From Halorubrum sp. SD626R (GTDB lineage: Archaea > Halobacteriota > Halobacteria > Halobacteriales > Haloferacaceae), in contig NZ_CVRT01000030.1 of the NCBI RefSeq assembly GCF_001261915.1, forward strand, positions 1 to 64,000: DNA of 64,000 bases, in the 5' to 3' direction. A model generated the notes under the pieces. The model had not been told where the DNA came from and searched no databases. It saw only the letters and a list, made by a program, of their open reading frames with translations. This document shows positions 1-64,000 of the stretch, piece after piece. The position numbers and the translations under genes are program-made. The first letter of the stretch is position 1; every line of letters starts with the position of its first letter.

Positions 1-82
1 AAACAGCCGCTGAGGCGGTCGTTTTCGGGCATAGATCACTTTGAAAACGTACCGCTTCACCTTTCAATCCTTATCTGAACAC
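1..82 (-). mobile_element. IS6-type element, 5' end of the transposase side (partial, runs off the window)
   Basis: The first 82 bases match, with a few substitutions, the transposase-start end of the IS6-type element at 46584-47271. The match includes the terminal motif CTTATCTGAACAC (70-82). Read on the minus strand, a transposase reading frame starts at position 32 (MPENDRLSGC) and leaves the window after ten codons. In the second copy the same place reads MPKNDRLNGC. Both copies point the same way. Only the edge is visible, so nothing can be said about integrity. Confidence 0.8.
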
Positions 83-135
83 CGCCCTGCCAACGAGAGT
101 GATATTAAAGTAAAGACGTACTGTGGACGCCAGTA

Positions 136-1719
136 ATGGCGGTCGAAGATCAGTGCAAGTACACTGTTGACTGTAAAAAATGGGTTAGCTGGGGTGGGAA
201 CCGAGAAGGCTGGAAAGAACTGCTCGATCGCCTGGATATCGATGGTGACACTTGGAACTGTCCTCACGACCCGTCGCCAAACGCAGACGGTCGGAAATGC
301 CAGTTCCATGCACCGTCTGTGAGGCCAGACGCGACGGACATCCAGACCGCTATTGAGGCCACGGATTCGAACGACAATGGGACAGCGAGCCGGGATCAAT
401 TTATCGGTGCAACTCTCGGACAGGTTAACTGGCGTCACGAGTCTATCGGTCGGGATCCGCACAACCCGATCTGCTTTGCTGGAGCGACGTTCACAGACGG
501 GGTCAGTGCTAAGAACGCTGTTTTTCGCGCTCCGGTGACGTTCCAATACGCAACGTTCAGCGGCGATGAGGTCCTATTCACCGAGTCGGACTTTGAGGGA
601 CGAGACGATATCTCCTTTACCGGGGCTACGTTCGCTAATGCGGGTGATGTCTCGTTCGCTAAAGTCGACTTTCAGAATGAAGATGACGTGGATTTCAGTG
701 GGTCAATATTCGATAACGGCGGTGAGGTCCGTTTTGATGACACGGACTTCACCAATCCTGGTGGCACCGATTTTTCTCGGACAGCGTTCACCAATGGCGG
801 GACAGTCTCGTTCAGGAACGCTGAATTTATTGAGGATGTATACTTCGGCTACGCTTTCCGTGACCCGGAAACAATCGATTTCACAGGGGCATCGTTCGCG
901 CGGGCGCACCCTGAGATTGACATCCTCGCAGAGGTCTGCCTCAAGAGCACAGATTTCAGGGACTGTTCACTCGATAATGTTGACTTCAGCGGTGCTAATG
1001 TCGAAAACGCACGGTTCACTGGAGCCACTCTACGGAAGGCGCGATTCCATGATGCCAAGCTAGATGGTGCCACGTTCGATAACGCGGTGATTGACGAATC
1101 GACAGCATTCATCGCGACGGGGGCGGAGCCAACAGAACCGGCGTTCGTTGTATATGACCCGCGACCAGACCAGTGTCGGAGCTTGTATGGCCGGGTTCGA
1201 TGGTTGGGACGTTCTGTGATTACCGAACGGTCTACAGACATCGAGGCCGAATGGCGAAAGGCGGCCCGGACCTACAAAACACTGGAACGGATTGGTCAGT
1301 ACAACTCACTTTCTTCTCTCCAGCACAAGGGATACGTGAATCGAAAAGAGATGCAGCGCCGCTGGCATGCCGATCAGGTTCGTGCCACTCGTAACGGGGT
1401 TCAACACGCTGGGAAATACGCGTACGCAACCGTCGCCCGTTACGGAACGAATTATGGAGAGGGTATCTGGCATGTCCTCGGCGTGTTTGCAGCCGTGATT
1501 GTGCTCGCTGCGTTCGGATATGTTGCAGCCGCGTCACACCAGGGCGGTCGGACGCTACTCGAAGGTGGTTACTACAGTCTACTCGTAGCAACAGGGTCGG
1601 CTCCACCGACATTCCAGCCAACCGGCTGGACACGGATTATTGTCGGAGGTGAATCCGTACTCGGCGCGGTACTGATCGCACTTCTTGCGTTCGTGTTGGG
1701 CCGGCAAACGACCCGATAG
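136..1719 (+). CDS. Pentapeptide-repeat protein with C-terminal channel-like membrane domain
   Basis: 527 residues. The N-terminus has paired cysteines (CKYTVDCKKW, then WNCPHD and GRKCQFH), suggesting a small zinc-binding module. Residues ~75-300 are pentapeptide-like repeats with Phe/Leu every fifth position (FTGATFANAG, FSGANVENARF), expected to form a right-handed quadrilateral beta helix. A charged linker follows, then two hydrophobic segments (~440-465 and ~500-525). The last ~50 residues resemble the two-helix potassium-channel pore region: YYS at the start, P-x-G-W-x-R and a G-x-E-S motif before the last helix. The selectivity-filter GYG is absent (ATGSAPP instead), so ion conduction is doubtful. 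Fusions of pentapeptide repeats to channel-like domains are known in haloarchaea; the function is unknown. The gene sits directly beside the IS6 edge. Confidence 0.8.
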   Translation: MAVEDQCKYTVDCKKWVSWGGNREGWKELLDRLDIDGDTWNCPHDPSPNADGRKCQFHAPSVRPDATDIQTAIEATDSNDNGTASRDQFIGATLGQVNWRHESIGRDPHNPICFAGATFTDGVSAKNAVFRAPVTFQYATFSGDEVLFTESDFEGRDDISFTGATFANAGDVSFAKVDFQNEDDVDFSGSIFDNGGEVRFDDTDFTNPGGTDFSRTAFTNGGTVSFRNAEFIEDVYFGYAFRDPETIDFTGASFARAHPEIDILAEVCLKSTDFRDCSLDNVDFSGANVENARFTGATLRKARFHDAKLDGATFDNAVIDESTAFIATGAEPTEPAFVVYDPRPDQCRSLYGRVRWLGRSVITERSTDIEAEWRKAARTYKTLERIGQYNSLSSLQHKGYVNRKEMQRRWHADQVRATRNGVQHAGKYAYATVARYGTNYGEGIWHVLGVFAAVIVLAAFGYVAAASHQGGRTLLEGGYYSLLVATGSAPPTFQPTGWTRIIVGGESVLGAVLIALLAFVLGRQTTR

Positions 1720-1893
1720 TAACTCACCGGTTTACTCCGAATTTGTGGATTATTCCCCCGCGAAGAGTGGAATAGCAGTATATACTGTGTCTCGCGTACC
1801 GAATTGAGCCAATCCACCGTCCAGAAACTGTCTGAGCGCCTTCGAACACGGTTTGACCGTCGGTATTATCTCCCTGCTGAAAGCCGTCTATCC

Positions 1894-1977
1894 ATGAGTA
1901 CTGGTGGCACAGAGGAGACAGAACCAGAGCCAACCCAGCTCACGTTGAGAATCTGGCATCCAAACTGTTGGACGTTA
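1894..1977 (+). pseudogene. Truncated N-terminus of a haloarchaeal HTH-type regulator
   Basis: From ATG 1894 the frame encodes a short acidic leader followed by LRIWHPNCWTL. That phrase resembles the opening of haloarchaeal bacterioopsin-activator-like (HTH-10) regulators. Downstream the frame loses this character and ends at 2043 with no helix-turn-helix. The adjacent unit on the minus strand (2020-3892) begins at this breakpoint. I read it as a gene decapitated by a rearrangement. Family assignment rests on one short motif and memory of the family. Confidence 0.4.
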
Positions 1978-2019
1978 CCAGTTGTTGGTAATACGATTTC
2001 TTTATTCAGTCTGCCCCGC

Positions 2020-2178
2020 TCATCTCGTCTCAGGGCCGTCTGACGTCTCTTGGGTTGGCTCTCCGGTCTGATCAGCTGATTCCGTCTTAGTGTCCATCGC
2101 CTCGCCATCGTCCCCGAAGAGCGCGAGATACACCCACGTCCACGCCTCCGTTCGCTGTCGACGAGGCCCGTTGCCCAT
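2020..2178 (-). CDS. Small protein, 52 aa, third gene of an unknown haloarchaeal unit
   Basis: From ATG at 2178 the minus strand encodes 52 residues starting MGNGPRRQRTEAWTWVYLAL. The tail is acidic and Thr/Glu-rich, ending in ETR. The start is only three bases after the stop of the upstream gene (2182-2973), and codon use and acidic character match the neighbours, so it is probably translationally coupled. I do not recognise a family. The short aromatic and hydrophobic patch near the N-terminus could be a protein-contact segment. The function is unknown. Confidence 0.55.
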   Translation of the reverse strand: MGNGPRRQRTEAWTWVYLALFGDDGEAMDTKTESADQTGEPTQETSDGPETR

Positions 2179-2181
2179 CGG

Positions 2182-2973
2182 TTAGCCCCTCCGAACCAGA
2201 TGATCCCGCACGGTTTGTTGGCACTTCTGACACGTTTCATCGAGCGGCGCCACCGTCGCCAGCACCGGATGGTCGACTGGGAAATCCTGGTAGAGGTACG
2301 GTATGAGGCTTCGGTGGCGGACGCCGGCGTCGACACCGTTGTTCGTCGTTGCCTCGAGGAATGCCTGCCGGTCGTAAGCCATCTCCTCACAGCGGTCGCG
2401 ATGATGTGTAAGCGTTTCGTGGCGCTGTTGCAGCGCATCGAAGCCGAGGTCGGTCAACCGCGTCTCGTTCGCGTTGACGATCCAGGCGATGATGTCGTCG
2501 ACCGCCACACCCGCCTCGTCGAGGTGCGCCTCCTCGCGTTCGAGCGCTTTCCGTAACGCGGTGGCTTCCGCCCGCCGAGCTTGTGCTTCGGTGAGGACCA
2601 TCCGTTTAAATTCGGGAGTGAACGAGGCCTCTGTCGTCGGGGCGAGTGCTACTGCGATTGCGTCAGTGAACTCCTCGCGAATCGTTTCCAGCAAGGACTC
2701 GGTCTCGTCGAGGTCGGCCACGCTGTGGGGGCGAATCGTCTCGGCGAACGCCTTTCGGACAGGCCGACAGCCATCAGTACTGGAGGAGTCTGCGGAGAGG
2801 TGAGTGACTCCCCCGGCTGTTGTGAGGCCAGCAGCCGATGATGGTGTCTGCTCGGGCTGTTGTTTCTGTACCCGACGGATGAACGCCTCGTAAGCGTCCC
2901 GCATCTCAGCAGTAGCATCCTGCTCGGATCGAGCGCACGTTCGCGCTTGCTCGATGTAGGTGTCGACGACCAT
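2182..2973 (-). CDS. Haloarchaea-specific alpha-helical protein of unknown function
   Basis: About 263 residues from ATG 2973 (MVVDTYIEQARTCARSEQDA). An upstream in-frame start at 3000 would overlap the previous gene. The protein is mostly helical and Glu/Ala/Arg-rich, with a probable coiled coil at ~135-175 (LTEAQARRAEATALRKALER). The C-terminal segment CQKCQQTV could bind a metal or form a disulfide. It begins one base after the stop of the preceding gene (2975-3892), so the two form an operon with the 52-residue gene. The composition resembles proteins of haloarchaeal plasmids and proviruses annotated only as domains of unknown function. I would not assign a role. Confidence 0.7.
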   Translation of the reverse strand: MVVDTYIEQARTCARSEQDATAEMRDAYEAFIRRVQKQQPEQTPSSAAGLTTAGGVTHLSADSSSTDGCRPVRKAFAETIRPHSVADLDETESLLETIREEFTDAIAVALAPTTEASFTPEFKRMVLTEAQARRAEATALRKALEREEAHLDEAGVAVDDIIAWIVNANETRLTDLGFDALQQRHETLTHHRDRCEEMAYDRQAFLEATTNNGVDAGVRHRSLIPYLYQDFPVDHPVLATVAPLDETCQKCQQTVRDHLVRRG

Positions 2974-2974
2974 C

Positions 2975-3892
2975 TCACACCTCCCCGTCGATCGGCGCAC
3001 TTACGATGTCGTTCTGGTCTCCCGTGTCCGCGAGGCCGAACATGAGCTGCCAGCCACCGTCTCCGGTGGTCACCTGAATAGATTGTGGGGGATGGTCCGT
3101 GTGATGGCGGCAGAGTTCGAGCGTGACCGGAAGTACGGGAAGTCGGTCGTTCTGTGCCGAGAGCGCGTAGCCGGAGATCTGTACGACAATGGCTCCCGCG
3201 CCAGCGTCGAGATCGACTGAGTCCGGCGAGCGCGTGTAGCTCTCGATAACGCCTCGCTGCTCGAGTGTGTCCAGCGTCGCGTCGAGAGGATTGGTTTCGT
3301 CGGTGGGTGGTTTGAGTCGCGCTGCGGCATCGGCAAGGACTTCAGCCTGGTCAGCAGGAGACAGCCGCTCGTGGAGTTCAGTGGTTATGCTTTCGAGCAG
3401 GCAGAGACAGAGTTCGTCGGGACCACCGACGTTCTCGGCGAGCTCGAAGTAGGCGTCCATGACCGCAGTCTCGATGTCGTCGTACCCCGATTCAGAGAGC
3501 GTCTCGAAGACGGCGCCGGCGACGCGGTGGCAGAACTCGACGAGATCGCCGTGTCCGGGAGTGTGAGTCTTGGTGATCACGGGCTCGGAGAGCGTGTACT
3601 CGTCCCGTTCGGTCATCGAATCGTGGCGGTGTCCTTTCGTCGAACCCAGTGGTGGCTCCTCACAGACGATTAGGTCGTAGTAAGGGACCTGCGGGTCGTA
3701 TCGTCGCAGCGCCGAGCGGTACTGTTCGGTGGCCCGAGCGGCGGCCCGTGCGGTGGCCCGGTCCGGGAACCGAATGCCGGCCGCCGGGACCGGTCGGTCG
3801 CCCGTGCGGCCACAGCGGACGTAGTACTGGCCGCCTTTGGTCCCGAGGCCGTCGATGTGTTCTCTGATGTCAATAAGTGTCGGGCCGACCAT
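2975..3892 (-). CDS. Haloarchaea-specific protein of unknown function, first gene of the unit
   Basis: About 305 residues from ATG 3892 (MVGPTLIDIREHIDGL). The longer frame from 3964 adds a basic, un-haloarchaeal stretch and is unlikely. The N-terminal ~60 residues contain YYVRCGRTGDRPVPAAGIRF and an Arg/Ala-rich helix. The middle is acidic (FELAENVGGPDELC). The C-terminal ~90 residues contain predicted beta strands (AIVVQISGYALS, PVLPVTLELC). The order of helix, acidic domain and strand-rich tail recurs in haloarchaeal accessory genes, but I cannot name a function. It is cotranscribed with the next two genes (gap of one base). Confidence 0.7.
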   Translation of the reverse strand: MVGPTLIDIREHIDGLGTKGGQYYVRCGRTGDRPVPAAGIRFPDRATARAAARATEQYRSALRRYDPQVPYYDLIVCEEPPLGSTKGHRHDSMTERDEYTLSEPVITKTHTPGHGDLVEFCHRVAGAVFETLSESGYDDIETAVMDAYFELAENVGGPDELCLCLLESITTELHERLSPADQAEVLADAAARLKPPTDETNPLDATLDTLEQRGVIESYTRSPDSVDLDAGAGAIVVQISGYALSAQNDRLPVLPVTLELCRHHTDHPPQSIQVTTGDGGWQLMFGLADTGDQNDIVSAPIDGEV

Positions 3893-4188
3893 ACTTACTC
3901 TGAAACCCCATTTGATGGCCTTTTTGAACCGGAATCGGGACTGTTTGAAGGTCCGACAGACCACTCATACTCAGTCCCGTAGCATTGTTTGTCGACTGGG
4001 ACACTGCGCATATCGAGTGTCGTTTTCAGGACAGGCAAATGCGCACCCAACTCCGGAAAGCGTCGATTCCCTGATCTTTCTCGGAGAGGCGTCAGCCGGT
4101 CACCTCTCGCAGGGGGCCCCTCATCGGCGCCCCCTCGCTTAGATGCTTGTTCGCGACGATACCACGTGGAATGCGACGGTACCATCGC
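3893..4188. other. Non-coding gap with two GC-rich inverted repeats
   Basis: No convincing gene on either strand. There are two potential hairpins: GAGAGG/CCTCTC (4084-4089 and 4103-4108) and AGGGGGC/GCCCCCT (4111-4117 and 4129-4135). They lie 54-105 bases beyond the stop of the halocyanin-like gene, which is transcribed towards them, so they may be part of its 3' end. The rest should hold the promoter of the 3892-2020 unit. Confidence 0.4.
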
Positions 4189-6663
4189 TTATTCGACAAT
4201 GACGGAACCGACCATCCCTGCAGCCTCATGAGGAACACAGAAGTACTCGTGTGTCCCGGTCGCTTCGAACGTGTGGACGTACGATTGGCCGGACTGAACG
4301 GCACCCTCACCATCCTCCCAGCCCTCGCGGGCGGCCTCCTCGCTTTCGAACCCGCCGGAGGCCCAGTACTCCGCGTCCTCTGGAATTTCACCCTCGTATG
4401 CAACGACGTTGTGTGGTTCCCCTGCAGCGTGCTTCCACGCGACTGTATCGCCCTGCTGGATCGTCAGCTCCTCCGGCTCGAAGGCGACAGCCTCCATATT
4501 GACTACGTGGTCGGCGTCGTCCGGTACCCCATCCTGAATGTTGGGGCCGCCCTGAAGGTCCGTTTCCTCACTCTCGCCGCCCGACTCGCCGCCGCTACCC
4601 TCGCCGACGGGGGCTTCGTCGACAGCCCCGACGACGGCGAACTGCGCACGAATCGAAGCGTCGGCGTACGCCGTCGCTGCGCTCCTGACGCCCGACCCTG
4701 ACTCGATCGCGCCGATATAGTCGTTCAGCGTGGACTCGTATCCTTCGTAGGCGCTCTCGTCGGCCTCTTCGAGCATCTCGTGGACTTCTGCCTCCTCGAA
4801 AGCAGCGAAAGTGTCCTGCATGATTGACGTCGCTGCCCCGCCGAACGACCCGCCGCCGGATTCAACGACCGCGTAAATCGCCCCGACCGCCTCGTCATTG
4901 AACGCACGGGACTTTTCACCGGCGTCTCCGCCTTCTTGTGCAGCGCTCGATGCGTCGCTGAGGGCGGCCTCAAAGGACTCGTACCGATCGTCGTCGGCCT
5001 CCTCCAGCGCCTCGTGGAACCCGCCGGCACCCGCCTCAAAGTGCTGGAAGGCCGCCTGAACCAGCGAACCTGCGCGCTCGTTCTCTCCGAGGACGCCGAG
5101 GACACCAGCGTCGAAGACCCGAGCGGCCATGTAGCCGCTCTCGACTGCGCTCACCTGTGCTGTTGACCCGGCAGCCGTCTCGAAGGTTAAAAGCGTCTCC
5201 CGGATGCCGCTCACATGTTCGTTGACGGCCCCGTCGTTGCCCTCCTCGAACGCCGTGATCAGCCCGTTGAGGTGTTCTTCCTCGAAGGTCTCGTACAGCG
5301 ATTCGTCGGTCTCTTCGAGCGTCTCGTGGAAGTCGGCCTCGTTGGCCTCGAAGGTCTGGAATAGCCCACGGACTGTCTCGGCAGCGACCGCCTCTTCGCC
5401 GAGACGGTACCGTTCGTGAGCGTCCTCGATTCGGGCTTTGAAGTAGCCCGCCTCGAGCAACGCCGGCCCGGCGCCACTTCCCAGCGCCTCAATGCCCTCG
5501 ACCAGCGAACCGTTGATTGTCTCGACCGCTGACGCGACGCCCTCAGCGTTGTCGTTCTCGATGGCCGTCGAGAGCGCGCTCAGCCCTTCGTCCTCGAACC
5601 GGGTGTACGCATCCTCGCTGGCCCCTTCAAGAGCCTCGTGAGCACGGGCGCCTTCGAAGTGAGCGAAGACGTTCTCGACGCGCTGTCGCGCCGCCTCGGC
5701 GTGCCCGCGCTTGTAGAGCCAGGCCGCGTCGTGGATCCGTGCCCGATAGATCGTCAATGCCGCCGCGTGTGCAAACTCCGTCGAGGGGCCGCCCATCGAC
5801 GCGAGCGCCGCGCCGTCCCAACCCTGGCCCTGATAGGACGCGATTTGCCCCGCGCCCGCGAGTTCTTCGCTAGTAGCGACGGCATACGCTCCAGTGGCCG
5901 ACGCGTTCAACGCCGTGCTCGTTGCACTACGAAGCGACTCCATGTCACCGGACTGTGCGGCTGAGATTGCGTCTTCCATCGCACCTTCGAGCGACTCGTA
6001 GGCCTCACTGTCGGCGCTTTCGACCGCATCATGAGCGGGCGAGGTTTCCCACCATCCCAGCACCTCCTGGCCGACCGACGCCGCGCCCTCGGTGTCGCCG
6101 GCGGCGGCGAGCAGTTCGACGTTGTTCACGGCCGTGCCGCACCGGAGGACTTCCAGCGCGTTCGCCCTAGTCTCGCCCACGCGCGTGACGGTCGCCTCGC
6201 GGAGGTTCGTGTGTGCCGCCTCCCAGCCGCCGCGGGCGGCCTCGAATTCGCCCGCGCTCAGCCCCTCGTTCATGACGACCAGCCCGTCCTCCTCGAAGCC
6301 CTCGTAGTTGTCCTCACCCGTCTCCTCGAGGAACTCGTGGGCACCGTACTCGCCATTAGCGCCTTCGAAGCGGGCAAAGACGTCCTGTCCGACGCTCGCC
6401 CCCGCCTCGACGTAGCCGGCGACGCCCAACGAGAACGCGTCATCAAGCCGCATCCGCATCGCGTTCCATTCCGCGGCGACTGCGGCGTGCGTCGGATCCG
6501 ATTGGGCGGTCTCCTCATCACCCGACGTGTCGTTCGTTGACTGTCCTTCATCAGCACCGGGCGTCGACCCTTCACTGCCGGATATCCCGTTACAACCCGC
6601 GAGGGCAACGCCGGCTATTGCTGCGCCTGTTCCCTTTAGCCAGGTTCGTCGTGTCTCTTGCAC
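4189..6663 (-). CDS. Multi-repeat halocyanin-like lipoprotein (type I copper domain plus six helical repeats)
   Basis: 824 residues from GTG 6663. It starts with a twin-arginine signal (RRTWLKG) and lipobox (LAGC), so it is probably lipid-anchored outside the membrane. After a Ser/Thr/Asp linker come six degenerate repeats, each with F-x-x-F-E, then H-E-x-L-E and Y-E-x-F-E (the second repeat is degenerate). The last ~110 residues are a plastocyanin/halocyanin domain with all four type I copper ligands: His in GEPHNVV, and Cys, His and Met in YFCVPHEAAGM. The repeat type matches haloarchaeal proteins annotated DUF5059, as I recall. The cupredoxin joined to helical H-E repeats recalls EfeO-type iron-uptake proteins. 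Two DtxR-like palindromes lie just upstream, so an iron-linked role is my inference. Confidence 0.85.
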   Translation of the reverse strand: MQETRRTWLKGTGAAIAGVALAGCNGISGSEGSTPGADEGQSTNDTSGDEETAQSDPTHAAVAAEWNAMRMRLDDAFSLGVAGYVEAGASVGQDVFARFEGANGEYGAHEFLEETGEDNYEGFEEDGLVVMNEGLSAGEFEAARGGWEAAHTNLREATVTRVGETRANALEVLRCGTAVNNVELLAAAGDTEGAASVGQEVLGWWETSPAHDAVESADSEAYESLEGAMEDAISAAQSGDMESLRSATSTALNASATGAYAVATSEELAGAGQIASYQGQGWDGAALASMGGPSTEFAHAAALTIYRARIHDAAWLYKRGHAEAARQRVENVFAHFEGARAHEALEGASEDAYTRFEDEGLSALSTAIENDNAEGVASAVETINGSLVEGIEALGSGAGPALLEAGYFKARIEDAHERYRLGEEAVAAETVRGLFQTFEANEADFHETLEETDESLYETFEEEHLNGLITAFEEGNDGAVNEHVSGIRETLLTFETAAGSTAQVSAVESGYMAARVFDAGVLGVLGENERAGSLVQAAFQHFEAGAGGFHEALEEADDDRYESFEAALSDASSAAQEGGDAGEKSRAFNDEAVGAIYAVVESGGGSFGGAATSIMQDTFAAFEEAEVHEMLEEADESAYEGYESTLNDYIGAIESGSGVRSAATAYADASIRAQFAVVGAVDEAPVGEGSGGESGGESEETDLQGGPNIQDGVPDDADHVVNMEAVAFEPEELTIQQGDTVAWKHAAGEPHNVVAYEGEIPEDAEYWASGGFESEEAAREGWEDGEGAVQSGQSYVHTFEATGTHEYFCVPHEAAGMVGSVIVE

Positions 6664-6667
6664 ATGC

Positions 6668-6683
6668 TTTAGGCCAGCCTAAA
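6668..6683 (-). promoter_or_regulatory. DtxR/IdeR-type palindrome, promoter-proximal box
   Basis: Perfect inverted repeat TTTAGG-N4-CCTAAA, five bases upstream of the GTG start at 6663, overlapping the expected start of a leaderless transcript. It matches the general form of metal-dependent DtxR-family operators described in haloarchaea. A repressor here would block transcription under metal-replete conditions. Confidence 0.65.
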
Positions 6684-6703
6684 ATAACTTAAAAACACCG
6701 ATT

Positions 6704-6719
6704 TTTTGGCCGACCTAAA
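6704..6719 (-). promoter_or_regulatory. DtxR/IdeR-type palindrome, upstream box
   Basis: Read on the minus strand this is TTTAGG-N4-CCAAAA, a one-mismatch version of the box at 6668-6683, with 36 bases between box starts. The A/T tract between the boxes (6684-6698) is the probable TATA region. Two such boxes flanking a TATA element are consistent with tight metal-dependent control. Confidence 0.55.
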
Positions 6720-6826
6720 ATAAAATGCCCCTGTTTTTTACAGAGAGCCCGTCGTTGCTCGGCCAGTGAATTAAACGAGTAGGTTACCGTTGAGCACGAG
6801 TATGCGATGTATGGAGCGGTCAAAGG

Positions 6827-7222
6827 GTGGGTCTCGAACGAGCGGTCGTGACAACGTTGGTGGGGCTCCCGGCTGATGAGGGAAGAGAGCGTCCACAGGC
6901 GTTCATAACGAGTCTTGATGTCGACGACGAAATCGGGCTGGATCGGCGCCAGACGCCTCGTCGAATCGCCCGGGACACTCGACGCGGTGGGATCGAGACG
7001 GCCTACAAGAAGATCAAGGAATTCGCCACCTGGACCACCTCAAAGGCGTTCAGCGTCCGGCTGTTTCACTTTGGGTTCGCGGTCCTGTTGTACAATATGT
7101 GGGTGCTGTTGGACTTCCTCGTGCAAGTGTCGCTCGAGATCGTCGACTGCCGGTTGACACCGCGGATCACAGCAGGCCGATTCAGGGCCTTACTCAGTCG
7201 GCACTTCGGGACACTAATATAA
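6827..7222 (+). pseudogene. C-terminal remnant of an IS4-family transposase (divergent type)
   Basis: 131 residues covering only the last third of a transposase. RRGGIETAYKKIKEF preserves the R(3)E(6)K part of the IS4 Y(2)R(3)E(6)K signature. The Tyr is replaced (DTRR where YERR is usual) and the two upstream catalytic Asp regions are absent. The following helix (FHFGFAVLLYNMWVLLDFLVQ) is the conserved hydrophobic tail. It is related to but distinct from the copies at 14546 and 21275. It cannot be active. Confidence 0.8.
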
Positions 7223-7577
7223 TCCCAGTGGACGGTCAGCGCGCGGCTAGAGACTTCGCTGTGGATAGGTGATATTTTCGGTTGGATTAATATTGGATTC
7301 TACTTATTCCACGAATTGGATAGCTTCCATCAGCATCTAAGACTCGCTCAGGCTGGGAGACACCCGCTGAGTGTGGAGACTCATGCACAAGATCGGGGTC
7401 ATTCGCAACTCCACCCGTGACAGTAGTTGAGACCAGTCGTCTCAATGCATATGATCCTCAGATTTCTTTGTTGGGAGTGATTTCTACTCACTGAACAGCG
7501 TAGTATCATCTCCTTCGGAATTTTCAATACTTTCAGTCCTAACACTCTTCACAGTGGGTGGCGTACCTTCATCCAAG
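7223..7577. other. IS4 3' tail relic and promoter region of the toxin-antitoxin pair
   Basis: No gene. Near 7413-7452 it contains the core CACCCGTGACAGTAG followed by TTGAGAC and CTCAATGCATATG. This core also ends the tails of the IS4-type copies at 8.9 and 16.4 kb. Here the left arm of the hairpin has decayed. The AT-rich segment ~7500-7545 should carry the promoter for the gene starting at 7578. Confidence 0.5.
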
Positions 7578-7949
7578 ATGTCCATCGACCGAGACACCTT
7601 CGAGAACACGAGCGAGGACGAACTCGAAGATCTTTCTGTCCCTGATCAGGTACTCGGGTTTCTCGCTGCTCACGACGATCGTGCGTTCAAGGCACACGAA
7701 ATTGCCTCTCAAGTCGGCCTCGACGAGGGCGCAGTCAGTACTGCGCTCTCGCGGCTGAAGGACCGTGACATGGTCAAACACAAGGCAACGTACTGGGCTG
7801 TAACTGACGATACCGAGCGACTCGACGGGTATAGCGGCTACGAACGGGCGACCGCCCTGTTCAACGAGCAACTCGGTGACGAAGACAAGGAGTCGTGGCG
7901 CGATCACGCACCCAGCGAGCCACATCCGAGCGTGGAGAACGAGCAGTGA
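7578..7949 (+). CDS. MarR-like winged-helix protein, probable antitoxin
   Basis: 123 residues from ATG 7578 (MSIDRDTFENTSED). The core is a winged helix: helix-turn-helix (AHEIASQVGLDEGAVSTALSRL) followed by a wing (MVKHKATYWAV). The tail is acidic (EQLGDEDKESW). The stop overlaps the GTG start of the next gene by three bases, the usual coupling in toxin-antitoxin operons. With a PemK/MazF-type toxin downstream, it likely neutralises the toxin and represses the operon. The winged helix replaces the usual AbrB or ribbon-helix-helix antitoxin; such pairs occur in haloarchaea. Confidence 0.75.
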   Translation: MSIDRDTFENTSEDELEDLSVPDQVLGFLAAHDDRAFKAHEIASQVGLDEGAVSTALSRLKDRDMVKHKATYWAVTDDTERLDGYSGYERATALFNEQLGDEDKESWRDHAPSEPHPSVENEQ

Positions 7950-8299
7950 CTGACGAGACCGCAACCCCGATTTTTGAGCGGGGCGACGTGGTCTACGGTG
8001 ACGATCCATTCAAAGGCGAGGATGATGCCCGACCGTGGCTCATTCTCTCGAATCACGAAGGCCGTCCGTTCCACGGCGAGCAGTATATCGCGCTGACGTT
8101 GACGACGAAATCCTGGATGGACGGGCTGATCGAAATCCCCGAAGAGAGTTGGCTGCGTGGTGGGACGCCCGACGAGAGTCGAATCGTCCCGTGGGGCGTC
8201 CAATCGATTGACCACGAGGATATCGACTTCTGGCAGGGACGGGTGGACACCGAACTCGTCGACGAAGCGGTCGCTGCCTTCGTAGAGGAACTGCAATAG
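7946..8299 (+). CDS. PemK/MazF-family mRNA interferase-like toxin
   Basis: 117 residues from GTG 7946, overlapping the upstream stop. It opens with the family pattern IFERGDVVYGDDPFKG...ARPWLILSN, where the R/K-G-D-V/I and R-P-x-L-I-L-S motifs of the MazF/PemK barrel are clear. The strand ALTLTTKSW and the loop with WGVQSI (where MazF proteins have the conserved S/T-x-x-R/D region) follow. Family members cleave single-stranded RNA at short motifs. The gene ends nine bases before an IS4 relic (8309), so the 3' flank has been rearranged. Confidence 0.75.
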   Translation: MTDETATPIFERGDVVYGDDPFKGEDDARPWLILSNHEGRPFHGEQYIALTLTTKSWMDGLIEIPEESWLRGGTPDESRIVPWGVQSIDHEDIDFWQGRVDTELVDEAVAAFVEELQ

Positions 8300-8308
8300 C
8301 TGTCTGAA

Positions 8309-8696
8309 CGAGACCGACCGGAAGCTGCGATTGGACGATAACGAGTGGCACGAGACGACGCTGATCTACCGACGGAAAGAGAACTCTGAACACGATGATC
8401 ACCGGCAGTACTCGGTGTTCATGACGAATCGGGGGAGCGGACACCTTACGGAGTATGGCTATCGCTGGGAGATCGAGAGTGGGTACAAGTCGATCAAGCG
8501 ATTCATGACAGCAACCACGTCGAAGGATTTCGGGCTTCGCTTCTTCTATATCGCATTCGCCTGCCTGTTGTACTCAATTTGGCGAGCGGTCGATCTACTT
8601 GCCCAGCTTGAGCTGACTGGTGAGTACGAGTACTCTCCGATCGTGACGGCAGATAATACGCTCACGCTGCTGAAGAAGGAGACGAGAATCGGGTAG
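8309..8696 (+). pseudogene. C-terminal remnant of an IS4-family transposase
   Basis: Nearly identical to the last ~128 residues of the transposases at 14546-16222 and 21275-22951. It begins within the segment TDRKL and ends LKKETRIG. It keeps YGYRWEIESGYKSIK, the full Y(2)R(3)E(6)K signature, but lacks everything upstream, including both catalytic Asp regions. The left deletion endpoint is just beyond the toxin gene stop. It is not functional. Confidence 0.85.
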
Positions 8697-8936
8697 TGAG
8701 GGACTCTATTCGGGTTAGCGTGCCGTCTGAGTGGCTACGCTGCTGGAAGTCTCGAAAATTTGTCTATATAGTTGAGTGTGTGACAAGAATAGCCGCTTGG
8801 AGGGCCATCTGGGGCAGTACCCGCTGACCGAATCGGTCAAATTCACGCATCACAGCCCTGCTAAACCCACTGTAGTCTCAACTTCCCACCCGTGACAGAA
8901 GTTGAGACTAGTACTCTCAATGCATATGTGTTCAGC
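8697..8936 (+). repeat. Conserved non-coding 3' tail of the IS4-type element, ending in a perfect hairpin
   Basis: About 240 bases after the transposase stop, conserved with 16223-16455 and partly with 22952-23152. It ends in a 13-bp perfect stem TAGTCTCAACTTC (8873-8885) / GAAGTTGAGACTA (8898-8910) with a 12-base loop containing CACCCGTGAC, then CTCAATGCATATG. No reading frame is conserved. The hairpin may mark the element's right end or act as a transcript end; I cannot tell which. Confidence 0.6.
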
Positions 8937-9086
8937 CCACACCATCTCGGGCGTTGTTTTCACCTTCGAGAACTTCACCGACGTATCGATTTTCTACCGC
9001 ACCGATTCTGATACAGATCGGTGATGGTACTGTTGTACCCAAGGTTCAACTTGATTCCAGAGTTTCGAGGGAGTTGCCGAGGGAAA

Positions 9087-9124
9087 CATATTAGTGATCT
9101 CTTGTATAAGCTACTGCTAATATG
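9087..9124 (+). promoter_or_regulatory. Probable ArsR operator: inverted repeat spanning the promoter and start codon
   Basis: CATATTAG (9087-9094) and CTAATATG (9117-9124) are a perfect 8-bp inverted repeat separated by 22 bases. The right arm includes the arsR ATG at 9122. The left arm overlaps the expected TATA position for a leaderless transcript, so a bound ArsR dimer would occlude both. This suggests autoregulation of arsR-arsM. Confidence 0.5.
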
Positions 9125-9481
9125 ATAGGAGATGCGATCACTGACGGAACCACGGAAGAAACGGAGACCTGCTGTACACCGCTCGAAGATGTCGACTCGG
9201 ATGCGATGGCGACAGACCTCCAAGTACTGACCGCGATGGGGAATGACACACGATACGAACTGCTTCGCCGAATTTCGAACGCCGATGACGGCGTCTGCGT
9301 CTGCGACCTCGAAGCCGCGGTCGGTGTTAGTCAGAGCGCCGTCAGCCAAGCGCTCTCGCGATTGTACACCGCAGGACTTGTCACGCGCCGCAAAGAGGGA
9401 TCCTGGCGGTACTACGAACCGACTGAAACGACCGCGGCCCTTCTCGAAACCCTCGACGATCTGCGGGGTTCCCATGAGTAA
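9122..9481 (+). CDS. arsR: ArsR-family arsenic-responsive repressor (arsR-arsM operon)
   Basis: 119 residues. Winged-helix core with recognition helix QSAVSQALSRLYTAGLV and wing RRKEGSWRYYEP. GVCVCDLEAAVG is the ArsR metalloid-binding helix; its two Cys lie at the start of the DNA-binding helix as in classical ArsR. An extra Cys pair (ETCCTP) sits near the N-terminus. As(III) or Sb(III) binding should release DNA. It overlaps the arsM start by eight bases (ATG 9474, stop 9481), so the two are coupled. The pairing corresponds to the arsR2-arsM unit known from the haloarchaeal plasmid pNRC100. Confidence 0.9.
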   Translation: MIGDAITDGTTEETETCCTPLEDVDSDAMATDLQVLTAMGNDTRYELLRRISNADDGVCVCDLEAAVGVSQSAVSQALSRLYTAGLVTRRKEGSWRYYEPTETTAALLETLDDLRGSHE

Positions 9482-10319
9482 CGATACTACTACGGTGGCC
9501 GGTGACCGCGACCCCGAAGAGACCCGCAAGATGGTGCGCGAACGCTACGAAACTATCGCTTCGGACAGTCAAAACTGCTGTGGCGACGTCGGCATCGATA
9601 CCACCGACGACGGTGGATGCTGTGACGGCACCGAAGGAGCGTCCGGGAGCGAACGCCTTGGCTATGACGCCGACGATGTCGCGTCTGTCGCCGAGGGCGC
9701 AGACCTTGGCCTTGGGTGTGGAAATCCGAAGGCGTTCGCCGAGATGGCGGCCGGCGAGACGGTGCTCGACCTCGGCTCCGGTGCGGGCTTCGACTGCTTC
9801 CTCGCCGCACGGGAGATCGGTCCGGACGGAACCGTCATCGGTGTGGACATGACACCGGAGATGGTCTCGAAAGCGAGGGAGAACGTCGCGAAAAACGACG
9901 CCGACAACGTCGAGTTTCGCCTCGGCGAGATCAGCCATCTCCCCGTTGCAGACGCGACTATCGACGTCGTTATCTCGAACTGCGTCGTCAACCTCGCTCC
10001 CGAAAAACAGCTCGTGTTCGACGACGCCTTCCGCGTCCTCAAGCCCGGCGGGCGCGTCGCCATCTCGGACGTCGTCCAAACCGCGCCGTTCCCCGACGAC
10101 GTCAAGATGGATCCGGACTCGCTAACCGGCTGCGTCGCCGGTGCGTCGACCATCGAGAATCTCGAAGCGATGCTCGATAACGCCGGCTTCGAAGCGATCG
10201 AGATCGCGCCGAAGGGCGAGAGCACCGAGTTCATCAGCGATTGGGACGCCGATCGCGATCTCGGTGAGTATCTCGTCTCTGCCACTATCGAGGCTCGGAA
10301 GCCGCCACAGAACCCCTAA
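9474..10319 (+). CDS. arsM: Arsenite S-adenosylmethionine methyltransferase
   Basis: 281 residues from ATG 9474; the longer frame from 9243 only runs through arsR. SAM-binding motif I is VLDLGSGAGFD, with GVDMTPEM and the SNCVVNL strand following. Cysteines at GLGCGNP, SNCVVNL and LTGCVAGA correspond to the three conserved arsenic-binding Cys of ArsM enzymes. Two further pairs (QNCCGD, GGCCDG) lie in the N-terminal segment. The enzyme adds methyl groups to As(III), giving methylated and ultimately volatile arsenicals. It acts in the cytoplasm and is expressed with the overlapping arsR. Confidence 0.93.
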   Translation: MSNDTTTVAGDRDPEETRKMVRERYETIASDSQNCCGDVGIDTTDDGGCCDGTEGASGSERLGYDADDVASVAEGADLGLGCGNPKAFAEMAAGETVLDLGSGAGFDCFLAAREIGPDGTVIGVDMTPEMVSKARENVAKNDADNVEFRLGEISHLPVADATIDVVISNCVVNLAPEKQLVFDDAFRVLKPGGRVAISDVVQTAPFPDDVKMDPDSLTGCVAGASTIENLEAMLDNAGFEAIEIAPKGESTEFISDWDADRDLGEYLVSATIEARKPPQNP

Positions 10320-10401
10320 CTCACCGAAAATCACAAACAGGCTTGTCCAGAGGAGAATTTTCCGATTGGAGGGACGAATGAATCCTCTGATTACGTTTAT
10401 G

Positions 10402-10833
10402 CTACGGTTCGTCCGGATAGAACTCGTCGAACAGCGCCTTGACGCGTTGCTCTATGTCGTCACGAATCTCGCGGACAGTGTCAAGGTCTTGCCCGTGCGG
10501 ATCGTCTAACGCCCAGTCTCGAACGTCGACGTTCTCAGCGTCCAGTTCTAGCGTCGAACAGCCCATCGTGGCGACGACATCGCACGATTCGAGCTCGTCA
10601 GTCGAGACCTCCCGAGGCGTTCGGTCAGAGAGGTCGATGTCTCGTTCTTGCATGACCGTGATCACTTCCTCGTGGACGTGTTCAGCGGGATGTGTACCGC
10701 CGGTGAGAATCTCGAGAGTATCCCCCAATTCCCGGAGATCACGTTCCCGCTCGGCGAACGCAGCTGACATCTGGCTTCGTCCCGCATTCTGTACACACAC
10801 AAATCCAAACTTAGCGGGTGATGCTGTATCCAT
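10402..10833 (-). CDS. arsC: Arsenate reductase, low-molecular-weight phosphatase type
   Basis: 143 residues. The phosphatase loop C-x5-R is CVQNAGRSQMS (Cys13, Arg19), followed by the family's acidic loop DWALDDPHGQD near residue 110. It is slightly longer than bacterial ArsC. It reduces As(V) to As(III) for methylation or export. It follows arsR (10986-11378) on the same strand with a 152-base gap, matching the arsR-arsC half of the plasmid-borne arsADRC arrangement of Halobacterium. The electron donor cannot be told from this window. Confidence 0.88.
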   Translation of the reverse strand: MDTASPAKFGFVCVQNAGRSQMSAAFAERERDLRELGDTLEILTGGTHPAEHVHEEVITVMQERDIDLSDRTPREVSTDELESCDVVATMGCSTLELDAENVDVRDWALDDPHGQDLDTVREIRDDIEQRVKALFDEFYPDEP

Positions 10834-10985
10834 AGATAATCTCCTCTTTTATACCGTGTTAAGCGCTCCTATGAGTGTTACTTTTCAATATATATTGCTC
10901 AGTAGCCATCGTATCGAATGCCGGCTATTACCGACCAGTGAGAGTTACTTCGTCGATGGGCCATGTCGATAACTCTCGTTTCCGA

Positions 10986-11378
10986 TCAAAGCTCCCGCGA
11001 TCCGTCTAGGGCGATGAGGACGGCGTTGGCGCGTGCTGTCGCTCGATATTTCCGCCACTTCCCCTCTTTTCGGCGAGTGATGAGTCCAGCGTCGGTGAGT
11101 TGGGACAGCGCATGGCTGATCGCGCTGTCGCTGACGTCGAGCAACGGCGCAAATTCACAGACGCAGAGTTCCTCGCCAGCGATGTGGAGGATACGAACGA
11201 TCTTGTACCGGGTCTCGTTCGCGAGCGCCGATAGCAATCCAACGTCTTCGTCCAGCGCAGGCCCGCCTGCGGCCGCGTCGATCTCTTCGAGTTCAGATAG
11301 ACGCTGGCATACCTCCTCGTCGCCACATCCGCCTCGTTCGTCGGCGAGGTACCGTTGTAGCCGCTCGGTTGAGGACAT
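10986..11378 (-). CDS. arsR: ArsR-family repressor (arsR-arsC unit, divergent from arsDA)
   Basis: 130 residues. The N-terminal ~40 residues are acidic with a Cys pair (GGCGDEEVC). The winged-helix core has the canonical metalloid site ELCVCEF at the start of the DNA-binding helix, then SDSAISHALSQL and the wing RRKEGKWRKYRA. It is divergent from arsD across a 323-base intergenic region and precedes arsC, so it probably controls both directions. It differs clearly from the ArsR at 9122, implying two separately sensed arsenic operons. Confidence 0.88.
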   Translation of the reverse strand: MSSTERLQRYLADERGGCGDEEVCQRLSELEEIDAAAGGPALDEDVGLLSALANETRYKIVRILHIAGEELCVCEFAPLLDVSDSAISHALSQLTDAGLITRRKEGKWRKYRATARANAVLIALDGSREL

Positions 11379-11701
11379 ACACTTCGATTGAGCAGATAAC
11401 GAATTAAGTATTCTGGACCGACCCGCGCACTCCTTGCACTCAACTCTGACTCTATCACTTTAGGACTCTATAATATATACTGTAGGATCTATCGACAGCA
11501 CGGAACCGATATGACGCGTAGAAATACTTGGCTCAGCGTATTTCTTCTATTTTGAGTACTGACTACGTCTATACGAGTCGAAGGCCTTATGAATATGATT
11601 GAACAATCTTTCAATCGAATGCGATGGAACAAGGCTACCAATATGATCCGTGACCGCCGCACTGCTAGCCGGACAATTGATAAAATACTCCTTCCCGAGC
11701 A
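11379..11701. promoter_or_regulatory. Divergent promoter region between arsR and arsD
   Basis: No gene. For arsR (minus strand) an AT-rich TATA-like stretch ATACTTAATTCG lies about 25-35 bases before ATG 11378. For arsD a TATA-like TTGATAAAATAC lies at ~11675-11690, 12-27 bases before ATG 11702. The AT-rich centre (11465-11560) could hold operator sequence, but I see no clean palindrome. Confidence 0.45.
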
Positions 11702-12031
11702 ATGACTGAACTCACCCTGTACGAGGAGGCGATGTGTTGCTCCACCGGCGTCTGTGGTCCTGACCCCGACGAAGAACTCGTAGAAGTCAGTGCCGCCCTC
11801 GACCAACTCGAATCAGAATTTGAGGATGTCGATGTCTCGCGGGCGAACATGCAGCACAATATCGACCAGTTCCTCGAGACCGAGTCCATCTCCGACTTGG
11901 TCGAGGAACACGGTCCATCGATTTTGCCGATCACTGTCGTTGACGACGAAATTGTCGGCAAGTCCGAGTACCTCTCGTACGACGAACTCGCGGCAGCACT
12001 CGAAACAGTCACCCCGACCCAAGAGGCCTAA
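11702..12031 (+). CDS. arsD: ArsD arsenic metallochaperone
   Basis: 109 residues. Cys12, Cys13 and Cys18 (MCCSTGVCG) reproduce the three essential arsenic-binding cysteines of ArsD. The rest is thioredoxin-like (ILPITVVDDEIVG). ArsD delivers As(III) to ArsA and can act as a weak repressor. The stop is three bases before the ATG of arsA, consistent with one operon. The bacterial C-terminal Cys pairs are missing, as is common in shorter ArsD proteins. Confidence 0.9.
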   Translation: MTELTLYEEAMCCSTGVCGPDPDEELVEVSAALDQLESEFEDVDVSRANMQHNIDQFLETESISDLVEEHGPSILPITVVDDEIVGKSEYLSYDELAAALETVTPTQEA

Positions 12032-12034
12032 CGC

Positions 12035-13966
12035 ATGAACACAACCCCCACCGACGCACGAGCGGTCGTAGAGCCGACAAGCGAAGAGACCGAATTCGTC
12101 TTTTTCAGCGGCAAAGGCGGCGTCGGTAAGAGTACCGTGAGCTGCGCGACAGCGACCTGGCTCGCGGACAACGACTACGAGACGCTGCTGGTGACGACAG
12201 ACCCTGCGCCGAACCTCTCGGACATCTTCGGGCAGGAGATCGGCCACGAAGTCACTGCTATCGACGACATCGAGAACCTATCTGCCATCGAGATCGACCC
12301 GGATACGGCGGCCGAAGAGTATCGACAAGAGACGATTGAGCCGATGCGACAGCTTCTCGACGACGAGCAACTCGAAACCGTCGAGGAACAACTCAACAGC
12401 CCGTGTGTCGAAGAGATCGCCGCCTTCGATAACTTCGTCGACTTCATGGATAGCCCGGAGTACGATATTGTCGTCTTCGACACCGCTCCCACGGGACACA
12501 CCATCCGACTGATGGAGTTGCCCTCCGACTGGAACGCTGAACTGGAGAAGGGCGGCTCGACCTGCATCGGGCCGGCAGCCTCGATGGAGGAGCGCAAACA
12601 GGACTACGAGCGTGCTATCGACACGCTTCAGGACGACGAGAAGACTTCATTCGCGTTCGTCGGCAAGCCCGAGGACTCTTCGGTCGACGAGATCGAGCGC
12701 AGTGCAAGCGACCTCGGCGAGCTTGGGATCGAGTCCCAACTGCTGATCATCAACGGCTATCTCCCCGAGTCGGTGTGTGAGGATCCGTTCTTCGAGGGGA
12801 AGCGGGAAGACGAGCAGGCAGTTATCGAACGCGCACGGACGGAGTTCGGCGCCGACGCGATGGCAACGTACCCACTCCAGCCGGGCGAGATCGCAGGGCT
12901 CGACCTACTCGCAGATGTCGGTGGCGTCCTGTACGACGGCGACGAGGCCACCGTCGACGTTGGGACGGCGACCGACGTAGACGCCGAGACTACAGTCGAC
13001 TTCGAGTCGATGGCTGACACCGAGGCGGTCGCCGAACAGCTGCAACCGGGCGATGAGACGCGGTATCTCTTTTTCACCGGGAAGGGCGGCGTTGGCAAGA
13101 GTACGATCGCTTCGACGGCGGCGACGAAGCTCGCCGAAGCTGGCCACGAAACGCTCGTCGTCACAACTGACCCGGCTGCCCACCTCGAAGACATCTTCGG
13201 CGAACGTGTCGGCCACGAGCCGACCTCGGTCGGTCAAGCAAACCTCGACGCGGCACGGATCGATCAAGAGAAAGCGCTCGAAGAGTACCGCACACAGGTC
13301 CTCGACCACGTCACCGAGATGTACGAGGACAAAGAGGACACCCAGATCGACGTGGACGCGGCGATCGCAAACGTCGAAGAGGAACTGGAGTCACCGTGTG
13401 CCGAAGAGATGGCCGCCCTCGAGAAGTTCGTGAGTTACTTCGACGAAGACGGCTATGACACCGTCGTCTTCGACACTGCCCCCACGGGGCACACGCTCCG
13501 ACTGCTCGAACTCCCCTCCGACTGGAAGGGATTCATGGATTTGGGTTCGCTGACGAAGGGTGCCGCGCCCGCGAAAGGCGACCAGTACGACGAGGTCATC
13601 GAGACGATGAAGGACCCCGATCAGAGTACGTTCGCGTTCGTGATGTACCCCGAGTACACCCCAATGATGGAAGCCTACCGGGCCGCCGCAGACCTCAAAG
13701 ACCAAGTCGGGATCGAGACCTCGCTGGTGGTCGCAAACTACCTGCTCCCCGAGAAATACGGCGATAACGCCTTCTTCGAGAATCGTCGCGCCCAGCAGGC
13801 GGAGTACCTCGGCGAGATCAGTGATCGGTTCGACGTGCCGATGATGCTCGCTCCGCTACGTCAGGACGAGCCGGTCGGACTGGACGCATTGCGCGCGTTC
13901 GGTGAGGAAATAACCGGCTTGGATGACATCACCAAGGATACTGAGCCGGAGGTGACGGCGTCGTGA
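12035..13966 (+). CDS. arsA: ArsA arsenite-stimulated ATPase, two-domain form
   Basis: 643 residues with two homologous halves, each with a deviant Walker A loop (FSGKGGVGKST at ~29-38 and FTGKGGVGKST at ~345-355) and the signal sequence DTAPTGHT. The three metalloid-binding cysteines of bacterial ArsA are present: Cys124 (NSPCVEE), Cys177 (GSTCIGP) and Cys455 (ESPCAEE). It energises As(III) extrusion by coupling ATP hydrolysis to a membrane pump (ArsB or Acr3), but no pump gene is in this window. Neighbours are arsD upstream and two small genes downstream, the next overlapping by four bases. Confidence 0.93.
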   Translation: MNTTPTDARAVVEPTSEETEFVFFSGKGGVGKSTVSCATATWLADNDYETLLVTTDPAPNLSDIFGQEIGHEVTAIDDIENLSAIEIDPDTAAEEYRQETIEPMRQLLDDEQLETVEEQLNSPCVEEIAAFDNFVDFMDSPEYDIVVFDTAPTGHTIRLMELPSDWNAELEKGGSTCIGPAASMEERKQDYERAIDTLQDDEKTSFAFVGKPEDSSVDEIERSASDLGELGIESQLLIINGYLPESVCEDPFFEGKREDEQAVIERARTEFGADAMATYPLQPGEIAGLDLLADVGGVLYDGDEATVDVGTATDVDAETTVDFESMADTEAVAEQLQPGDETRYLFFTGKGGVGKSTIASTAATKLAEAGHETLVVTTDPAAHLEDIFGERVGHEPTSVGQANLDAARIDQEKALEEYRTQVLDHVTEMYEDKEDTQIDVDAAIANVEEELESPCAEEMAALEKFVSYFDEDGYDTVVFDTAPTGHTLRLLELPSDWKGFMDLGSLTKGAAPAKGDQYDEVIETMKDPDQSTFAFVMYPEYTPMMEAYRAAADLKDQVGIETSLVVANYLLPEKYGDNAFFENRRAQQAEYLGEISDRFDVPMMLAPLRQDEPVGLDALRAFGEEITGLDDITKDTEPEVTAS

Positions 13967-14331
13967 GCGAAGCCGTGTCGGAAACGACAGCCGTCGAGGA
14001 GTCACTTCAGACGTTCATCGAGACGCTCCGTGACTCAGCGACCTATCAACAGTTCGTGGACGCGAACGAACAACTCGAGGCCGACGAGGAGGCAAAGTCC
14101 CTACTCGAAGCGTACCAAGAAAAACAGCAGGAGTTGCAGGCGGACGAGTTCGATTCGTCGATTATGAGCGAATTACAGGAGCTACAATCCGAGGTCTCGA
14201 ACAACGACACCATACAACAGCACCGAGCAGCACAAGAGAAACTCGCCGCCCTCCTTGAGGAGACGAACGACGTCATCAGCGAACAAATCAGGCAGGAGTT
14301 CGCGCAGTCTCTTGGGGGTGGGTGCTGTTGA
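13963..14331 (+). CDS. YlbF/YmcA-like helical protein with C-terminal Cys pair, ars-linked
   Basis: 122 residues from GTG 13963, overlapping the arsA stop (GTGA). It is all-helical, with a long Gln/Glu-rich stretch (LLEAYQEKQQELQADEF) typical of the YlbF/DUF964 fold. It ends in GGGCC. The end resembles the metalloid-binding Cys pairs of the surrounding Ars proteins, so it may carry or sense As(III); this is inference. Translational coupling to arsA argues for a role in the same process. Family membership is judged from length and helix pattern only. Confidence 0.7.
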   Translation: MSEAVSETTAVEESLQTFIETLRDSATYQQFVDANEQLEADEEAKSLLEAYQEKQQELQADEFDSSIMSELQELQSEVSNNDTIQQHRAAQEKLAALLEETNDVISEQIRQEFAQSLGGGCC

Positions 14332-14513
14332 GCGCCTCCGACGATGAAGTTCTGACCGCCGCTGAAGCGCTCGGTGAAGACCTCGATGTGGCACAATCGG
14401 AGGTAACGGCTGACGAGTTCGAGTCGCTGCTGATCGAGTGCAACGAAGCGATCAACGACGGAATTGGTCTCGAGTACGGTGAGGTCTGCGGCGCTGGAAG
14501 CGACTGCTGCTAA
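14322..14513 (+). CDS. Small protein ending in Cys-Cys, last gene of the arsDA operon
   Basis: 63 residues if it starts at GTG 14322; a TTG at 14328 overlapping the upstream stop is an equally good start. It is acidic (LTAAEALGEDLDVAQSEV) with Cys at ECNEAIN, EVCGAG and a final DCC. I do not recognise the family. Like the preceding protein it ends in vicinal cysteines, unusual for an acidic haloarchaeal protein, pointing to soft-metal or metalloid binding. A terminator hairpin follows directly, so it closes the operon. Confidence 0.65.
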   Translation: MLLSASDDEVLTAAEALGEDLDVAQSEVTADEFESLLIECNEAINDGIGLEYGEVCGAGSDCC

Positions 14514-14531
14514 CACCAGTTCTGGTGTTTT
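14512..14531 (+). terminator. Hairpin and T run closing the arsDA operon
   Basis: AACACCAG / CTGGTGTT perfect 8-bp stem (14512-14519 and 14522-14529) with a two-base spacer, then a TTTT run. The stem begins within the stop codon of the last ars gene (14511-14513), so it is a good intrinsic-type end for arsD-arsA and the two small genes. Confidence 0.65.
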
Positions 14532-14545
14532 CTCAGTATTTCTAT

Positions 14546-16222
14546 ATGGCTTCGACCTCTGCGTCCCGGCGCGCTATCTTCCGACAAATCGCACAACGAG
14601 CGCACGTTGAGTGGCCAACATATGATTCGACACCGATCTATGATCGTACCTCACTTGCCGGATTACACTCGGACGTTCGGATCGTCTCAGAAACCTGGTT
14701 TACGCATCCCAACCATGATTCGGTTGAGCAGTTCGTCCTCGTACTTCCACTGGCCTACTTCAGCTTCGAGGCTCACGATCGCTATACACGCTCGACACGC
14801 TACGAGATGGACTCCCTGTTTCGGGTGTTCGTCCTGAAGGAACTCCACGGGTTGGAGCACGAGACAGCACTGTCCGAGTATCTAAAGAACCGTCCTGTAC
14901 TCTGTGAGCAACTGGGTCTCGAGACGATCCCAGAGCAGTCAACACTATGGCGGAGTTGGCACAAGCGGTTCACCCCTGACCTCCGAGAGACGGTCGAAAC
15001 GGCGGCTCGAACGATCCTCATCAAAGCCCAGAATGCAGGTGTCGGGATTCCGCGTGAACCGGAACGAAAGCTTCGGCACCACGATGACGAGTCTGGCGAG
15101 TTAGAACCAGCCGATCAAACCACGTTGGAGCAGGCAGAGAAGATCACCGACCACGTCAGCCGCATCGTGTTCCCGGCGTTTTCGCTGGACCGTGGGGACG
15201 GCTGTGAGATACACGAGAACGCCTACTGGGACCTCCAGACGTATCTCGGATTGCGCGAGCGGCTGGCTGCGAACGAAGGAGCCCGCAGTTTCATTCATGA
15301 GTCCTCGCGGGATCGAACACCACTCGGACACGCCCACCGCGACCACATTCGAGATCTCTCTATCCAGCAGATTCGCGAGATGTACCGACAGGCGGTCCGA
15401 CAGCTGATCAATGAACTCGCAGAGACGAAGGAGTTCTATCGAGCCGGAATCGTCGCCATTGACATCACCGAAGCCGACCCCTTCACAGGCGACCGCACCG
15501 GACACGAAGACGAGATAATTGGAACGAAAGAGAAGAACGACGAATACGCCCACCAGTGGGCGACAGTCCAGTTGGTCGGCAACGCTGTTCCACTCGTCCT
15601 TGATGCCCGCCCAGTACGGAAAGGTGAGTCACGGAAGGAGATCGTCGAGGATCTGCTCGACTCTGCCCAGGACCTCGTTTACGTCGATAACGTGCTGATG
15701 GACCGAGAGTTCGACAGTCAGCACATCTTGGAGATGATCAGCCAGCGCGGGCTTTCCTACGTCGTTCCCAAGCGGATGCAGACCAGCGAAAAAGCCCAAG
15801 CCAAGCGGTTGCTCCGACGGGGTCAGGACCGATACGAAACCGACCGGAAGCTCCATCTCGGGAAGAACGAATGGCACGAGACGACGCTTATCTACCGTCG
15901 GAAAGAGGACTCCGAGCATGGCGATCACCGGCAGTACTCGGTGTTTATGACGAATCGATGGAGTGGACACCTCACGGAGTACGGCTACCGCTGGGAAATC
16001 GAGAGCGGATACAAGTCGATCAAACGCTTCATGGCTGCTACCACGTCGAAGAATTTCGGGCTTAGATTCTTCTACTTCGCGTTTGCGTGTCTGCTGTACT
16101 CGATCTGGCGATCCGTCGACTTGCTCGTTCAGGTCGCGTTGACTGGTAACTACGAGCACTCGCCGATGGTGACGGCAGATAACACACTGACGCTGCTGAA
16201 GAAGGAGACTGGAATCGGTTAG
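14546..16222 (+). CDS. IS4-family transposase, full-length copy
   Basis: 558 residues from ATG 14546; the upstream frame start at 14525 lies in the terminator. DDE residues are visible: Asp in AIDITEADPF, Asp in LMDREFDS, and the IS4 signature Y(2)R(3)E(6)K in YGYRWEIESGYKSIK. It appears intact. The C-terminal two thirds are close to the 21275-22951 copy, while the first ~190 residues diverge much more. The left end of the element is not identifiable; the right end is probably near 16455. Confidence 0.88.
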   Translation: MASTSASRRAIFRQIAQRAHVEWPTYDSTPIYDRTSLAGLHSDVRIVSETWFTHPNHDSVEQFVLVLPLAYFSFEAHDRYTRSTRYEMDSLFRVFVLKELHGLEHETALSEYLKNRPVLCEQLGLETIPEQSTLWRSWHKRFTPDLRETVETAARTILIKAQNAGVGIPREPERKLRHHDDESGELEPADQTTLEQAEKITDHVSRIVFPAFSLDRGDGCEIHENAYWDLQTYLGLRERLAANEGARSFIHESSRDRTPLGHAHRDHIRDLSIQQIREMYRQAVRQLINELAETKEFYRAGIVAIDITEADPFTGDRTGHEDEIIGTKEKNDEYAHQWATVQLVGNAVPLVLDARPVRKGESRKEIVEDLLDSAQDLVYVDNVLMDREFDSQHILEMISQRGLSYVVPKRMQTSEKAQAKRLLRRGQDRYETDRKLHLGKNEWHETTLIYRRKEDSEHGDHRQYSVFMTNRWSGHLTEYGYRWEIESGYKSIKRFMAATTSKNFGLRFFYFAFACLLYSIWRSVDLLVQVALTGNYEHSPMVTADNTLTLLKKETGIG

Positions 16223-16455
16223 AGAGACACTCAGTCTGGGTTAGCCCGCGGTCTGAGTGGCCACACTGTTGGATATTCGAAAACTCGCCCCTTCGGTTGG
16301 AAGTATGACAAGAATGGCCGCTTGTAGAGAGAATTGAGGTAGTTTCCGCTGACCAAATCGACAAAATCCACGCATTACAGCCCTGCTATACCCATTGTAG
16401 TCTCAACTTCCACACCCGTGACAGTAGTTGAGACTGGCGCTCTCAATGCATACGC
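16223..16455 (+). repeat. Conserved non-coding 3' tail of the IS4-type element with hairpin
   Basis: Homologous along its length to 8697-8936. Stem AGTCTCAACT (16399-16408) / AGTTGAGACT (16426-16435), with CACCCGTGACAG in the loop and CTCAATGCATAC after it. The length and lack of a conserved frame suggest a structural or regulatory tail of the element. Confidence 0.6.
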
Positions 16456-16594
16456 TCTGGGCGATACAGTATTATCCCAATTTAACATTATTTGTCAATA
16501 TCGGGCGTTCTACATGAACTGGAATGAATTTGTGCCTAACCTGTGGCCGATTTCGGCAATCGACTAAGTCAGTTCCCCGGTCAGTACGATCTGT

Positions 16595-17641
16595 ATGTCA
16601 TCGGGCATCTCTCGGAAAGCGTTTCTTCGCACAACTGGAGTCGCACTTGCTGCGACTATCGCAGGGTGCAATAGCATAACTGACAACAGCGAACCAAACA
16701 CCAATACACAGACGTCTCCTGAGGCCTCTCCGCAATCCGAACAACAGAATGACGACTCTCCGACGTTCGGTAGTTTCTACGTCGGTAACGCAAACACAAG
16801 CAGTAGTACGATCATCGACGGACGTGCTGAAGTCGTATATACACGGCCCGATACGGCCACCGACAAGTCACCCGTCGTAATGGTGCCCGGCCTCGGGTTG
16901 TCACCGTACATTTACACGACGACACCTGACGGCCGACGCGGCTGGGTGGAGTACTTTGCCGAAGCTGGCCATCCAGTGTATGTTTTCAATCCTCCTCGGA
17001 ACGTTGATTCAGGCGGGTTAGATACTGGTTCACTCCAGAAATCTGACTCTGCGTCACTCTCTCGATGGTCTATCGATCGAGCATGGCCGACGTGGGGGTT
17101 CGGACCTGAAGTCGGTGACCCGTACGAGGACGTTCGATATCCGGTCGAATCGGTAGACCAACTCGTTGCGTCATTCCCTGCATACGTCAGCACCGGCGGA
17201 GGTGGCGGCGGGAGTCGGTTCGCATCACCGCAGGAGACTGCCGCTCTAAAGGCACTCCTCAATCGTATCGGTCCGTCAGTGTTGCTCGTCCATTCAGCAG
17301 GTGGTGGATCCGGATTCGCGGTCGCACAGACTGTGCCAGACCTCGTTGAACGGATCGTCGCCGTTGAGCCGGTCGGCGCACCGACTGACCCGCAAATCGT
17401 GGCGGAGATGGGTGGTGATGCTCCGTTTATGGGTGTGTATGGCGATTACGTCGGCGAGCGTGGACAGACTGGTCGCAAGGAGGCGACCCAGACAACTGCA
17501 GAGCTCGCAGGAGAGGTAAGTCCCGCATCGACGCTGCTTAGCCTCCCAGACGAAGGGGTATCCGGAAATACACATCTTATGATGCAGGACGACAACAACG
17601 GCGAAATCGCTGATCGAATTCTCACCTGGATTGGAGACTGA
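16595..17641 (+). CDS. Secreted lipoprotein alpha/beta hydrolase
   Basis: 348 residues. The N-terminus has a twin-arginine-like SRKAFLRTTG and lipobox IAGC, then a Ser/Thr/Gln linker, so the enzyme is probably anchored outside the membrane. The hydrolase core shows VVMVPGLGLSPY (oxyanion region), the nucleophile elbow VHSAGGGSG, a probable acid in VYGDYV, and the catalytic His in GNTHLMM. A glycine run (STGGGGGGSRF) precedes a helical insertion. It resembles extracellular esterases; the substrate is not predictable. It is monocistronic between the IS4 copy and a winged-helix gene. Confidence 0.8.
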   Translation: MSSGISRKAFLRTTGVALAATIAGCNSITDNSEPNTNTQTSPEASPQSEQQNDDSPTFGSFYVGNANTSSSTIIDGRAEVVYTRPDTATDKSPVVMVPGLGLSPYIYTTTPDGRRGWVEYFAEAGHPVYVFNPPRNVDSGGLDTGSLQKSDSASLSRWSIDRAWPTWGFGPEVGDPYEDVRYPVESVDQLVASFPAYVSTGGGGGGSRFASPQETAALKALLNRIGPSVLLVHSAGGGSGFAVAQTVPDLVERIVAVEPVGAPTDPQIVAEMGGDAPFMGVYGDYVGERGQTGRKEATQTTAELAGEVSPASTLLSLPDEGVSGNTHLMMQDDNNGEIADRILTWIGD

Positions 17642-17709
17642 TTCGGGGGAGTAGCATCGTTCGCACCGAGACAGAATGTATTTGGACCGACCAAATGAAT
17701 ACTCGATAG

Positions 17710-18000
17710 ATGCGGCAGTTGCTTTGGTGGCTTATTGGTGGGTCTCGTGGAGGCCGCAATCGGCTTCGTATCCTCCGCGCACTCAACGACCAGCCACGAA
17801 ACACCAATCAATTGTCGAATGACCTAGATTTGAACTACAAAACAGTGCAGCACCACCTCGAAGTCCTCCAAGAGAGCAATATCGTGACCACGGAGGGCGA
17901 CAATTACGGGCAGATGTACTTCCTCTCAGACAGAATGATGAACAACCTCGATATCATGGAAGACGTGGCGGAACAGGCCGGAGTTGATGATGATGCGTAA
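17710..18000 (+). CDS. Winged-helix transcription regulator paired with a membrane protein
   Basis: 96 residues. A compact winged helix: RNRLRILRALNDQPRNTNQL, recognition helix YKTVQHHLEVLQESNIV and wing GDNYGQMYFLS. No ligand or metal motif. It overlaps the next gene, a four-segment membrane protein. This two-gene arrangement is frequent in haloarchaea and suggests that the membrane partner controls or is controlled by the regulator. The target genes are unknown. Confidence 0.78.
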   Translation: MRQLLWWLIGGSRGGRNRLRILRALNDQPRNTNQLSNDLDLNYKTVQHHLEVLQESNIVTTEGDNYGQMYFLSDRMMNNLDIMEDVAEQAGVDDDA

Positions 18001-18415
18001 CTGGATCGAGAGTCCACTTGGAACGACAGTAGCGAGTGCGACCATCGCGAGTGGTATCGCACTCTTAGTCGCACTCTTCACATCAGTTCCGTCCCATGGC
18101 CCTCCGTCGAGGGCGCTGTCCTCACAGGTTGAACTGCTCATTCGGATGGAGGTTTTCTTTACAACCCTGAACCTCGTGTTGCTGGTGACACTCGCAGCTA
18201 TCTACGTACAGCTTTATCGCGACCTTCCGAACAAGTACACAGCAAGCCTACTTGTGCTAAGTCTCGCGCTGCTCCTATACGCGGGTACGTCAAATCCAGT
18301 AGTACACAACGTCTTCGGCTTCCACCCTCGCCCAAATATCGGCGCGTTCGTGTTTCTCCCGGACTTCTTCATCGGACTTGCCATCCTGGTTCTTCTCTAT
18401 CAGAGCCAGACCTGA
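17987..18415 (+). CDS. Four-segment membrane protein, partner of the winged-helix regulator
   Basis: About 142 residues; several ATG codons in a row (17987, 17990, 17993) are possible starts, all inside the end of the upstream gene. Hydrophobic segments at ~12-33, 52-75, 85-105 and 120-140, with a short Pro/Gly-rich outer loop (VPSHGPPSRAL). There are no enzymatic motifs. Overlap with the regulator gene implies coupled translation. A sensor or anti-regulator role is only an inference from the pairing. Confidence 0.72.
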   Translation: MMMRNWIESPLGTTVASATIASGIALLVALFTSVPSHGPPSRALSSQVELLIRMEVFFTTLNLVLLVTLAAIYVQLYRDLPNKYTASLLVLSLALLLYAGTSNPVVHNVFGFHPRPNIGAFVFLPDFFIGLAILVLLYQSQT

Positions 18416-18749
18416 GTTCGGATCAATCTTTACATTTCTAATATGCCTTTCATAGAATGATTTAGCCGTGTTGAAACCCTTGCTGACAAACACGCCAGTG
18501 AATATCTGGCTACTCTCCCGAAGTCACAACTTCTTCGGGGTCTCAGAAGTTGAGACTGGGGCTATTAATGCATAGCTGGTAGTGAGTGAACGAATCGGTT
18601 GTGTGAATACTGCCCTCTTCCGAGCGAAAGCGTAGCTACAACCACGTGACTGAGAAACCGGCACAACCGCTTAACTCGCGTCGTATGACGACACCAAGAG
18701 TCTGATAATAACAGTACTTATCTCCTATCCCGGAAGATGTAGTATTGTG
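18416..18749. other. Non-coding gap with an orphan copy of the IS4-tail hairpin
   Basis: No gene. AGTCACAACTTCT (18522-18534) and AGAAGTTGAGACT (18545-18557) form a 13-bp stem with one mismatch, followed by TTAATGCATAG. This matches the hairpin plus ATGCAT context at the ends of the IS4-type tails, but no transposase relic lies upstream. The 3' end of the gap holds the promoter for 18750. Confidence 0.5.
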
Positions 18750-19133
18750 ATGAACGCACAAAATAGGTCCGCGGGTCGGATCGGATCGCTCACCCAACTC
18801 CAGTGGCTAGCAGTTGCGTTAGTCGTGGTCACTGGCGTTCTCCACGTGTATGCTGGTATCGTCGAGGGACGGATTCCCGTTGCACTCGCAGGTGTCGGCT
18901 ACGCCGGTGCACTTGTGCTGTTCTTCTTCGACTATCGGCGGCGACTGCTCTACCTGACCGGGATTCCGTATACGGCCGTGCAATTCCCCCTCTGGATCGT
19001 AGCCAAGTCAGAATACGGAATGGTCGACTACGTTGACAAGGCGGTTCAGGTCGCCTTGATCCTTGTGTTGATCTACCTCTATCTGAACACGTCGTCCGAT
19101 TCAGCCGGAAACACAGCAACGGCAGCGGACTGA
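18750..19133 (+). CDS. Small haloarchaeal membrane protein (four segments)
   Basis: 127 residues from ATG 18750 (MNAQNRSAGRIGSL). Hydrophobic segments at ~17-35, 42-60, 68-85 and 98-117 with short loops and a polar tail. The first segment contains GVLHVYAGIVEGRIP, a pattern common in a family of small haloarchaeal membrane proteins of unknown function. No catalytic residues. Next to the NikR-like/MFS pair, but on the opposite strand with its own promoter. Confidence 0.65.
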   Translation: MNAQNRSAGRIGSLTQLQWLAVALVVVTGVLHVYAGIVEGRIPVALAGVGYAGALVLFFFDYRRRLLYLTGIPYTAVQFPLWIVAKSEYGMVDYVDKAVQVALILVLIYLYLNTSSDSAGNTATAAD

Positions 19134-19163
19134 GCGTGCGAATTCACGGGATGTCTATCTCGC

Positions 19164-19553
19164 TCAGTTATCTCGAATCACCATAATTTTCACCCGATTC
19201 ACGCCGTCGAAGTCACGAAGGCGGTAGGTCAGCTCCCGGACGCGTTCGCCGGCGCCCTGGCAGAACAAGGACTCGAGACACCACTCCCCCTGGTGGGTGT
19301 GACTCGTGTTGAGAATCACGTCCTGATAGTCGTGCTGGACACCGTGGAGTTCCCCGATCACCTCGTGATGGCGGTAGTCGAAGGCGACGAGCGCGATAAT
19401 GTTCTCGCTGAGGTCTTCGAGTCGGGAATGAGTCTCAATGTACTCCTGCATCGCCTCACGAACCGCTCGTGACCGATTGTTGAGTCCCTCGTCTTGCCAG
19501 ACTTGATCGAACTCTTCGACGACTGCATCTGGGATGTTGAAACTTGTCCGCAT
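19164..19553 (-). CDS. NikR-like ribbon-helix-helix metal-responsive regulator
   Basis: About 129 residues from ATG 19553 (MRTSFNIPDAVVEEF). The longer frame from 19682 would run into the upstream gene. Residues 1-45 are a ribbon-helix-helix DNA-binding domain. The rest is an ACT-like domain with the nickel site arrangement of NikR: His in GVQHDY, then SHTHQGEWCLE supplying two His and the Cys. It should bind nickel or a similar ion and repress target genes. It is the second gene after an MFS transporter (70-base gap), which is probably the regulated partner. Confidence 0.82.
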   Translation of the reverse strand: MRTSFNIPDAVVEEFDQVWQDEGLNNRSRAVREAMQEYIETHSRLEDLSENIIALVAFDYRHHEVIGELHGVQHDYQDVILNTSHTHQGEWCLESLFCQGAGERVRELTYRLRDFDGVNRVKIMVIRDN

Positions 19554-19623
19554 CAGGTGCGATTCGGACTGCTTGTACAAGAGTTCCGAGTATGCGCTCT
19601 CCGCGAGTCGGCAGTGATGGCCC

Positions 19624-20844
19624 TTATTCCTCGATAGGTGCCTCCCAGAGTAAGATTCCTGCCGAACTGACGACCAGCACAACCCCCGCTACGGCGAGCG
19701 CGAACAGCGGGGAAACGACATCGGAGATGACACCACTCCCAAGTTGGAACGGAACGACAGCGAGTCCGCTAACCATCGCCATGGCACTGAGAATCGTCGC
19801 CCGTCCCATCGTCTCGATGCGGTCGTTGATGTACTGGCCAGCGAATGATCGGGTCACGTCGGAGAGTCCGCGGATTAGCAGGAAGGTCGGTAAGGCCAGA
19901 ACGGGGACGAAATACATCCCCACTAGCGCGCCGCCGACGACGAAGGGCAGCCACAGAAACCACGTCCGAAGCCCCAGACGGGCACGAATCGTCCCAGTAT
20001 AGTAGCTCAGCCCGGCACCAAAGAGACTGTACGCCGCATAGAACCACCCGAGCAGTGATCTCACCTGCGACTGTGAGACACCGAAGTCGAGAACGATGGT
20101 CTCGAATATTGGTTGAAGGAACACGAAAACGAGATACGTCACTGCTGCGTAGAGGACGTAGTAATACAGCACGAACGCCCGTATGTTTCGCTCTGAGATC
20201 GTCCGCCGGATGATCGAGAGTGTGCGACGAAAGCTCAACGCCGTGGTGTCGGTTCGTTCGTAGGTCGCGGGCTCGTCTATCGTCAGGAGAACGAACACGC
20301 CGATTGCTGTCACTCCCGCAGCGACGAACCACGGATACGAGAGGTCAATGCTCCCAAGATACCCCCCGATGATTGCCGCTCCAGCGCCGATTGCCAGGGC
20401 GACGGATTCGCCGCGCCCACGGACGTGCGCGAACTGGTCTTCGGAGAGGTCGTCGGTGAGCGTATCGTACAGCCAGGCATCTTCGCTTCCCGACCGGAAG
20501 TTGTAGCCCATCGACCAGCAGACGTACAGAGTCGCGAGCGCCCAGAACGAACTAGATAGTCCGATGCCAATCAGTGTGAGCGAGATGAGCGCGGTGCCGG
20601 TCAGGAGGCTGTTGCGCCGACCGACACGGTCACCGATGTAGCCCGTCGGAATTTCACCCAGCAACGTCGTCAGATTGTATATCGCTTCGAGGATGGCAAT
20701 TTGCGTGAAATTGAGCCCTTGTGCGAGAAAGAAGAGGTACATAATCGGGCGGTAAAACTCGACAGCCTTCGTCGATTTGTAGAGGTAGTACTTCAGAACG
20801 CTCGCCGGAGGAAGATCAGACGAACGCCAGAATGGAACTGCCAT
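19624..20844 (-). CDS. MFS transporter, 12-helix, linked to a NikR-like regulator
   Basis: 406 residues with about twelve hydrophobic segments. The loop between helices 2 and 3 has GEIPTGYIGDRVGRRNSLLTG, the MFS motif A (G-x-x-x-D-R-x-G-R-R). Most single-gene MFS relatives are drug or metabolite exporters. Because the next gene encodes a metal-responsive regulator, a role in metal or metal-complex transport is possible but unproven. Its promoter should lie in 20845-20900. Confidence 0.82.
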   Translation of the reverse strand: MAVPFWRSSDLPPASVLKYYLYKSTKAVEFYRPIMYLFFLAQGLNFTQIAILEAIYNLTTLLGEIPTGYIGDRVGRRNSLLTGTALISLTLIGIGLSSSFWALATLYVCWSMGYNFRSGSEDAWLYDTLTDDLSEDQFAHVRGRGESVALAIGAGAAIIGGYLGSIDLSYPWFVAAGVTAIGVFVLLTIDEPATYERTDTTALSFRRTLSIIRRTISERNIRAFVLYYYVLYAAVTYLVFVFLQPIFETIVLDFGVSQSQVRSLLGWFYAAYSLFGAGLSYYTGTIRARLGLRTWFLWLPFVVGGALVGMYFVPVLALPTFLLIRGLSDVTRSFAGQYINDRIETMGRATILSAMAMVSGLAVVPFQLGSGVISDVVSPLFALAVAGVVLVVSSAGILLWEAPIEE

Positions 20845-21274
20845 ATTGGCGATGGATATTCTGAAGAGATGGATGTTGTGTTATGATCGATTTGGCATTT
20901 CGTAATACGGCTGCTCCGAGCAAGTAGAGCTATTATTCGGCATCCGCCTGTACCGTTTCTCGAAGTATCGCTGACCCCGAAGGTCGAGCAAGCCTCGGCA
21001 GAAGTTGAGACTGGGAACCTCCATACATATCGTTACTGGCCGACCGTGAGGCGATTTGGGTAAGTTTGTTCACCGAAACGAGGGCAGACGGCCGTGAGCA
21101 CGAACGAGGTGTCTTTAGCCGCGGATTCGATAACGGGGTGGGCGATCACCCGGCGGCTGATAGCGACGGGGTTGCTGTCTGTGAGCGCCCCCGAAACTGA
21201 GAAGGCCTGAGTCCCACACGTGAGCATTGGGGAGAACGTCATATCATTGGTCGAGAACGGCAGACGTGTCCCTG
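20845..21274. other. Gap with IS4-tail fragment, promoter of the MFS gene and a truncated frame
   Basis: Right of the MFS promoter, AGAAGTTGAGACTGG (~21001-21015) followed by CCATACATAT repeats the right half of the IS4-tail hairpin, without its left arm. The remainder is covered by the minus-strand frame described separately (21033-21242). The left end of the IS4 copy starting at 21275 lies somewhere before its ATG. Confidence 0.45.
21033..21242 (-). pseudogene. Possible truncated coding sequence cut by the IS4 insertion
   Basis: From ATG 21242 the minus strand encodes ~69 residues (MTFSPMLTCGTQAFSVSGAL, ending RLTVGQ) with balanced, protein-like composition unlike the Arg-rich shadow frames. 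The frame abuts the 5' end of the IS4 copy, so its original N-terminus could have been lost there. I do not recognise the family. It may also be chance. Confidence 0.3.
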
Positions 21275-22951
21275 ATGGCACCGACTGCCGTCTCTCGACG
21301 CGATGTCTTCCGTTCGATAGCGACAACACAGCATCTCGATTGGCCGGCCTACGACTCGACACCACTGTACGACCAGAGTTCACTGACGGCGCTCACGGAG
21401 GATTTCCGGACTGTCTCGGGAATCTGGTTCGAGCACGACGCCCACGATTCGGTCGAGGGATTCGTCTGTCAGTATCCACTGTCCTACGTGGATTTCAGTC
21501 CCCACGACCAGTACTCCGGTCTGACTCGATACGAGATGCCACAGCTCTTCAGGGCATTCCTGCTGAAAGAGATACACGGCTGGAGCCACGAAACGGCGCT
21601 TGTCGAGTATCTCCACCAGCGCTCAGGACCCCGTCGCTCGCTCGGGTTCGACTCCGTCCCCGATCAGTCGACACTCTGGCGCAGTTGGAACAAGCGCTTC
21701 AGTGCCGACCTCCGTGAGACAGTCGAGAGAACGGCTCAGACGATTCTCATCAACGCACAGAATGCCGGTGTTACGGTGCCTCGTGACCCAGAACGGAAGC
21801 TCCAGTACCATAATGACGAGTCTGAGGCGACCGATCCGGACGACCAGACTGTTTTGGAAGAAGCAGCGAAGATAAGCAATCACGTCAGCCGTGTCGTCTT
21901 CCCGGCATTCTCCTTGGACCGTGGCGAGGGCTGTGAGATCCACGAGAACGCCTACTGGGGCCTGCAGACATATCTCGGACTTCGCGAGCGGCTGGCTGCG
22001 AACGAAGGTGCTCGTAGTTTCCTCTACGAGTCGACTCGGGATCGGACACCGCTGGGGCACGCCCATCGCGAGCAAGTTCGTGACCTCTCTATCGCGGAGA
22101 TCAGGGAGATGTACCGGCAGGCCATCACTCGGCTCCTGAACGAAGTTGTGGAGACAGAGGAGTTCTTTCGAGCGGGGATCGTCGCCATCGATATTACCGA
22201 AGCTGACCCGTTCACGGGCGATAGAACGGGCTACGAAGACGAGATTATCGGCACGAAGGAGAAGACCGACGAATACGCCTACCAGTGGGCGACGGTGCAG
22301 TTGGTCGGGAATGCCGTCCCGATTGTGCTGGACGCGCGCCCCGTCCGGAAGGGGGAGACACGACTGGAAATCGTCGAGGATTTGCTTGATTCGGCTGAGG
22401 GCCTCGTTCACGTCGATAACGTCTTGATGGACCGGGAGTTCGATAGCCAGCACGTCCTGGAGATGCTCAGCCAGCGCGGGCTTTCCTATGTCGTTCCCAA
22501 GCGGATGCAGACCAGCGAGAAAGCCCAGGCCAAGCGGTTGCTCCAACGGGGTCAGGACCGCTACGAGACCGACCGGAAGCTCCATCTCGGGAAGAACGAA
22601 TGGCACGAGACGACGCTGATCTACCGTCGGAAAGAGGACTCCGAGCACGACGACTATCGACAGTATTCGGTGTTCATGACGAATGGCGGGAGTGGGCACC
22701 TCACGGAGTACGGGTATCGGTGGGAGATTGAGAGCGGCTACAGGTCGATAAAGCGATTCATGGCGGCGACGACATCCAAGGATTTCGGGCTACGGTTCTT
22801 CTACTTCGCATTCGCCTGCCTGTTGTACTCGATCTGGCGGGCTGTCGATCTGCTCGTGCAGGTTGAGTTGACTGGTGAGTACGAACATTCACCGATCGTA
22901 ACAGCCGACAACACGCTGACGCTGCTGAAGAAGGAGACTGGAATTGGGTAG
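21275..22951 (+). CDS. IS4-family transposase, second full-length copy
   Basis: 558 residues from ATG 21275 (MAPTAVSRRDVFRSIA). All catalytic elements seen in the 14546 copy are present: AIDITEADPF, LMDREFDS and YGYRWEIESGYRSIK. It appears intact. N-terminal divergence from the other copy against near-identity in the last 250 residues suggests recombination between family members. The start codon is preceded by unrelated sequence in the two copies, so the left boundary is close to the gene. Confidence 0.88.
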   Translation: MAPTAVSRRDVFRSIATTQHLDWPAYDSTPLYDQSSLTALTEDFRTVSGIWFEHDAHDSVEGFVCQYPLSYVDFSPHDQYSGLTRYEMPQLFRAFLLKEIHGWSHETALVEYLHQRSGPRRSLGFDSVPDQSTLWRSWNKRFSADLRETVERTAQTILINAQNAGVTVPRDPERKLQYHNDESEATDPDDQTVLEEAAKISNHVSRVVFPAFSLDRGEGCEIHENAYWGLQTYLGLRERLAANEGARSFLYESTRDRTPLGHAHREQVRDLSIAEIREMYRQAITRLLNEVVETEEFFRAGIVAIDITEADPFTGDRTGYEDEIIGTKEKTDEYAYQWATVQLVGNAVPIVLDARPVRKGETRLEIVEDLLDSAEGLVHVDNVLMDREFDSQHVLEMLSQRGLSYVVPKRMQTSEKAQAKRLLQRGQDRYETDRKLHLGKNEWHETTLIYRRKEDSEHDDYRQYSVFMTNGGSGHLTEYGYRWEIESGYRSIKRFMAATTSKDFGLRFFYFAFACLLYSIWRAVDLLVQVELTGEYEHSPIVTADNTLTLLKKETGIG

Positions 22952-23152
22952 AGAGACACTCAGCCCAGGTTAGCGCGCCGTCTGAGTGGCTACACTGTTG
23001 AAAGTCGCGAAAATTCGTCCATACGATTGGAAGTCTGATAGGAATGGCCGCTTGGGGAGTGATTTGAGGTGGTCTGCGTTGACTGACCCGGCCAAATTCA
23101 CGCATCACAGCCCCGCTGAAACCGGTATAGTCTCAACTTCCCCACCCGTGAA
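22952..23152 (+). repeat. IS4-type 3' tail, truncated within the hairpin
   Basis: Homologous to 8697-8936 and 16223-16455. The left arm AGTCTCAACTTC and the loop CCACCCGTGA are present (~23130-23151). The right arm and ATGCAT are replaced by AT-rich DNA (TATATAGCTATATACG) leading to the integrase. A recombination junction therefore sits at about 23152. Confidence 0.6.
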
Positions 23153-23324
23153 ATTGTATATAGCTATATACGATATACTATGTACCATAATACGGTATTT
23201 TTGGCGTTATCAGGCAATACAAGATTTGAGAAAGCTGATTCTCTATTTGTCGATTCTACTTTGCATTAGTCGAGTAGTCACAAGTAGATTTTTGAGGGTC
23301 GCCGCTGTCGATGAAGCTGAATCG

Positions 23325-24554
23325 ATGGAACCGCCGACTGACAGCCCTCAACCCGGGGAAACGACCGGTGAGACCCCACTCGACGAGCCACTGCCTGATT
23401 TTCTCGATGCCAAGGCGAAGACGATTGAAGAAACAGAGTCCAACGGCAACGCGACCCAGCGATCGGGCAACTACGTTCAAGCGCTCGCACGCATCATACC
23501 GGACTGGGTCGAGTGGATGGACCGTCGGGGGGTGGCCACCCTCGAAGAACTCGATAGTCGCCATCTCGCCCGGTACGCTGGCCATCTCGCCCGGCGCGTG
23601 AACGCCCGACAGGCGAACGGTGACACCGACGGAATCACAGCCGCCACTGCGTGGAATTACTACTCGCTCGTCTCTGCGTACCTCCGGTATTGCCAGCAAT
23701 GGGAGTATATCACAGAGAATCCGGCAGACACCGACCGAGCGAAAGACGAAATGCCAGACCGGCCTACGACGGATTCCGGACAACAACAGTTTTGGTCGCA
23801 ACAGCAGCGTGAGAGAATTGTCTCATACGTCGACGAGCGAGCCCAGGAGGCTATTGATGCAGATCCTCGGAGTCGGGAGGCACTCACTGCTGCTCGCGAC
23901 CGAGCACTCGTCTCCGTTATCGGGTTCTCAGGCGTCCGTGGAGCTGAGGTTCTCGCTGCTAGTCGAGATGACCGGCGGACGGGGATTACATGGGCCGATG
24001 TCGACACTGATCAGGAGGTTCTGACGGTACTTGGAAAGAGCCAACAGATCGAGAAGGCACCGCTAACGGACCGTCCTGTGGGGGCTCTCAACCGCTGGCA
24101 GACGCTCTTAGATCCGCCTACCAAAGCGTGGCCGGTCTTCCCTTCATTCCATCTCGCATCACTGCGAGACGCCGCACGAAGTCAGCTTGAGGATCATGGC
24201 GTCGATTCTGCAACCCTCGATTCCATTACCAGTCTCGGGACAGCTGATCTCGTCGATACCTTCCGGGACCGAGAACTTACACCACCGGCGCTAACCACTG
24301 AGGGCGGCCGGTACACGCTCAAGAAACTCTCTAAAGAAGCTGCTGTGGATTGTTCAGCCGATTCGAAGGCCTATCTTACTCTCCATGGTGCTCGCCGAGG
24401 TGTTGGGGAGGCATACTACGATGAAGCTGGATTCAGTGACGCTCAGCGAGTCCTTCGACACGAGGATCCGTCGACGACATCAAAGATGTACGCTCACAAG
24501 GAGGCGAGTGAACTGTCTGATGTAGGTAGTGACATTTTCTCACCAGAAGACTAG
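23325..24554 (+). CDS. Tyrosine recombinase/integrase
   Basis: About 409 residues from ATG 23325 (MEPPTDSPQPGETTG). The open frame reaches back to 22986 through the IS tail, but those residues are not protein-like. The N-terminal SAM-like core-binding domain is at ~45-130. The catalytic domain has the first Arg in GFSGVRGAEVL, the H-x-x-R box in LHGARRGVGE, then LRHEDPSTTSKMYAH with the His and nucleophilic Tyr. It is of the phage/plasmid integrase type used for integration or multimer resolution. It lies beside a ParA pair, as expected for a plasmid or integrative element. No att core is recognisable. Confidence 0.85.
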   Translation: MEPPTDSPQPGETTGETPLDEPLPDFLDAKAKTIEETESNGNATQRSGNYVQALARIIPDWVEWMDRRGVATLEELDSRHLARYAGHLARRVNARQANGDTDGITAATAWNYYSLVSAYLRYCQQWEYITENPADTDRAKDEMPDRPTTDSGQQQFWSQQQRERIVSYVDERAQEAIDADPRSREALTAARDRALVSVIGFSGVRGAEVLAASRDDRRTGITWADVDTDQEVLTVLGKSQQIEKAPLTDRPVGALNRWQTLLDPPTKAWPVFPSFHLASLRDAARSQLEDHGVDSATLDSITSLGTADLVDTFRDRELTPPALTTEGGRYTLKKLSKEAAVDCSADSKAYLTLHGARRGVGEAYYDEAGFSDAQRVLRHEDPSTTSKMYAHKEASELSDVGSDIFSPED

Positions 24555-24671
24555 CCGCCGAACTTGCTGTCCCGCAATCCCTGAGGCCCCGAATAAACCC
24601 ATTACTGCGATATCCTATCGATAGCACCGTGGGACACTAGTTTTAGTTGGATACATCGACGATAAACCGCT

Positions 24672-25187
24672 ATGATGGGCTCCGATCCTGATATCGAAAC
24701 TTGGATTGAGCATACGAGCCCCTTCGAGAGAGTCTGGTCGGTCATCCAACCCGCTTCTGAGCCTCGATCAGCGAACTGGGTCGCATCCGAAGCTGTTGTC
24801 GCAGAAGAGACTGCCCAAACACACCTTGACCAACTTGTAGAGGTCGGCGTTTTGGTCGCGGACACAGATACGGATCCGATAACGTACACAACCGATCCGA
24901 TATACCAACGGTTCCAAACGATTCGTGAGCTCTTGGCTGAACACGACCGAGACGGTCTTGAACAGCTCAAAGCGGACCTTCAGGCCCAAATTTCGGCGTG
25001 GCAAGCTCAATATGGGGTTAACTCACCAGCGGCCCTCCGTGAGCAGGCCACTACTGAACCTGATTCTGAAAAAACGTCCTCACTTCGCCGTACTGCGGCC
25101 GACTGGGAACTCGTTGAATACCGGGTGACTGTTGTCGACCAGGTTCTCAGAAACTACGATACGTACCGCTCTGCTGTTTCGCCGTAA
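24672..25187 (+). CDS. Haloarchaeal winged-helix protein
   Basis: 171 residues (start 24672 or the next ATG 24675). Residues ~20-75 form a winged helix (ANWVASEAVVAEETAQTHLD, then VGVLVADTDTDPITYTT). A long helix follows (RELLAEHDRDGLEQLKADLQ), ending in a segment that repeats a helical motif (EYRVTVVDQVLRNYDTY). Proteins with this layout are common next to integrases and ParA genes on haloarchaeal plasmids; the role is unknown. It stands alone between the recombinase and the convergent partition genes. Confidence 0.65.
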   Translation: MMGSDPDIETWIEHTSPFERVWSVIQPASEPRSANWVASEAVVAEETAQTHLDQLVEVGVLVADTDTDPITYTTDPIYQRFQTIRELLAEHDRDGLEQLKADLQAQISAWQAQYGVNSPAALREQATTEPDSEKTSSLRRTAADWELVEYRVTVVDQVLRNYDTYRSAVSP

Positions 25188-25241
25188 CTCACTGTCATGA
25201 GCTCTGTCCGAATCGCATTAATCGATTGTTGGTACTCCCTT

Positions 25242-25673
25242 CTAGTCGAGAGCGTATCCCCACTCCTTGAGGACATCCACGACATCGTCTGTATGTTGAA
25301 GCCCGACTAATAACGCTGCTTCACGGAGATCTGCTTTTCGAACACTTTCCCCGAGGCGACTCTCGATTAGTGACTTCTGTGTCCGCTGGACGTCCATTGT
25401 CTCTTCTTGGAGGTGCAGTTGGACTGTCTGTTCGCGCCCGTCAGTGATACTGTTTCGCCGGAGAATCCATGGGATATCCCCCGCTGAAGTGTTGCTGACA
25501 CCCTCCTCAACGGTGGTTTCCGTTCCGGTTTCGATTTCTACCTTGCTGGACTGATTCTCCTCTATGCCGCTGTCCTCGCCAGCTGACGACTCTGTGTCGA
25601 ACGCTGACTCGCTGTCGTCTGTTTCCTCTTCGTCGTCCCACCCGTTGACAGTGCCCTCTTTGAATCCCCCCAT
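25242..25673 (-). CDS. Small acidic partner of ParA
   Basis: 143 residues. The first ~65 are disordered and very acidic (DDEEETDDSESAFDTESS). The C-terminal ~75 resemble a small DNA-binding or dimerisation domain (RRNSITDGREQTVQLHLQEE, then a helical tail ending KEWGYALD). The start overlaps the ParA stop by one base. By position it is the adaptor that would couple ParA to the partition site, the role of ParB or ParG; the sequence itself is not recognisable as ParB. Confidence 0.65.
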   Translation of the reverse strand: MGGFKEGTVNGWDDEEETDDSESAFDTESSAGEDSGIEENQSSKVEIETGTETTVEEGVSNTSAGDIPWILRRNSITDGREQTVQLHLQEETMDVQRTQKSLIESRLGESVRKADLREAALLVGLQHTDDVVDVLKEWGYALD

Positions 25674-26554
25674 CAGATAGTCACCTCCTCAGGGTCGTCT
25701 AAGGCGCCTGGTTCAGGCGGAGACGGGGCGGTAATTCCGCCTTGCGTCTCAAGGAACCGAGCAATTCGGTCGAACTTGGCTAGCGTCTCAACCTCGTAGT
25801 CACGACGCCGACTCCGGTGCGTTCGGACGAACTCGAAGGCACTGCACTGATGTCGCCAACAGCCTTCCATCATTGATGTCCGGTCGCCGATTACCTCGGG
25901 TACCTCGAAGGGTACCTCCTCAACGATCTCATTCTGGTCTTTCGTCCCCTTGAACTCGATTGGGACCGCTCCAAGGACGCCGACGTCGATATTCAACTCG
26001 CCTGCGAAGTTCGTTGCCAGCTCCTCTAAGCCCTCCACAGACGCTTCACCCTTCGCAGATGGCTCAAACGGAATGAGGAGGTTCCGCGTCGCGTAAATCG
26101 CGTTATATAGGTGATCTGACTCCGTCGCCGGTGGATCACAGATGAGGACATCGTACCGGTCGGGGATATCATTTTCAGCGAGGACTCGACGGAGTTGCGC
26201 GTAGATGTTGTACGCATCGCCGAAGTCCTCTGCACGACTCTTTTCGCGGGCGAGGTGGTCTGAGAGGTCTGAAAGCGTGTTATGTTCTGGAATGATATCG
26301 ATACCCTCTCCGGTGCGAATCAGATCGTCGAAATTCCCACCCGGGTTATCGACGAGGTGTCGAACAAGGCTGTCCGCGGACGAATCACTCCGTGCGTCGT
26401 CGACGTCGAATAGTCGACTCAGATTACCATCTTGTGGGTCGAGCGGGATCACCAGGACATCTAGTCCAGCCCGAGCGTGTGCACAGGCAATGTTCGCTGT
26501 CAACGACGTCTTGCCAACGCCGCCAGCCTCGCTGTAGACCGTATACGAGAGCAT
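25673..26554 (-). CDS. parA: ParA-family partition ATPase
   Basis: 293 residues. The P-loop is SEAGGVGKTSLTANIA; the signature lysine of the deviant Walker A (K-G-G-x-x-K-T/S) is replaced by Ala, which I recall as common in haloarchaeal homologues. Walker A' is VLVIPLDPQDGNLSRLF and Walker B is DVLICDPPATES. The protein should bind DNA non-specifically and drive plasmid segregation with the small gene downstream. The repeats at 26603-26703 lie just upstream and are a natural candidate for its centromere or operator. Confidence 0.85.
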   Translation of the reverse strand: MLSYTVYSEAGGVGKTSLTANIACAHARAGLDVLVIPLDPQDGNLSRLFDVDDARSDSSADSLVRHLVDNPGGNFDDLIRTGEGIDIIPEHNTLSDLSDHLAREKSRAEDFGDAYNIYAQLRRVLAENDIPDRYDVLICDPPATESDHLYNAIYATRNLLIPFEPSAKGEASVEGLEELATNFAGELNIDVGVLGAVPIEFKGTKDQNEIVEEVPFEVPEVIGDRTSMMEGCWRHQCSAFEFVRTHRSRRRDYEVETLAKFDRIARFLETQGGITAPSPPEPGALDDPEEVTI

Positions 26555-26602
26555 ACCGTATGATTAGAGACTGTTCACATAAACGTATGTCAGACACACA
26601 TC

Positions 26603-26703
26603 TATGAAAGACACAAAAGTTAGTTTGACAAGACAGGCTTGTAACTTAGATGTCTGAGTCAGATATCTAAGATACAAATCTAAGACGCAAATCCAAGACA
26701 TTA
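26603..26703. repeat. Iteron-like repeats upstream of parA (candidate partition site/operator)
   Basis: Three adjacent 13-base direct repeats: ATCTAAGATACAA (26665), ATCTAAGACGCAA (26678) and ATCCAAGACATTA (26691). An inverted version ACTTAGAT is at 26644-26651 and a degenerate ATCTATGAAAGAC near 26603. They occupy the parA promoter region between parA and the divergent ABC gene. Short iterons in this place are typical of centromere-like sites or autoregulatory operators. Confidence 0.6.
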
Positions 26704-26807
26704 CGCCGACGGCACTACCCATTCGTGGCATCATCTGCGGGATGTACGACCGGGAAATGATTCCGAAACGCATAGACGACCGGTCCGAGTATTGACATTC
26801 GTTGCGT

Positions 26808-27584
26808 ATGCCCTCCACCGATGACGAACCCGCCATTCTGGCGACCGAACTCCGGAAAAGCTACGGGTCGGAAGTTGCTCTCGACAGCCTCACGCTAGAC
26901 ATCCCGCATGGAACCGTCTACGGCTTTCTCGGCCCGAACGGCGCAGGGAAGACGACGACGATGCGGCTCCTTACCGGTCTCAGTGATCCAGACAGCGGAT
27001 CGGTACGCGTCTGTGGCGTCGATGCGAGCGACCGGCGTACGATCGCCGGTCGAGTCGGTTATCTCCCCGAGACGCCGCCGCTGTACGATGAGTTCAGCGC
27101 CCGCGAGCAGCTCGAATACGTCGCCGACCTTCGCGACATTTCGCGATCCGTTGCTCGCGAACGCATTGACGAGTACATCGATCAGTTCGGGTTAGCCGGT
27201 GACGCAGATCGGCGGATCGACGGGTACTCGAAGGGAATGAAACAGAAGACTGCGTTCATCCAGAGCGTTCTACACGACCCTGACGTCCTGTATTTAGACG
27301 AACCGACATCGGGACTTGACCCCCGAGCGGCGCGCGCCATCCGGGAATCAATCACCGCGTTCGCCGATGGAGGGACCACTGTGTTTCTCTCAACACACAT
27401 TCTTCCGGTGGTCGAAGCTGTCGCCGACGAGGTCGGGGTGTTGTTCGACGGTCGGCTCGTCGCCGAGGGAACGCCCGCTGAAGTACAGGCCCGTGCGGAG
27501 ACTGGTAAGAGTGGATCCCTCGAAGATGCGTTCCTCGCTGTCACGAGCGAACCCGAAACGGACGCGGCCTCTCGGAGAGAATGA
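26808..27584 (+). CDS. ABC transporter ATP-binding protein
   Basis: 258 residues from ATG 26808. Walker A is LGPNGAGKTTTM, the ABC signature is the variant YSKGMKQK, Walker B is VLYLDEPTSGLD, and the switch His is in LSTHILP. The D-loop (SGLDP) is intact. It matches the single-ATPase subunits of ABC-2-type exporters. Its stop overlaps the ATG of the permease gene (ATGA), so the two form one operon. Confidence 0.9.
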   Translation: MPSTDDEPAILATELRKSYGSEVALDSLTLDIPHGTVYGFLGPNGAGKTTTMRLLTGLSDPDSGSVRVCGVDASDRRTIAGRVGYLPETPPLYDEFSAREQLEYVADLRDISRSVARERIDEYIDQFGLAGDADRRIDGYSKGMKQKTAFIQSVLHDPDVLYLDEPTSGLDPRAARAIRESITAFADGGTTVFLSTHILPVVEAVADEVGVLFDGRLVAEGTPAEVQARAETGKSGSLEDAFLAVTSEPETDAASRRE

Positions 27585-29191
27585 CTCTCCGACAAGATGT
27601 CCGCTACGGACTCCGAATCGGTCGGGCGGAGTTCGTCCGAAGCCTCCGGGGGTACCTCGGAAACCCGCGTCGCGTCCTCGGACTCCTGATCACGGCGCTG
27701 TTTTTTGGCGGCGCGCTCCTATTCGCGCTACCGACGGCATATGTGCTCGGTCAAACCGCGCGTTCCGTAACAGCGGTCCCGTTCTTCGCGCCCCTTGCGA
27801 CGCTCCTTCCCCTCGGTCTCCTGTCGATATCCGTGTTCCGGACTCTCGAACGAATCGGACACATCGATGGTGCGGATTTCGTCCTACTGACGGTTCACCC
27901 GCGAGCAGTCGTTATCGGGCTCATCACAGCGGAGATAGGACGGCTCTTTCTGTGGTTTGGGCTCCCGGTCGGAGCAGTGGTCGTCACGTTCGCACTCGGA
28001 ATGGGCTCGCCATTGCTTGTCGTTTCGGGCGGGGCGGTCGCGCTGCCGCTCGTCTGCTGTGCCGCCGTCTGGGGGTACGCCGGTGGGATCGCCGTGTTAC
28101 GACTCCTGCGGCAACTCCCCAGTCTCCGCCGTCTCCTGAAGGCGGTTGGTATCCTCGCGATGGTCGGATTCGTCGTCGCATCGCAGTTCGCTGGGCAGTT
28201 CATCGTCGAATCTGACCTCTCAGCGCAGCGGCTGTTCTCGGCGGTGGCGTTCGATCCACTCGTCGAATACATTGCCCTCGCGTTCGTCGGAACGCCGCTC
28301 TCCAGATCGATCTCCCCGGCAGCGGTGGCGGTGCTCGCGGCGTTCATCGCGCTCACGCCGGTCGGCCTTGCGGTCTCGACTAGGCAGGCTTCCACGCTCT
28401 GGTTCACCGATCCGGTTGACAACAATGCGTCGACGCAGGTACGGCAGTCGAGCGGCGGTTTCTCTGCCCCACAACCGTTCGTATGGACCAAAGCTGGGCG
28501 TATCGCGTGGGGGATCCTCGTGCGCGGTCGCCGTAATCCGGCGGAATTGAGTCACCTCCTGATCGCCGTCTTCTTTATCGCACCGTTCGGGACCATGCTG
28601 GTCGAGTTCTCGGCCGACGCCCTTGGACCGATCATGGCTGGGGTCGGTGTCGTCCTTGCGACATACCTCTCGGGTGCCACCTTTGGGTTGAACCCGCTCG
28701 GTGACGAGCGGCCGCAACTACCACTTTTACTTCTTACCAAGACACCATCCTCGGCTCTCGTCCGTGGACGGCTCCTCGCCGGCGTTGCCATCGGAGTGCC
28801 GGTCGTCGGTCTTGGCTCGCTCGTTTCGATCCGTTTTGGGGTGACGGTGCTTCAGGCGGCAGCGACCGCCGCTGTCGGCGCCACGATGTGTCTCGCTGCG
28901 GCGATGTTTGCGGTCGGCATTGGCTCCGCGTATCCGATCTACGAGGAGCGCGAGTTCTGGGGGACCGAAACAGTCGTCCCGTCGACGCTCGTCATGATGG
29001 TGTACCTGTTCGTCGTGGGTGCTGGAACGATTCTCGGGCTGTTCGTAACCTGGTTCGCGGTTACAGGAAACGTCGTGTTGACGCCCATATTCGGCGTGTT
29101 CTTCGGTACATATCTGCTATTGACCATCGGAGTTTCGTATGGTTCCTACCGCTATGCGCTCCGACGCCACCGACGCTACACACTGGCGTGA
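27581..29191 (+). CDS. ABC transporter permease, large haloarchaeal type
   Basis: 536 residues with about twelve hydrophobic segments and no binding-protein-dependent EAA loop, as in ABC-2 or fused permeases. The N-terminus is cytoplasmic and basic (RQDVRYGLRIGRAEFVRSLR). The exported substrate cannot be inferred. There is no binding protein nearby, so it is more likely an exporter than an importer. Translation is coupled to the ATPase gene by a four-base overlap. Confidence 0.82.
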   Translation: MTLRQDVRYGLRIGRAEFVRSLRGYLGNPRRVLGLLITALFFGGALLFALPTAYVLGQTARSVTAVPFFAPLATLLPLGLLSISVFRTLERIGHIDGADFVLLTVHPRAVVIGLITAEIGRLFLWFGLPVGAVVVTFALGMGSPLLVVSGGAVALPLVCCAAVWGYAGGIAVLRLLRQLPSLRRLLKAVGILAMVGFVVASQFAGQFIVESDLSAQRLFSAVAFDPLVEYIALAFVGTPLSRSISPAAVAVLAAFIALTPVGLAVSTRQASTLWFTDPVDNNASTQVRQSSGGFSAPQPFVWTKAGRIAWGILVRGRRNPAELSHLLIAVFFIAPFGTMLVEFSADALGPIMAGVGVVLATYLSGATFGLNPLGDERPQLPLLLLTKTPSSALVRGRLLAGVAIGVPVVGLGSLVSIRFGVTVLQAAATAAVGATMCLAAAMFAVGIGSAYPIYEEREFWGTETVVPSTLVMMVYLFVVGAGTILGLFVTWFAVTGNVVLTPIFGVFFGTYLLLTIGVSYGSYRYALRRHRRYTLA

Positions 29192-29862
29192 CCACGCAGT
29201 TTCGTATGTCTTGAACAGAGCCAGTACTGGTTGTCAATGAGTCATAGAAGGAAAACAACTCGGAGCACGAATTCCCATTGACGAAATTACCAAGTTATCT
29301 ACCGGCAGTGTTGGACTGTCATCAGTACGTCTCTGTCTTGGTATGATTTTCTGGCTCTGTTGAAACTATCGACAGATGATATATTCTGCTCCGGTTGTGG
29401 TCTATACAGCAGTTGCTTTTTGCAGGTACCGGATTGACCTACCGGTGACTTGTCAGTAGCGGCGTGCAAGATACAGAGGATGAGCCTTGTTTAGACGCGG
29501 TGTAGATTGGGCGGAACAGTTGCTATCTGAAGAACGGAATGATACAGAGAGTCTCTCAGAGACTGATCCTGTTCAGTCAACACAGACACCAATATACGTT
29601 ATCGAGAGCATCTAAAAAAGGCACAGAGGCTTTATTCAGTAGCACGGTATCAACAAGATACTAAAACACTGATAGGGAATCTTGTCTCATAAAACCAGCA
29701 TGCAGGTTATGACAACCAATTTACTGGCGCACTTCCAAGTCACCTGACAGGCCGAAACACGACCATGCGCACTCCGATCGAAACGACCCAGTACTACGGT
29801 AACGCTCACGAGACCAGTTCCTCAGAAAGGATTCCAGACCGATTCCACGCTAATTGGTAAAC
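29192..29862. other. 671-base gap with small IS relics
   Basis: No gene. The 33-bp exact repeat at 29451-29483 (also at 43958-43990) is embedded here; on the minus strand it reads HPLYLARRY and stop, as the last residues of a transposase would. Motifs such as GGCTCTGTTGAAAC (~29350), typical of haloarchaeal IS ends, and the low-complexity AT-rich stretch 29600-29700 suggest layered insertions and deletions. Confidence 0.4.
29451..29483 (-). repeat. 33-bp exact repeat, IS remnant (copy 1 of 2)
   Basis: Identical over 33 bases to 43958-43990, about 14.5 kb away, with unrelated flanks beyond. On the minus strand it encodes a short run ending in a stop codon, consistent with the 3' end of a transposase gene. 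Confidence 0.55.
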
Positions 29863-30681
29863 ATGCGTCGCGTACTCTCCGTCCTCGTGTTGATCGTTTT
29901 CGCTGGTTGTCTCAGTGGGGTTGGTCCTACGTCTACTGCTGGTCCCCCCGATACCGACTGGGCTTCTGGTGACAGTATCAACACGACCGCACTCACAGAA
30001 CAGCACTTCCAGACCCTCCGTGAGGCCGGTAGCTTCACCACAAATCACAGCGAGACCGTCCATGTTGACGGCGAAGCCCACCCGGTAGGGCCACGACCAG
30101 AGGGGTATTACCCACCGACGTTCACTCGCAAGCAGGTCGATCTCGATAAAGGGCGTTACCTCGACACGTACGTCACGGAAGGACACCGGCAGAGCAATCA
30201 TTTCATTACGCCCGACCTGACCGCCACGCGACGCAAGCAGTGCCCAGACTGTGACTACGAATATTCGTCCCAACAACGCCCAGACGTGGATACGCGGTCA
30301 GAGCGTATCGACCGCTTCAGGGCCGCGGAGACGGTGACACAACTCGCTCGATTCCTTCGCGGTGGGACCGTCGAATTCAATTATTCGCATGTTGAGACGG
30401 TTGAGCGCGGCGGCGAAACGCTGTACCGGTATCGAGCCAAGCAGAGCCTTGAGACTGCGCCCCCACCGTTCTCTGCGCCCCCAAACGGAACAGCCACGAT
30501 GCTGGTGAGTAGGGATGGTGTTATACGACGGTTCGAACTCCAGTACGCCGGCCCTGCTACGGTAGCGCTTGACGGCGAGGAACAGACGGTCAACGTCACT
30601 CACACATTTATTCGGACGTACACAGATGTCGGCGAGACGACCATCGAACGCCCGTCATGGGTTGACCGCGCCACGAACTAA
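29863..30681 (+). CDS. Secreted haloarchaeal lipoprotein of unknown function
   Basis: 272 residues from ATG 29863 (MRRVLSVLVLIVFAGCL). The signal peptide ends in a lipobox (FAGC), so the protein is lipid-anchored outside. The mature part is beta-strand-rich with several His/Arg stretches and a CPDCDY motif (~residues 130-135) that could bind metal. Alternating strands (GETLYRYRAKQSL, ATMLVSRDGVIRRFELQY) resemble the conserved core of a family of haloarchaeal secreted lipoproteins. No enzymatic motif. Confidence 0.7.
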   Translation: MRRVLSVLVLIVFAGCLSGVGPTSTAGPPDTDWASGDSINTTALTEQHFQTLREAGSFTTNHSETVHVDGEAHPVGPRPEGYYPPTFTRKQVDLDKGRYLDTYVTEGHRQSNHFITPDLTATRRKQCPDCDYEYSSQQRPDVDTRSERIDRFRAAETVTQLARFLRGGTVEFNYSHVETVERGGETLYRYRAKQSLETAPPPFSAPPNGTATMLVSRDGVIRRFELQYAGPATVALDGEEQTVNVTHTFIRTYTDVGETTIERPSWVDRATN

Positions 30682-30908
30682 GGCTCCTTGAACAATACCG
30701 GAACAGATGATCAATGACTGGTTTCGCGACTCTGTTTTTTGTCTACTTTTCTTCTGTGTAAGATACGCGCCCTGCATCTTGTAACGTGAACAGTACATTA
30801 TCTCGAACTGGTAGGATTCTCTGCGGTCAACTCGCAGCTCTCATCGACCGGCTGTTTCAGTCGAAAATATGATTGAAGAAGCGGATCTCAACAGAGCCGA
30901 TTTCTCAA

Positions 30909-31493
30909 CTACGGGCTAAACACGTTCTCAAACAGTATCGCGTTTGATTTTGTATGGATGATAATAACTTTGAGTTTATCCGCATCTGGGCCTGTTCTCT
31001 CAGGCAAACTGCGGAAGTCGGCTCCACCTACATTTATTTCGAATTGAATTGTCTCTCCGACATTCCATATATTGTTGTCAGCTGGGTAGTCCTCTATTAT
31101 GACTTGGTTTGGATCTGCGGGACCCGCGTCTCCATACCCTTTGCTAATCAATCCATTGTCCTCTTGGAGGTTCTCTTCATCAATATCACTATTCTGAGCA
31201 GGTAAATTGATTAGACGCTCGTTGCTATCTACACCCGGACCAGACGCTTTGACGATTATCTCTATATTTTCAACCTTCACGCTATCTCCCGCAAGATGAG
31301 TTACTCGAACTTCTTGATCGTCCGCTCCTGGAACAAAATCACCACTCGTTTGACCAACAATCGGTGCGGGTTCGTTCAGGTCTTCTGTGATGGGAAGAGC
31401 GGCAGCAGAAACAGCTATCCCCAGAATAACGACGATTGCGACCATCAAAATAGTTGAAATGACAGAAGATACTGCACGATCCAGCTGAGTCAT
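30909..31493 (-). CDS. Type IV pilin-like protein (archaeal pilin N-domain)
   Basis: 194 residues from ATG 31493 (MTQLDRAVSSVISTIL). The short charged N-terminus, the DRAVS cleavage region and the following hydrophobic segment (ILMVAIVVILGIAVSAAAL) are the signature of archaeal type IV pilins processed by PibD. The rest is a beta-rich acidic domain. No pilus assembly genes are nearby, so it is an orphan pilin that would be assembled by a chromosomal machine. The ~230-base gap to the preceding gene shows nothing else. Confidence 0.82.
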   Translation of the reverse strand: MTQLDRAVSSVISTILMVAIVVILGIAVSAAALPITEDLNEPAPIVGQTSGDFVPGADDQEVRVTHLAGDSVKVENIEIIVKASGPGVDSNERLINLPAQNSDIDEENLQEDNGLISKGYGDAGPADPNQVIIEDYPADNNIWNVGETIQFEINVGGADFRSLPERTGPDADKLKVIIIHTKSNAILFENVFSP

Positions 31494-31859
31494 GCGCATG
31501 GGTACATCCTATCAACAAAATAAGTTCCCGATTCGCTCCTGGGTACGTTTGTCGTCTCTCGCACGAATATCAACACAGTATTTCCATTAGCATCGACAAT
31601 GACTGGCTTTACTGTTCGAAACGCGGAAGCAACGATGGATACTCCTGCGACTGAATTACTCTGTGAGACGCGGGAAGCAGATCAGTACCAGCTGGAATAA
31701 TTTCGGTTGTCCCTGCCTCGTTCTTGTGTCGGGATCGCTCGGGTGCAATTATGGACTGGTAATCTATTCTGAGAAAAATTCCAGCACTGCGACGCGATAG
31801 GCGACGGTCAACGGGGCGCGACTCACCTCGGTTCCACATCGATCGCGTCACTCCACACT

Positions 31860-33100
31860 CCACATGACTCACACTCGACACTCCACGATTACGACTGTCT
31901 CATTGAGGGGTCAAGCTCACGACGCGGGTGACGATCCACGCTCGCGACGACGACGATCGACGGTGCGGGGAGAGCGCGGCACACGCGCTGTCGACGAGAC
32001 GCGAGTTCGGCTGCGGCGGTCCACGCGGCGACGTGTTGTCGCGGTAAGCACGCCTTGGTCGACGGTCGTCTCTCGCGCTCGTGGAGCGGTGCTGTTGGCG
32101 GTCGCGAAGCGGTCACAACGAGTGCTCGCTGCGGTGCTGTCTGCGGTCGTGTCTCTGTGTCGATCGTCGTTGTGAGAACACGGTGTTAGGCGCACACCCC
32201 ACGTAGGCATTATTGCTGATTACTACTAATTGTATAGAACTTGGGTGTAGCGCGGTGGATCGGCGTCGACGTGCGTGGGTGTCGCGGCGGTCGCGACGCG
32301 TCGTGCTGTGCGTCTGTTCGCGTCGGTCGGTCAGTGCGACTCGTACTCGTCGCGCGGGCATCGTCTGCGTCGTCGACGGCGACGATCCACGCTGGCAACG
32401 ACGACGATCGACGGCGGGTATAGAGCGTGAGATTCAGCGGTCAACGTGTGGTGCGAACGCGACGCGATCGACGATCGTCTCTCGCGAACACGACGCGGAC
32501 ATTCTGCGGTCGACGCGATCTGCTCGCGGTGCTGGTGCGGTCGTGATCGACAGCGTCGAACTCGTGGTTCGAGTCGGTGTTGAGGCGCACCCCACGTGCG
32601 GATCGTTGCTGTAACGAAACGAGTGCAACGAAGTGGGGTCAACGAGATGGCGCACGGTCAACGTGCGTCGTCGAGTCGCGTTGAAGTCACGGCTGATCGT
32701 CGTCGTGGGCGGTCACGCGAGAGCGCGAGCTCGCACTCGATGTGTGGTCATCGTCTGCGTCGTCGACGGCGACGATCGACGCGACGCGTCTGGGGTTCGA
32801 GTCTGCGCTGCGCGCTGCGTCTGTCCTCGTGATTGAGCTCGTCGATCGTCTCACTTGACGTTCGTGATCGCGGCGTCGTCGCGACGATCCAGGTGGTTTT
32901 TCTCATATTTCTGGTATACTGTGCGAGATCGGTTTCTGGTATCGACGGCGATGATTGTGTCGCTGGTTCGAGTGCGATCAGCGCACGAATTTGTATTGGG
33001 TTCCGCGTCGTCGTCTCCACGGTCCACGGTCGTCGTCGCGTTGTGGATAGAGTCTGATGGCGACACGATGGACCCCATGATCGATTTCTCGAATTGGTAA
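31860..33100. repeat. CpG-dense degenerate tandem array of ~400-base units, no convincing gene
   Basis: Extremely rich in CGACG, CGTCG and GATCG. Ordered blocks recur. The block GACGATC(C/G)ACG recurs near 31931, 32388 and 32770. GGTCGTCTCTCGCG near 32065 is matched by ATCGTCTCTCGCG near 32475. A GCGGTGCTG...GCGGTCGTG block and a GGCGCAC(AC)CCCACGT block (~32190, ~32585) each appear twice. CATCGTCTGCGTCGTCGACG appears exactly at ~32360 and ~32750. Spacing is ~380-450 bases, so these are three decayed copies of one unit. Frames are open on both strands simply because stop codons are rare in such sequence; their products are Arg/Val/Ser-rich and un-haloarchaeal. Confidence 0.65.
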
Positions 33101-33301
33101 GTGGGTGGTGTCGTGTCTATTAGTGCGGTCGATGCGGGGGTGCGGTATATTGAGGGGGTGAATGGACCCTTAATTCCGAATACCATTTATTAACGTCTGT
33201 TTCAGCGGTGTAATACTGAATACTAAGTATTATACCACTAATTAAGCCCCATTTATCGGTAGGTATGGAAGAGTCCGCACTATTAAGCCCCTAGTAAGCA
33301 C
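33101..33301. other. Non-coding AT-rich transition
   Basis: Between the CpG-dense array and the 40-bp repeats. Contains AATACTGAATACTAAGTATT (~33213-33232), an imperfect palindrome related to the repeats that follow, and no gene. Confidence 0.4.
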
Positions 33302-33397
33302 CTCGAAACTGAATATTGGATATTGTGGGCTACAACTAGTCCTCAATACTGAATATTAGATATTGTGGGCTAGAACTGGTCATGAATACTGAATAGC
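33302..33397. repeat. 40-bp direct repeats in an AT-rich tract
   Basis: Two adjacent 40-base copies (33302-33341 and 33342-33381) share the core ATATTGTGGGCTA and differ at about five positions. A partial third (GAATACTGAATAG) follows at ~33384-33396. The tract 33190-33480 is far more AT-rich than the window average. Tandem repeats beside an AT-rich segment are the usual look of a replication or protein-binding origin, but no replication gene is adjacent. Confidence 0.6.
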
Positions 33398-33498
33398 TCT
33401 TATTACGGTATTAGAATAGTAGTGTGAAAATCAATGATCATAACAAATACGATACTAGAAATTCTTATAAAATATAAAGGAATTGAAAATACACAACG

Positions 33499-33609
33499 GT
33501 CTTCACGGAGGACGAACTGGAGCTGGCTAACGTAGAATTTCACTTAACTGTCGAAGATATTGAGCAGAATACTAATCGTTACGACAATACGGAATCGGGT
33601 GAAGAGTAG
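33499..33609 (+). pseudogene. C-terminal remnant of an acidic protein gene
   Basis: An open frame of 36 codons and a stop (VFTEDELELANVEFHLTVED, ending TESGEE). Its acidic composition is typical of real haloarchaeal coding sequence, but it has no start codon: a TGA lies five codons upstream. It is probably the 3' end of a gene lost to rearrangement. No family recognised. Confidence 0.4.
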
Positions 33610-33766
33610 CGAATATCAGCGTGCTTCGGGAAAACGAGTCTGACCAAATCGTAGGTTGTCTAATGGGTCTGCAATGGCGAGAACGGGCGCGGCTTCGCGT
33701 CTGATGAAATGAGGATTTTCGCGTTCATCCCCAACTGTGGAGTCGCGATAGTTCGGTCCTCAAAGC

Positions 33767-33937
33767 ATGGAGTTGACTGACAAAGGTCGGAAAGTTGTCT
33801 CAGAAGTGGAAGCAGAGCGCGGTAGCCAGAGTGGGGGCGTTGGCTTTGTCTCTGAGCCACGGATTTACAAGCTAGAACAGGACATTTCTGACATTCACCA
33901 AGGCTTGAAAATATGTCTGAATCAATCGCGGAAATAG
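33767..33937 (+). CDS. Small protein or C-terminal regulator fragment, 56 aa
   Basis: From ATG 33767 the frame encodes MELTDKGRKVVSEVEAERGS and a helical tail (IYKLEQDISDIHQGLK). The opening resembles the wing end of winged-helix regulators (x-L-T-x-K-G-R). It could be a genuine small gene or the 3' part of a broken one. There is no clear promoter. Upstream, to 33610, I see only uninformative frames. Confidence 0.4.
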   Translation: MELTDKGRKVVSEVEAERGSQSGGVGFVSEPRIYKLEQDISDIHQGLKICLNQSRK

Positions 33938-34074
33938 AGCAATCTCAGATGAGTGTGATCGACACCGACGTGGCCGATTGACTTGCTGCTGTACACACAT
34001 TATTCCCTCGACACCAATTCGTCCTTAGTGTGATATTCGGGGCCGAAGGACCCGGGGCTTCATACTGATACGAT

Positions 34075-34371
34075 TCACGAATCTGTATCGGATGGTGGTC
34101 TCTCTGAAAGCCGATTAAATCGCTCTTGAGCCGTATCGGAACGGGTTTTTGTCTGTTCAGATCTGTGCTCTACCGAAAATATATCACCATCATGTACCTC
34201 TACAGTCAGAATCGCCTCAGCGTGACGTCCGTCCGCGGGCAACTCCCCGGGATCGAGGACCGCGTTGCCCACCTCCTCACCATCCTGCTCGAAGAACACC
34301 GTTGCGAGCCCGTCTTCAATCGAATCGACAACTGCAGTGTACTCGCCGTCTGGAAGGTCAATTGTAGTCAT
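34075..34371 (-). CDS. DUF3006-like small protein, downstream of the broken metallo-beta-lactamase gene
   Basis: 98 residues. Beta-strand-rich N-terminal two thirds with MTTIDLPDGEYTAVVDSIED and GLATVFFEQDGEE, the compact barrel-like pattern of DUF3006 proteins, and a disordered acidic tail. Its ATG overlaps the last codon of the upstream gene. DUF3006 proteins are often encoded next to ComEC-like metallo-beta-lactamase proteins, as here; the molecular role is unknown. Confidence 0.75.
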   Translation of the reverse strand: MTTIDLPDGEYTAVVDSIEDGLATVFFEQDGEEVGNAVLDPGELPADGRHAEAILTVEVHDGDIFSVEHRSEQTKTRSDTAQERFNRLSERPPSDTDS

Positions 34372-35794
34372 TAGTAGGACTCCTCTAGCACTCGGTCGCC
34401 CTCGTTTGTAGTTACGATCACCGTATCGCCATCATTATTCCAGATTGGTGACCCCGATCCCCAGTACAGTTCGCTGTCAGTTGCGGTGCCACTCCCGGTA
34501 TACAGCGTCACTGTCGCTCCGGGAGCCAGCATGACACCATCCGGAATCGTGTACGTGTGGTCGGCGTCGTCTGCGACCGTCCACCCTGACAGATCGAGGG
34601 TCTCAGTCCCGCTGTTCTCAAAGACAACATACTCATCGTTGAGGTTCTCACCGTCTCGTCCCTCAGCGTCTGCGTTGATCTCTGCGACCGCGAGCCCGCT
34701 GGTAGTCGAATCTGTGGTGGTATCGGATCCGGAATCCGTCTCCGCTGGCTCGCCACCGGTGTCAATCGATCCGGTTCCCTCACCACCGATCCGATCGCGT
34801 TCCGTGACGCTGCCCGCTGCGCCCGGCTCGACAGTGCTCCCATCGCGAATGCTGAGAGGTTCGGTTGGAGCCTCCTGTTGGGTTTGTACAGAAACGGCTT
34901 GGCCATCACTCACGAGTACAATATCACCGTGTGTGGCGGTCCAGTAAGTCGGGATTGAACGATCGGACAGCCGTTGGAGAACGTCCTCATGCGGATGCCC
35001 GTACTGTGAATCATACGCGCTTGAGATGACGACGGCCTGTGGCTGGACGGCATCTAAGAAGGGTCCACTAGAGGAACTGGCCGACCCGTGGCGGCCAGCT
35101 TTGAGGATCGTCGATTCGAGCTGACTCCCGTACGCCTCGATGAGGTACGCTTCTTAGTTATCCTCGGCATTCCCGGACAGGAGGAAGCTTGTCTCCCCGT
35201 GGGTGAGTTTCAGGACGATGCTGTTTTCGTTGCGAGCTTCGCTTTCGAGATACGGCTCTGGTGGGCCCAAGACATCGACGTCGACGGCACCGAAATCAAT
35301 CGTGTCGCCCTCACGCGTTTCGTACAGCGTCACGTCGTGGGCCTCGATGGCGTCGAGGTACTCGGCGTAGGTTTGTGTGCTCGCTGCGATCCCGGGATCA
35401 TAGACGGCGCCGATGCCGTCGGCTTCCGTCTCGTAGTACTCATGATTGCGGCGTTCCCGCCGATGTGGTCGGCGTCGTTGTGGGAGGTGACGAGATGGTC
35501 GATGCTCGTAATGTCGTGTGCTTGGAGATACTCCAGGACGTAGTCACCATCATCGTTGTAGTGGCCGGTATCGACGAGCATAGTGTCACCGTCGGGGCCG
35601 ACGATGAGTGTATTCACTGACTGGCCAACGTCGATGTAATGGATCTCGATTGTTCCGTTTGCGGTGGGTGTCGACTCGGTACCGGTCTCTGGGGCGCTTG
35701 CAGACGGATCGCTGGGAACTGCGCCTGCACAGCCGGCAAGGAGGACGATACCCACGATAATGAGGAGTCGACCGCGACTCCCGACGGAGTTCAT
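34371..35794 (-). pseudogene. Secreted metallo-beta-lactamase (ComEC-like) plus lamin-tail protein, inactivated
   Basis: The start at 35794 has a signal peptide and lipobox (LLAGCAG). It is followed by the ComEC-like metallo-beta-lactamase core (VDTGHYNDDGDYVLEYL, TSHNDADHIGGN). Near 35441 the frame shifts by one base; the next frame continues the domain (YYETEADGIGAVYDPGI). A TAA at 35154-35156 then interrupts it within AEDN-EAYLIEAYG. The remainder (to 34371) encodes the end of the domain and a lamin-tail beta-sandwich (EYVVFENSGTETLDLSGWTV). Two separate lesions make a functional product unlikely. A relaxed-selection relic or sequencing error are the alternatives. Confidence 0.8.
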
Positions 35795-36119
35795 ACTGGA
35801 TGACTCTTCTCGAAGGGTAAAGCGCTCTGGGCGTCCATGGTTGTGAACTGGGTGTGGTCACCGCTGGTCGTTTGGTTGCTACTGAACCGAGGATGCGAGT
35901 TGTCCCTAGCAGGACTGCCGAAGCAGGTTATGGGGTAGGAATTCCAACAGTACCGAGCGAGTGCCGTTGTTGATTCTGTTGTAGCACGTTTCTTCAAACG
36001 GATGGAGGAGCTAGTCAGATGACCCATTGTCGGCTATATTAAAAACGCAGTCCAATTTCAGGCCCATCAACAGCGTCTTAGGTATTTAAAAGGTGCATTC
36101 AATAACGCGTCATAACTCA
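35795..36119. other. Gap with a short coding relic
   Basis: A frame on the plus strand at ~35941-36018 (EFQQYRASAVVDSVVARFFK, ending EELVR) has protein-like composition but no start codon, suggesting a 3' remnant of a lost gene. The promoter of the following membrane protein should be in 36060-36110, where the sequence is AT-rich. Confidence 0.3.
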
Positions 36120-36920
36120 ATGCGAGAATTGTTTTCTCTACAAACTCTGCCGTTGGACAGAAACCTTCTCTCTGTGTTCGTGGCGAACACCATCCCCATA
36201 GTCGGACTCCTTGTAGTTGGCACATCTGCTGTAGCGCTCTTGACATTCTATTGGCTTGAGCTCGGCGTGCTTGCTATCTGGGCGATCATCCGAGCGTTGT
36301 TTGCTGGGCACCGACCTGACCGCGAATCCGGGCTTGATGATCTTAATGGCACTCTCATCGCTGCAGTACGGGTCCTTTCCTCTGATAGCCGCTCTAAGAA
36401 TGCGAATAATACGTCCTCGTCCGATGACAGCAGTGTGATGGACAAGCGACTCTTGATACCGCGTACTGATGTCGGTATCTATCTTGGTACTATTCCTGCG
36501 CTGTTGCTCATTATCCCGCTGCTCACTGTCGTGTGGATTGGATTTGGCGGACTCGTTGTTGGCCCGGTTATCGCAGCATCTGATCCGGCTCCCACCCCAG
36601 CGTGGGTTCTCACCGGCGCCGGTGTCGTTTTTTTGAGTGAGGGTAGTCGAACAATTTCAGAGTATTTCTATGATGGCAAGTATCGTGAGACCTCCGCTTG
36701 GATGGCTGTCAAGGGAGTCTTCTGGCAGGGATTCGCGTTAGCTAGCGCTGGATTACTCATTGTGGTGCTCGCATATGAGTCCACAGAGGGAAACACTGGC
36801 AGCGTTGAAAGTACAGCTCGTGGGCCCCTCATCTTCACTGCAATTGCTTGTAAACTCCTGATTGATCTCACGAGCTACTACGTTAACAGCCGTGACAAAC
36901 CACTTCGAGAGCTACTCTGA
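36120..36920 (+). CDS. Multi-spanning membrane protein (DUF6498-like)
   Basis: 266 residues from ATG 36120 (MRELFSLQTLPLDRN). About six hydrophobic segments. The second pair contains VALLTFYWLELGVLAIW, a phrase I associate with haloarchaeal membrane proteins annotated DUF6498. A charged, Ser/Asn-rich cytoplasmic loop lies at ~85-115. A related protein is encoded at 44534, where the equivalent phrase is LILLYVLEIVVIN. The function is unknown. Confidence 0.65.
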   Translation: MRELFSLQTLPLDRNLLSVFVANTIPIVGLLVVGTSAVALLTFYWLELGVLAIWAIIRALFAGHRPDRESGLDDLNGTLIAAVRVLSSDSRSKNANNTSSSDDSSVMDKRLLIPRTDVGIYLGTIPALLLIIPLLTVVWIGFGGLVVGPVIAASDPAPTPAWVLTGAGVVFLSEGSRTISEYFYDGKYRETSAWMAVKGVFWQGFALASAGLLIVVLAYESTEGNTGSVESTARGPLIFTAIACKLLIDLTSYYVNSRDKPLRELL

Positions 36921-37107
36921 CTGAGTGTCCAACGTTGTCACGATTTTGTGGCTTGATTGGATCAGTGCACACCTGATGCGGCTTTATCGAGTATCAGGAC
37001 CCAATTCAACTACCCCAATACTGCACTGCGTGCGCTCACAACGGCTCTGTTTCAGAAATTGAAATGACTAATCAGAATCAACATATGATAGGTCAATACC
37101 TATCTCA

Positions 37108-37545
37108 ATGACAGCAGAATCAGTCAGCAGATGGTGGTATGGAATTGCTATTACCATCCTCTTTGGAGTATTACTGTATGCATTTGCGTTTGTTTTCATT
37201 CTACTTGGGCCATCTGAACCAGCAAACTCAGATGCAGAATTGGTTATCAAAGTGCTCTCGCTCGCAGCGACAGCTGCTGCCGGATTATTGCTCTATGTGA
37301 TGACCGCCCTCTACATCATTTCATTTATTATTGATTGGTGGTGCGTCTTTAGGACCGACTTGACGGAGTACAAACCAACTCGATGGTATCTCCTCATCCC
37401 GCTCGCTGCCCTCAGCAATTTCATCGTGCCTGTCATTGCAACGCCGGTGCTCGTCGCTGGCGGCCTGTATTATCTCTGGCAACGATCTCGTATGATTGGA
37501 CGTCCTGATCTTCACAACTATTCTCAGACACCAGTGTGGGTATAG
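37108..37545 (+). CDS. Small membrane protein, four segments
   Basis: 145 residues. Hydrophobic segments at ~12-33, 45-75 (two closely spaced) and 95-118, ending in a polar tail with LYYLWQRSRMIG. No recognisable motif. It has its own gap upstream and is not in an obvious operon. One of a run of unrelated small membrane proteins between 36 and 46 kb. Confidence 0.6.
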   Translation: MTAESVSRWWYGIAITILFGVLLYAFAFVFILLGPSEPANSDAELVIKVLSLAATAAAGLLLYVMTALYIISFIIDWWCVFRTDLTEYKPTRWYLLIPLAALSNFIVPVIATPVLVAGGLYYLWQRSRMIGRPDLHNYSQTPVWV

Positions 37546-37645
37546 ACGGTGCAGTTAGTCGAGCTTTTGAGCCGAGTAGTTATTGGATAGACTCTCTGTA
37601 TCAGTCACGCAGCTTCTGACAGCAATAGATTACATTCGAAAGGCG

Positions 37646-37662
37646 CTGCTGAATACAGCGCG
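37646..37662. repeat. Dispersed repeat TGCTGAATACAGCGCGC (one of three)
   Basis: The 17-base word occurs here and exactly at 48034-48050. A 16-base version lies on the minus strand at 45636-45651. All are intergenic, with GC-rich and repeat-like flanks, and probably mark ends of a decayed insertion sequence. A shorter, partial match is present near 51385. Confidence 0.5.
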
Positions 37663-37696
37663 CACTCATCAGATCCCTCTCTCAGCATTGCTTCGC

Positions 37697-38458
37697 TTAT
37701 ACTATGTCAGAGATAGCGGTGGTGAGAACAAGTATTGCGAAAATGTTGAAGAGTAATCCCACTATCAACAGAAAAATTCCCCGAGCAGCTTTCTTCAACG
37801 CGGTTTTTCCCGGGTCGTCATTCATCACTGCCAAGTAATCTTCTTCGGATGTCATGACTGCATCCGCATCTGTGGTTGCTTCCTCTAGCACTGGATCTGC
37901 TTTTCCAATGACAGTGATTTTCTCGCCAATGCTGATTGTTCCCTCATTTAACTCGATAGGCACTGTGAGTTCGCCTACGTCCGATGTATATGCTGATGGT
38001 TCCAAATCAAGCCGTTCATCAGCAGTTTGTTCCATAATTTCTCGTTTACTGGTGAGTCTATTCGCTGTCATATTAAGCGACAAACTACCTTCGTCAGGAT
38101 TAACAAGAATATCCGCAGTTCCATCAGAGATGATGAACGAATTATAAGTAATGTTAGAGTCAATAGAGCTGCGACCGGTATCCTGTACTATTTTACTGAT
38201 GTTATACTCATAAGCTACACATTGTTTATTTCGTAATGGCGAGAGAAGAGCGCCATTTGATTGGGTTGGACGAACACGGCCTCGGATCTGACTTAATTCA
38301 TTAGTTGCGAGAGCCTCAGCGACTGACATTGAATCTGTTGTTAACACCTCCCACCAATCTTTCAGAGATTTGACCCCACTAGTCATCGCAGTCAATCCTA
38401 TCCATGCAATTGCAATACTAAGCAACAGTCTAGACAGAAATCCATCAACAGTCAACAC
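37697..38458 (-). CDS. GIDE-domain membrane protein (MUL1-like, no RING)
   Basis: 253 residues. N-terminal membrane segment at ~8-28 and a C-terminal one at ~225-250, with a soluble domain between them. The domain shows the GIDE pattern seen in mitochondrial MUL1 and bacterial homologues: ATNELSQIRGRVRPTQSN, LLSPLRNKQCVAYEYNI and the strand-rich GELTVPIELNEGTISIGEKI. A RING finger, present in eukaryotic members, is absent. The function in archaea is not established. It is convergent with the previous gene and in the same orientation as the next. Confidence 0.72.
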   Translation of the reverse strand: MLTVDGFLSRLLLSIAIAWIGLTAMTSGVKSLKDWWEVLTTDSMSVAEALATNELSQIRGRVRPTQSNGALLSPLRNKQCVAYEYNISKIVQDTGRSSIDSNITYNSFIISDGTADILVNPDEGSLSLNMTANRLTSKREIMEQTADERLDLEPSAYTSDVGELTVPIELNEGTISIGEKITVIGKADPVLEEATTDADAVMTSEEDYLAVMNDDPGKTALKKAARGIFLLIVGLLFNIFAILVLTTAISDIV

Positions 38459-38514
38459 AATCCCTCCTAAACAGCATTATTCACGACCAGCCATGTCTTG
38501 AATCATCACCATTC

Positions 38515-39528
38515 TCACTTCTCATCCTCGTTACTCTCGTTGTGGTCGTCGTCGGTGTGGCTTGTGACCTCCGCCACGCTGTGTGCACGGCTGTCGGAAG
38601 AGTCACTATCACTGGCGACACCGAGAAAGTCGAGGTCGGCGTTACACAACCCGAGCAGTTCAAGTGCAGCATACCAAAGGTAGCTCTTGATTGGGGCGTT
38701 AATAACGACCGTCACCACGTAGACAAACAGTAGATAGCCAAGCAGAAAGACACCGCCGACGGTGACCTGCAGCGCGGTGGTTTCTGCAACTGCTGACAGC
38801 GTCAGGACTGCGAATCCGCCAAGGATAGCAGTAAAGAAAGATGAGATCAGGAACTTGAATGAGGTGGCGATTCCACCAATTACCCACGACAAAACGACGT
38901 AGCCCGCTACTGCCAATCGATTCCCAGTGGTACTGGCCCCAAACCGCTGCCAGCCGGCGATCGGTCCTGTGTCCGTACGCTGCATGATCGGGACGACAAA
39001 CGATGTCGTCAGTGTCCCAACCACGAGATACATTACGGCAGCCACGATAACGCCAGCAGCGATCAGCGTCCCAGCCGTTGGCCCAACTGTCCGAAGCTCT
39101 TCGGGGGTCGTTGCGCCGCTTGCGACTATGGACACCGTCACGATCAAGGCCGCCCCCACCAGCAGCACGAGTCGGAAGCCGAACAGTTCGGCTCCGCGCC
39201 GGAGGTTGTGGCGGGCGTACTCTCCCACTTGGAGCCGATTCGCACACAGCGACTCGATAATCACCAGATCCGCGACCGCGTTGATATACTGGATCGCAAG
39301 CAGTCCGGCGGCTGCGATCACGAGCAGTGCGGGTGCTGACACAACATCTGACGGCTCGCCGGACACACTAGCGAGCGCGGCGAAACGCCCCACCCGACTC
39401 GCAATGCTGGGGCCGAGACTGACGAATAGAATGAGCGCGGCGAATTTGAGCCAGCCGGAAACCCCGAGTGCACCGGCGTACTCTCGAGTATCGCCGACAG
39501 CGGTCTGGAAGGCGTCAACTGTCGTCAT
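38515..39528 (-). CDS. Multi-spanning membrane protein, haloarchaeal
   Basis: About 337 residues from ATG 39528 (MTTVDAFQTAVGDTREY); an earlier start at 39564 is possible. Six to eight hydrophobic segments. The C-terminus is a cytoplasmic acidic tail with His-rich segment (HTDDDHNESNEDEK). An amphipathic N-terminus and conserved NAVADLVIIESL suggest a membrane domain family common in haloarchaea near regulatory genes. No transport or enzyme motif identified. Confidence 0.65.
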   Translation of the reverse strand: MTTVDAFQTAVGDTREYAGALGVSGWLKFAALILFVSLGPSIASRVGRFAALASVSGEPSDVVSAPALLVIAAAGLLAIQYINAVADLVIIESLCANRLQVGEYARHNLRRGAELFGFRLVLLVGAALIVTVSIVASGATTPEELRTVGPTAGTLIAAGVIVAAVMYLVVGTLTTSFVVPIMQRTDTGPIAGWQRFGASTTGNRLAVAGYVVLSWVIGGIATSFKFLISSFFTAILGGFAVLTLSAVAETTALQVTVGGVFLLGYLLFVYVVTVVINAPIKSYLWYAALELLGLCNADLDFLGVASDSDSSDSRAHSVAEVTSHTDDDHNESNEDEK

Positions 39529-39942
39529 TGCCTCTCGTATCGTCGCTGTGTAGCTGTTTTTCACATTGAACTACTGATGGAGACCGTCGGTCGTCGCGGT
39601 GGCAGAAGCTCAAACACATACATTGTCGTCATCTGTATCGACTCTTTATAAACTGGGTCGCAGTGTTACGGGATCGGAAATCGGTAGACAGCCGCAGGTT
39701 GTCAGTACGCGAATACAATCTTCAGATTGGCAGCGAACGTTTATATTATCAAATCACGTCCCGTATCGACTGCTGTATTGGATAGTGATCTAATCGACTT
39801 ATGACTGCAGCAAACATGATTCCCCGGCCGGCGTACTCGTTGGGGGCTGAAATATCTGGGTCATCTTTGTTCTCTATCGGCCCAAACAACCGCTAGAACG
39901 GGCGTAGCGTTATTATTCTATAGACTTCAACTTACAGAGAGA
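39529..39942. other. Gap between divergent genes, promoter region of the PAS kinase
   Basis: No gene. TTATTATTCTATAG at ~39909-39922 is a good TATA region, 20-35 bases before ATG 39943. No repeats of note. Confidence 0.4.
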
Positions 39943-42855
39943 ATGTCTGAGGTCTTCACGCAACGACACCCGACAATTGGCGTGGTGGGGCCTTCGTCGG
40001 TCGAAACGACGCTCCAAGACGCACAGGATTCGCTTGACGTCGCTGTTTCAATAGCGCCTGTCGAGCGTGATACTCCCGACTCAATCGAGGAGTTTGATTG
40101 TGTGATTGCCGCGGTAACGCCTGAGTCGGGCAGCGCCGATCGGACAGACACTGACGCAGCCGCGTCACTGACCGAGGCCAGCAACTGGGCGGTCCGGAAC
40201 GCCACCCTCGACTCCGCCCCACCGGTGGTGTACGTCGCCCCTACGGAGGTATCGATCGCTAAAGCGCTTGAGTCCGGTGTAACCGAGTACCTCCCCTGGG
40301 AACTACTCTCGCGATCGCCGACGACAGTGCTCAAGCGGGCGGTCACCGCAACAGAGGTACAGCCACCCCCCGACTATCGGACCATCTATGACAACGTCTC
40401 TGAGCCACTCACACTTCATGACCCCCAGACGGGAGAGTTGATCCACGCGAATCAGCGGCTTTGTGAGTTACTGAAGTATGACCGAGCGGAACTCATTTCG
40501 ATGCAGGTTGGCGATTACACTGCGGGTATCGACGGGTACGATCAGGCCGCTGCCATGGAGGTTATCACCTCCGCAACAGAGGGCAGAACCGTCGGTCCAA
40601 TTGAATGGCCGCTCGAGACGGCTGACGGCGAACACATTTGGGTCGAAGCGACGCTGACGAAGGTCACGACAGACAATCAGGAACTGGTGTTGTCGACCGC
40701 TACGGACGTGACCGATCGTCGACGGCAGCGCCGTCAGTTCCGCGAGATATCGACTCATATCGACGAGGTCGTCTATTTGGCCCGTGCGGACCTCTCGGAG
40801 GTGCTCTTTATCAACGAGGCCTACGCGGATTTGTTCGACCAACCCGTCGATCGCGTGTATGATGACCCGATGGCCGTTCTTGACGCCGTTCATCCGGACG
40901 ATCGCGAGGCGTACCGCTCGGATCTCATCTCTATGAGCGAATATATCCGCGAGGAGGAGTCGGGTCCGTACACGTTCTGTCACCGACTCCGCGTTGGCGG
41001 TGAGACACGTTGGGTTGAGGTACGCGGCTATCCGAGCCGCGGACCGGGCGGTGCCGTTGATCGAATCGTCGGAGTCATTCGGGACGTTACCGATGCGCGA
41101 CGCCGTGAGCGCGAGTACGAGCAGATATTTAACGGCGTTACCACTGCGATCGCAGTCCACGACCCCGACACGGGTGAAATGGTCGATGTGAACGACAGTT
41201 ACGTCGAACTGTTTGGATACGACTACGACACAATCTTTCAACAGGGAATCAACGACCTCAGTGTTCCCGAGGAAGGGTACACTGATGAGCGCGCGAGACG
41301 ACTCATCACCGATGTCGGCGAAAACGAGGAAGATGAAACAGTCGAGTGGCGAATTGAAACTGCTGAGGGCGACCACCGTCTCATCGAAGCGAATCTCACA
41401 GTCGCGACTGTAGGCGGACAACGACGTGTCCTCTCGTTGATGCGCGATGTTACAGAACAGAAACGTCGTGAGCGGGAGTACGAGCAGATCTTCAATGGAG
41501 TCAACGACGCTATCGCCATCTTCGACCCGGAGACGCTCTCCTTTGTCAGTGTGAACGAGTCCTATTACGAGCTCGTAGGGTGCGACGATCTCAAGCGAAT
41601 TCGCGAACTCGGTATTGAAGGGCTCAGCGCAACTGAGGATGGGTACACAGCGGAACGTGGCAGAGAACTGATTCAGACTGTCGCCCGTTCGGGTGAACCG
41701 AAGACCATTGAGTGGAAACTCGCGCCGCCGGACGAGGAGCAGTCATGGATCGAGGTTACGTTGGCGACGGCTGAGATCGGTGGTAAAAAGCGAGTCCTGT
41801 CGATCCACCGTGATATCACGGAGCGGAAGCGTCGTGAACGAGAGTTCGAACAGATCTTCAACGGCGTGACAGACATAATCGGGGTCTACGACCCGCAGAC
41901 TGCGGAGCTGCTTGATGTCAACGACACAATGTGTGAGCTCCTCGGATATGACCGCGACACGATCATCGATATGGACCCGGAAGAGGTGACGGCGACGGCA
42001 CTCGGATTCGATGCGGACACGATCAGAGAGGTCGTCCGCGGGGTGGCCAAATCCGGTGACCCGGCGAGGGATATCGAGTGGGCGCTGCGGACCGCCAGCG
42101 GCGAGGTCGTATGGATCGAGGTCAACGCGACGCTAACAGAAATTAGCGGCGAGCAGCGTGTGGTCACTATCGCTCGGGATGTCACTGGACGGCGTGACCG
42201 CGAAGAGCGGGTTCAAGTGTTGAACCGTGTGCTGAGACACAACGTGCGGAACGATATGGACGCGGTCTTGGGATACACGGCTGCAATTGAGAAGACGGCG
42301 GAAGACGAAGTCGTCCGAGGATACGCCGAAAGCGTTCACGACACTGCGAACAGTCTCTTGGAACTGAGCAGTAAGGCGCGTGCCGCAAGTCAGATGCTTC
42401 AGGACGACGAGAAACCGGAAAATCGCAAAGCCGGAACGGTACTGAGGTCTATCGTCGCCGACTTCCGTGAGTCTCACGACGAAGCGACGATTCAACTGGA
42501 CTCCGCGGAGACTCCCGCACCGGCTGATACAGCTGTTTTTCGGTTGGTCTTGAGCGAGCTCGTCGAGAACGCCGTCGAACACGGCGGCGACTCCCCCGAA
42601 GTCGAAATTGAGACGACGCCGTCTACGGCCAATGATGAGACGGTAATCACGGTGCGCGACGACGGGCCCGGTATCCCTGACCGCGTGCTCACTCCGTTCC
42701 GAGCCGACGGTGAGTCGCCGTTCCAGCACAATCACGGAATCGGTCTCTGGCTTGTCAACTGGGGTGTTCGGCAACTCGGTGGCGGTATCGAGTTTGAGCG
42801 GCTCGAAGAGGGCGGAACCGCCGTTCACCTTTCTTTACCAAACGTACTGCGTTGA
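39943..42855 (+). CDS. Five-PAS histidine kinase
   Basis: 970 residues, no membrane segment. An N-terminal ~125-residue receiver-like domain (FDCVIAAVTPESG, VVYVAPTEVS) lacks a convincing phospho-acceptor. It is followed by five PAS domains (~140-250, 260-385, 390-505, 510-630, 635-755), each ending in the D-V/I-T-E/D-R linker (DVTEQKRREREYEQ). The kinase core has the H-box in LRHNVRNDMDAVLGY, N-box ELVENAVEHGG, G1 box RDDGPGIPD and the final GIGLWLVNWG. It is a cytoplasmic multi-input sensor of redox, light or metabolite signals through PAS cofactors. No response regulator is adjacent, which is usual for haloarchaea. Confidence 0.85.
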   Translation: MSEVFTQRHPTIGVVGPSSVETTLQDAQDSLDVAVSIAPVERDTPDSIEEFDCVIAAVTPESGSADRTDTDAAASLTEASNWAVRNATLDSAPPVVYVAPTEVSIAKALESGVTEYLPWELLSRSPTTVLKRAVTATEVQPPPDYRTIYDNVSEPLTLHDPQTGELIHANQRLCELLKYDRAELISMQVGDYTAGIDGYDQAAAMEVITSATEGRTVGPIEWPLETADGEHIWVEATLTKVTTDNQELVLSTATDVTDRRRQRRQFREISTHIDEVVYLARADLSEVLFINEAYADLFDQPVDRVYDDPMAVLDAVHPDDREAYRSDLISMSEYIREEESGPYTFCHRLRVGGETRWVEVRGYPSRGPGGAVDRIVGVIRDVTDARRREREYEQIFNGVTTAIAVHDPDTGEMVDVNDSYVELFGYDYDTIFQQGINDLSVPEEGYTDERARRLITDVGENEEDETVEWRIETAEGDHRLIEANLTVATVGGQRRVLSLMRDVTEQKRREREYEQIFNGVNDAIAIFDPETLSFVSVNESYYELVGCDDLKRIRELGIEGLSATEDGYTAERGRELIQTVARSGEPKTIEWKLAPPDEEQSWIEVTLATAEIGGKKRVLSIHRDITERKRREREFEQIFNGVTDIIGVYDPQTAELLDVNDTMCELLGYDRDTIIDMDPEEVTATALGFDADTIREVVRGVAKSGDPARDIEWALRTASGEVVWIEVNATLTEISGEQRVVTIARDVTGRRDREERVQVLNRVLRHNVRNDMDAVLGYTAAIEKTAEDEVVRGYAESVHDTANSLLELSSKARAASQMLQDDEKPENRKAGTVLRSIVADFRESHDEATIQLDSAETPAPADTAVFRLVLSELVENAVEHGGDSPEVEIETTPSTANDETVITVRDDGPGIPDRVLTPFRADGESPFQHNHGIGLWLVNWGVRQLGGGIEFERLEEGGTAVHLSLPNVLR

Positions 42856-43299
42856 CAAACGTGAACGAAGTAGCGGGCCCGGTTCCGAACGGCCCCGTTC
42901 GCCCATTACGTCCGACGCCGACAATACATAATTGATCCCCGATCTGAGGACGCGCCGATAAGTGATGTGTAGTTGACATTTTCCCCGCGCTAAAGCGCGA
43001 GGCTTTCTCCTCTATTCTCCGTAATATTGTCGCCCACGCCAACGTATGGACCACTACCGGCGAGTATCAAGTTGACTTGAAACTTGCAGATACCGTGATA
43101 GCAGGGATTTCACAGCTGAATCAGTAATTTTCGATTACTGGTACCGAAGAGAAATCGTCTCTATCTCCATTGGCTCAAGCGACGAAACTGAGCCGATTGC
43201 GCTTCGAGTCGGAGGGTCGTTCTCGGATCTCGGTCAGACAAACGAGACCATCTAATCGGGACCAAGGAGCTTCGCGAGTGTTCGTTCAAGAGCGAATCA
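42856..43299. other. Gap with IS200/IS605-type end hairpin
   Basis: No gene. CGCGC-TAAA-GCGCG (42986-42999), within TTCCCCGCGC...GCGCGAGGCTTTC, is the kind of end hairpin found in haloarchaeal IS200/IS605 elements. The element's genes are missing here. A remnant TnpB 3' end lies at 45.7 kb. Confidence 0.45.
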
Positions 43300-43860
43300 C
43301 TAGACCGTATCAACAACAAATAACGCAAAGTGCCCGGCTGCGTGTACCAACACTGTTACCGGGAGCCCGATTGCGGCTGCTACCACGGTAACTGAGAGTA
43401 TTGTCGGGATATCACCCACTGAAACCGCTAGTCCGAGCATTGTGAGGAGTCCGCCGATGAACGTTCCCGCTGCGACCGTTTCTATTGTTCGGATGCCATC
43501 ATATGCTAGCGTCCGCGCACTGCCGTCTCCGACGAACGGGACCCCTCGACGATCTACCTCTAAGTATGCGTAACTGAGTAGTACGACTGCCAAACCGAGT
43601 AGTAAGACAGTACAGAGGAGAACGATGGCGGTTCCGCCAGCGAGTATCGACTCTTCTCCACCGATCGCTGCTAATGACCCGAAGGCCAAAAGCGGGATGG
43701 CAAGTGCTCCTAGCGCTATTGCCACTATAGAAATCCCGGCCCAAATGTAGAGCCCGTTCCGTGAAAGCCACGTGTACGCCCGATCCGAGTAAGTGTTAGG
43801 GTGTGACGTAGCTCGGTCAACCTCAGGGCTAGGCCCGCTCGTTGAGGCGTCGTCCGTCAT
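43300..43860 (-). CDS. Four-segment membrane protein
   Basis: About 186 residues from ATG 43860 (MTDDASTSGPSPEVDRAT). The alternative start at 43953 adds a basic, unstructured segment. Four hydrophobic segments, the first with LYIWAGISIVAIALGALAI and a conserved small-residue-rich last one ending FALFVVDTV. The N-terminal ~45 residues are polar and disordered. No functional motif. Confidence 0.6.
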   Translation of the reverse strand: MTDDASTSGPSPEVDRATSHPNTYSDRAYTWLSRNGLYIWAGISIVAIALGALAIPLLAFGSLAAIGGEESILAGGTAIVLLCTVLLLGLAVVLLSYAYLEVDRRGVPFVGDGSARTLAYDGIRTIETVAAGTFIGGLLTMLGLAVSVGDIPTILSVTVVAAAIGLPVTVLVHAAGHFALFVVDTV

Positions 43861-44533
43861 ACCGGCTGATCGGTCGTCTCCCGTATACTTCCTGTTCCGT
43901 GTCTTAGGCAGAGAAACACGGCCAAAATCAGCCTCTGTTACGGACTTCTCCATAATATGTCAGTAGCGGCGTGCAAGATACAGAGGATGAATTCAGCACG
44001 GCAACTTCATTTCCTTCACGCTGAAGTCAGCGAATCAGATTTTCAGGTGGGGTATTGTACTGCTAACGCGGGGGTGCCAGAAGAATTTCACCGACTGAAA
44101 GAAGGACATACGGATATGAATATTTATCCCTCTATTAAGTAATCAAATGAATTGCAACATCTGTCCGGGGGACTGACAGAGATACCCGCCGATCAGCCAG
44201 CGCGCCGATTATCACTCCCGTTGAGTTAATCTGATCGTCGACCGACGAGTAGTGCTTGGAGTACCGCAAAAAAAGAAGATCACTGTGAGTTCTAACCAAT
44301 AGAGCACCACCAGCACGCTGATATTCTATCTCGACACGCCGACATCGATCAGTGGAATTCCGTTCGATATGAGCACCGCACATAGCTCTCGGAGATGAGT
44401 GTCAACGCCAAGTGAGGATCCATCACTGAATCCCATCGAAGTACCCTCCTTATGCCACCTCATTGAACTGCATGAGGTCGTATTTTATTACTGCCCAGAC
44501 AGCAGATCATTGATACCGAACAGATTCATTTGT
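43861..44533. other. Gap with the second copy of the 33-bp IS repeat
   Basis: Holds 43958-43990 (exact match to 29451-29483) and mostly AT-rich sequence. A 244-base minus-strand frame at 44135-44383 is open but its product is not haloarchaeal in character. No gene supported before 44534. Confidence 0.4.
43958..43990 (-). repeat. 33-bp exact repeat, IS remnant (copy 2 of 2)
   Basis: Identical to 29451-29483. In both places the minus strand reads HPLYLARRY and a stop. Confidence 0.55.
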
Positions 44534-45253
44534 ATGTCACTCTGGACGCATCTTTGTGAATACCTGCCAGAACACGTCGGAAAGCCGAGCGATTATATTC
44601 CAGCCTTGGTACTGAACGCTGCACTTGTTGCTGGGACGGTCGCTTTCGGGTGGAATATTGGAGAACTTATCCTGTTGTACGTGCTTGAAATCGTTGTCAT
44701 CAATATCCTATTCATCGGGACCGCCTTTTTTACCCCCCAGCCGATCCGGGAACACCTTCGGGAACCCGACGAGCAATGGGATGAGGAGCCAACGCCTTTG
44801 ATTAAGCTTCCGAGGCTTCCACCGATCTATCGGCGTAATATCCGATTTGCGGCGAAGCAAATCGTGGTGACTACCACTCTTGCGGGTGGACTCTTTGTAG
44901 TCGCTCCACCTCTTGGATCGATACTCACACTATCTACCGGTACAGCAATTATCGGGGTCGGTATCTTCCAACTAAGTCGGGTGTGGCGACATTTCATCGC
45001 TGATCAGCGATATCAGAACCGAACACCAGCAGAGGCACTCAAATTTGGGTTTATTCCCCTCAGTGAACTGTACCTCATTCTGTTTTATGTCTTTATTCCG
45101 GTTACGTTCATCATTGTCAGTGTTGTAATTGCGATGGATATTGATGGTTACTCTATTCCACACTTCGTGTCATTAGCGTATCTGATCCCCATTGGTGTCA
45201 TCAGAGTGTATATCCAAGGCACTGATTGGCATCCACATCTACGTGAGGAATGA
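44534..45253 (+). CDS. Multi-spanning membrane protein, related to 36120-36920
   Basis: 239 residues from ATG 44534 (MSLWTHLCEYLPEHVG). The longer frame from 44399 adds an implausible N-terminus. Six hydrophobic segments. IGELILLYVLEIVVINILF is placed like the VALLTFYWLELG phrase of the 36-kb protein. Its cytoplasmic loop carries QPIREHLREPDEQW and a Pro-rich stretch. The function is unknown. It lies upstream of a small membrane protein but with a clear gap. Confidence 0.62.
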   Translation: MSLWTHLCEYLPEHVGKPSDYIPALVLNAALVAGTVAFGWNIGELILLYVLEIVVINILFIGTAFFTPQPIREHLREPDEQWDEEPTPLIKLPRLPPIYRRNIRFAAKQIVVTTTLAGGLFVVAPPLGSILTLSTGTAIIGVGIFQLSRVWRHFIADQRYQNRTPAEALKFGFIPLSELYLILFYVFIPVTFIIVSVVIAMDIDGYSIPHFVSLAYLIPIGVIRVYIQGTDWHPHLREE

Positions 45254-45335
45254 ATCAGCAGTTTTCACAACTCTGCGTGCGAAAGAAGCGTCGTTCACAA
45301 ATATTATGATTCGCGATTGTGGAGACTGTTGAAAC

Positions 45336-45557
45336 GTGCTACGGATCTTGACAAAAATCCACTATTACCGACTCCCAATTCTTGGTGTATGCGGGATAAT
45401 AATGACTATCGTGTTCTCTAACCCAGGCAATAGTCTGGTCACTGTTGGCCCACTCAGTGTAGATATGTTCTGGGTTTCTTTGGCTGTGTGTGGAACACTA
45501 ATACTGTCTGTACCCGTACTTGGTGAGTATGATCCAGAGGAATATGGATTAAAATAG
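45336..45557 (+). CDS. Small membrane protein, two segments
   Basis: 73 residues. Two hydrophobic segments (~10-28 and ~42-60) and the acidic end GEYDPEEYGLK, a short cytoplasmic or external tail. I cannot name a family. It ends 157 bases before the TnpB relic. Confidence 0.5.
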   Translation: MLRILTKIHYYRLPILGVCGIIMTIVFSNPGNSLVTVGPLSVDMFWVSLAVCGTLILSVPVLGEYDPEEYGLK

Positions 45558-45714
45558 CAGAAACGTAAAAAGTAGTACCCTCGTGACGCCGGTTCGGGTT
45601 CTCTGTAATTCAGAGCGGGGTTGGTACGAGACTCACGCGCTGTATTCAGCAAGTCGTTGAGGACATATCACCAGTTGAGGATTTTAACAGAGCCGAAGTA
45701 CTGAATCAGTAAAC

Positions 45715-45914
45715 TCACCCCGAGGTCAGGCCTCGGGGCTTCCTGCTTCCACGACGCGTTTTGCAGGAAGAAACGGTTCCCGTAGGGAGCGCAGTCTGCA
45801 CAGGCGTTGGTTCGGAGAGTCCCGCCCCTATCTGTGAGCGACCGCGAGAAAGAATGTTCTTCACCGCGTTCAAGTCTCTATCTTCGGTGTGACCGCACGC
45901 TGGGCATGAGTGTT
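45715..45914 (-). pseudogene. C-terminal remnant of an IS200/IS605 TnpB
   Basis: Minus-strand frame ending TGA at 45715-45717. It carries the TnpB zinc-finger half EHSCPACGHTEDRDLNAV followed by KNILSR, the signature of the TnpB C-terminus, and a basic tail (KTRRGSRKPRG). Just upstream (towards 45914) a TGA and a shifted SEFE frame show it is broken. The 3' end overlaps an 8-bp perfect stem CCCCGAGG/CCTCGGGG (45718-45725 and 45731-45738), where the element's right end and guide-RNA scaffold normally lie. TnpB is an RNA-guided nuclease; this relic cannot act. Confidence 0.8.
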
Positions 45915-45947
45915 CTCGAATTCAGAGTGATTTTGCTGATTGGCGTA

Positions 45948-46196
45948 TCAGCACTGCTGCTCGATCCACTGACACCACTTCTCGAAGTCCTCCGCCCCGG
46001 ACTGGTCTGCAATGTTGCGCAACGTGCCAATTCAGATCCGGTCGTGTTGCGGTACAGAGACGACGCGGACATCATCGTCGTTTGTCGGGTGCTCGTACCG
46101 GAGCTTGACGTGGCTACCAGTTCGGTCAACAATGACGAAGCGGTTTTTCGTGAGTGCCTTGACGATGTCGCGCCCAGAGAAATCGCGTGACGCCAT
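45948..46196 (-). pseudogene. hicA: hicA toxin gene with an in-frame nonsense codon
   Basis: From ATG 46196 the frame encodes a typical haloarchaeal HicA: MASRDFSGRDIVKALTKNRF, the double-stranded-RNA-binding-like fold with catalytic GSHVKLRYEH, and a continuing GTLRNIADQSGAEDF. Codon 55 is TGA (46032-46034) exactly where relatives have Arg within R-I-R-I-G, a single C-to-T change of CGA. Downstream the frame reads on to a natural stop at 45948. If read, only 54 of ~82 residues are made. The gene follows hicB with a five-base gap. Confidence 0.82.
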
Positions 46197-46201
46197 CCGA
46201 G

Positions 46202-46504
46202 TTACTGCATAAAGTCGGGGAGGCCATCGTGCTCATCACGAGCCTGCGCTACCTCATCCGGATCGATACCGAGCTCCTCGAGTACGTTCTCTTCTTCCTC
46301 ACGAGTATCGATCGACTCGCCGATCTCTCCCTTGTGGAGCGCGACTGCCTCGTCGAGGTTGTCGAGGGCGTCCTGTCTCGTCTCACCTTGGCTCGCAACA
46401 CCTGTCTCCTCGTCACGGGCGACCCACCAGCCGTCGTCTGCCTGAGTGAGCGTGATGGTTCGCCCACTCTGGGGATCGTCGTTCGTGCTCGTTTCAGTAC
46501 TCAT
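46202..46504 (-). CDS. hicB: HicB-type antitoxin
   Basis: About 100 residues from ATG 46504 (MSTETSTNDDPQSGRT). The partial RNase H-like fold of HicB is seen in WWVARDEETGVASQGETRQD and the helix ALDNLDEAVALHKGEI. The acidic C-terminal tail ends PDFMQ. HicB neutralises HicA and often autoregulates. It is the first gene of the pair; because HicA has a nonsense codon, the module is probably a decaying or antitoxin-only system. Confidence 0.82.
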   Translation of the reverse strand: MSTETSTNDDPQSGRTITLTQADDGWWVARDEETGVASQGETRQDALDNLDEAVALHKGEIGESIDTREEEENVLEELGIDPDEVAQARDEHDGLPDFMQ

Positions 46505-46583
46505 TACCAGCATATTACCTGAGTAGTGTCATAAGCATTCGGCCGGTGAACGAACCGTCGTAAACAACTTTGGGCGCGGCATA

Positions 46584-47271
46584 GTGTTCAGATAAGCTGA
46601 TTCCATGCGAATGCGAAGGATCTGAGCCACTTGTTCGCAGTTTCTGCTTCGGCGTTGCTAAAACAGTTTGAAAAACTGGTAGTTCTACGTTTTAACTCAC
46701 GAAAAACACATTCTGCGCTGTTCCGATTTCCATGTCGTTCGTATCTGATATCGAGGCCATGTTTGTCACAAGCTCGGTGTAGTGGAACCCCCCCATCAAC
46801 GAGAAAGATCGTGTCATCCAAATCGTGTTTTTCACGGAGTTCCGCGAAAAACTGATCCGCGATCACGTTCGTTCTTGTCGGTTCAATCTTTGTGTGGAGT
46901 AAATCGTTTGAGTCGGGATCGACGGCTGCATACAGCCAATATTGTTCATCGTCAAGCTGAATCACCGTTTCATCAACCGCAACGTGATTCGGGCTCCGAC
47001 CAGTTTTCGGCTGTAAATCGGCCTTGTGAACCCAATTATGAACAGTAGATCGAACCCGGTTAACACCGAATACCTCAAGAAACAAACAGTATTCCAAGCG
47101 ATAATCCAGCAGGATGGAGCTGAATACTGAGCTTCATCAACAGCTTCGGTGTTGCTTCTCGCTCCGCAAAATCTAAGTTAATATCGTCTAAACAGCCGTT
47201 GAGGCGGTCGTTTTTGGGCATAGATCACTTTGAAGACGTACCGCCTCAGTTTTTAATCCTTATCTGAACAC
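46584..47271 (-). mobile_element. IS6-type insertion sequence, 688 bp
   Basis: Bounded by inverted repeats GTGTTCAGATAAG (46584-46596) and CTTATCTGAACAC (47259-47271). The single gene inside is a transposase on the minus strand. Flanking bases on the two sides do not form an obvious 8-bp target duplication, so it may have moved through recombination or lost one side. The same ends occur at 1-82. Confidence 0.8.
46588..47221 (-). pseudogene. IS6-family transposase, frame-shifted
   Basis: The true start is ATG 47221 (MPKNDRLNGCLDDINLDFAE). Near 47100 the frame changes: the N-terminal ~45 residues stay in one frame (ending in a stop after GILFVS) while the catalytic body is in another (LEYCLFLEVFGVNRVRSTVH onwards). 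The DDE residues survive in the body: Asp in VAVDETVI, Asp in FLVDGGVP and Glu in NSAECVFREL. It could be translated from an alternative start at a TTG, but more probably the copy is inactive. Confidence 0.75.
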
Positions 47272-47323
47272 CGCCTCCCAACCGGGGCACAGACGTATGG
47301 GCGAGGCCACCCAATAGATGCGT

Positions 47324-47947
47324 ATGGCTGATACCGATACGTCTGATGAAGTGAGTCTTGCTGAGACAACAGAGTGGGATGGTGGATTCAGCTGGATCGC
47401 ATACCCTGATGAAGATGCCCGCCGAGCAAGTCACGCGCTAACGACGGACGCCGGTGTCTGGCTTGTCGATCCGGTCGACGTCGAGGGACTCGACGAGCAC
47501 CTCCATGCGGTAGGTGACGTAGCCGGTGTCATCGTCCTTCAAGATCGACACACGCGCGACGCTGCGACGGTGGCGCGTCGGCATGATACCGCTGTTGCTG
47601 TGCCGAAGGAGATGTCGCTCACCCGCCAAAAACTCGACGTCGAAGCGGAGGCTACTGAATCGGCGCTCTCTGAGTCAGCGTATGAGGTTCACATGCTGCG
47701 ACTCGATGATGAATGGGAAGAGGCCGTCCTCTGGAACGATGAGCGCAAGATATTGCTCGTCCCCGAAACGCTTGGGACACTGCCATCATTCCGGGAGGAC
47801 GGCGACGCAGTTGGTATTCACCCTGCGGTTGAGGAAACCCCGCAGGAGCTCGCAGAGTGGGATCCCGACCACATTCTCGTTGGACATGGCACGAGCCTCC
47901 ATGAGGGAGCGAAGGCGGCTCTCACGGCTGCACTCGGGCTTGACTAA
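47324..47947 (+). CDS. Degenerate metallo-beta-lactamase-fold protein
   Basis: About 207 residues from ATG 47324 (MADTDTSDEVSLAETTEW). The fold is suggested by the strand order VWLVDPVDVEGLDEHL, GVIVLQDRHTRDAATVARRH and ILVGHGTSLHEGA. The HxHxDH zinc motif is replaced by DRHTRDAA. The later VGHG keeps a His. It could bind one metal or none, so it may be a non-enzymatic relative. It lies immediately beyond the IS6 element and has its own promoter region. Confidence 0.7.
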   Translation: MADTDTSDEVSLAETTEWDGGFSWIAYPDEDARRASHALTTDAGVWLVDPVDVEGLDEHLHAVGDVAGVIVLQDRHTRDAATVARRHDTAVAVPKEMSLTRQKLDVEAEATESALSESAYEVHMLRLDDEWEEAVLWNDERKILLVPETLGTLPSFREDGDAVGIHPAVEETPQELAEWDPDHILVGHGTSLHEGAKAALTAALGLD

Positions 47948-48118
47948 CAGCGAACGAATACACACTGTGGATCGTAGTGTATCAGACGAAGGCTTTGTTT
48001 AAATCCTCAACTCCCGGTAGTTTGGAGAGGCCATGCTGAATACAGCGCGCATATCTCGCATAGTGATTCTTCTACTCGGGCGAGCTCAAGTGGGTGACTA
48101 AGAATGTCCGATCGCCGT

Positions 48119-48490
48119 CTAAGTGATATCTGGATAGCCGTCGCAGTAGATGGCTGGAACGAACTCAAAGCGGGTGGATAACGGGCAGAGGATCGCGAAG
48201 TTCGTCAGGTAGGCAATGATCAGAATCCCACTGAGAACGCAGAATGGCCCTCCAAATTTCCAGAGTACTTCCCGAAATGCCGGTCCCTCTCGTATGAAAC
48301 TCGGCCCTGCAACAACTACCGAAAGTTTGTCTCGTTGGCCTGTCCAGGCGTAGTAGGTGTGGGTCGCTCCTACCCAGATTGCGATGCTAGCCGCTCCATA
48401 GACTGCGAGCAGTGCTCCCGAAAAACGGATGACTTCGATTACGGTTCCTTGGAGGATTGTGGACGCATGCAACGTAGTGAGCAGACCCAT
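48119..48490 (-). CDS. Membrane protein of unknown function
   Basis: About 123 residues from ATG 48490 (MGLLTTLHASTILQGTV); an upstream start at 48520 is possible. Three to four hydrophobic segments, with GATHTYYAWTGQRDKL in the first loop and a poorly conserved end. No family recognised. The ~300 bases up to 48790 show no further gene. Confidence 0.45.
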   Translation of the reverse strand: MGLLTTLHASTILQGTVIEVIRFSGALLAVYGAASIAIWVGATHTYYAWTGQRDKLSVVVAGPSFIREGPAFREVLWKFGGPFCVLSGILIIAYLTNFAILCPLSTRFEFVPAIYCDGYPDIT

Positions 48491-48790
48491 TGTTGTGCTA
48501 AAGCGACCGTGGCTCCGCATTTACCTCTCTCTGTATTTAGTGAGCCGACCTTATTGAATCCCTCATTTGATGATAGGTTTCAGCAGCCGTGCAGCGAACC
48601 GAAGCCGAGCTACGAGAGAGTAATTGCTCAGTACAGGGAACTCATATACCAATTAAACCGCGTGCTTCCTCGCTACTTATCAGAAATTCATGTGAGATGG
48701 GGAGGATCTACTCAGCATAGCACTACACAATATCTTCCCTCATGATCCTATCCACAACCCTTTTTACACTGTCTGATACGATGTCAAGTC

Positions 48791-51379
48791 ATGCCCCTTG
48801 ATGACCAATCACAAGTCCGCCTCCTCCATGTTGACGATGAGCCAGAATTTGCTGACTTGACCAAGACATTTCTCGAACGCGATGACGACCGGTTCACCGT
48901 TGAGACTGTCACCAGCGCCGACGAAGGCCTACAACACCTCGCTGATTGTCCGCCTGATTGTATTGTCTCGGATTACAACATGCCGGGCATAGATGGGATT
49001 GAATTCTTGCGGACCGTTCGGGAGAGAGACGCGGATCTCCCATTTATATTTTTTACTGGTAAGGGTAGTGAGGAACTCGCCAGTGACGCCATCTCTGCCG
49101 GTGTCACCGACTATTTACAAAAACAAAGCGGCACCGAACAGTTCGAATTGCTGGCCAACCGGATAAAAAATGCCGTTCAGGCGCGACGTGAGGCACAACG
49201 CGCCGAGAGACAGGAGGAGTTGATGCGCCTCACTGAGTCTGCTGGTGACACCGGGGGTTGGGAACTCGACGTTGCCACCGACGAACTGGTACTAACTCCC
49301 GGAGGACGCCAACTCTTGAACGTAGAGTGCCAGCGGATACCGTTTGAGCGGTTTCTGAGCTTTTTTCAACCTGACGACGGGGACGATGTTCGTATAGCGG
49401 TTGATACCGTTATTCAGACGCAGGAGCAAGTAGAGGGTACATGGCAGTTACACTCCGCTGATGACACCCGCCAACACGTCGATATCACGATGACTTCCGT
49501 CGTGATCGACGGCAAGACAATAAAAGTCAGAGGCGCGATTACTGATCTCACTAAATATAAACAGCGTGAACAACAACTCAGGCAGTACAGAGACATACTT
49601 GGGAGCATCAACGATGCGGTTTTTGTAGTGGATCAGGACCAGACGATCGTCTATGCGAATGAACAATCTCTTGACAACGTTAGCCTCGCAGCCGAGGAAG
49701 TTAGCGGCGAGCCAATTATACCGTTTGTCGAACAGTACACTGCCGACACTTCCGATACCGCAGAGTTTGAGCAGGCGCTTGCTACGACACTAAACGACCG
49801 CGAAGATGAGAAGCCGGATCTAGTCGAACTGACAGTAGCTGCCGGCGGCTCGGAATCAGTCTTTGAACACCGATTCTCACGCGTTTCGACGACTCAGAAC
49901 TCCATGGACGAAGACGTGAACAAAGCCGTGGCTATAGTTGCTCGTGATGTTACTGATCGAAAACAACGCGAGCAGGAGCTAAAACAGACCCACAATCTGA
50001 TGTCAGAGATGGAGCAACTGGCCGAGATTGGTGCGTGGGAATACGACGCAAATGAGGACAAGACAACGCACACCGCTGGCGAGCTACGGATATACGGCCT
50101 TGACCCCGAATCCGAGCTTCGATTAGACGAGGCATTTGAGTTTTACCATCCAGAAGACTTGAATCGACTCAAAACACGGTTCCGGGAGTGTCTCGAAGCC
50201 GGTGAGCCGTACAAGATGGATGTGCGAGTGACTAGAGCCGATGGGGAACAGCGATGGGTCACTACACAAGGTCAGCGTATTCAACAGGAGGGTACAGAGA
50301 TAGTACGGGGGTACGTACAGGACATCACAGATGAAAAAGAGCGAATTAATACCCTTGAGCAAACCGAGACGTTGTTCGAAAATGCACAAGACATGTTATT
50401 TATTATTGAACACTCGAATGATGAATTCAGCGTCAAGCGAGTAAACCAAGCCTTTGAGTCGGCAACTGGTCTCTCAAACGATGATCTCAAAGGGAGGACA
50501 CCGCAGGAACTCTTCGGCAAGGCGCGTGGACAAGAAATTGAGGGCAAGTATCGTCAGTGTATTGAAAACGAAGTGTCACTCAGCTACGAGGAGACGCTCG
50601 ACGAGGAGCAGGTTCCAAACAAGGACTCGCCAGCCGACGATGGAATTGTCTATTGGAAAACGCATATTTCGCCGGTCAAAATGGACGGCGAGGTAGACTG
50701 GATTGTCGGTGCCACTCGTGATATCAACGAGCAAAAGCGTCGGGAGCAGAAACTCAAGCGTCGGAATAGACGTTTAGATGAGTTTACGAGCATTATCAGT
50801 CATGACCTTCGAAACCCATTAAATGTCGCTGAAGGGAGGTTGGAATTGGCCTGTAGTGACTGTGACAGTAGGCACCTTGCCGACGCGGCCAACGCAGTTG
50901 ACCGATGTCAGACACTATTGGACGACACGCTAACACTGGCACGACAGGGTGAACAGATTGGCGAGAAGGACTCAGTAGGAGTATCAGATGCGGCTGAGCA
51001 GAGTTGGCAGAATGTTATGACCGAATCGGCCGAGTTGAATACTGAAGCCAGTCTAACCATCCGGGCTGATACCAGTAGCCTCCAGCAATTGTTCGAGAAC
51101 TTGTATCGTAATGCCGTTGAGCACGGAGGTAGTGACGTGACAGTTCGCGTTGGAGAGATGGATAGCGGATTCTTCATCGCGGACACCGGCTCTGGCATCC
51201 CCGAGTCTGAACGCGAGGACATATTTGAGACAGGTTACTCAACCACAGACAATGGAACTGGATTCGGCCTCCGAATAATCAAAGAGATTGCTGACGCTCA
51301 CGGTTGGAAAATTAATGTGACAGAGAGCCAGCAAGGTGGGGCACGATTTGAAATCACCGACATCGAAAAATCGGTGTGA
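48791..51379 (+). CDS. Receiver-PAS histidine kinase
   Basis: 862 residues. N-terminal receiver domain (~8-125) with LLHVDDEPEF, the phospho-Asp in CIVSDYNMPG and Lys in FFTGKGSEE. About four PAS domains follow (~145-650), one with VFVVDQDQTIVYANE. The histidine kinase core has the H-box in SIISHDLRNPLNVAEG, the N-box NLYRNAVEHGG, the G1 box DTGSGIPES and GFGLRIIKEIA. Such N-terminal receiver domains make it a hybrid-input kinase. It stands alone. Its ATG is the first of the frame after TTGAC-type AT-rich promoter sequence. Confidence 0.85.
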   Translation: MPLDDQSQVRLLHVDDEPEFADLTKTFLERDDDRFTVETVTSADEGLQHLADCPPDCIVSDYNMPGIDGIEFLRTVRERDADLPFIFFTGKGSEELASDAISAGVTDYLQKQSGTEQFELLANRIKNAVQARREAQRAERQEELMRLTESAGDTGGWELDVATDELVLTPGGRQLLNVECQRIPFERFLSFFQPDDGDDVRIAVDTVIQTQEQVEGTWQLHSADDTRQHVDITMTSVVIDGKTIKVRGAITDLTKYKQREQQLRQYRDILGSINDAVFVVDQDQTIVYANEQSLDNVSLAAEEVSGEPIIPFVEQYTADTSDTAEFEQALATTLNDREDEKPDLVELTVAAGGSESVFEHRFSRVSTTQNSMDEDVNKAVAIVARDVTDRKQREQELKQTHNLMSEMEQLAEIGAWEYDANEDKTTHTAGELRIYGLDPESELRLDEAFEFYHPEDLNRLKTRFRECLEAGEPYKMDVRVTRADGEQRWVTTQGQRIQQEGTEIVRGYVQDITDEKERINTLEQTETLFENAQDMLFIIEHSNDEFSVKRVNQAFESATGLSNDDLKGRTPQELFGKARGQEIEGKYRQCIENEVSLSYEETLDEEQVPNKDSPADDGIVYWKTHISPVKMDGEVDWIVGATRDINEQKRREQKLKRRNRRLDEFTSIISHDLRNPLNVAEGRLELACSDCDSRHLADAANAVDRCQTLLDDTLTLARQGEQIGEKDSVGVSDAAEQSWQNVMTESAELNTEASLTIRADTSSLQQLFENLYRNAVEHGGSDVTVRVGEMDSGFFIADTGSGIPESEREDIFETGYSTTDNGTGFGLRIIKEIADAHGWKINVTESQQGGARFEITDIEKSV

Positions 51380-51561
51380 CCGATACGCGCTCTGTATTCA
51401 CCTATGGAAACGCTGCTGACCAAATAATCCACGGCTGATAATAAAATGATTACGCCGTCGGGGGATCTGCTGCTGTCACAGCCGGCAGGCGGTCGAAACG
51501 TGTGCTGCGGTGCGGTCGCTGTCTGGCGATAGCTGAAGCTACTAGTGGTCCCGACCGGCCA

Positions 51562-51590
51562 CTCAGGGCCGCCCGGTCGGCGGCCCTGAG
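51562..51590. repeat. Perfect 12-bp stem, 5-base loop hairpin (first of two)
   Basis: CTCAGGGCCGCC, loop CGGTC, then GGCGGCCCTGAG. The stem is complete on both sides. No T run follows, so it is not a classical terminator. Its twin lies 132 bases downstream with the same geometry. Confidence 0.7.
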
Positions 51591-51693
51591 CTCCCTCGTC
51601 GCTATAACGACACAGTCACCGTTGTTGTCGGGGGGACGATCTCGTGACTCGGGACGCCAGCGCGTGAGGCAGATATTCACCTATTCGGGCTTT

Positions 51694-51722
51694 CTCGGAT
51701 GCCGCGCGGCGCGGCATCCGAG
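51694..51722. repeat. Perfect 12-bp stem, 5-base loop hairpin (second of two)
   Basis: CTCGGATGCCGC, loop GCGGC, then GCGGCATCCGAG. Same arm length and loop length as the hairpin at 51562-51590. Both start with CTC and end with GAG; the internal sequence differs. Confidence 0.7.
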
Positions 51723-52277
51723 CTGTAACGCCCATGATTCGGCTTCTTTCGCGCATGGACCAGTCAGCACGACGTGCTCTAAGGCACTGAATACAGGTCG
51801 GTCTCTTGCGTCCCATGCTTACCTCACGCTCTCTAGGGATAGCAGTGTTTCCATCGAGTCAGCACGGCTATCAGAACATCTATCTGAACTGGCAGAAGAT
51901 CCGACGGTCAATACGCACTCAGGATAGTACGGCTGGTTCAGTAGTTCGAGAGCGAAATGAACGCTGTCGACGTGCTGTATGAATCCTCTATATCTCGCAG
52001 GCTGATCCTATCAGATCCTATGGGTTTCAACAGAGCCCAAATGAATAAGAATGCGCCAAGGCCCGCCTCAAAGAATCGTTCGTTTAGACCGTCGTTGACG
52101 CTTTCAAAACCTGATTTCAATCACTGCTGACAGAGTTTCGCGAAACTATCTCAAGTGGGCCAACGAAACGCAGTTCGCCGCGTGGATAGACGACTGATGG
52201 AATTCGCTGCGATTTATGTATCGGACCCTCTTCTAACAGAGTAGACGCTGTGACGACGCACTGTCGCTTCGACTACC

Positions 52278-53612
52278 ATGGACCGAACCGATGTGACGCC
52301 GGATCCGGACGATCTGCTTGAGACAGCGCTCACTGATCCGGAATCGTTCGACGCTGCGCGAACCACCCGGCTCGTTGCGCAGTTAGAACATGATGACCCA
52401 GAGGTGCAACGGGCTGCGTCCTGGGCACTTCGGTTTGTCGTCACAGAAACGCCCTCACTCGTTGATGCCTGCACCAGCCGGTTCCAGCGGGCGCTTCGCA
52501 ATCCCAACGCCAGACCAGTTATCCTTCGAACCCTCGCGGTGCTTGCTGAACACAATCAAGAGGCGGTTGCCGACATCATCGATGGGGCCGTTGAAGCGGA
52601 GTTGATTGACGACCTCGTCGGTCAACGGATTGTGGCTGGCTATCGGCCGGATGAGCTGGACTCTGGTGGATCGGTTATCGCTGATGAGGGCGAAGAAACG
52701 AGCTCACCGGTCGGGACCGCCGGCGTCGAAACGGAGACCGAGGAGAGTGAGTCTGGCCCCGACAGGGACTCGCCAGCAACACCTGGACATCCACCGGATG
52801 ACTTCCCGATGAAGCCACCGCGACTCGATCGGCCGCTCTCCGCCTACGAGTTAGACACCTCTGCTGGCGGATATGGCGGGTCGGCGATCGAAAGTATCCG
52901 GATCACTGAGGGCGGTCGCGAGTTCACCGCAACGCGTCGACGGGCACCACGTGTCGGCAGTATTGACGACGCAGCCTTCCAGAACGCAATCGATCGGTGG
53001 TGTCGAATCGACGATCATGATGCCATGGCTCGGGTTGTTGACTACGGAACACGGCCGGTGCCGTGGCTCATTTCTGAGCAAGGCGCGCCGGGATCGCTCA
53101 TCGAACGAGACACACCGGTATCACCAATGGAGGCTGGATGGATCTTATTACAGGTTGCCGACGCCCTCCACTACGCCCATACCGCAGGTGTGCTCCACGG
53201 CGGGTTTTGGCCCGGTGCGATCACGTTCGTCACTGCGGTCGGAGACCCTAATGCGTGGCTCTTACCCCGGGTTGGTGACTGGGGACTTCGGGCAGTATTT
53301 GAAGCGACGACAGAGCTCCTCAACGTGCCTCGTGTCTACGCAGCGCCGGAACACGTTGCTCCAGAGCGGTACGGTGCCGTCGACGTTACGACTGACATCT
53401 ACGGGCTCGGTGTGATCGGGTATGAACTACTGACTGGGCGTCCACCGATCCATGACGATGGGACGGTCCGCCCGGTGGGGGATGTCGTGAACCGTGTCCC
53501 CGACGGATTGTCGACAGTCCTGACCAAGTCGCTCAAGCCGGCCAAGATGGAACGGTACGCGTCTGCAGCAGCATTTAAACGAGACTTGATGTCGGAGGAC
53601 AACGGTGCGTGA
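52278..53612 (+). CDS. HEAT-repeat protein fused to a pseudokinase domain
   Basis: 444 residues. N-terminal ~110 residues form HEAT-like helices (EHDDPEVQRAASWALRFVV). An acidic linker (~125-175) follows, then a protein-kinase fold. The catalytic loop is HGGFWPGAITF where kinases have HRDxKxxN, so both the catalytic Asp and the Asn are missing. The Mg-binding DFG is replaced by DWGL. APE is kept (YAAPEHVAPE), as are the DIYGLGVIGYELLTG helix and the preceding strands. It is probably a pseudokinase that binds nucleotide or partner proteins. It overlaps a membrane protein gene by eight bases. Confidence 0.8.
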   Translation: MDRTDVTPDPDDLLETALTDPESFDAARTTRLVAQLEHDDPEVQRAASWALRFVVTETPSLVDACTSRFQRALRNPNARPVILRTLAVLAEHNQEAVADIIDGAVEAELIDDLVGQRIVAGYRPDELDSGGSVIADEGEETSSPVGTAGVETETEESESGPDRDSPATPGHPPDDFPMKPPRLDRPLSAYELDTSAGGYGGSAIESIRITEGGREFTATRRRAPRVGSIDDAAFQNAIDRWCRIDDHDAMARVVDYGTRPVPWLISEQGAPGSLIERDTPVSPMEAGWILLQVADALHYAHTAGVLHGGFWPGAITFVTAVGDPNAWLLPRVGDWGLRAVFEATTELLNVPRVYAAPEHVAPERYGAVDVTTDIYGLGVIGYELLTGRPPIHDDGTVRPVGDVVNRVPDGLSTVLTKSLKPAKMERYASAAAFKRDLMSEDNGA

Positions 53613-54423
53613 CCAACTTGCCGAACGCGTCGGCCGAGTGCTCTTCGAGACCGGTCCTGCTGTGAGTATACCGGGTTCGTTTTCGGCGGTTGTCGGTGCA
53701 ACTCCGGCGGCCTCTGGAACTGGTATCACTCGGTTCGTCGCCGCGGTCCTCGTGTTTGGCGCGTGTCTCGGAACGACGTGGTATGCGTTGGTGACGGCGC
53801 GACACGAGCCACATGATACGCTTGTCTGGCGGTACGTTGCCCTGTCGACAGCTGTCGGTGGGGTGTTTTCGGCGCTGTTGGTTATCGAAACCACGTCCCC
53901 GGGAGTTGGGACCGTTGTTGTTGCGTTCAGACTCCTCGCACAGCTGTTTTTTGCTGTCTTTCTTGCCCTCTCGTTGCGGGAACTGTACTACGCGCAGCCG
54001 GCGACATCCGCCGCAGGGGCCCGGATCTCGCTGTCGACCGCTCGGCGCATTGAGACCGGGTTCATGCTTCTTGCGTTAATCCAGTTCCCGATTGTCGTGT
54101 GGGTTGGCCCGACAGTGCTTGCACAGGTGATTTTGGCGCTTGCGGCCGGCGCGTTCACTATTTATGGCGTGTCGTTCGGGCAGGCGATCCGCGCTCGCCG
54201 ACTAACTCGTGGGACGGTGCTTGATGCCACCGTTACCTATACCATCGCCGTGTTGCTCTGTGTCGGCGCGGTGAGTGTCACGGAGGGAGCCGTCATCGTG
54301 TCGATTCCAGAACCCGCCGTCGGCGGTGCGGTCAACGTTCTCTTGGTGATGATTGGGACCTTTTTGATCAGTCTCATTATTCGGCTGAAGCGGAGTGCGG
54401 ATGCGGTCGGCGGGGCACGCTGA
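53605..54423 (+). CDS. Seven-segment membrane protein, partner of the pseudokinase
   Basis: 272 residues from GTG 53605 within the upstream stop region. Seven hydrophobic segments, starting VGRVLFETGPAVSIPG on the outside and RFVAAVLVFGACLGTTWYAL as the first. Short loops with Arg/His-rich cytoplasmic sides (RARRLTRGTV). I do not recognise the family. The coupled organisation suggests that the pseudokinase binds its cytoplasmic face. Confidence 0.72.
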   Translation: MRDQLAERVGRVLFETGPAVSIPGSFSAVVGATPAASGTGITRFVAAVLVFGACLGTTWYALVTARHEPHDTLVWRYVALSTAVGGVFSALLVIETTSPGVGTVVVAFRLLAQLFFAVFLALSLRELYYAQPATSAAGARISLSTARRIETGFMLLALIQFPIVVWVGPTVLAQVILALAAGAFTIYGVSFGQAIRARRLTRGTVLDATVTYTIAVLLCVGAVSVTEGAVIVSIPEPAVGGAVNVLLVMIGTFLISLIIRLKRSADAVGGAR

Positions 54424-54594
54424 GCGGAACTCCGGGGGGCCTGTGTGACTTGGTCGAGATGGAGGGCTCTCTCATCAATATACAAGAAATCTTAACCAAC
54501 ACAAGTGGAGATTGGTGGACTCTACGTTGGTTAAACCCGAGAAGATCGTCTTGTGTTGATTCAGGAGCCGAAGGAAAGTGGAAATTTTTGAAAT

Positions 54595-55839
54595 CTAATT
54601 TGAGGCAAGGTTAGCGATTGATTCACCGAGGACACGCGTAGCGGTAGCGCAATCGCTCCATGAAGTCCATTCCATCGGATTATGTGAAATTCCGTCCTTT
54701 GAGCGCGCAAAGAGCATACCAACATCCGTCACACTCGCGATACGCATCGGATCATGCCCTGCCCCAGAGGGAAGTTTTGGTGCGTCAAGCTTCATTTCTT
54801 CCGTAGCCTGTCGCATCGCATCTTGGCAACGATCGCTCATGGGAACCGGATTGATATCTAGGTCAGTAACATACGATGTGCTTACGCCACGTTCGTCCTC
54901 CAGCCGCTCCAAGCTCTTTTTTGCATCTCTCACGATGTTCGCAATGCTATCCGATTCGATATCTCTAATATCGACTCCCAGCGTAACTTCTCCCGGGATT
55001 ACATTTGTTGAGTTGGGGCTGACTATCTCTCGGCCAACAGTCCCAACAGCGGATTCACTTTCAGCCTCAACAGTATGATTCGCTGCGCGTTCAATATCCA
55101 GAATAAATTCACTTGCTGCAGCCAGCGCGTCCGTGCGATGGGTCATTGAGGTTGTTCCTGCGTGGTTTGCCTCCCCTTGGATATTGACCGTTGCCTGAGT
55201 AATCCCTGTTATCCCAGTGACGATACCGATAGGCACGCCTGCCGATTCAAGACGTCGACCTTGTTCGATGTGGAGTTCAAGATATGCATCCCACTCTTCG
55301 GCATTCACACGGCCGTCCCCAGCATAGCCGATCGTTTCGAGGCCTTCAGCCAGCGTAACTCCTTCATCATCAGTGTGAGCGAGCGCATCCTCAACCGATG
55401 TCTGGCCGGATGCAACAGACGAGCCTAGTAGGCTCCCAAATCGCTGGCCCTCTTCTTCTGTGAAACAGACAACTTCTACCGGCCGTTCCACCGCAACTCC
55501 TTCGTCTTGGAATGCACGGACACTCTCAAGAGCGGCATAAACACCGAGCGGGCCATCAAACATGCCGCCTTCTCTAACGGAATCTAAGTGGCTCCCCGCC
55601 GCAACGGCATCTGCATTAGGATCCGCTGTTTTTGGCACCCAGCGCCCAACGATATTCCCCACAGCGTCAACTTTGACATCAAGTCCCGCATCCTCAAGGC
55701 GCTCTACAAAATAGTCGCGTGCAGACCCGTTTGGTGGCGTACCGGCTAAGGCTGTTCGTCCATGTCCCTCGTGTTCAATCGCCCCAAATGATGCATTTTT
55801 TTCGATATCAGATCGGAGTCGCTCTTCGCTAATCTGCAT
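54595..55839 (-). CDS. M20-family N-carbamoyl-amino-acid hydrolase-like amidohydrolase
   Basis: 414 residues. Zinc ligands typical of the family: His in GSHLDSVREG, Asp in FDGPLGVYAA, the Glu pair in FTEEEGQRF, and His in ELHIEQG and GISHNPMEW. EANHAGTTSMTHRTDAL is the conserved dimer-interface loop of N-carbamoyl-L-amino-acid and allantoate hydrolases. It hydrolyses a carbamoyl or related amide from the amino acid. Downstream of hyuB with a 94-base gap, it would complete hydantoin degradation to free amino acid. Confidence 0.85.
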   Translation of the reverse strand: MQISEERLRSDIEKNASFGAIEHEGHGRTALAGTPPNGSARDYFVERLEDAGLDVKVDAVGNIVGRWVPKTADPNADAVAAGSHLDSVREGGMFDGPLGVYAALESVRAFQDEGVAVERPVEVVCFTEEEGQRFGSLLGSSVASGQTSVEDALAHTDDEGVTLAEGLETIGYAGDGRVNAEEWDAYLELHIEQGRRLESAGVPIGIVTGITGITQATVNIQGEANHAGTTSMTHRTDALAAASEFILDIERAANHTVEAESESAVGTVGREIVSPNSTNVIPGEVTLGVDIRDIESDSIANIVRDAKKSLERLEDERGVSTSYVTDLDINPVPMSDRCQDAMRQATEEMKLDAPKLPSGAGHDPMRIASVTDVGMLFARSKDGISHNPMEWTSWSDCATATRVLGESIANLASN

Positions 55840-55933
55840 ATTAATATCTCAATGTGACTCCTCGAAAATCTTCCTGTTGAAAAGTCTTTAAATTCCAGAA
55901 TTTGGGCGCGAAAGGGCTCGGGGGAGGGTGTGA

Positions 55934-57766
55934 TCAGCGACGATCCTCGCGGAGCTCAACCGTAGATTCTTGATCGATTTCGCCGTCCTCCGTGATTACG
56001 ACGCCGTAGACCTCTTTGGCGCGCTCGCGACTCACTAAGTCATCGAGAACATCAGCTTGAACTCGCTCGGGATCACGGTCAAGAGGATCCCCCCAACCTC
56101 CACCACAGGGGCCGATGAGCGTTACGCGCTGCCCCTCGCTGATCGGTTTGTTCGACATCTTCGATCGAGGCGTTGTCTCGTCAATCTCACTTTCAACAAG
56201 GAGAGCTCCTGGCGACCCATCTTGGCCCCCAGCGAATCCCCATGGAGGGTACTTACTTCCATCGCCTTCAATGGACATACGGCCGTCAGTCTGGTACTGA
56301 AGTTCCCGGATCGGGCCGTAGCCGCCGCGGAACTCCCCTGCTCCCTCATCGTTCTCGCGGAGTTCGTATCGACTCACTCGGAGTGGGTAATGGCTCTCAA
56401 TATCCTCGATTGGGTTGTTCCGCGTGTTCGCGTAGAGCGTGTCGACGGCGTCAAGACCATCTTTCGTCGGTCGTGCCCCATAGCTCCCTGACGAGATGTC
56501 CATATAGACCCAGTACTCATCATCGTCTGTCACACCACTATTCGTGGATACTTTCAGATTTCCGATTCCAGCGCACGTTTTTTCCGGAACTACCTCGGTC
56601 AGCGCTTTTAGTGTCAAATCTGCTATACGATTTCCAGGTGTAAATCGTGCAATTGTCGGTGCTGGGAACCGGGGATTAGCGATAGATCCTTTCGGGGCGT
56701 GTACCGAAACCGGTCTCGTGATGCCATCATTCTGCGGTACCATCTCAAATTTCTCCGTGTCTAGGAGCGTCGATCGAATAACAAGAAGAACTGCGGGGAT
56801 GACTGCACCCTCAAATGGCATATTGATGGGTTTATTGTCGAGCTGGTCGTCACACCGGGAAAGATCGACTTCAATATCATCTCCGTCAATCTCAAGATCT
56901 ACTGCTAGGAATACGTCTTTCTCCGCGGGGTTTTCTGATTCGAGGTATCCGTCGATATACCCTTCTGCCGAGTACGTCCCGTCGGGGAGTTTTGAAATTT
57001 CACTCCGCAGCATCCGCTCGGAGTAGTTCATTAATGCCTGTCCCGCAATCTTGACCGTGTGGTGGTCGTAGTCGTCAAACAACTCTGTCAAACGGCGGGC
57101 GCCAACTCGAGCGGCCGAGATCTGTGCCTCGATGTCGCCCATCACCATGTCAGGTGTCCGGATGTTGTCGGCGATCATATCCCACGCCGTGTCATTACGA
57201 TCACCCTCCTCAACGATTTTCAGCGCACTGAGCCGGATCGACTCGCTATATGAATCGACGGTTTCGATAATACATGTCCCTGGCTTGTCGGCGCCGATCT
57301 CAAGATGGTGGGCAGTCGTTACAGAGAATCCAGTGAGTTCTCCCTCGTGGAAAACCGGTATGATGATGCCAAAGTCCGGTGCGTGGCTGGCACCATAGTA
57401 CGGATCGTTGTGGAGGATCACGTCCCCTTCATTGAACGCTTCGTCGCGTTCTTCGAAAAGGTCGATAACCCCTTGCACGTAGGCAGGGATCGGTCCCATC
57501 TGGAGCGGCGTGCTGTCTGTTTCGCAGAGCTGACGGCCTTGTTCGTCAAGGAGTGCACACCCAAAGTCTTCGGACTCCCGAATGATGCTTGAATAGCTCA
57601 TTCGAGTGAGCTTGTGACCCATCTCGTCGCAAATGTTGATTAGGCTCCCTCCGATGACGCGGCGCTGAATTGGATCGATTTCATCCTCCGGATTATCAAC
57701 GGCGACGAGCGGTTTTGTCTGTTCGCGTACCGTATGTTTTGAGTTTGTATTGGACATTGTAATCAC
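55934..57766 (-). CDS. hyuB: Hydantoinase/oxoprolinase family subunit B
   Basis: 610 residues from the ATG at 57766 overlapping the hyuA stop; an ATG at 57757 is also possible. Family motifs include DFGCALLDEQGRQLCETDS, ILHNDPYYGASHAPDF and the C-terminal GGGWGDPLDRDPE loop. HyuA and HyuB form the ATP-dependent enzyme that opens hydantoins or 5-oxoproline-type cyclic amides. Which ring is used cannot be read from sequence. Confidence 0.85.
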   Translation of the reverse strand: MITMSNTNSKHTVREQTKPLVAVDNPEDEIDPIQRRVIGGSLINICDEMGHKLTRMSYSSIIRESEDFGCALLDEQGRQLCETDSTPLQMGPIPAYVQGVIDLFEERDEAFNEGDVILHNDPYYGASHAPDFGIIIPVFHEGELTGFSVTTAHHLEIGADKPGTCIIETVDSYSESIRLSALKIVEEGDRNDTAWDMIADNIRTPDMVMGDIEAQISAARVGARRLTELFDDYDHHTVKIAGQALMNYSERMLRSEISKLPDGTYSAEGYIDGYLESENPAEKDVFLAVDLEIDGDDIEVDLSRCDDQLDNKPINMPFEGAVIPAVLLVIRSTLLDTEKFEMVPQNDGITRPVSVHAPKGSIANPRFPAPTIARFTPGNRIADLTLKALTEVVPEKTCAGIGNLKVSTNSGVTDDDEYWVYMDISSGSYGARPTKDGLDAVDTLYANTRNNPIEDIESHYPLRVSRYELRENDEGAGEFRGGYGPIRELQYQTDGRMSIEGDGSKYPPWGFAGGQDGSPGALLVESEIDETTPRSKMSNKPISEGQRVTLIGPCGGGWGDPLDRDPERVQADVLDDLVSRERAKEVYGVVITEDGEIDQESTVELREDRR

Positions 57767-59847
57767 TCCGTTTGAGTCAGTTCGAGGTCTCCGTGCGCCA
57801 AGACGGTCGCGGTGAAATTCGGTGGAACGACCGTAGTCGAGTCTTTCTCACCAATAATGGCCGGACCCTCGATCGAATGGCCGGCCCTGAGGTCGTTCCG
57901 CTCAAAGAACGGCGTGTCCAATGCGACGGACTCCTCGTCGTCACGGAAGTAGACGACTTCCTCAGCAAGCACATGATCTGCGACCGGTGTCGTTGCCTCT
58001 GGGAATGAGACCTGTTCTGAGGAAGGAAGCTCTCCATACCCCGTAATACGTTCGTTCACGACTTCCACGGGGTTCCCTGGGAAGTTGTGACCAAACTCGG
58101 CTTCATGTGCCTCATGGAACCGCTGCCGGATTGTCTCGATGTCGTCAATCTTCCCACTTGTACCGACGGTGAGGTTGAGTTCGTAGCCCTGTCCCTCGTA
58201 CCGGCAGTCAGCAGTCAACTCAAGAGATATCCGATCTCGTGGGATTCCATCTGAGCGTAACTGTGTACGGGCTTGATTGGCAAGGTCGTCATACGTGTCT
58301 CGGAGTCCGTCTTGGTCGAGATCAGACATAAGGCTGAACTCCGTGTTGACGTAGTCGTATTGGATATCTGTCGTGGTGAGACCGACTGCAGAGAGCACGC
58401 CAGGGTTGACAGGGATGACTGCTCGTGGGATGTTGAGTTCCTCAATAAGATCTGCCGCATGCATCGGTCCCGCACCACCAAACGTAACCAGCGTGAAATT
58501 CGCCGGGTCTCGTCCCTTCTGAATCGTTTTTGACCGGATCGCGTTCGCCATACTATTATTGACGATGTCTAATACGCCAAGACCAGCATCCACCATCTCC
58601 ATACCGAGAGGGTTCGCAAGCGTCTTCGAGACTGCGTCTTTCGCGGCTTCGGTGTCAAGATCCATTTCGCCTCCGAGGAAGAACTCAGGGCGTACGCGAC
58701 CAAGCGCCACGTGTGCGTCCGTGACCGTCGGTTCAGTACCTCCCCGCCCATAGCTCGCCGGGCCAGGGTTCGCACCAGCCGATTTCGGCCCAACGCGGAA
58801 CGCACCACCTTGGTCGACATATGCGATGGAACCTCCGCCGGCACCGATGGTCTCAATATCGATCATTGGTGCCATTACAGGATAGCCGCCGATCTCTGTC
58901 TCACGAATATTTGCCTCTGTCACCTCCCCATCGTCAATAATCCCGATATCAGCGCTTGTCCCGCCCATGTCGAGAGTAATTGTGTTCGGGTCCTCATCTG
59001 TCGGTGTGCTGAGTTCGCTCCGCCATTGTCCGCCAAGGATGCCGGCAGCGGGTCCAGAAAGTAAGAGGCTCACCGGTTTCTCGGCAGCCATTCCATCAGT
59101 GGCAATCCCGCCATTCGACTGCATGATATGGAGGTCAGCGGTGATCCCATAACTGGTGAGTTCTTTTTTGAACCGGTTTATGTATTCGACGACATTCGGC
59201 CCGATGAACGCATTCATCGCAGTCGTTGTGAACCGCTCGAACTCTCGGAATTGTGAGTACACCTCACTTGATGCGGTCACATATGCTTCTGGATAGACGT
59301 CTTCTACGATCTCCTTGGCTCGCTGCTCATGGACATCGTTGAGGTATGAAAAGAGGAAACAGATAGCGATGGCTTCTACTCCCTCATCTTTCAGCTCACG
59401 AGCAGCATCCACAACAGCATCTTCGTCGAGAGGGACTTTCACATTGCCATCAGGCGGTGTGAGACGTTCAGATACTGTCTTGCGGTGCCGACGCTTCGTG
59501 AGTGGGTTTGATTGCCACGGAATATCTTGCTGGATGGAATAATTCTGAGGACGCTGATGTCGGCCGATGTGGGAGATATCGCGGTAATTCTCTGTTGTGA
59601 TCATTCCCGTTTCGACGCCTTCGTGTTCTAGGACGGCGTTAGTCGCGATAGTCGTCCCATGAAGGACGTAGTCGACGTTTTCCGGTGGTGTATCCGCCAT
59701 CTCACAAATCTCTCGGATACCCGTGAGTGCGCCGACCGACGGGTCGTCAGTTGTACTAACCTTGTGGATAGCTTGCGTCTCGGTTTCGTTGTCGATCAGA
59801 AAGACGTCAGTAAACGTCCCTCCGATGTCGACGCCGATGATAGTCAT
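57763..59847 (-). CDS. hyuA: Hydantoinase/oxoprolinase family subunit A
   Basis: 694 residues. The N-terminus carries the actin/hexokinase-like ATP site (GVDIGGTFTDVFLID), the family YVLHGTTIATNAVLE and, later, LLSGPAAGILGGQW and ITLDMGGTSADIGI. It is the ATP-hydrolysing subunit. It is the promoter-proximal gene of the hyuA-hyuB-amidohydrolase unit, divergent from the NCS1 permease. Confidence 0.87.
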   Translation of the reverse strand: MTIIGVDIGGTFTDVFLIDNETETQAIHKVSTTDDPSVGALTGIREICEMADTPPENVDYVLHGTTIATNAVLEHEGVETGMITTENYRDISHIGRHQRPQNYSIQQDIPWQSNPLTKRRHRKTVSERLTPPDGNVKVPLDEDAVVDAARELKDEGVEAIAICFLFSYLNDVHEQRAKEIVEDVYPEAYVTASSEVYSQFREFERFTTTAMNAFIGPNVVEYINRFKKELTSYGITADLHIMQSNGGIATDGMAAEKPVSLLLSGPAAGILGGQWRSELSTPTDEDPNTITLDMGGTSADIGIIDDGEVTEANIRETEIGGYPVMAPMIDIETIGAGGGSIAYVDQGGAFRVGPKSAGANPGPASYGRGGTEPTVTDAHVALGRVRPEFFLGGEMDLDTEAAKDAVSKTLANPLGMEMVDAGLGVLDIVNNSMANAIRSKTIQKGRDPANFTLVTFGGAGPMHAADLIEELNIPRAVIPVNPGVLSAVGLTTTDIQYDYVNTEFSLMSDLDQDGLRDTYDDLANQARTQLRSDGIPRDRISLELTADCRYEGQGYELNLTVGTSGKIDDIETIRQRFHEAHEAEFGHNFPGNPVEVVNERITGYGELPSSEQVSFPEATTPVADHVLAEEVVYFRDDEESVALDTPFFERNDLRAGHSIEGPAIIGEKDSTTVVPPNFTATVLAHGDLELTQTE

Positions 59848-59954
59848 CTACGGGACGACATTCTATAGTTGATATGGTATGCGATTGCATAGCGGGCAGT
59901 CTTGCTGCTTAATTAACTTTTAGTATACTTCTTATCAATTCGCGGACTGTCATC
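59848..59954. promoter_or_regulatory. Divergent promoter region, hyuA and NCS1 permease
   Basis: A short 107-base region. TTTTAGTATACTTC at ~59918-59931 is a TATA region about 25-35 bases before the permease ATG. The imperfect palindrome ATGCGATTGCAT at ~59880-59891 sits between the two promoters and could bind a shared regulator. Confidence 0.45.
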
Positions 59955-61304
59955 ATGAGTAATGATAGCGGATCAGAAGGCCTAGGTCCAATTCCAGCGA
60001 GCGACCGTGAGATGGGACTAAAAACGTATATCCCTGTATGGTGGTCGTCCCTCATTGTTGTTCAGGCGTTCGCAGTAGCGTTCTTCGCCGTTTATCCGCA
60101 GGGACAACTTAATTTGGCACAAGCGGCGCTCGCGTGTCTCATCGGTGCGGCGCTTGTAACTGGATTCTTCATTCTAAATGGCTTCCCGGGATACGAGGAG
60201 GGTATCCCGTACGCCGTGCAGACTCGGTCAGCATTCGGCGCAAGAGGCGCTATAATACCTAATTTAGTACGTATTATCCCCGCCATCGCTTGGTTTGGTG
60301 TTGGCAACTGGATCGGTGCTCAAGCGATATTAACCATCACAGACACATTATTCGGATTCGGGAATATTTGGGTCTACTTCTTCCTATTCCTCTTCCTCAA
60401 CCTGGCTCTCGCTTGGGGAGGCGTGACCTCGATCGAATGGTTCGACTCTATTGCTGCCGGGGTCATCATTATCCTCCTCGCGTACACCGTCTATATCGTC
60501 CTCACCACGGAGGGGATTCCACAAGATGTCCTCACGTATGGCGGTTCGTGGGGGATGCAATTCGTCACCGTCATTGCTGCGTCAGTCGGCGTGATCATTA
60601 CCGGGGCTCTCAATGCCTCCGATCTCAGCCGACATCTTGAACAGTCCGATGGTGCGGGTAACCACATCTTCGGTGCCAGTATCGGGATCCTCCCGCCTCT
60701 ACTCTTCATGCTCTTGGTCGGTATCACCTTCGGCGTCTCAACCGGGAATCCTAATCCGATTGCGGCCATTATGGCAGTTGCTCCGACACCTATACTCGGA
60801 ACTATGATGCTCGTGTTTATTATCGGCGCACAAATCTCCACCAACCTGACTCTCAACATCCTCCCACCTACCCACGTCTTCCAAGACACACTCGGTGTTT
60901 CTTGGAAACAAGGCGTCCTCATTACGGGCGTCCTTTCGGTTGTTACCTTCCCCTGGGTGTTGTTCAGTAGTCAGTGGTTCTTTACCTTCATTAACTTCTA
61001 CTCGGCATTCCTCGGCCCCGCGCTCGGTATCCTCATAGCCGATTACTGGATCGTGCAGGATCGGTTCAGCGATGTTGATGCTCTATACGACAAATCTGAG
61101 GACTCTCGGTTCTGGTACGTCAGTGGCGTTTCACCGTCCGCAATTCTTGCTCTCCTCATCGGGGCTGGAGCAAGTATGCCTGTTCTGAACCTCTCATGGA
61201 TCGTTGGACTGCCGGTAGGTGTTGTTACTTACGTCGCCTTCCGACGTATCGATCTTGATGGCTACATCACCGGAACTCCGACAGTAACCGAACCTGCTGA
61301 CTGA
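59955..61304 (+). CDS. NCS1-family permease (hydantoin/nucleobase type)
   Basis: 449 residues with about twelve hydrophobic segments. Family features: YIPVWWSSLIVVQAF in helix 1, FGARGAIIPNLVRI in the third, SDLSRHLE and ILIADYWIVQDRF near the end. NCS1 proteins import cytosine, allantoin, hydantoins and related ring compounds with sodium or protons. Divergence from hyuA-hyuB makes a hydantoin-type substrate the simplest reading. Confidence 0.85.
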   Translation: MSNDSGSEGLGPIPASDREMGLKTYIPVWWSSLIVVQAFAVAFFAVYPQGQLNLAQAALACLIGAALVTGFFILNGFPGYEEGIPYAVQTRSAFGARGAIIPNLVRIIPAIAWFGVGNWIGAQAILTITDTLFGFGNIWVYFFLFLFLNLALAWGGVTSIEWFDSIAAGVIIILLAYTVYIVLTTEGIPQDVLTYGGSWGMQFVTVIAASVGVIITGALNASDLSRHLEQSDGAGNHIFGASIGILPPLLFMLLVGITFGVSTGNPNPIAAIMAVAPTPILGTMMLVFIIGAQISTNLTLNILPPTHVFQDTLGVSWKQGVLITGVLSVVTFPWVLFSSQWFFTFINFYSAFLGPALGILIADYWIVQDRFSDVDALYDKSEDSRFWYVSGVSPSAILALLIGAGASMPVLNLSWIVGLPVGVVTYVAFRRIDLDGYITGTPTVTEPAD

Positions 61305-61735
61305 CACGTGTTTGACCTACTACACATAATTTAAATCTCAAATTCTATATGCTGCGGTGAGTACGTAATCACTAAATGGTAGAATGTATATTTTTAAACC
61401 CTTCTGAGGGTAAAACGACCGCTTCGGCGTCTATTTATACAAAATTAACACAGTATCTGTGGAGTGAGAATCAACGCCGAAGCCATTGATAACCCTCAAT
61501 ATCGAACGGTCCTGCTGTTCCTGTCGCCGCGGTATTCAAGAATTTACCAACCGAATCTATAACCCGTCAGAGTTGGTGGACACAGTTTCTAACTCATGCA
61601 GCTTCTGTTAAGAGGTACAGCGCACTTTCGATAAACAATACGCGTTGAAACTGTTAGAGTCGTTAAATCCACAATCGTACGATATTGGAATGAACAAAGG
61701 ATTTATAATTATTTACTATGAAATGCCCGACCGCC
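61305..61735. other. Gap with a good promoter for tctC and IS-like fragments
   Basis: No gene. TTTATAATTATTTAC at ~61702-61716 lies ~20-35 bases before ATG 61736 and supports the downstream start for tctC. Short words such as CATGCAGCTTCTG (~61597) resemble the intergenic sequence near 37610, suggesting small IS relics. Confidence 0.4.
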
Positions 61736-62803
61736 ATGTCAGATGACTTTGCAAAGCGGCGAACGTTTCTCAAAGGAGTTGGTGGTACCGCATCGGTTGT
61801 CGCGCTAGCAGGATGTCAAGGCGGTAGTGACGGTGGCGACGGTAGTGATAATGGCGATAGTGATGGATCGTCCGATGGCTCAGACGGAGGAGGCTCAACA
61901 GACTCTGGAAGCAATACGCTCTCCAGTGAGATTGAGATGATCTGTCCATGGGCGTCGGGCGGCGGCACGGACCGAACCGCCCGGCAGTTGGCGTCGTTAG
62001 CTGGAGATCAATCTGATTCTTCCTTCTTTGTGAGCAACGTGACTGGTGGCAGCGGAAGTGCAGGCTTCCGGCGGGTTGCCAACTCAGACCCGGACGGATC
62101 AACAGTCGGGGTGCTAACTGTTGAGGTGTGTACTATTTCACATCTTGATATCTCAGACATCACACCCGACGATTTCAAGGCCGTTATGCAGTACAATTTT
62201 GACCCAGCTGCCTTGACTGTTCACGAGGACGCTCCATACGATACGATTGAGGGATTCGCCGAACACGCTCAGAATACTGATGAGCAGATTCAGATTTCTA
62301 ACTCCGGCATCGGCGCCATTTGGCACCTTGCAGCGGCACGGTTCGCACAAGCTTCAGGGATTCAAGATCAAGTTAATCATGTCGGGTATGACGGAGGCGC
62401 CCCTGCTACCACAGCAGTCGTAAATGGTGAGGTCGAGGCTACGACAGCGAGTGCTGCCGAGGTCGCCACACAGGTTCAAGATGGGCCTCTCAAGATACTC
62501 GGTGTTATGGGCGAGGAACCAGTCGATATCTTCCCTGACACACCGACGTTCCAAGATGCAGATTATGACATAATTGTCGGTGCCTGGCGAGGACTTGGTG
62601 TCCCTGCTGGGACGCCGGACGAGACTGTTTCAGCACTCCATAACGTGTATAAGACGGTCTATGACTCGGATGAGTTCCAAGAATTTATGAATAATAACGG
62701 GTTTGGGCTTGTATACCGTGACCCCGAGGAGTTCAATCAATTCATGGACCAGCAGAATGGCGAATTTGAGGAACTTATATCAAATCTGGACCTTGGAGAG
62801 TAG
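61736..62803 (+). CDS. tctC: Tripartite tricarboxylate transporter, substrate-binding protein (TctC)
   Basis: 355 residues from ATG 61736 (MSDDFAKRRTFLKGVGG). An upstream start at 61718 is disfavoured by the TATA position. Twin-arginine signal and lipobox (LAGC), then a Ser/Gly/Asp linker, so it is a membrane-anchored solute-binding lipoprotein. Typical TctC phrases include ICPWASGGGTDRTARQL and APYDTIEGFAEHAQ. It captures dicarboxylates or other anions outside for the TctAB carrier. Its ligand is not predictable here. Confidence 0.85.
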   Translation: MSDDFAKRRTFLKGVGGTASVVALAGCQGGSDGGDGSDNGDSDGSSDGSDGGGSTDSGSNTLSSEIEMICPWASGGGTDRTARQLASLAGDQSDSSFFVSNVTGGSGSAGFRRVANSDPDGSTVGVLTVEVCTISHLDISDITPDDFKAVMQYNFDPAALTVHEDAPYDTIEGFAEHAQNTDEQIQISNSGIGAIWHLAAARFAQASGIQDQVNHVGYDGGAPATTAVVNGEVEATTASAAEVATQVQDGPLKILGVMGEEPVDIFPDTPTFQDADYDIIVGAWRGLGVPAGTPDETVSALHNVYKTVYDSDEFQEFMNNNGFGLVYRDPEEFNQFMDQQNGEFEELISNLDLGE

Positions 62804-62815
62804 CTGAAAGCATTG

Positions 62816-63310
62816 ATGTCGTTGGAATTCTCTCGGACTGACGAGGTCGGTTCTGTTCTGCTAGTAGCGTTCGCTGTAGGGGTGTTCATTGTCAGCAATA
62901 GTTTCCCCAGTGGAGTTGGCGGGACACCTGGACCGGCGCTGTTTCCACGGTTCATCGCTGGAGGCGTAGCTGTACTGGCGTTTATACAGCTTGTTGATGC
63001 CTTTGTGTCGCGAGATCAGGATATAAAAACCGTGACAAGAAGTAATCTCTCCCGGTTCGGTGCCCCGGTAACACTTCTCGTTGGTTATGCACTTTTACTT
63101 CCACTAGCTGGCTTTCTACTCACAACGATAGTCTTTCTCATCGCAGTCATGTACTACTCGGGAGCACATACTTTCCGAGTGATTGTACCGCTTGCAATCG
63201 GGATTAGTGTAATTCTCCAGAACGTTTTCGTGGGCTTTCTTCATGTGCCCCTCCCCGATGGACCGTTTGGACTCGGTCGTACCATCTCTTTGACAGTAGG
63301 TATTCTCTGA
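62816..63310 (+). CDS. tctB: Tripartite tricarboxylate transporter, small membrane subunit (TctB)
   Basis: 164 residues from ATG 62816 (MSLEFSRTDEVGSVLL). Four hydrophobic segments; the second contains TPGPALFPRFIAGG, the recognisable TctB motif. It is needed for assembly with TctA. The stop overlaps the ATG of tctA by one base. Confidence 0.83.
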   Translation: MSLEFSRTDEVGSVLLVAFAVGVFIVSNSFPSGVGGTPGPALFPRFIAGGVAVLAFIQLVDAFVSRDQDIKTVTRSNLSRFGAPVTLLVGYALLLPLAGFLLTTIVFLIAVMYYSGAHTFRVIVPLAIGISVILQNVFVGFLHVPLPDGPFGLGRTISLTVGIL

Positions 63311-64000
63311 TGAATCTCGCTGCAAATCTCTCTGGAGCGATTGGAGCTGTCACTGAGCCAATAACATTTCTCCTACTTGTTACAGGAGTCCTCATTGGTA
63401 TTATAATGGGTTCACTTCCCGGAATGACCGCGACGATGACCGTCGCGGTTTTAGTATCGTTTACATTTAGTATGGATCCTGTTCCTGGTATGATGCTTTT
63501 GCTGGGCATCTATGGTGGAGCGCTGTACGCGGGTTCCATCCCGGCAATCCTCATTCGTACTCCGGGGACACCGAGTGCTGCTGCCACTGTTTTTGATGGA
63601 TTCCCGCTCGCGGAGCAGGGTAAGGCCGGCCAAGCCATCTCTGTCGCAACGATTGCTTCTTTTATTGGCGGTGCCGTGAGCGTCGTGTTGTTAGCGTTTG
63701 TATCGCCGCAAATTGCCTCCTTTGCACTTGAATTCGGCTCTCCTGAATACTTTGCACTCGCAGTTTTCGGATTATCAATCATCGCCAGTGTGAGTGGAGA
63801 CTCACTAATTAAGGGCCTCATCTCTGGTTTACTCGGGATGTTTTTAGCGACGGTTGGGCTTGACCCTGTGATGTCTTCAGCTCGATTCACATTTGGGTAC
63901 CAGCCACTCACATCTGGCATTCAGTTTATTGCAGTAATGATTGGACTGTTTGGTATCGCTGAAGGCTTATACCGGTATCAAGTCGGATTAGACGAAACTG
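63310..64000 (+). CDS. tctA: Tripartite tricarboxylate transporter, large membrane subunit (TctA), partial
   Basis: The frame starts at ATG 63310, overlapping the tctB stop, and continues to the window end, about half of the usual ~500 residues. Visible family features: GVLIGIIMGSLPGMTATMTV, the segment MLLLGIYGGALYAGSIPA and the Pro/Ser/Ala-rich RTPGTPSAAATVFDG. It is the channel-forming subunit. Continues beyond 64000. Confidence 0.85.
   Translation, partial: MNLAANLSGAIGAVTEPITFLLLVTGVLIGIIMGSLPGMTATMTVAVLVSFTFSMDPVPGMMLLLGIYGGALYAGSIPAILIRTPGTPSAAATVFDGFPLAEQGKAGQAISVATIASFIGGAVSVVLLAFVSPQIASFALEFGSPEYFALAVFGLSIIASVSGDSLIKGLISGLLGMFLATVGLDPVMSSARFTFGYQPLTSGIQFIAVMIGLFGIAEGLYRYQVGLDET

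Follow-up and report, generated by a model that had tools for sequence, protein, structure and literature searches.

A decayed, gene-free repeat array in Halorubrum sp. SD626R that resembles the control region of VirD4-linked mobile elements

Transfer origins that function together with a TraM-type accessory protein are known in bacteria. The oriT of the F plasmid is a non-coding region that lies beside the gene for the coiled-coil DNA-binding protein TraM and contains direct-repeat binding sites and an inverted repeat, with TraD encoded nearby. In Sulfolobus, plasmid pNOB8 has a partition site with a winged helix-turn-helix (wHTH) protein of the AspA/ParB type. To our knowledge, no transfer origin has been identified in archaea so far. 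Archaeal conjugative elements encode coupling ATPases and VirB4 ATPases, yet no relaxase can be recognized in them, and it is unresolved how they process DNA for transfer (PMC9905601). In haloarchaea, origins of the Rep-Arvir (DUF7845) type consist of a hairpin with an inverted repeat close by (PMC13107129).

The window analyzed here, 64,000 nucleotides of Halorubrum sp. SD626R (genome G000), lacks any intact gene along 2.5 kb between a type IV pilin gene (30909-31499, -) and a cluster of DUF3006, lamin-tail-domain (LTD) and metallo-beta-lactamase genes (34075-35794, -). The array in this stretch (Table 1) is carried on a 160,576-base contig. The first-pass annotation had placed it at 31860-33100; the location holds, while by homology the array region including its hairpin border is slightly larger, spanning about 31787-33136.

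Table 1. Positions of the array, its repeated blocks and the adjoining features in the window.
Feature	Position	Strand	Basis, relatives or further copies
Remnant, 3' end of AbrB-like gene	31582-31740	+	74.8% DNA match to L024 1059-901
CGWCG/GATC-dense non-coding array with irregular ~370-455-nt internal repeats	31787-33061	+	Homologs L013, L014, L023, L024, L069, L015
13 CGRTCVACG sites (12 + and 1 -)	31805-33028	mostly +	Pattern count, orientation bias, shuffles
Block A, copy 1	31920-31976	+	D2 family
Block A, copy 2 (81% identical)	32371-32427	+	D2/D3 families; partial again at 32761-32782
Block B, TCGTCTCTCGCG	32059-32077	+	D4 family; again 32468-32486; degenerate copy 32839-32857
Block C, GCACACCCCACGT..	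32192-32218	+	D10 family; again 32585-32611
Block D, CATCGTCTGCGTCGTCGACGGCGACGATCCACGC	32340-32392	+	D3 family; again 32730-32782 (87%)
Terminal hairpin, GACACGAT..ACCCC / GGGT..GTCGTGTC	33062-33117	+	Array/iteron border; compensatory changes across six elements
Invariant TATTAGTGCGG, immediately 3' of hairpin	33118-33128	+	Alignments A4/A5
AT-rich zone, iteron-like repeats of AATACTGAATATT type	33137-33495	+	Repeat search
Pseudogene of winged-helix/coiled-coil accessory protein (stops and frameshifts)	33496-34050	+	Intact relatives L025-L029

Internal repetition is pronounced: 98 20-nt windows within 31860-33150 match elsewhere in that interval at 16 or more of 20 positions, compared to a mean of 7.2 and a maximum of 22 in 60 order-2 (composition-matched) shuffles of the array, and to 3 and 5 in two control gene stretches of the window. 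Repeat diagonals are clear in a dotplot-type comparison, with best offsets of 454, 393, 368 and 412. The blocks follow the order given in the first-pass annotation, with GACGATC(C/G)ACG at 31920, 32371 and 32761, while GGCGCAC(A)CCCCACGT (32192 and 32585) and CATCGTCTGCGTCGTCGACG (32360 and 32750) have two copies only; block D is also present in L013, L014, L015 and L069. The array consists of two full units and a truncated third, so the earlier proposal of at least three copies of a ~400-base unit was right about the repetition and wrong about three complete copies. Tandem Repeats Finder reports no array here because the unit spacing is too irregular (offsets 368-454); this absence of regular repeat units also led us to reject a CRISPR array or tandem satellite, and no insertion sequence was recognized in the array. 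The high density of CGACG, CGTCG and GATC words noted earlier is borne out (CGWCG, 10-18 per 400 nt vs. mostly 0-4 in the neighborhood; GATC, up to 8 per 400 nt), with CpG observed/expected reaching 1.94, and the array stops, as described, where AT-rich repeats start (AT-rich from ~33137, with 40-bp repeats at 33301-33395).

The array is non-coding. Between the copies of Halorubrum amylolyticum (G031) and Halorubrum laminariae (G032), array substitutions are flat across codon phases (56/48/55 of about 382 each) and indels of 1, 2, 3, 11 and 21 nt occur; the adjacent gene has phase substitutions of 84/42/21 and no indels. Open frames in the array are no longer than those of shuffles and none has a family-level protein match, while two weak Pfam matches in array frames were below the cut-off and judged to be chance. 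The phase test, the indels (of 1, 2 and 11 nt among others), the open-frame shuffles and the lack of protein families over the frames rule out a coding array, in agreement with the first-pass annotation that there is no gene and that the frames look accidental.

Homologous arrays are found in six other Halorubrum genomes: G031, G032, G072, Hd13 (G070), Atlit-26R and, in truncated form, G030; all were recovered by DNA searches except that of Atlit-26R, which came from a protein search. The intact order is array, hairpin with TATTAGTGCGG, AT-rich iteron-like zone, winged-helix/coiled-coil gene and a convergent gene for a VirD4/TraD-type ATPase. Four genomes (G031, G032, G072 and Atlit-26R) show this order, with the AT-rich zone after the array, the ~235-aa gene intact and a convergent gene for an ATPase of 1555-1668 aa, which in G072 carries a TraG-D_C domain. 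In Hd13 separate contigs carry the array and the ~235-aa gene, both of them at a contig end. Next to the Halorubrum copies we detected no VirB4. The G030 fragment (L015 2400-3110) lies against an interrupted ABC-transporter ATPase frame and near a Fic-family gene, which is also found in the G032 module. A plasmid DNA search with the array as query gave no match, and querying phage and viral contigs with the winged-helix protein or with a block of the array also returned nothing; isolated short array matches (about 25-60 nt) in other parts of haloarchaeal genomes were put down to chance or low complexity.

Array identity among G000, G031 and G032 is 84-87%, while G072 shows 60-64% identity in the array and 70-73% in the gene. 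The G031 and G032 arrays diverge by 13.7%, their genes by 27% and the 4-fold sites of those genes by 52%, whereas G072 differs from both by just 27-30% in the gene but by 36-40% in the array. Because G072 is more diverged in the array than in the gene, the high array identity of the other copies probably owes something to recombination of modules, and we reject strong purifying selection as its sole cause.

The copy in the window is a relic, since its winged-helix gene is a pseudogene and its ATPase is gone, with no close homolog of the coupling ATPase left in the window genome. The window holds what is very probably a decayed copy of a mobile-element control region. The AbrB-like remnant upstream reads TGFTVRNAEATMDTPATELLCETREADQ in frame 3, resembling AGFAARNAEATTDAPATELLREKRDSDQ, and an AbrB-like gene flanks the array in Hd13. 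The first-pass annotation had suggested a protein-binding array or an origin or partition region, which was the right kind of answer, although the wider VirD4/winged-helix context and the relic status were not part of that account.

Other features of the window concern its mobile content. In the DUF3006/LTD cluster, the metallo-beta-lactamase frame is short (154 aa) and perhaps truncated. On a Natronorubrum aibiense plasmid, a DUF3006 and ComEC/Rec2 pair (L081 11159-12455) is next to the VirD4 module, and the window cluster may be cargo of the same class of element. A ParA-type ATPase gene (25673-26554, -), 5 kb from the array, overlaps a small acidic gene (25242-25673, -); the two are possibly a partition pair. 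A 53-bp sequence with a GCGCTAAAGCGC hairpin (42973-43025), shared with L015 (two copies) and L024, looks like the end of an IS200/IS605-type (TnpB) element. Two further segments (51930-52036 and 45736-45918) match the array neighborhoods of G030 and Hd13 (L015, L024) and a TnpB-type gene of G072 (L023 5342-5523), and are likely insertion-sequence remnants.

The non-palindromic motif CGRTCVACG is strongly oriented along the array. Plus-strand sites begin at 31805, 31932, 31954, 32017, 32383, 32405, 32438, 32465, 32507, 32655, 32773 and 33020, and the only minus-strand site is at 32840; the window outside the array has 6 sites on each strand. In fixed segments the forward:reverse counts are 11:1 (G000), 11:2 (G031), 11:2 (G032), 7:1 (G072) and 13:1 (Atlit-26R), far in excess of shuffles and of the expected 0.1-0.6 or so per strand, although sites that were duplicated along with the repeat units are not mutually independent. 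The motif was derived from repeats of G000 and G072, so the only independent test is the count for Atlit-26R, which was fetched once the motif was fixed. Enrichment of CGRTCVACG is confined to Halorubrum, and we therefore rejected it as an array motif common to all elements.

Near the 3' end of the array, two blocks (TCCACGGTCCACGGTCG and TATTAGTGCGG) are invariant in six elements. In the terminal hairpin of these elements 93.6% of pairs are kept and four pairs are changed on both sides (9 such cells), and the covariation (0.323 vs. 0.147) was matched by none of 500 shuffles; the changes may reflect few events, as most of them separate two groups. Alignment A2 was too divergent for a pattern search, so the Halorubrum-only alignment A3 was used. 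The combined hairpin/TATTAGTGCGG pattern, with its G run intact, occurs nowhere in the genus but at array loci. TATTAGTGCGG is a candidate cleavage or loading site. The AT-rich zone beyond it is a probable operator of the winged-helix protein; its repeats are significant in Atlit-26R and in the Haloarcula plasmids pNG100 and pNYT2 and weaker elsewhere, and the iteron sequences differ from element to element while the winged-helix gene is kept.

The predicted structure of the winged-helix protein has an N-terminal winged helix (pLDDT mostly 80-89) and a long helix (residues 121-155). Its neighbors in the PDB are winged helices of the MarR type, at non-significant scores (E > 0.01), and no match to TraM was found in Pfam or NCBIfam. 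Homologs occur in 6 of 52 genomes of the same genus and in 16 of 391 sampled members of the class (a count that includes the weakest matches as listed), as well as on pNG100 and pNYT2. In G086 and G341 the winged-helix gene is convergent with a VirD4-type ATPase gene (a TraG-D_C domain is shown for the G341 ATPase), which is preceded in its operon by genes for a ~500-aa protein and a TraC/VirB4-like ATPase; the sequence at the array position is unrelated to that of Halorubrum. In G115, G153 and G101 a ~1000-aa protein, identified by position, is encoded 3-7 kb off in the corresponding place, with other genes between. On Halalkalicoccus jeotgali plasmid 2 and Halobacterium hubeiense pSTJ001, virD4 converges with a gene whose product is a distant relative (hhalign E 8e-6 and 2.8e-8), and the longest unannotated gap of the stretch is upstream of that gene.

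The gene-free regions themselves vary. Internal repetition is strong in Halorubrum, G341 and H. hubeiense and absent in pNG100, G115, G153 and H. jeotgali; composition is CpG-rich in Halorubrum and CpG-poor in G341, and an excess of T over A on the sense strand of the winged-helix gene is common. In G341 (L058), the region from -1420 to -330 upstream of the wHTH gene is CpG-depleted (o/e 0.47) and GCTG/CTGG-rich, has repeats spaced by ~52 nt and adjoins sequence of ordinary CpG content. Large frames lie by the wHTH gene in two loci (in oriented coordinates, L059 5895-12173, between the wHTH gene and the VirD4-like position, and L060 9160-10506); their N-termini suggest restriction-modification genes (type I-like; C5 DNA methyltransferase), and this gap may be a hotspot for defense cargo. 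No convergent wHTH gene was found in this position on six further haloarchaeal VirD4 plasmids (Natrinema, Halomontanus, Natronorubrum, Halorussus), so the layout is not universal among haloarchaeal VirD4 modules and represents one class of them. The Natrinema/Halomontanus-type modules share the TraM-recognition-domain ATPase, the VirB4-type ATPase and an uncharacterized protein between them; unlike these, the array-bearing group, a subset, has the convergent wHTH/coiled-coil gene.

We consider the array very probably a cis region of a mobile element, and would see it as the cis-acting control region of a haloarchaeal conjugative or mobilizable element with type IV secretion of the VirD4/VirB4 type. 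The constant gene-free region, hairpin border (in Halorubrum), AT-rich zone, winged-helix/coiled-coil protein and coupling ATPase form the arrangement of a relaxosome assembly site, in which an accessory protein would hand DNA to a coupling protein; intact copies beside a DNA-binding protein and a DNA-export pump suggest a start site of cell-to-cell transfer. The winged-helix protein would bind the AT-rich iterons just upstream of its own gene, which would both mark the site and make the protein its own repressor; through its C-terminal helices it may contact VirD4, as TraM contacts TraD in F-like plasmids. Transfer processing would begin at the hairpin and TATTAGTGCGG, and the oriented CGRTCVACG array would either be exported from the cell ahead of all other DNA or serve as a platform on which the processing machinery loads.

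Several features are those of a transfer origin: a non-coding, phase-flat cis site is linked to a VirD4-type ATPase in the intact copies; at the sequence level, an inverted repeat (the hairpin) lies beside a conserved short sequence (TATTAGTGCGG); and a predicted DNA-binding domain and helix, as in a TraM-like accessory protein, are encoded beside potential target repeats, most clearly in Atlit-26R and both Haloarcula plasmids. The locus resembles F-plasmid oriT/TraM/TraD in its non-coding site, direct repeats, inverted repeat, neighboring gene for a (predicted) coiled-coil DNA-binding protein and nearby TraG-D_C ATPase gene. It differs in that no relaxase gene was found, a winged helix takes the place of the TraM fold, the accessory gene is convergent rather than co-directional with virD4, an oriented motif array of ~1.3 kb is present, and the host is an archaeon. 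The relaxase family PF03432 was absent from the 11 genomes searched, and the scanned module proteins gave no relaxase match in Pfam or NCBIfam, which leaves room for nickases of another or a novel kind. As no MOBP relaxase was found in the 11 genomes, we do not claim membership in oriT; an oriT-like transfer-initiation region with a TraM-like accessory protein is a tentative reading of the function, to which we give slightly less than an even chance. Separately, PLSDB types a haloarchaeal plasmid (NC_014299.1, L072) as conjugative, with a MOBP relaxase and MPF_T.

Iterons beside a wHTH/coiled-coil gene would also fit a centromere, at which the protein would load on iterons and array as a ParB/AspA-like adaptor and segregate the element; the variation of the iterons between elements that keep the gene agrees with this, the window does encode a ParA-type ATPase, and pNOB8-type partition sites likewise have a wHTH gene beside repeated sites. 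However, the window ParA is separated from the array by unrelated genes, no ParA was recognized near the intact loci examined (by eye and in partial Pfam scans) and the constant partner is VirD4, while the non-palindromic, strand-biased array is unlike typical dimer-bound parS sites. We regard partition as unlikely. A replication origin is likewise unlikely; in this reading, initiation, by rolling circle or otherwise, would take place at the hairpin and TATTAGTGCGG, and an initiator would bind the array and iterons. In its favor, the combination of hairpin, conserved short sequence and AT-rich zone recalls an origin, Rep-Arvir origins of haloarchaeal viruses and plasmids similarly combine a mobile-element hairpin with adjacent binding repeats (putative here), and G153, G101 and G115 have DUF7845 genes within 9-35 kb on the upstream side of the module. 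Against this, the adjacent gene encodes VirD4 and no known initiator, DUF7845 is in most other genomes on another contig or hundreds of kb away and is missing from G031 despite its intact wHTH and VirD4 genes, and the orc1/cdc6 gene of pNG100 is about 9 kb from the corresponding site. A Rep-Arvir rolling-circle origin in particular would call for an adjacent DUF7845 gene, and the nearest one is ~8-9 kb away (G153).

The wide variation of the region between elements, from CpG-rich in Halorubrum to CpG-poor in G341 and with little repetition in some, is what might be expected of an expanded, drifting low-complexity spacer of no specific function upstream of an autoregulated wHTH gene. We find this improbable, given that recognizable arrays persist in seven Halorubrum genomes, that TCCACGGTCCACGGTCG and TATTAGTGCGG are invariant, and that oriented CGRTCVACG sites are far above shuffles. 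An uncharacterized RNA, as the first-pass annotation had also proposed, or more generally a long non-coding RNA made by the element, whether structured or regulatory, would be in keeping with strand-oriented repeats in a non-coding array and with the conserved terminal hairpin. It is nevertheless very unlikely, and for the array body the proposal finds no support: whole-array folding does not exceed that of dinucleotide shuffles (z -0.10 and 0.03), Rfam covariance models have no match within the window, and the covariation found by RNAalifold in the 3' part of the array is mainly in the terminal hairpin, where it is equally compatible with single-stranded DNA.

Returning to the transfer-origin reading, an archaeal arrangement of the oriT/TraM type that uses an oriented motif array and a winged-helix protein seems to be new, and no prior description of the array region was found in the literature searched, mostly outside subscription journals. 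It is possible, though on balance doubtful, that this is the first transfer origin to be recognized by its sequence in an archaeon; it would be bipartite (oriented CGRTCVACG array plus hairpin and iterons) and work with a winged-helix analog of TraM, a VirD4, no MOBP-type relaxase and possibly no known relaxase. The interest of the region lies in the unsolved problem of transfer origins in archaea. With its candidate accessory protein, iterons and conserved hairpin, this short cis region offers a concrete target for cloning and testing in haloarchaea, and the signature of a gene-free stretch, a wHTH/coiled-coil gene and a convergent VirD4 can be used to look for one class of element together with its relics.
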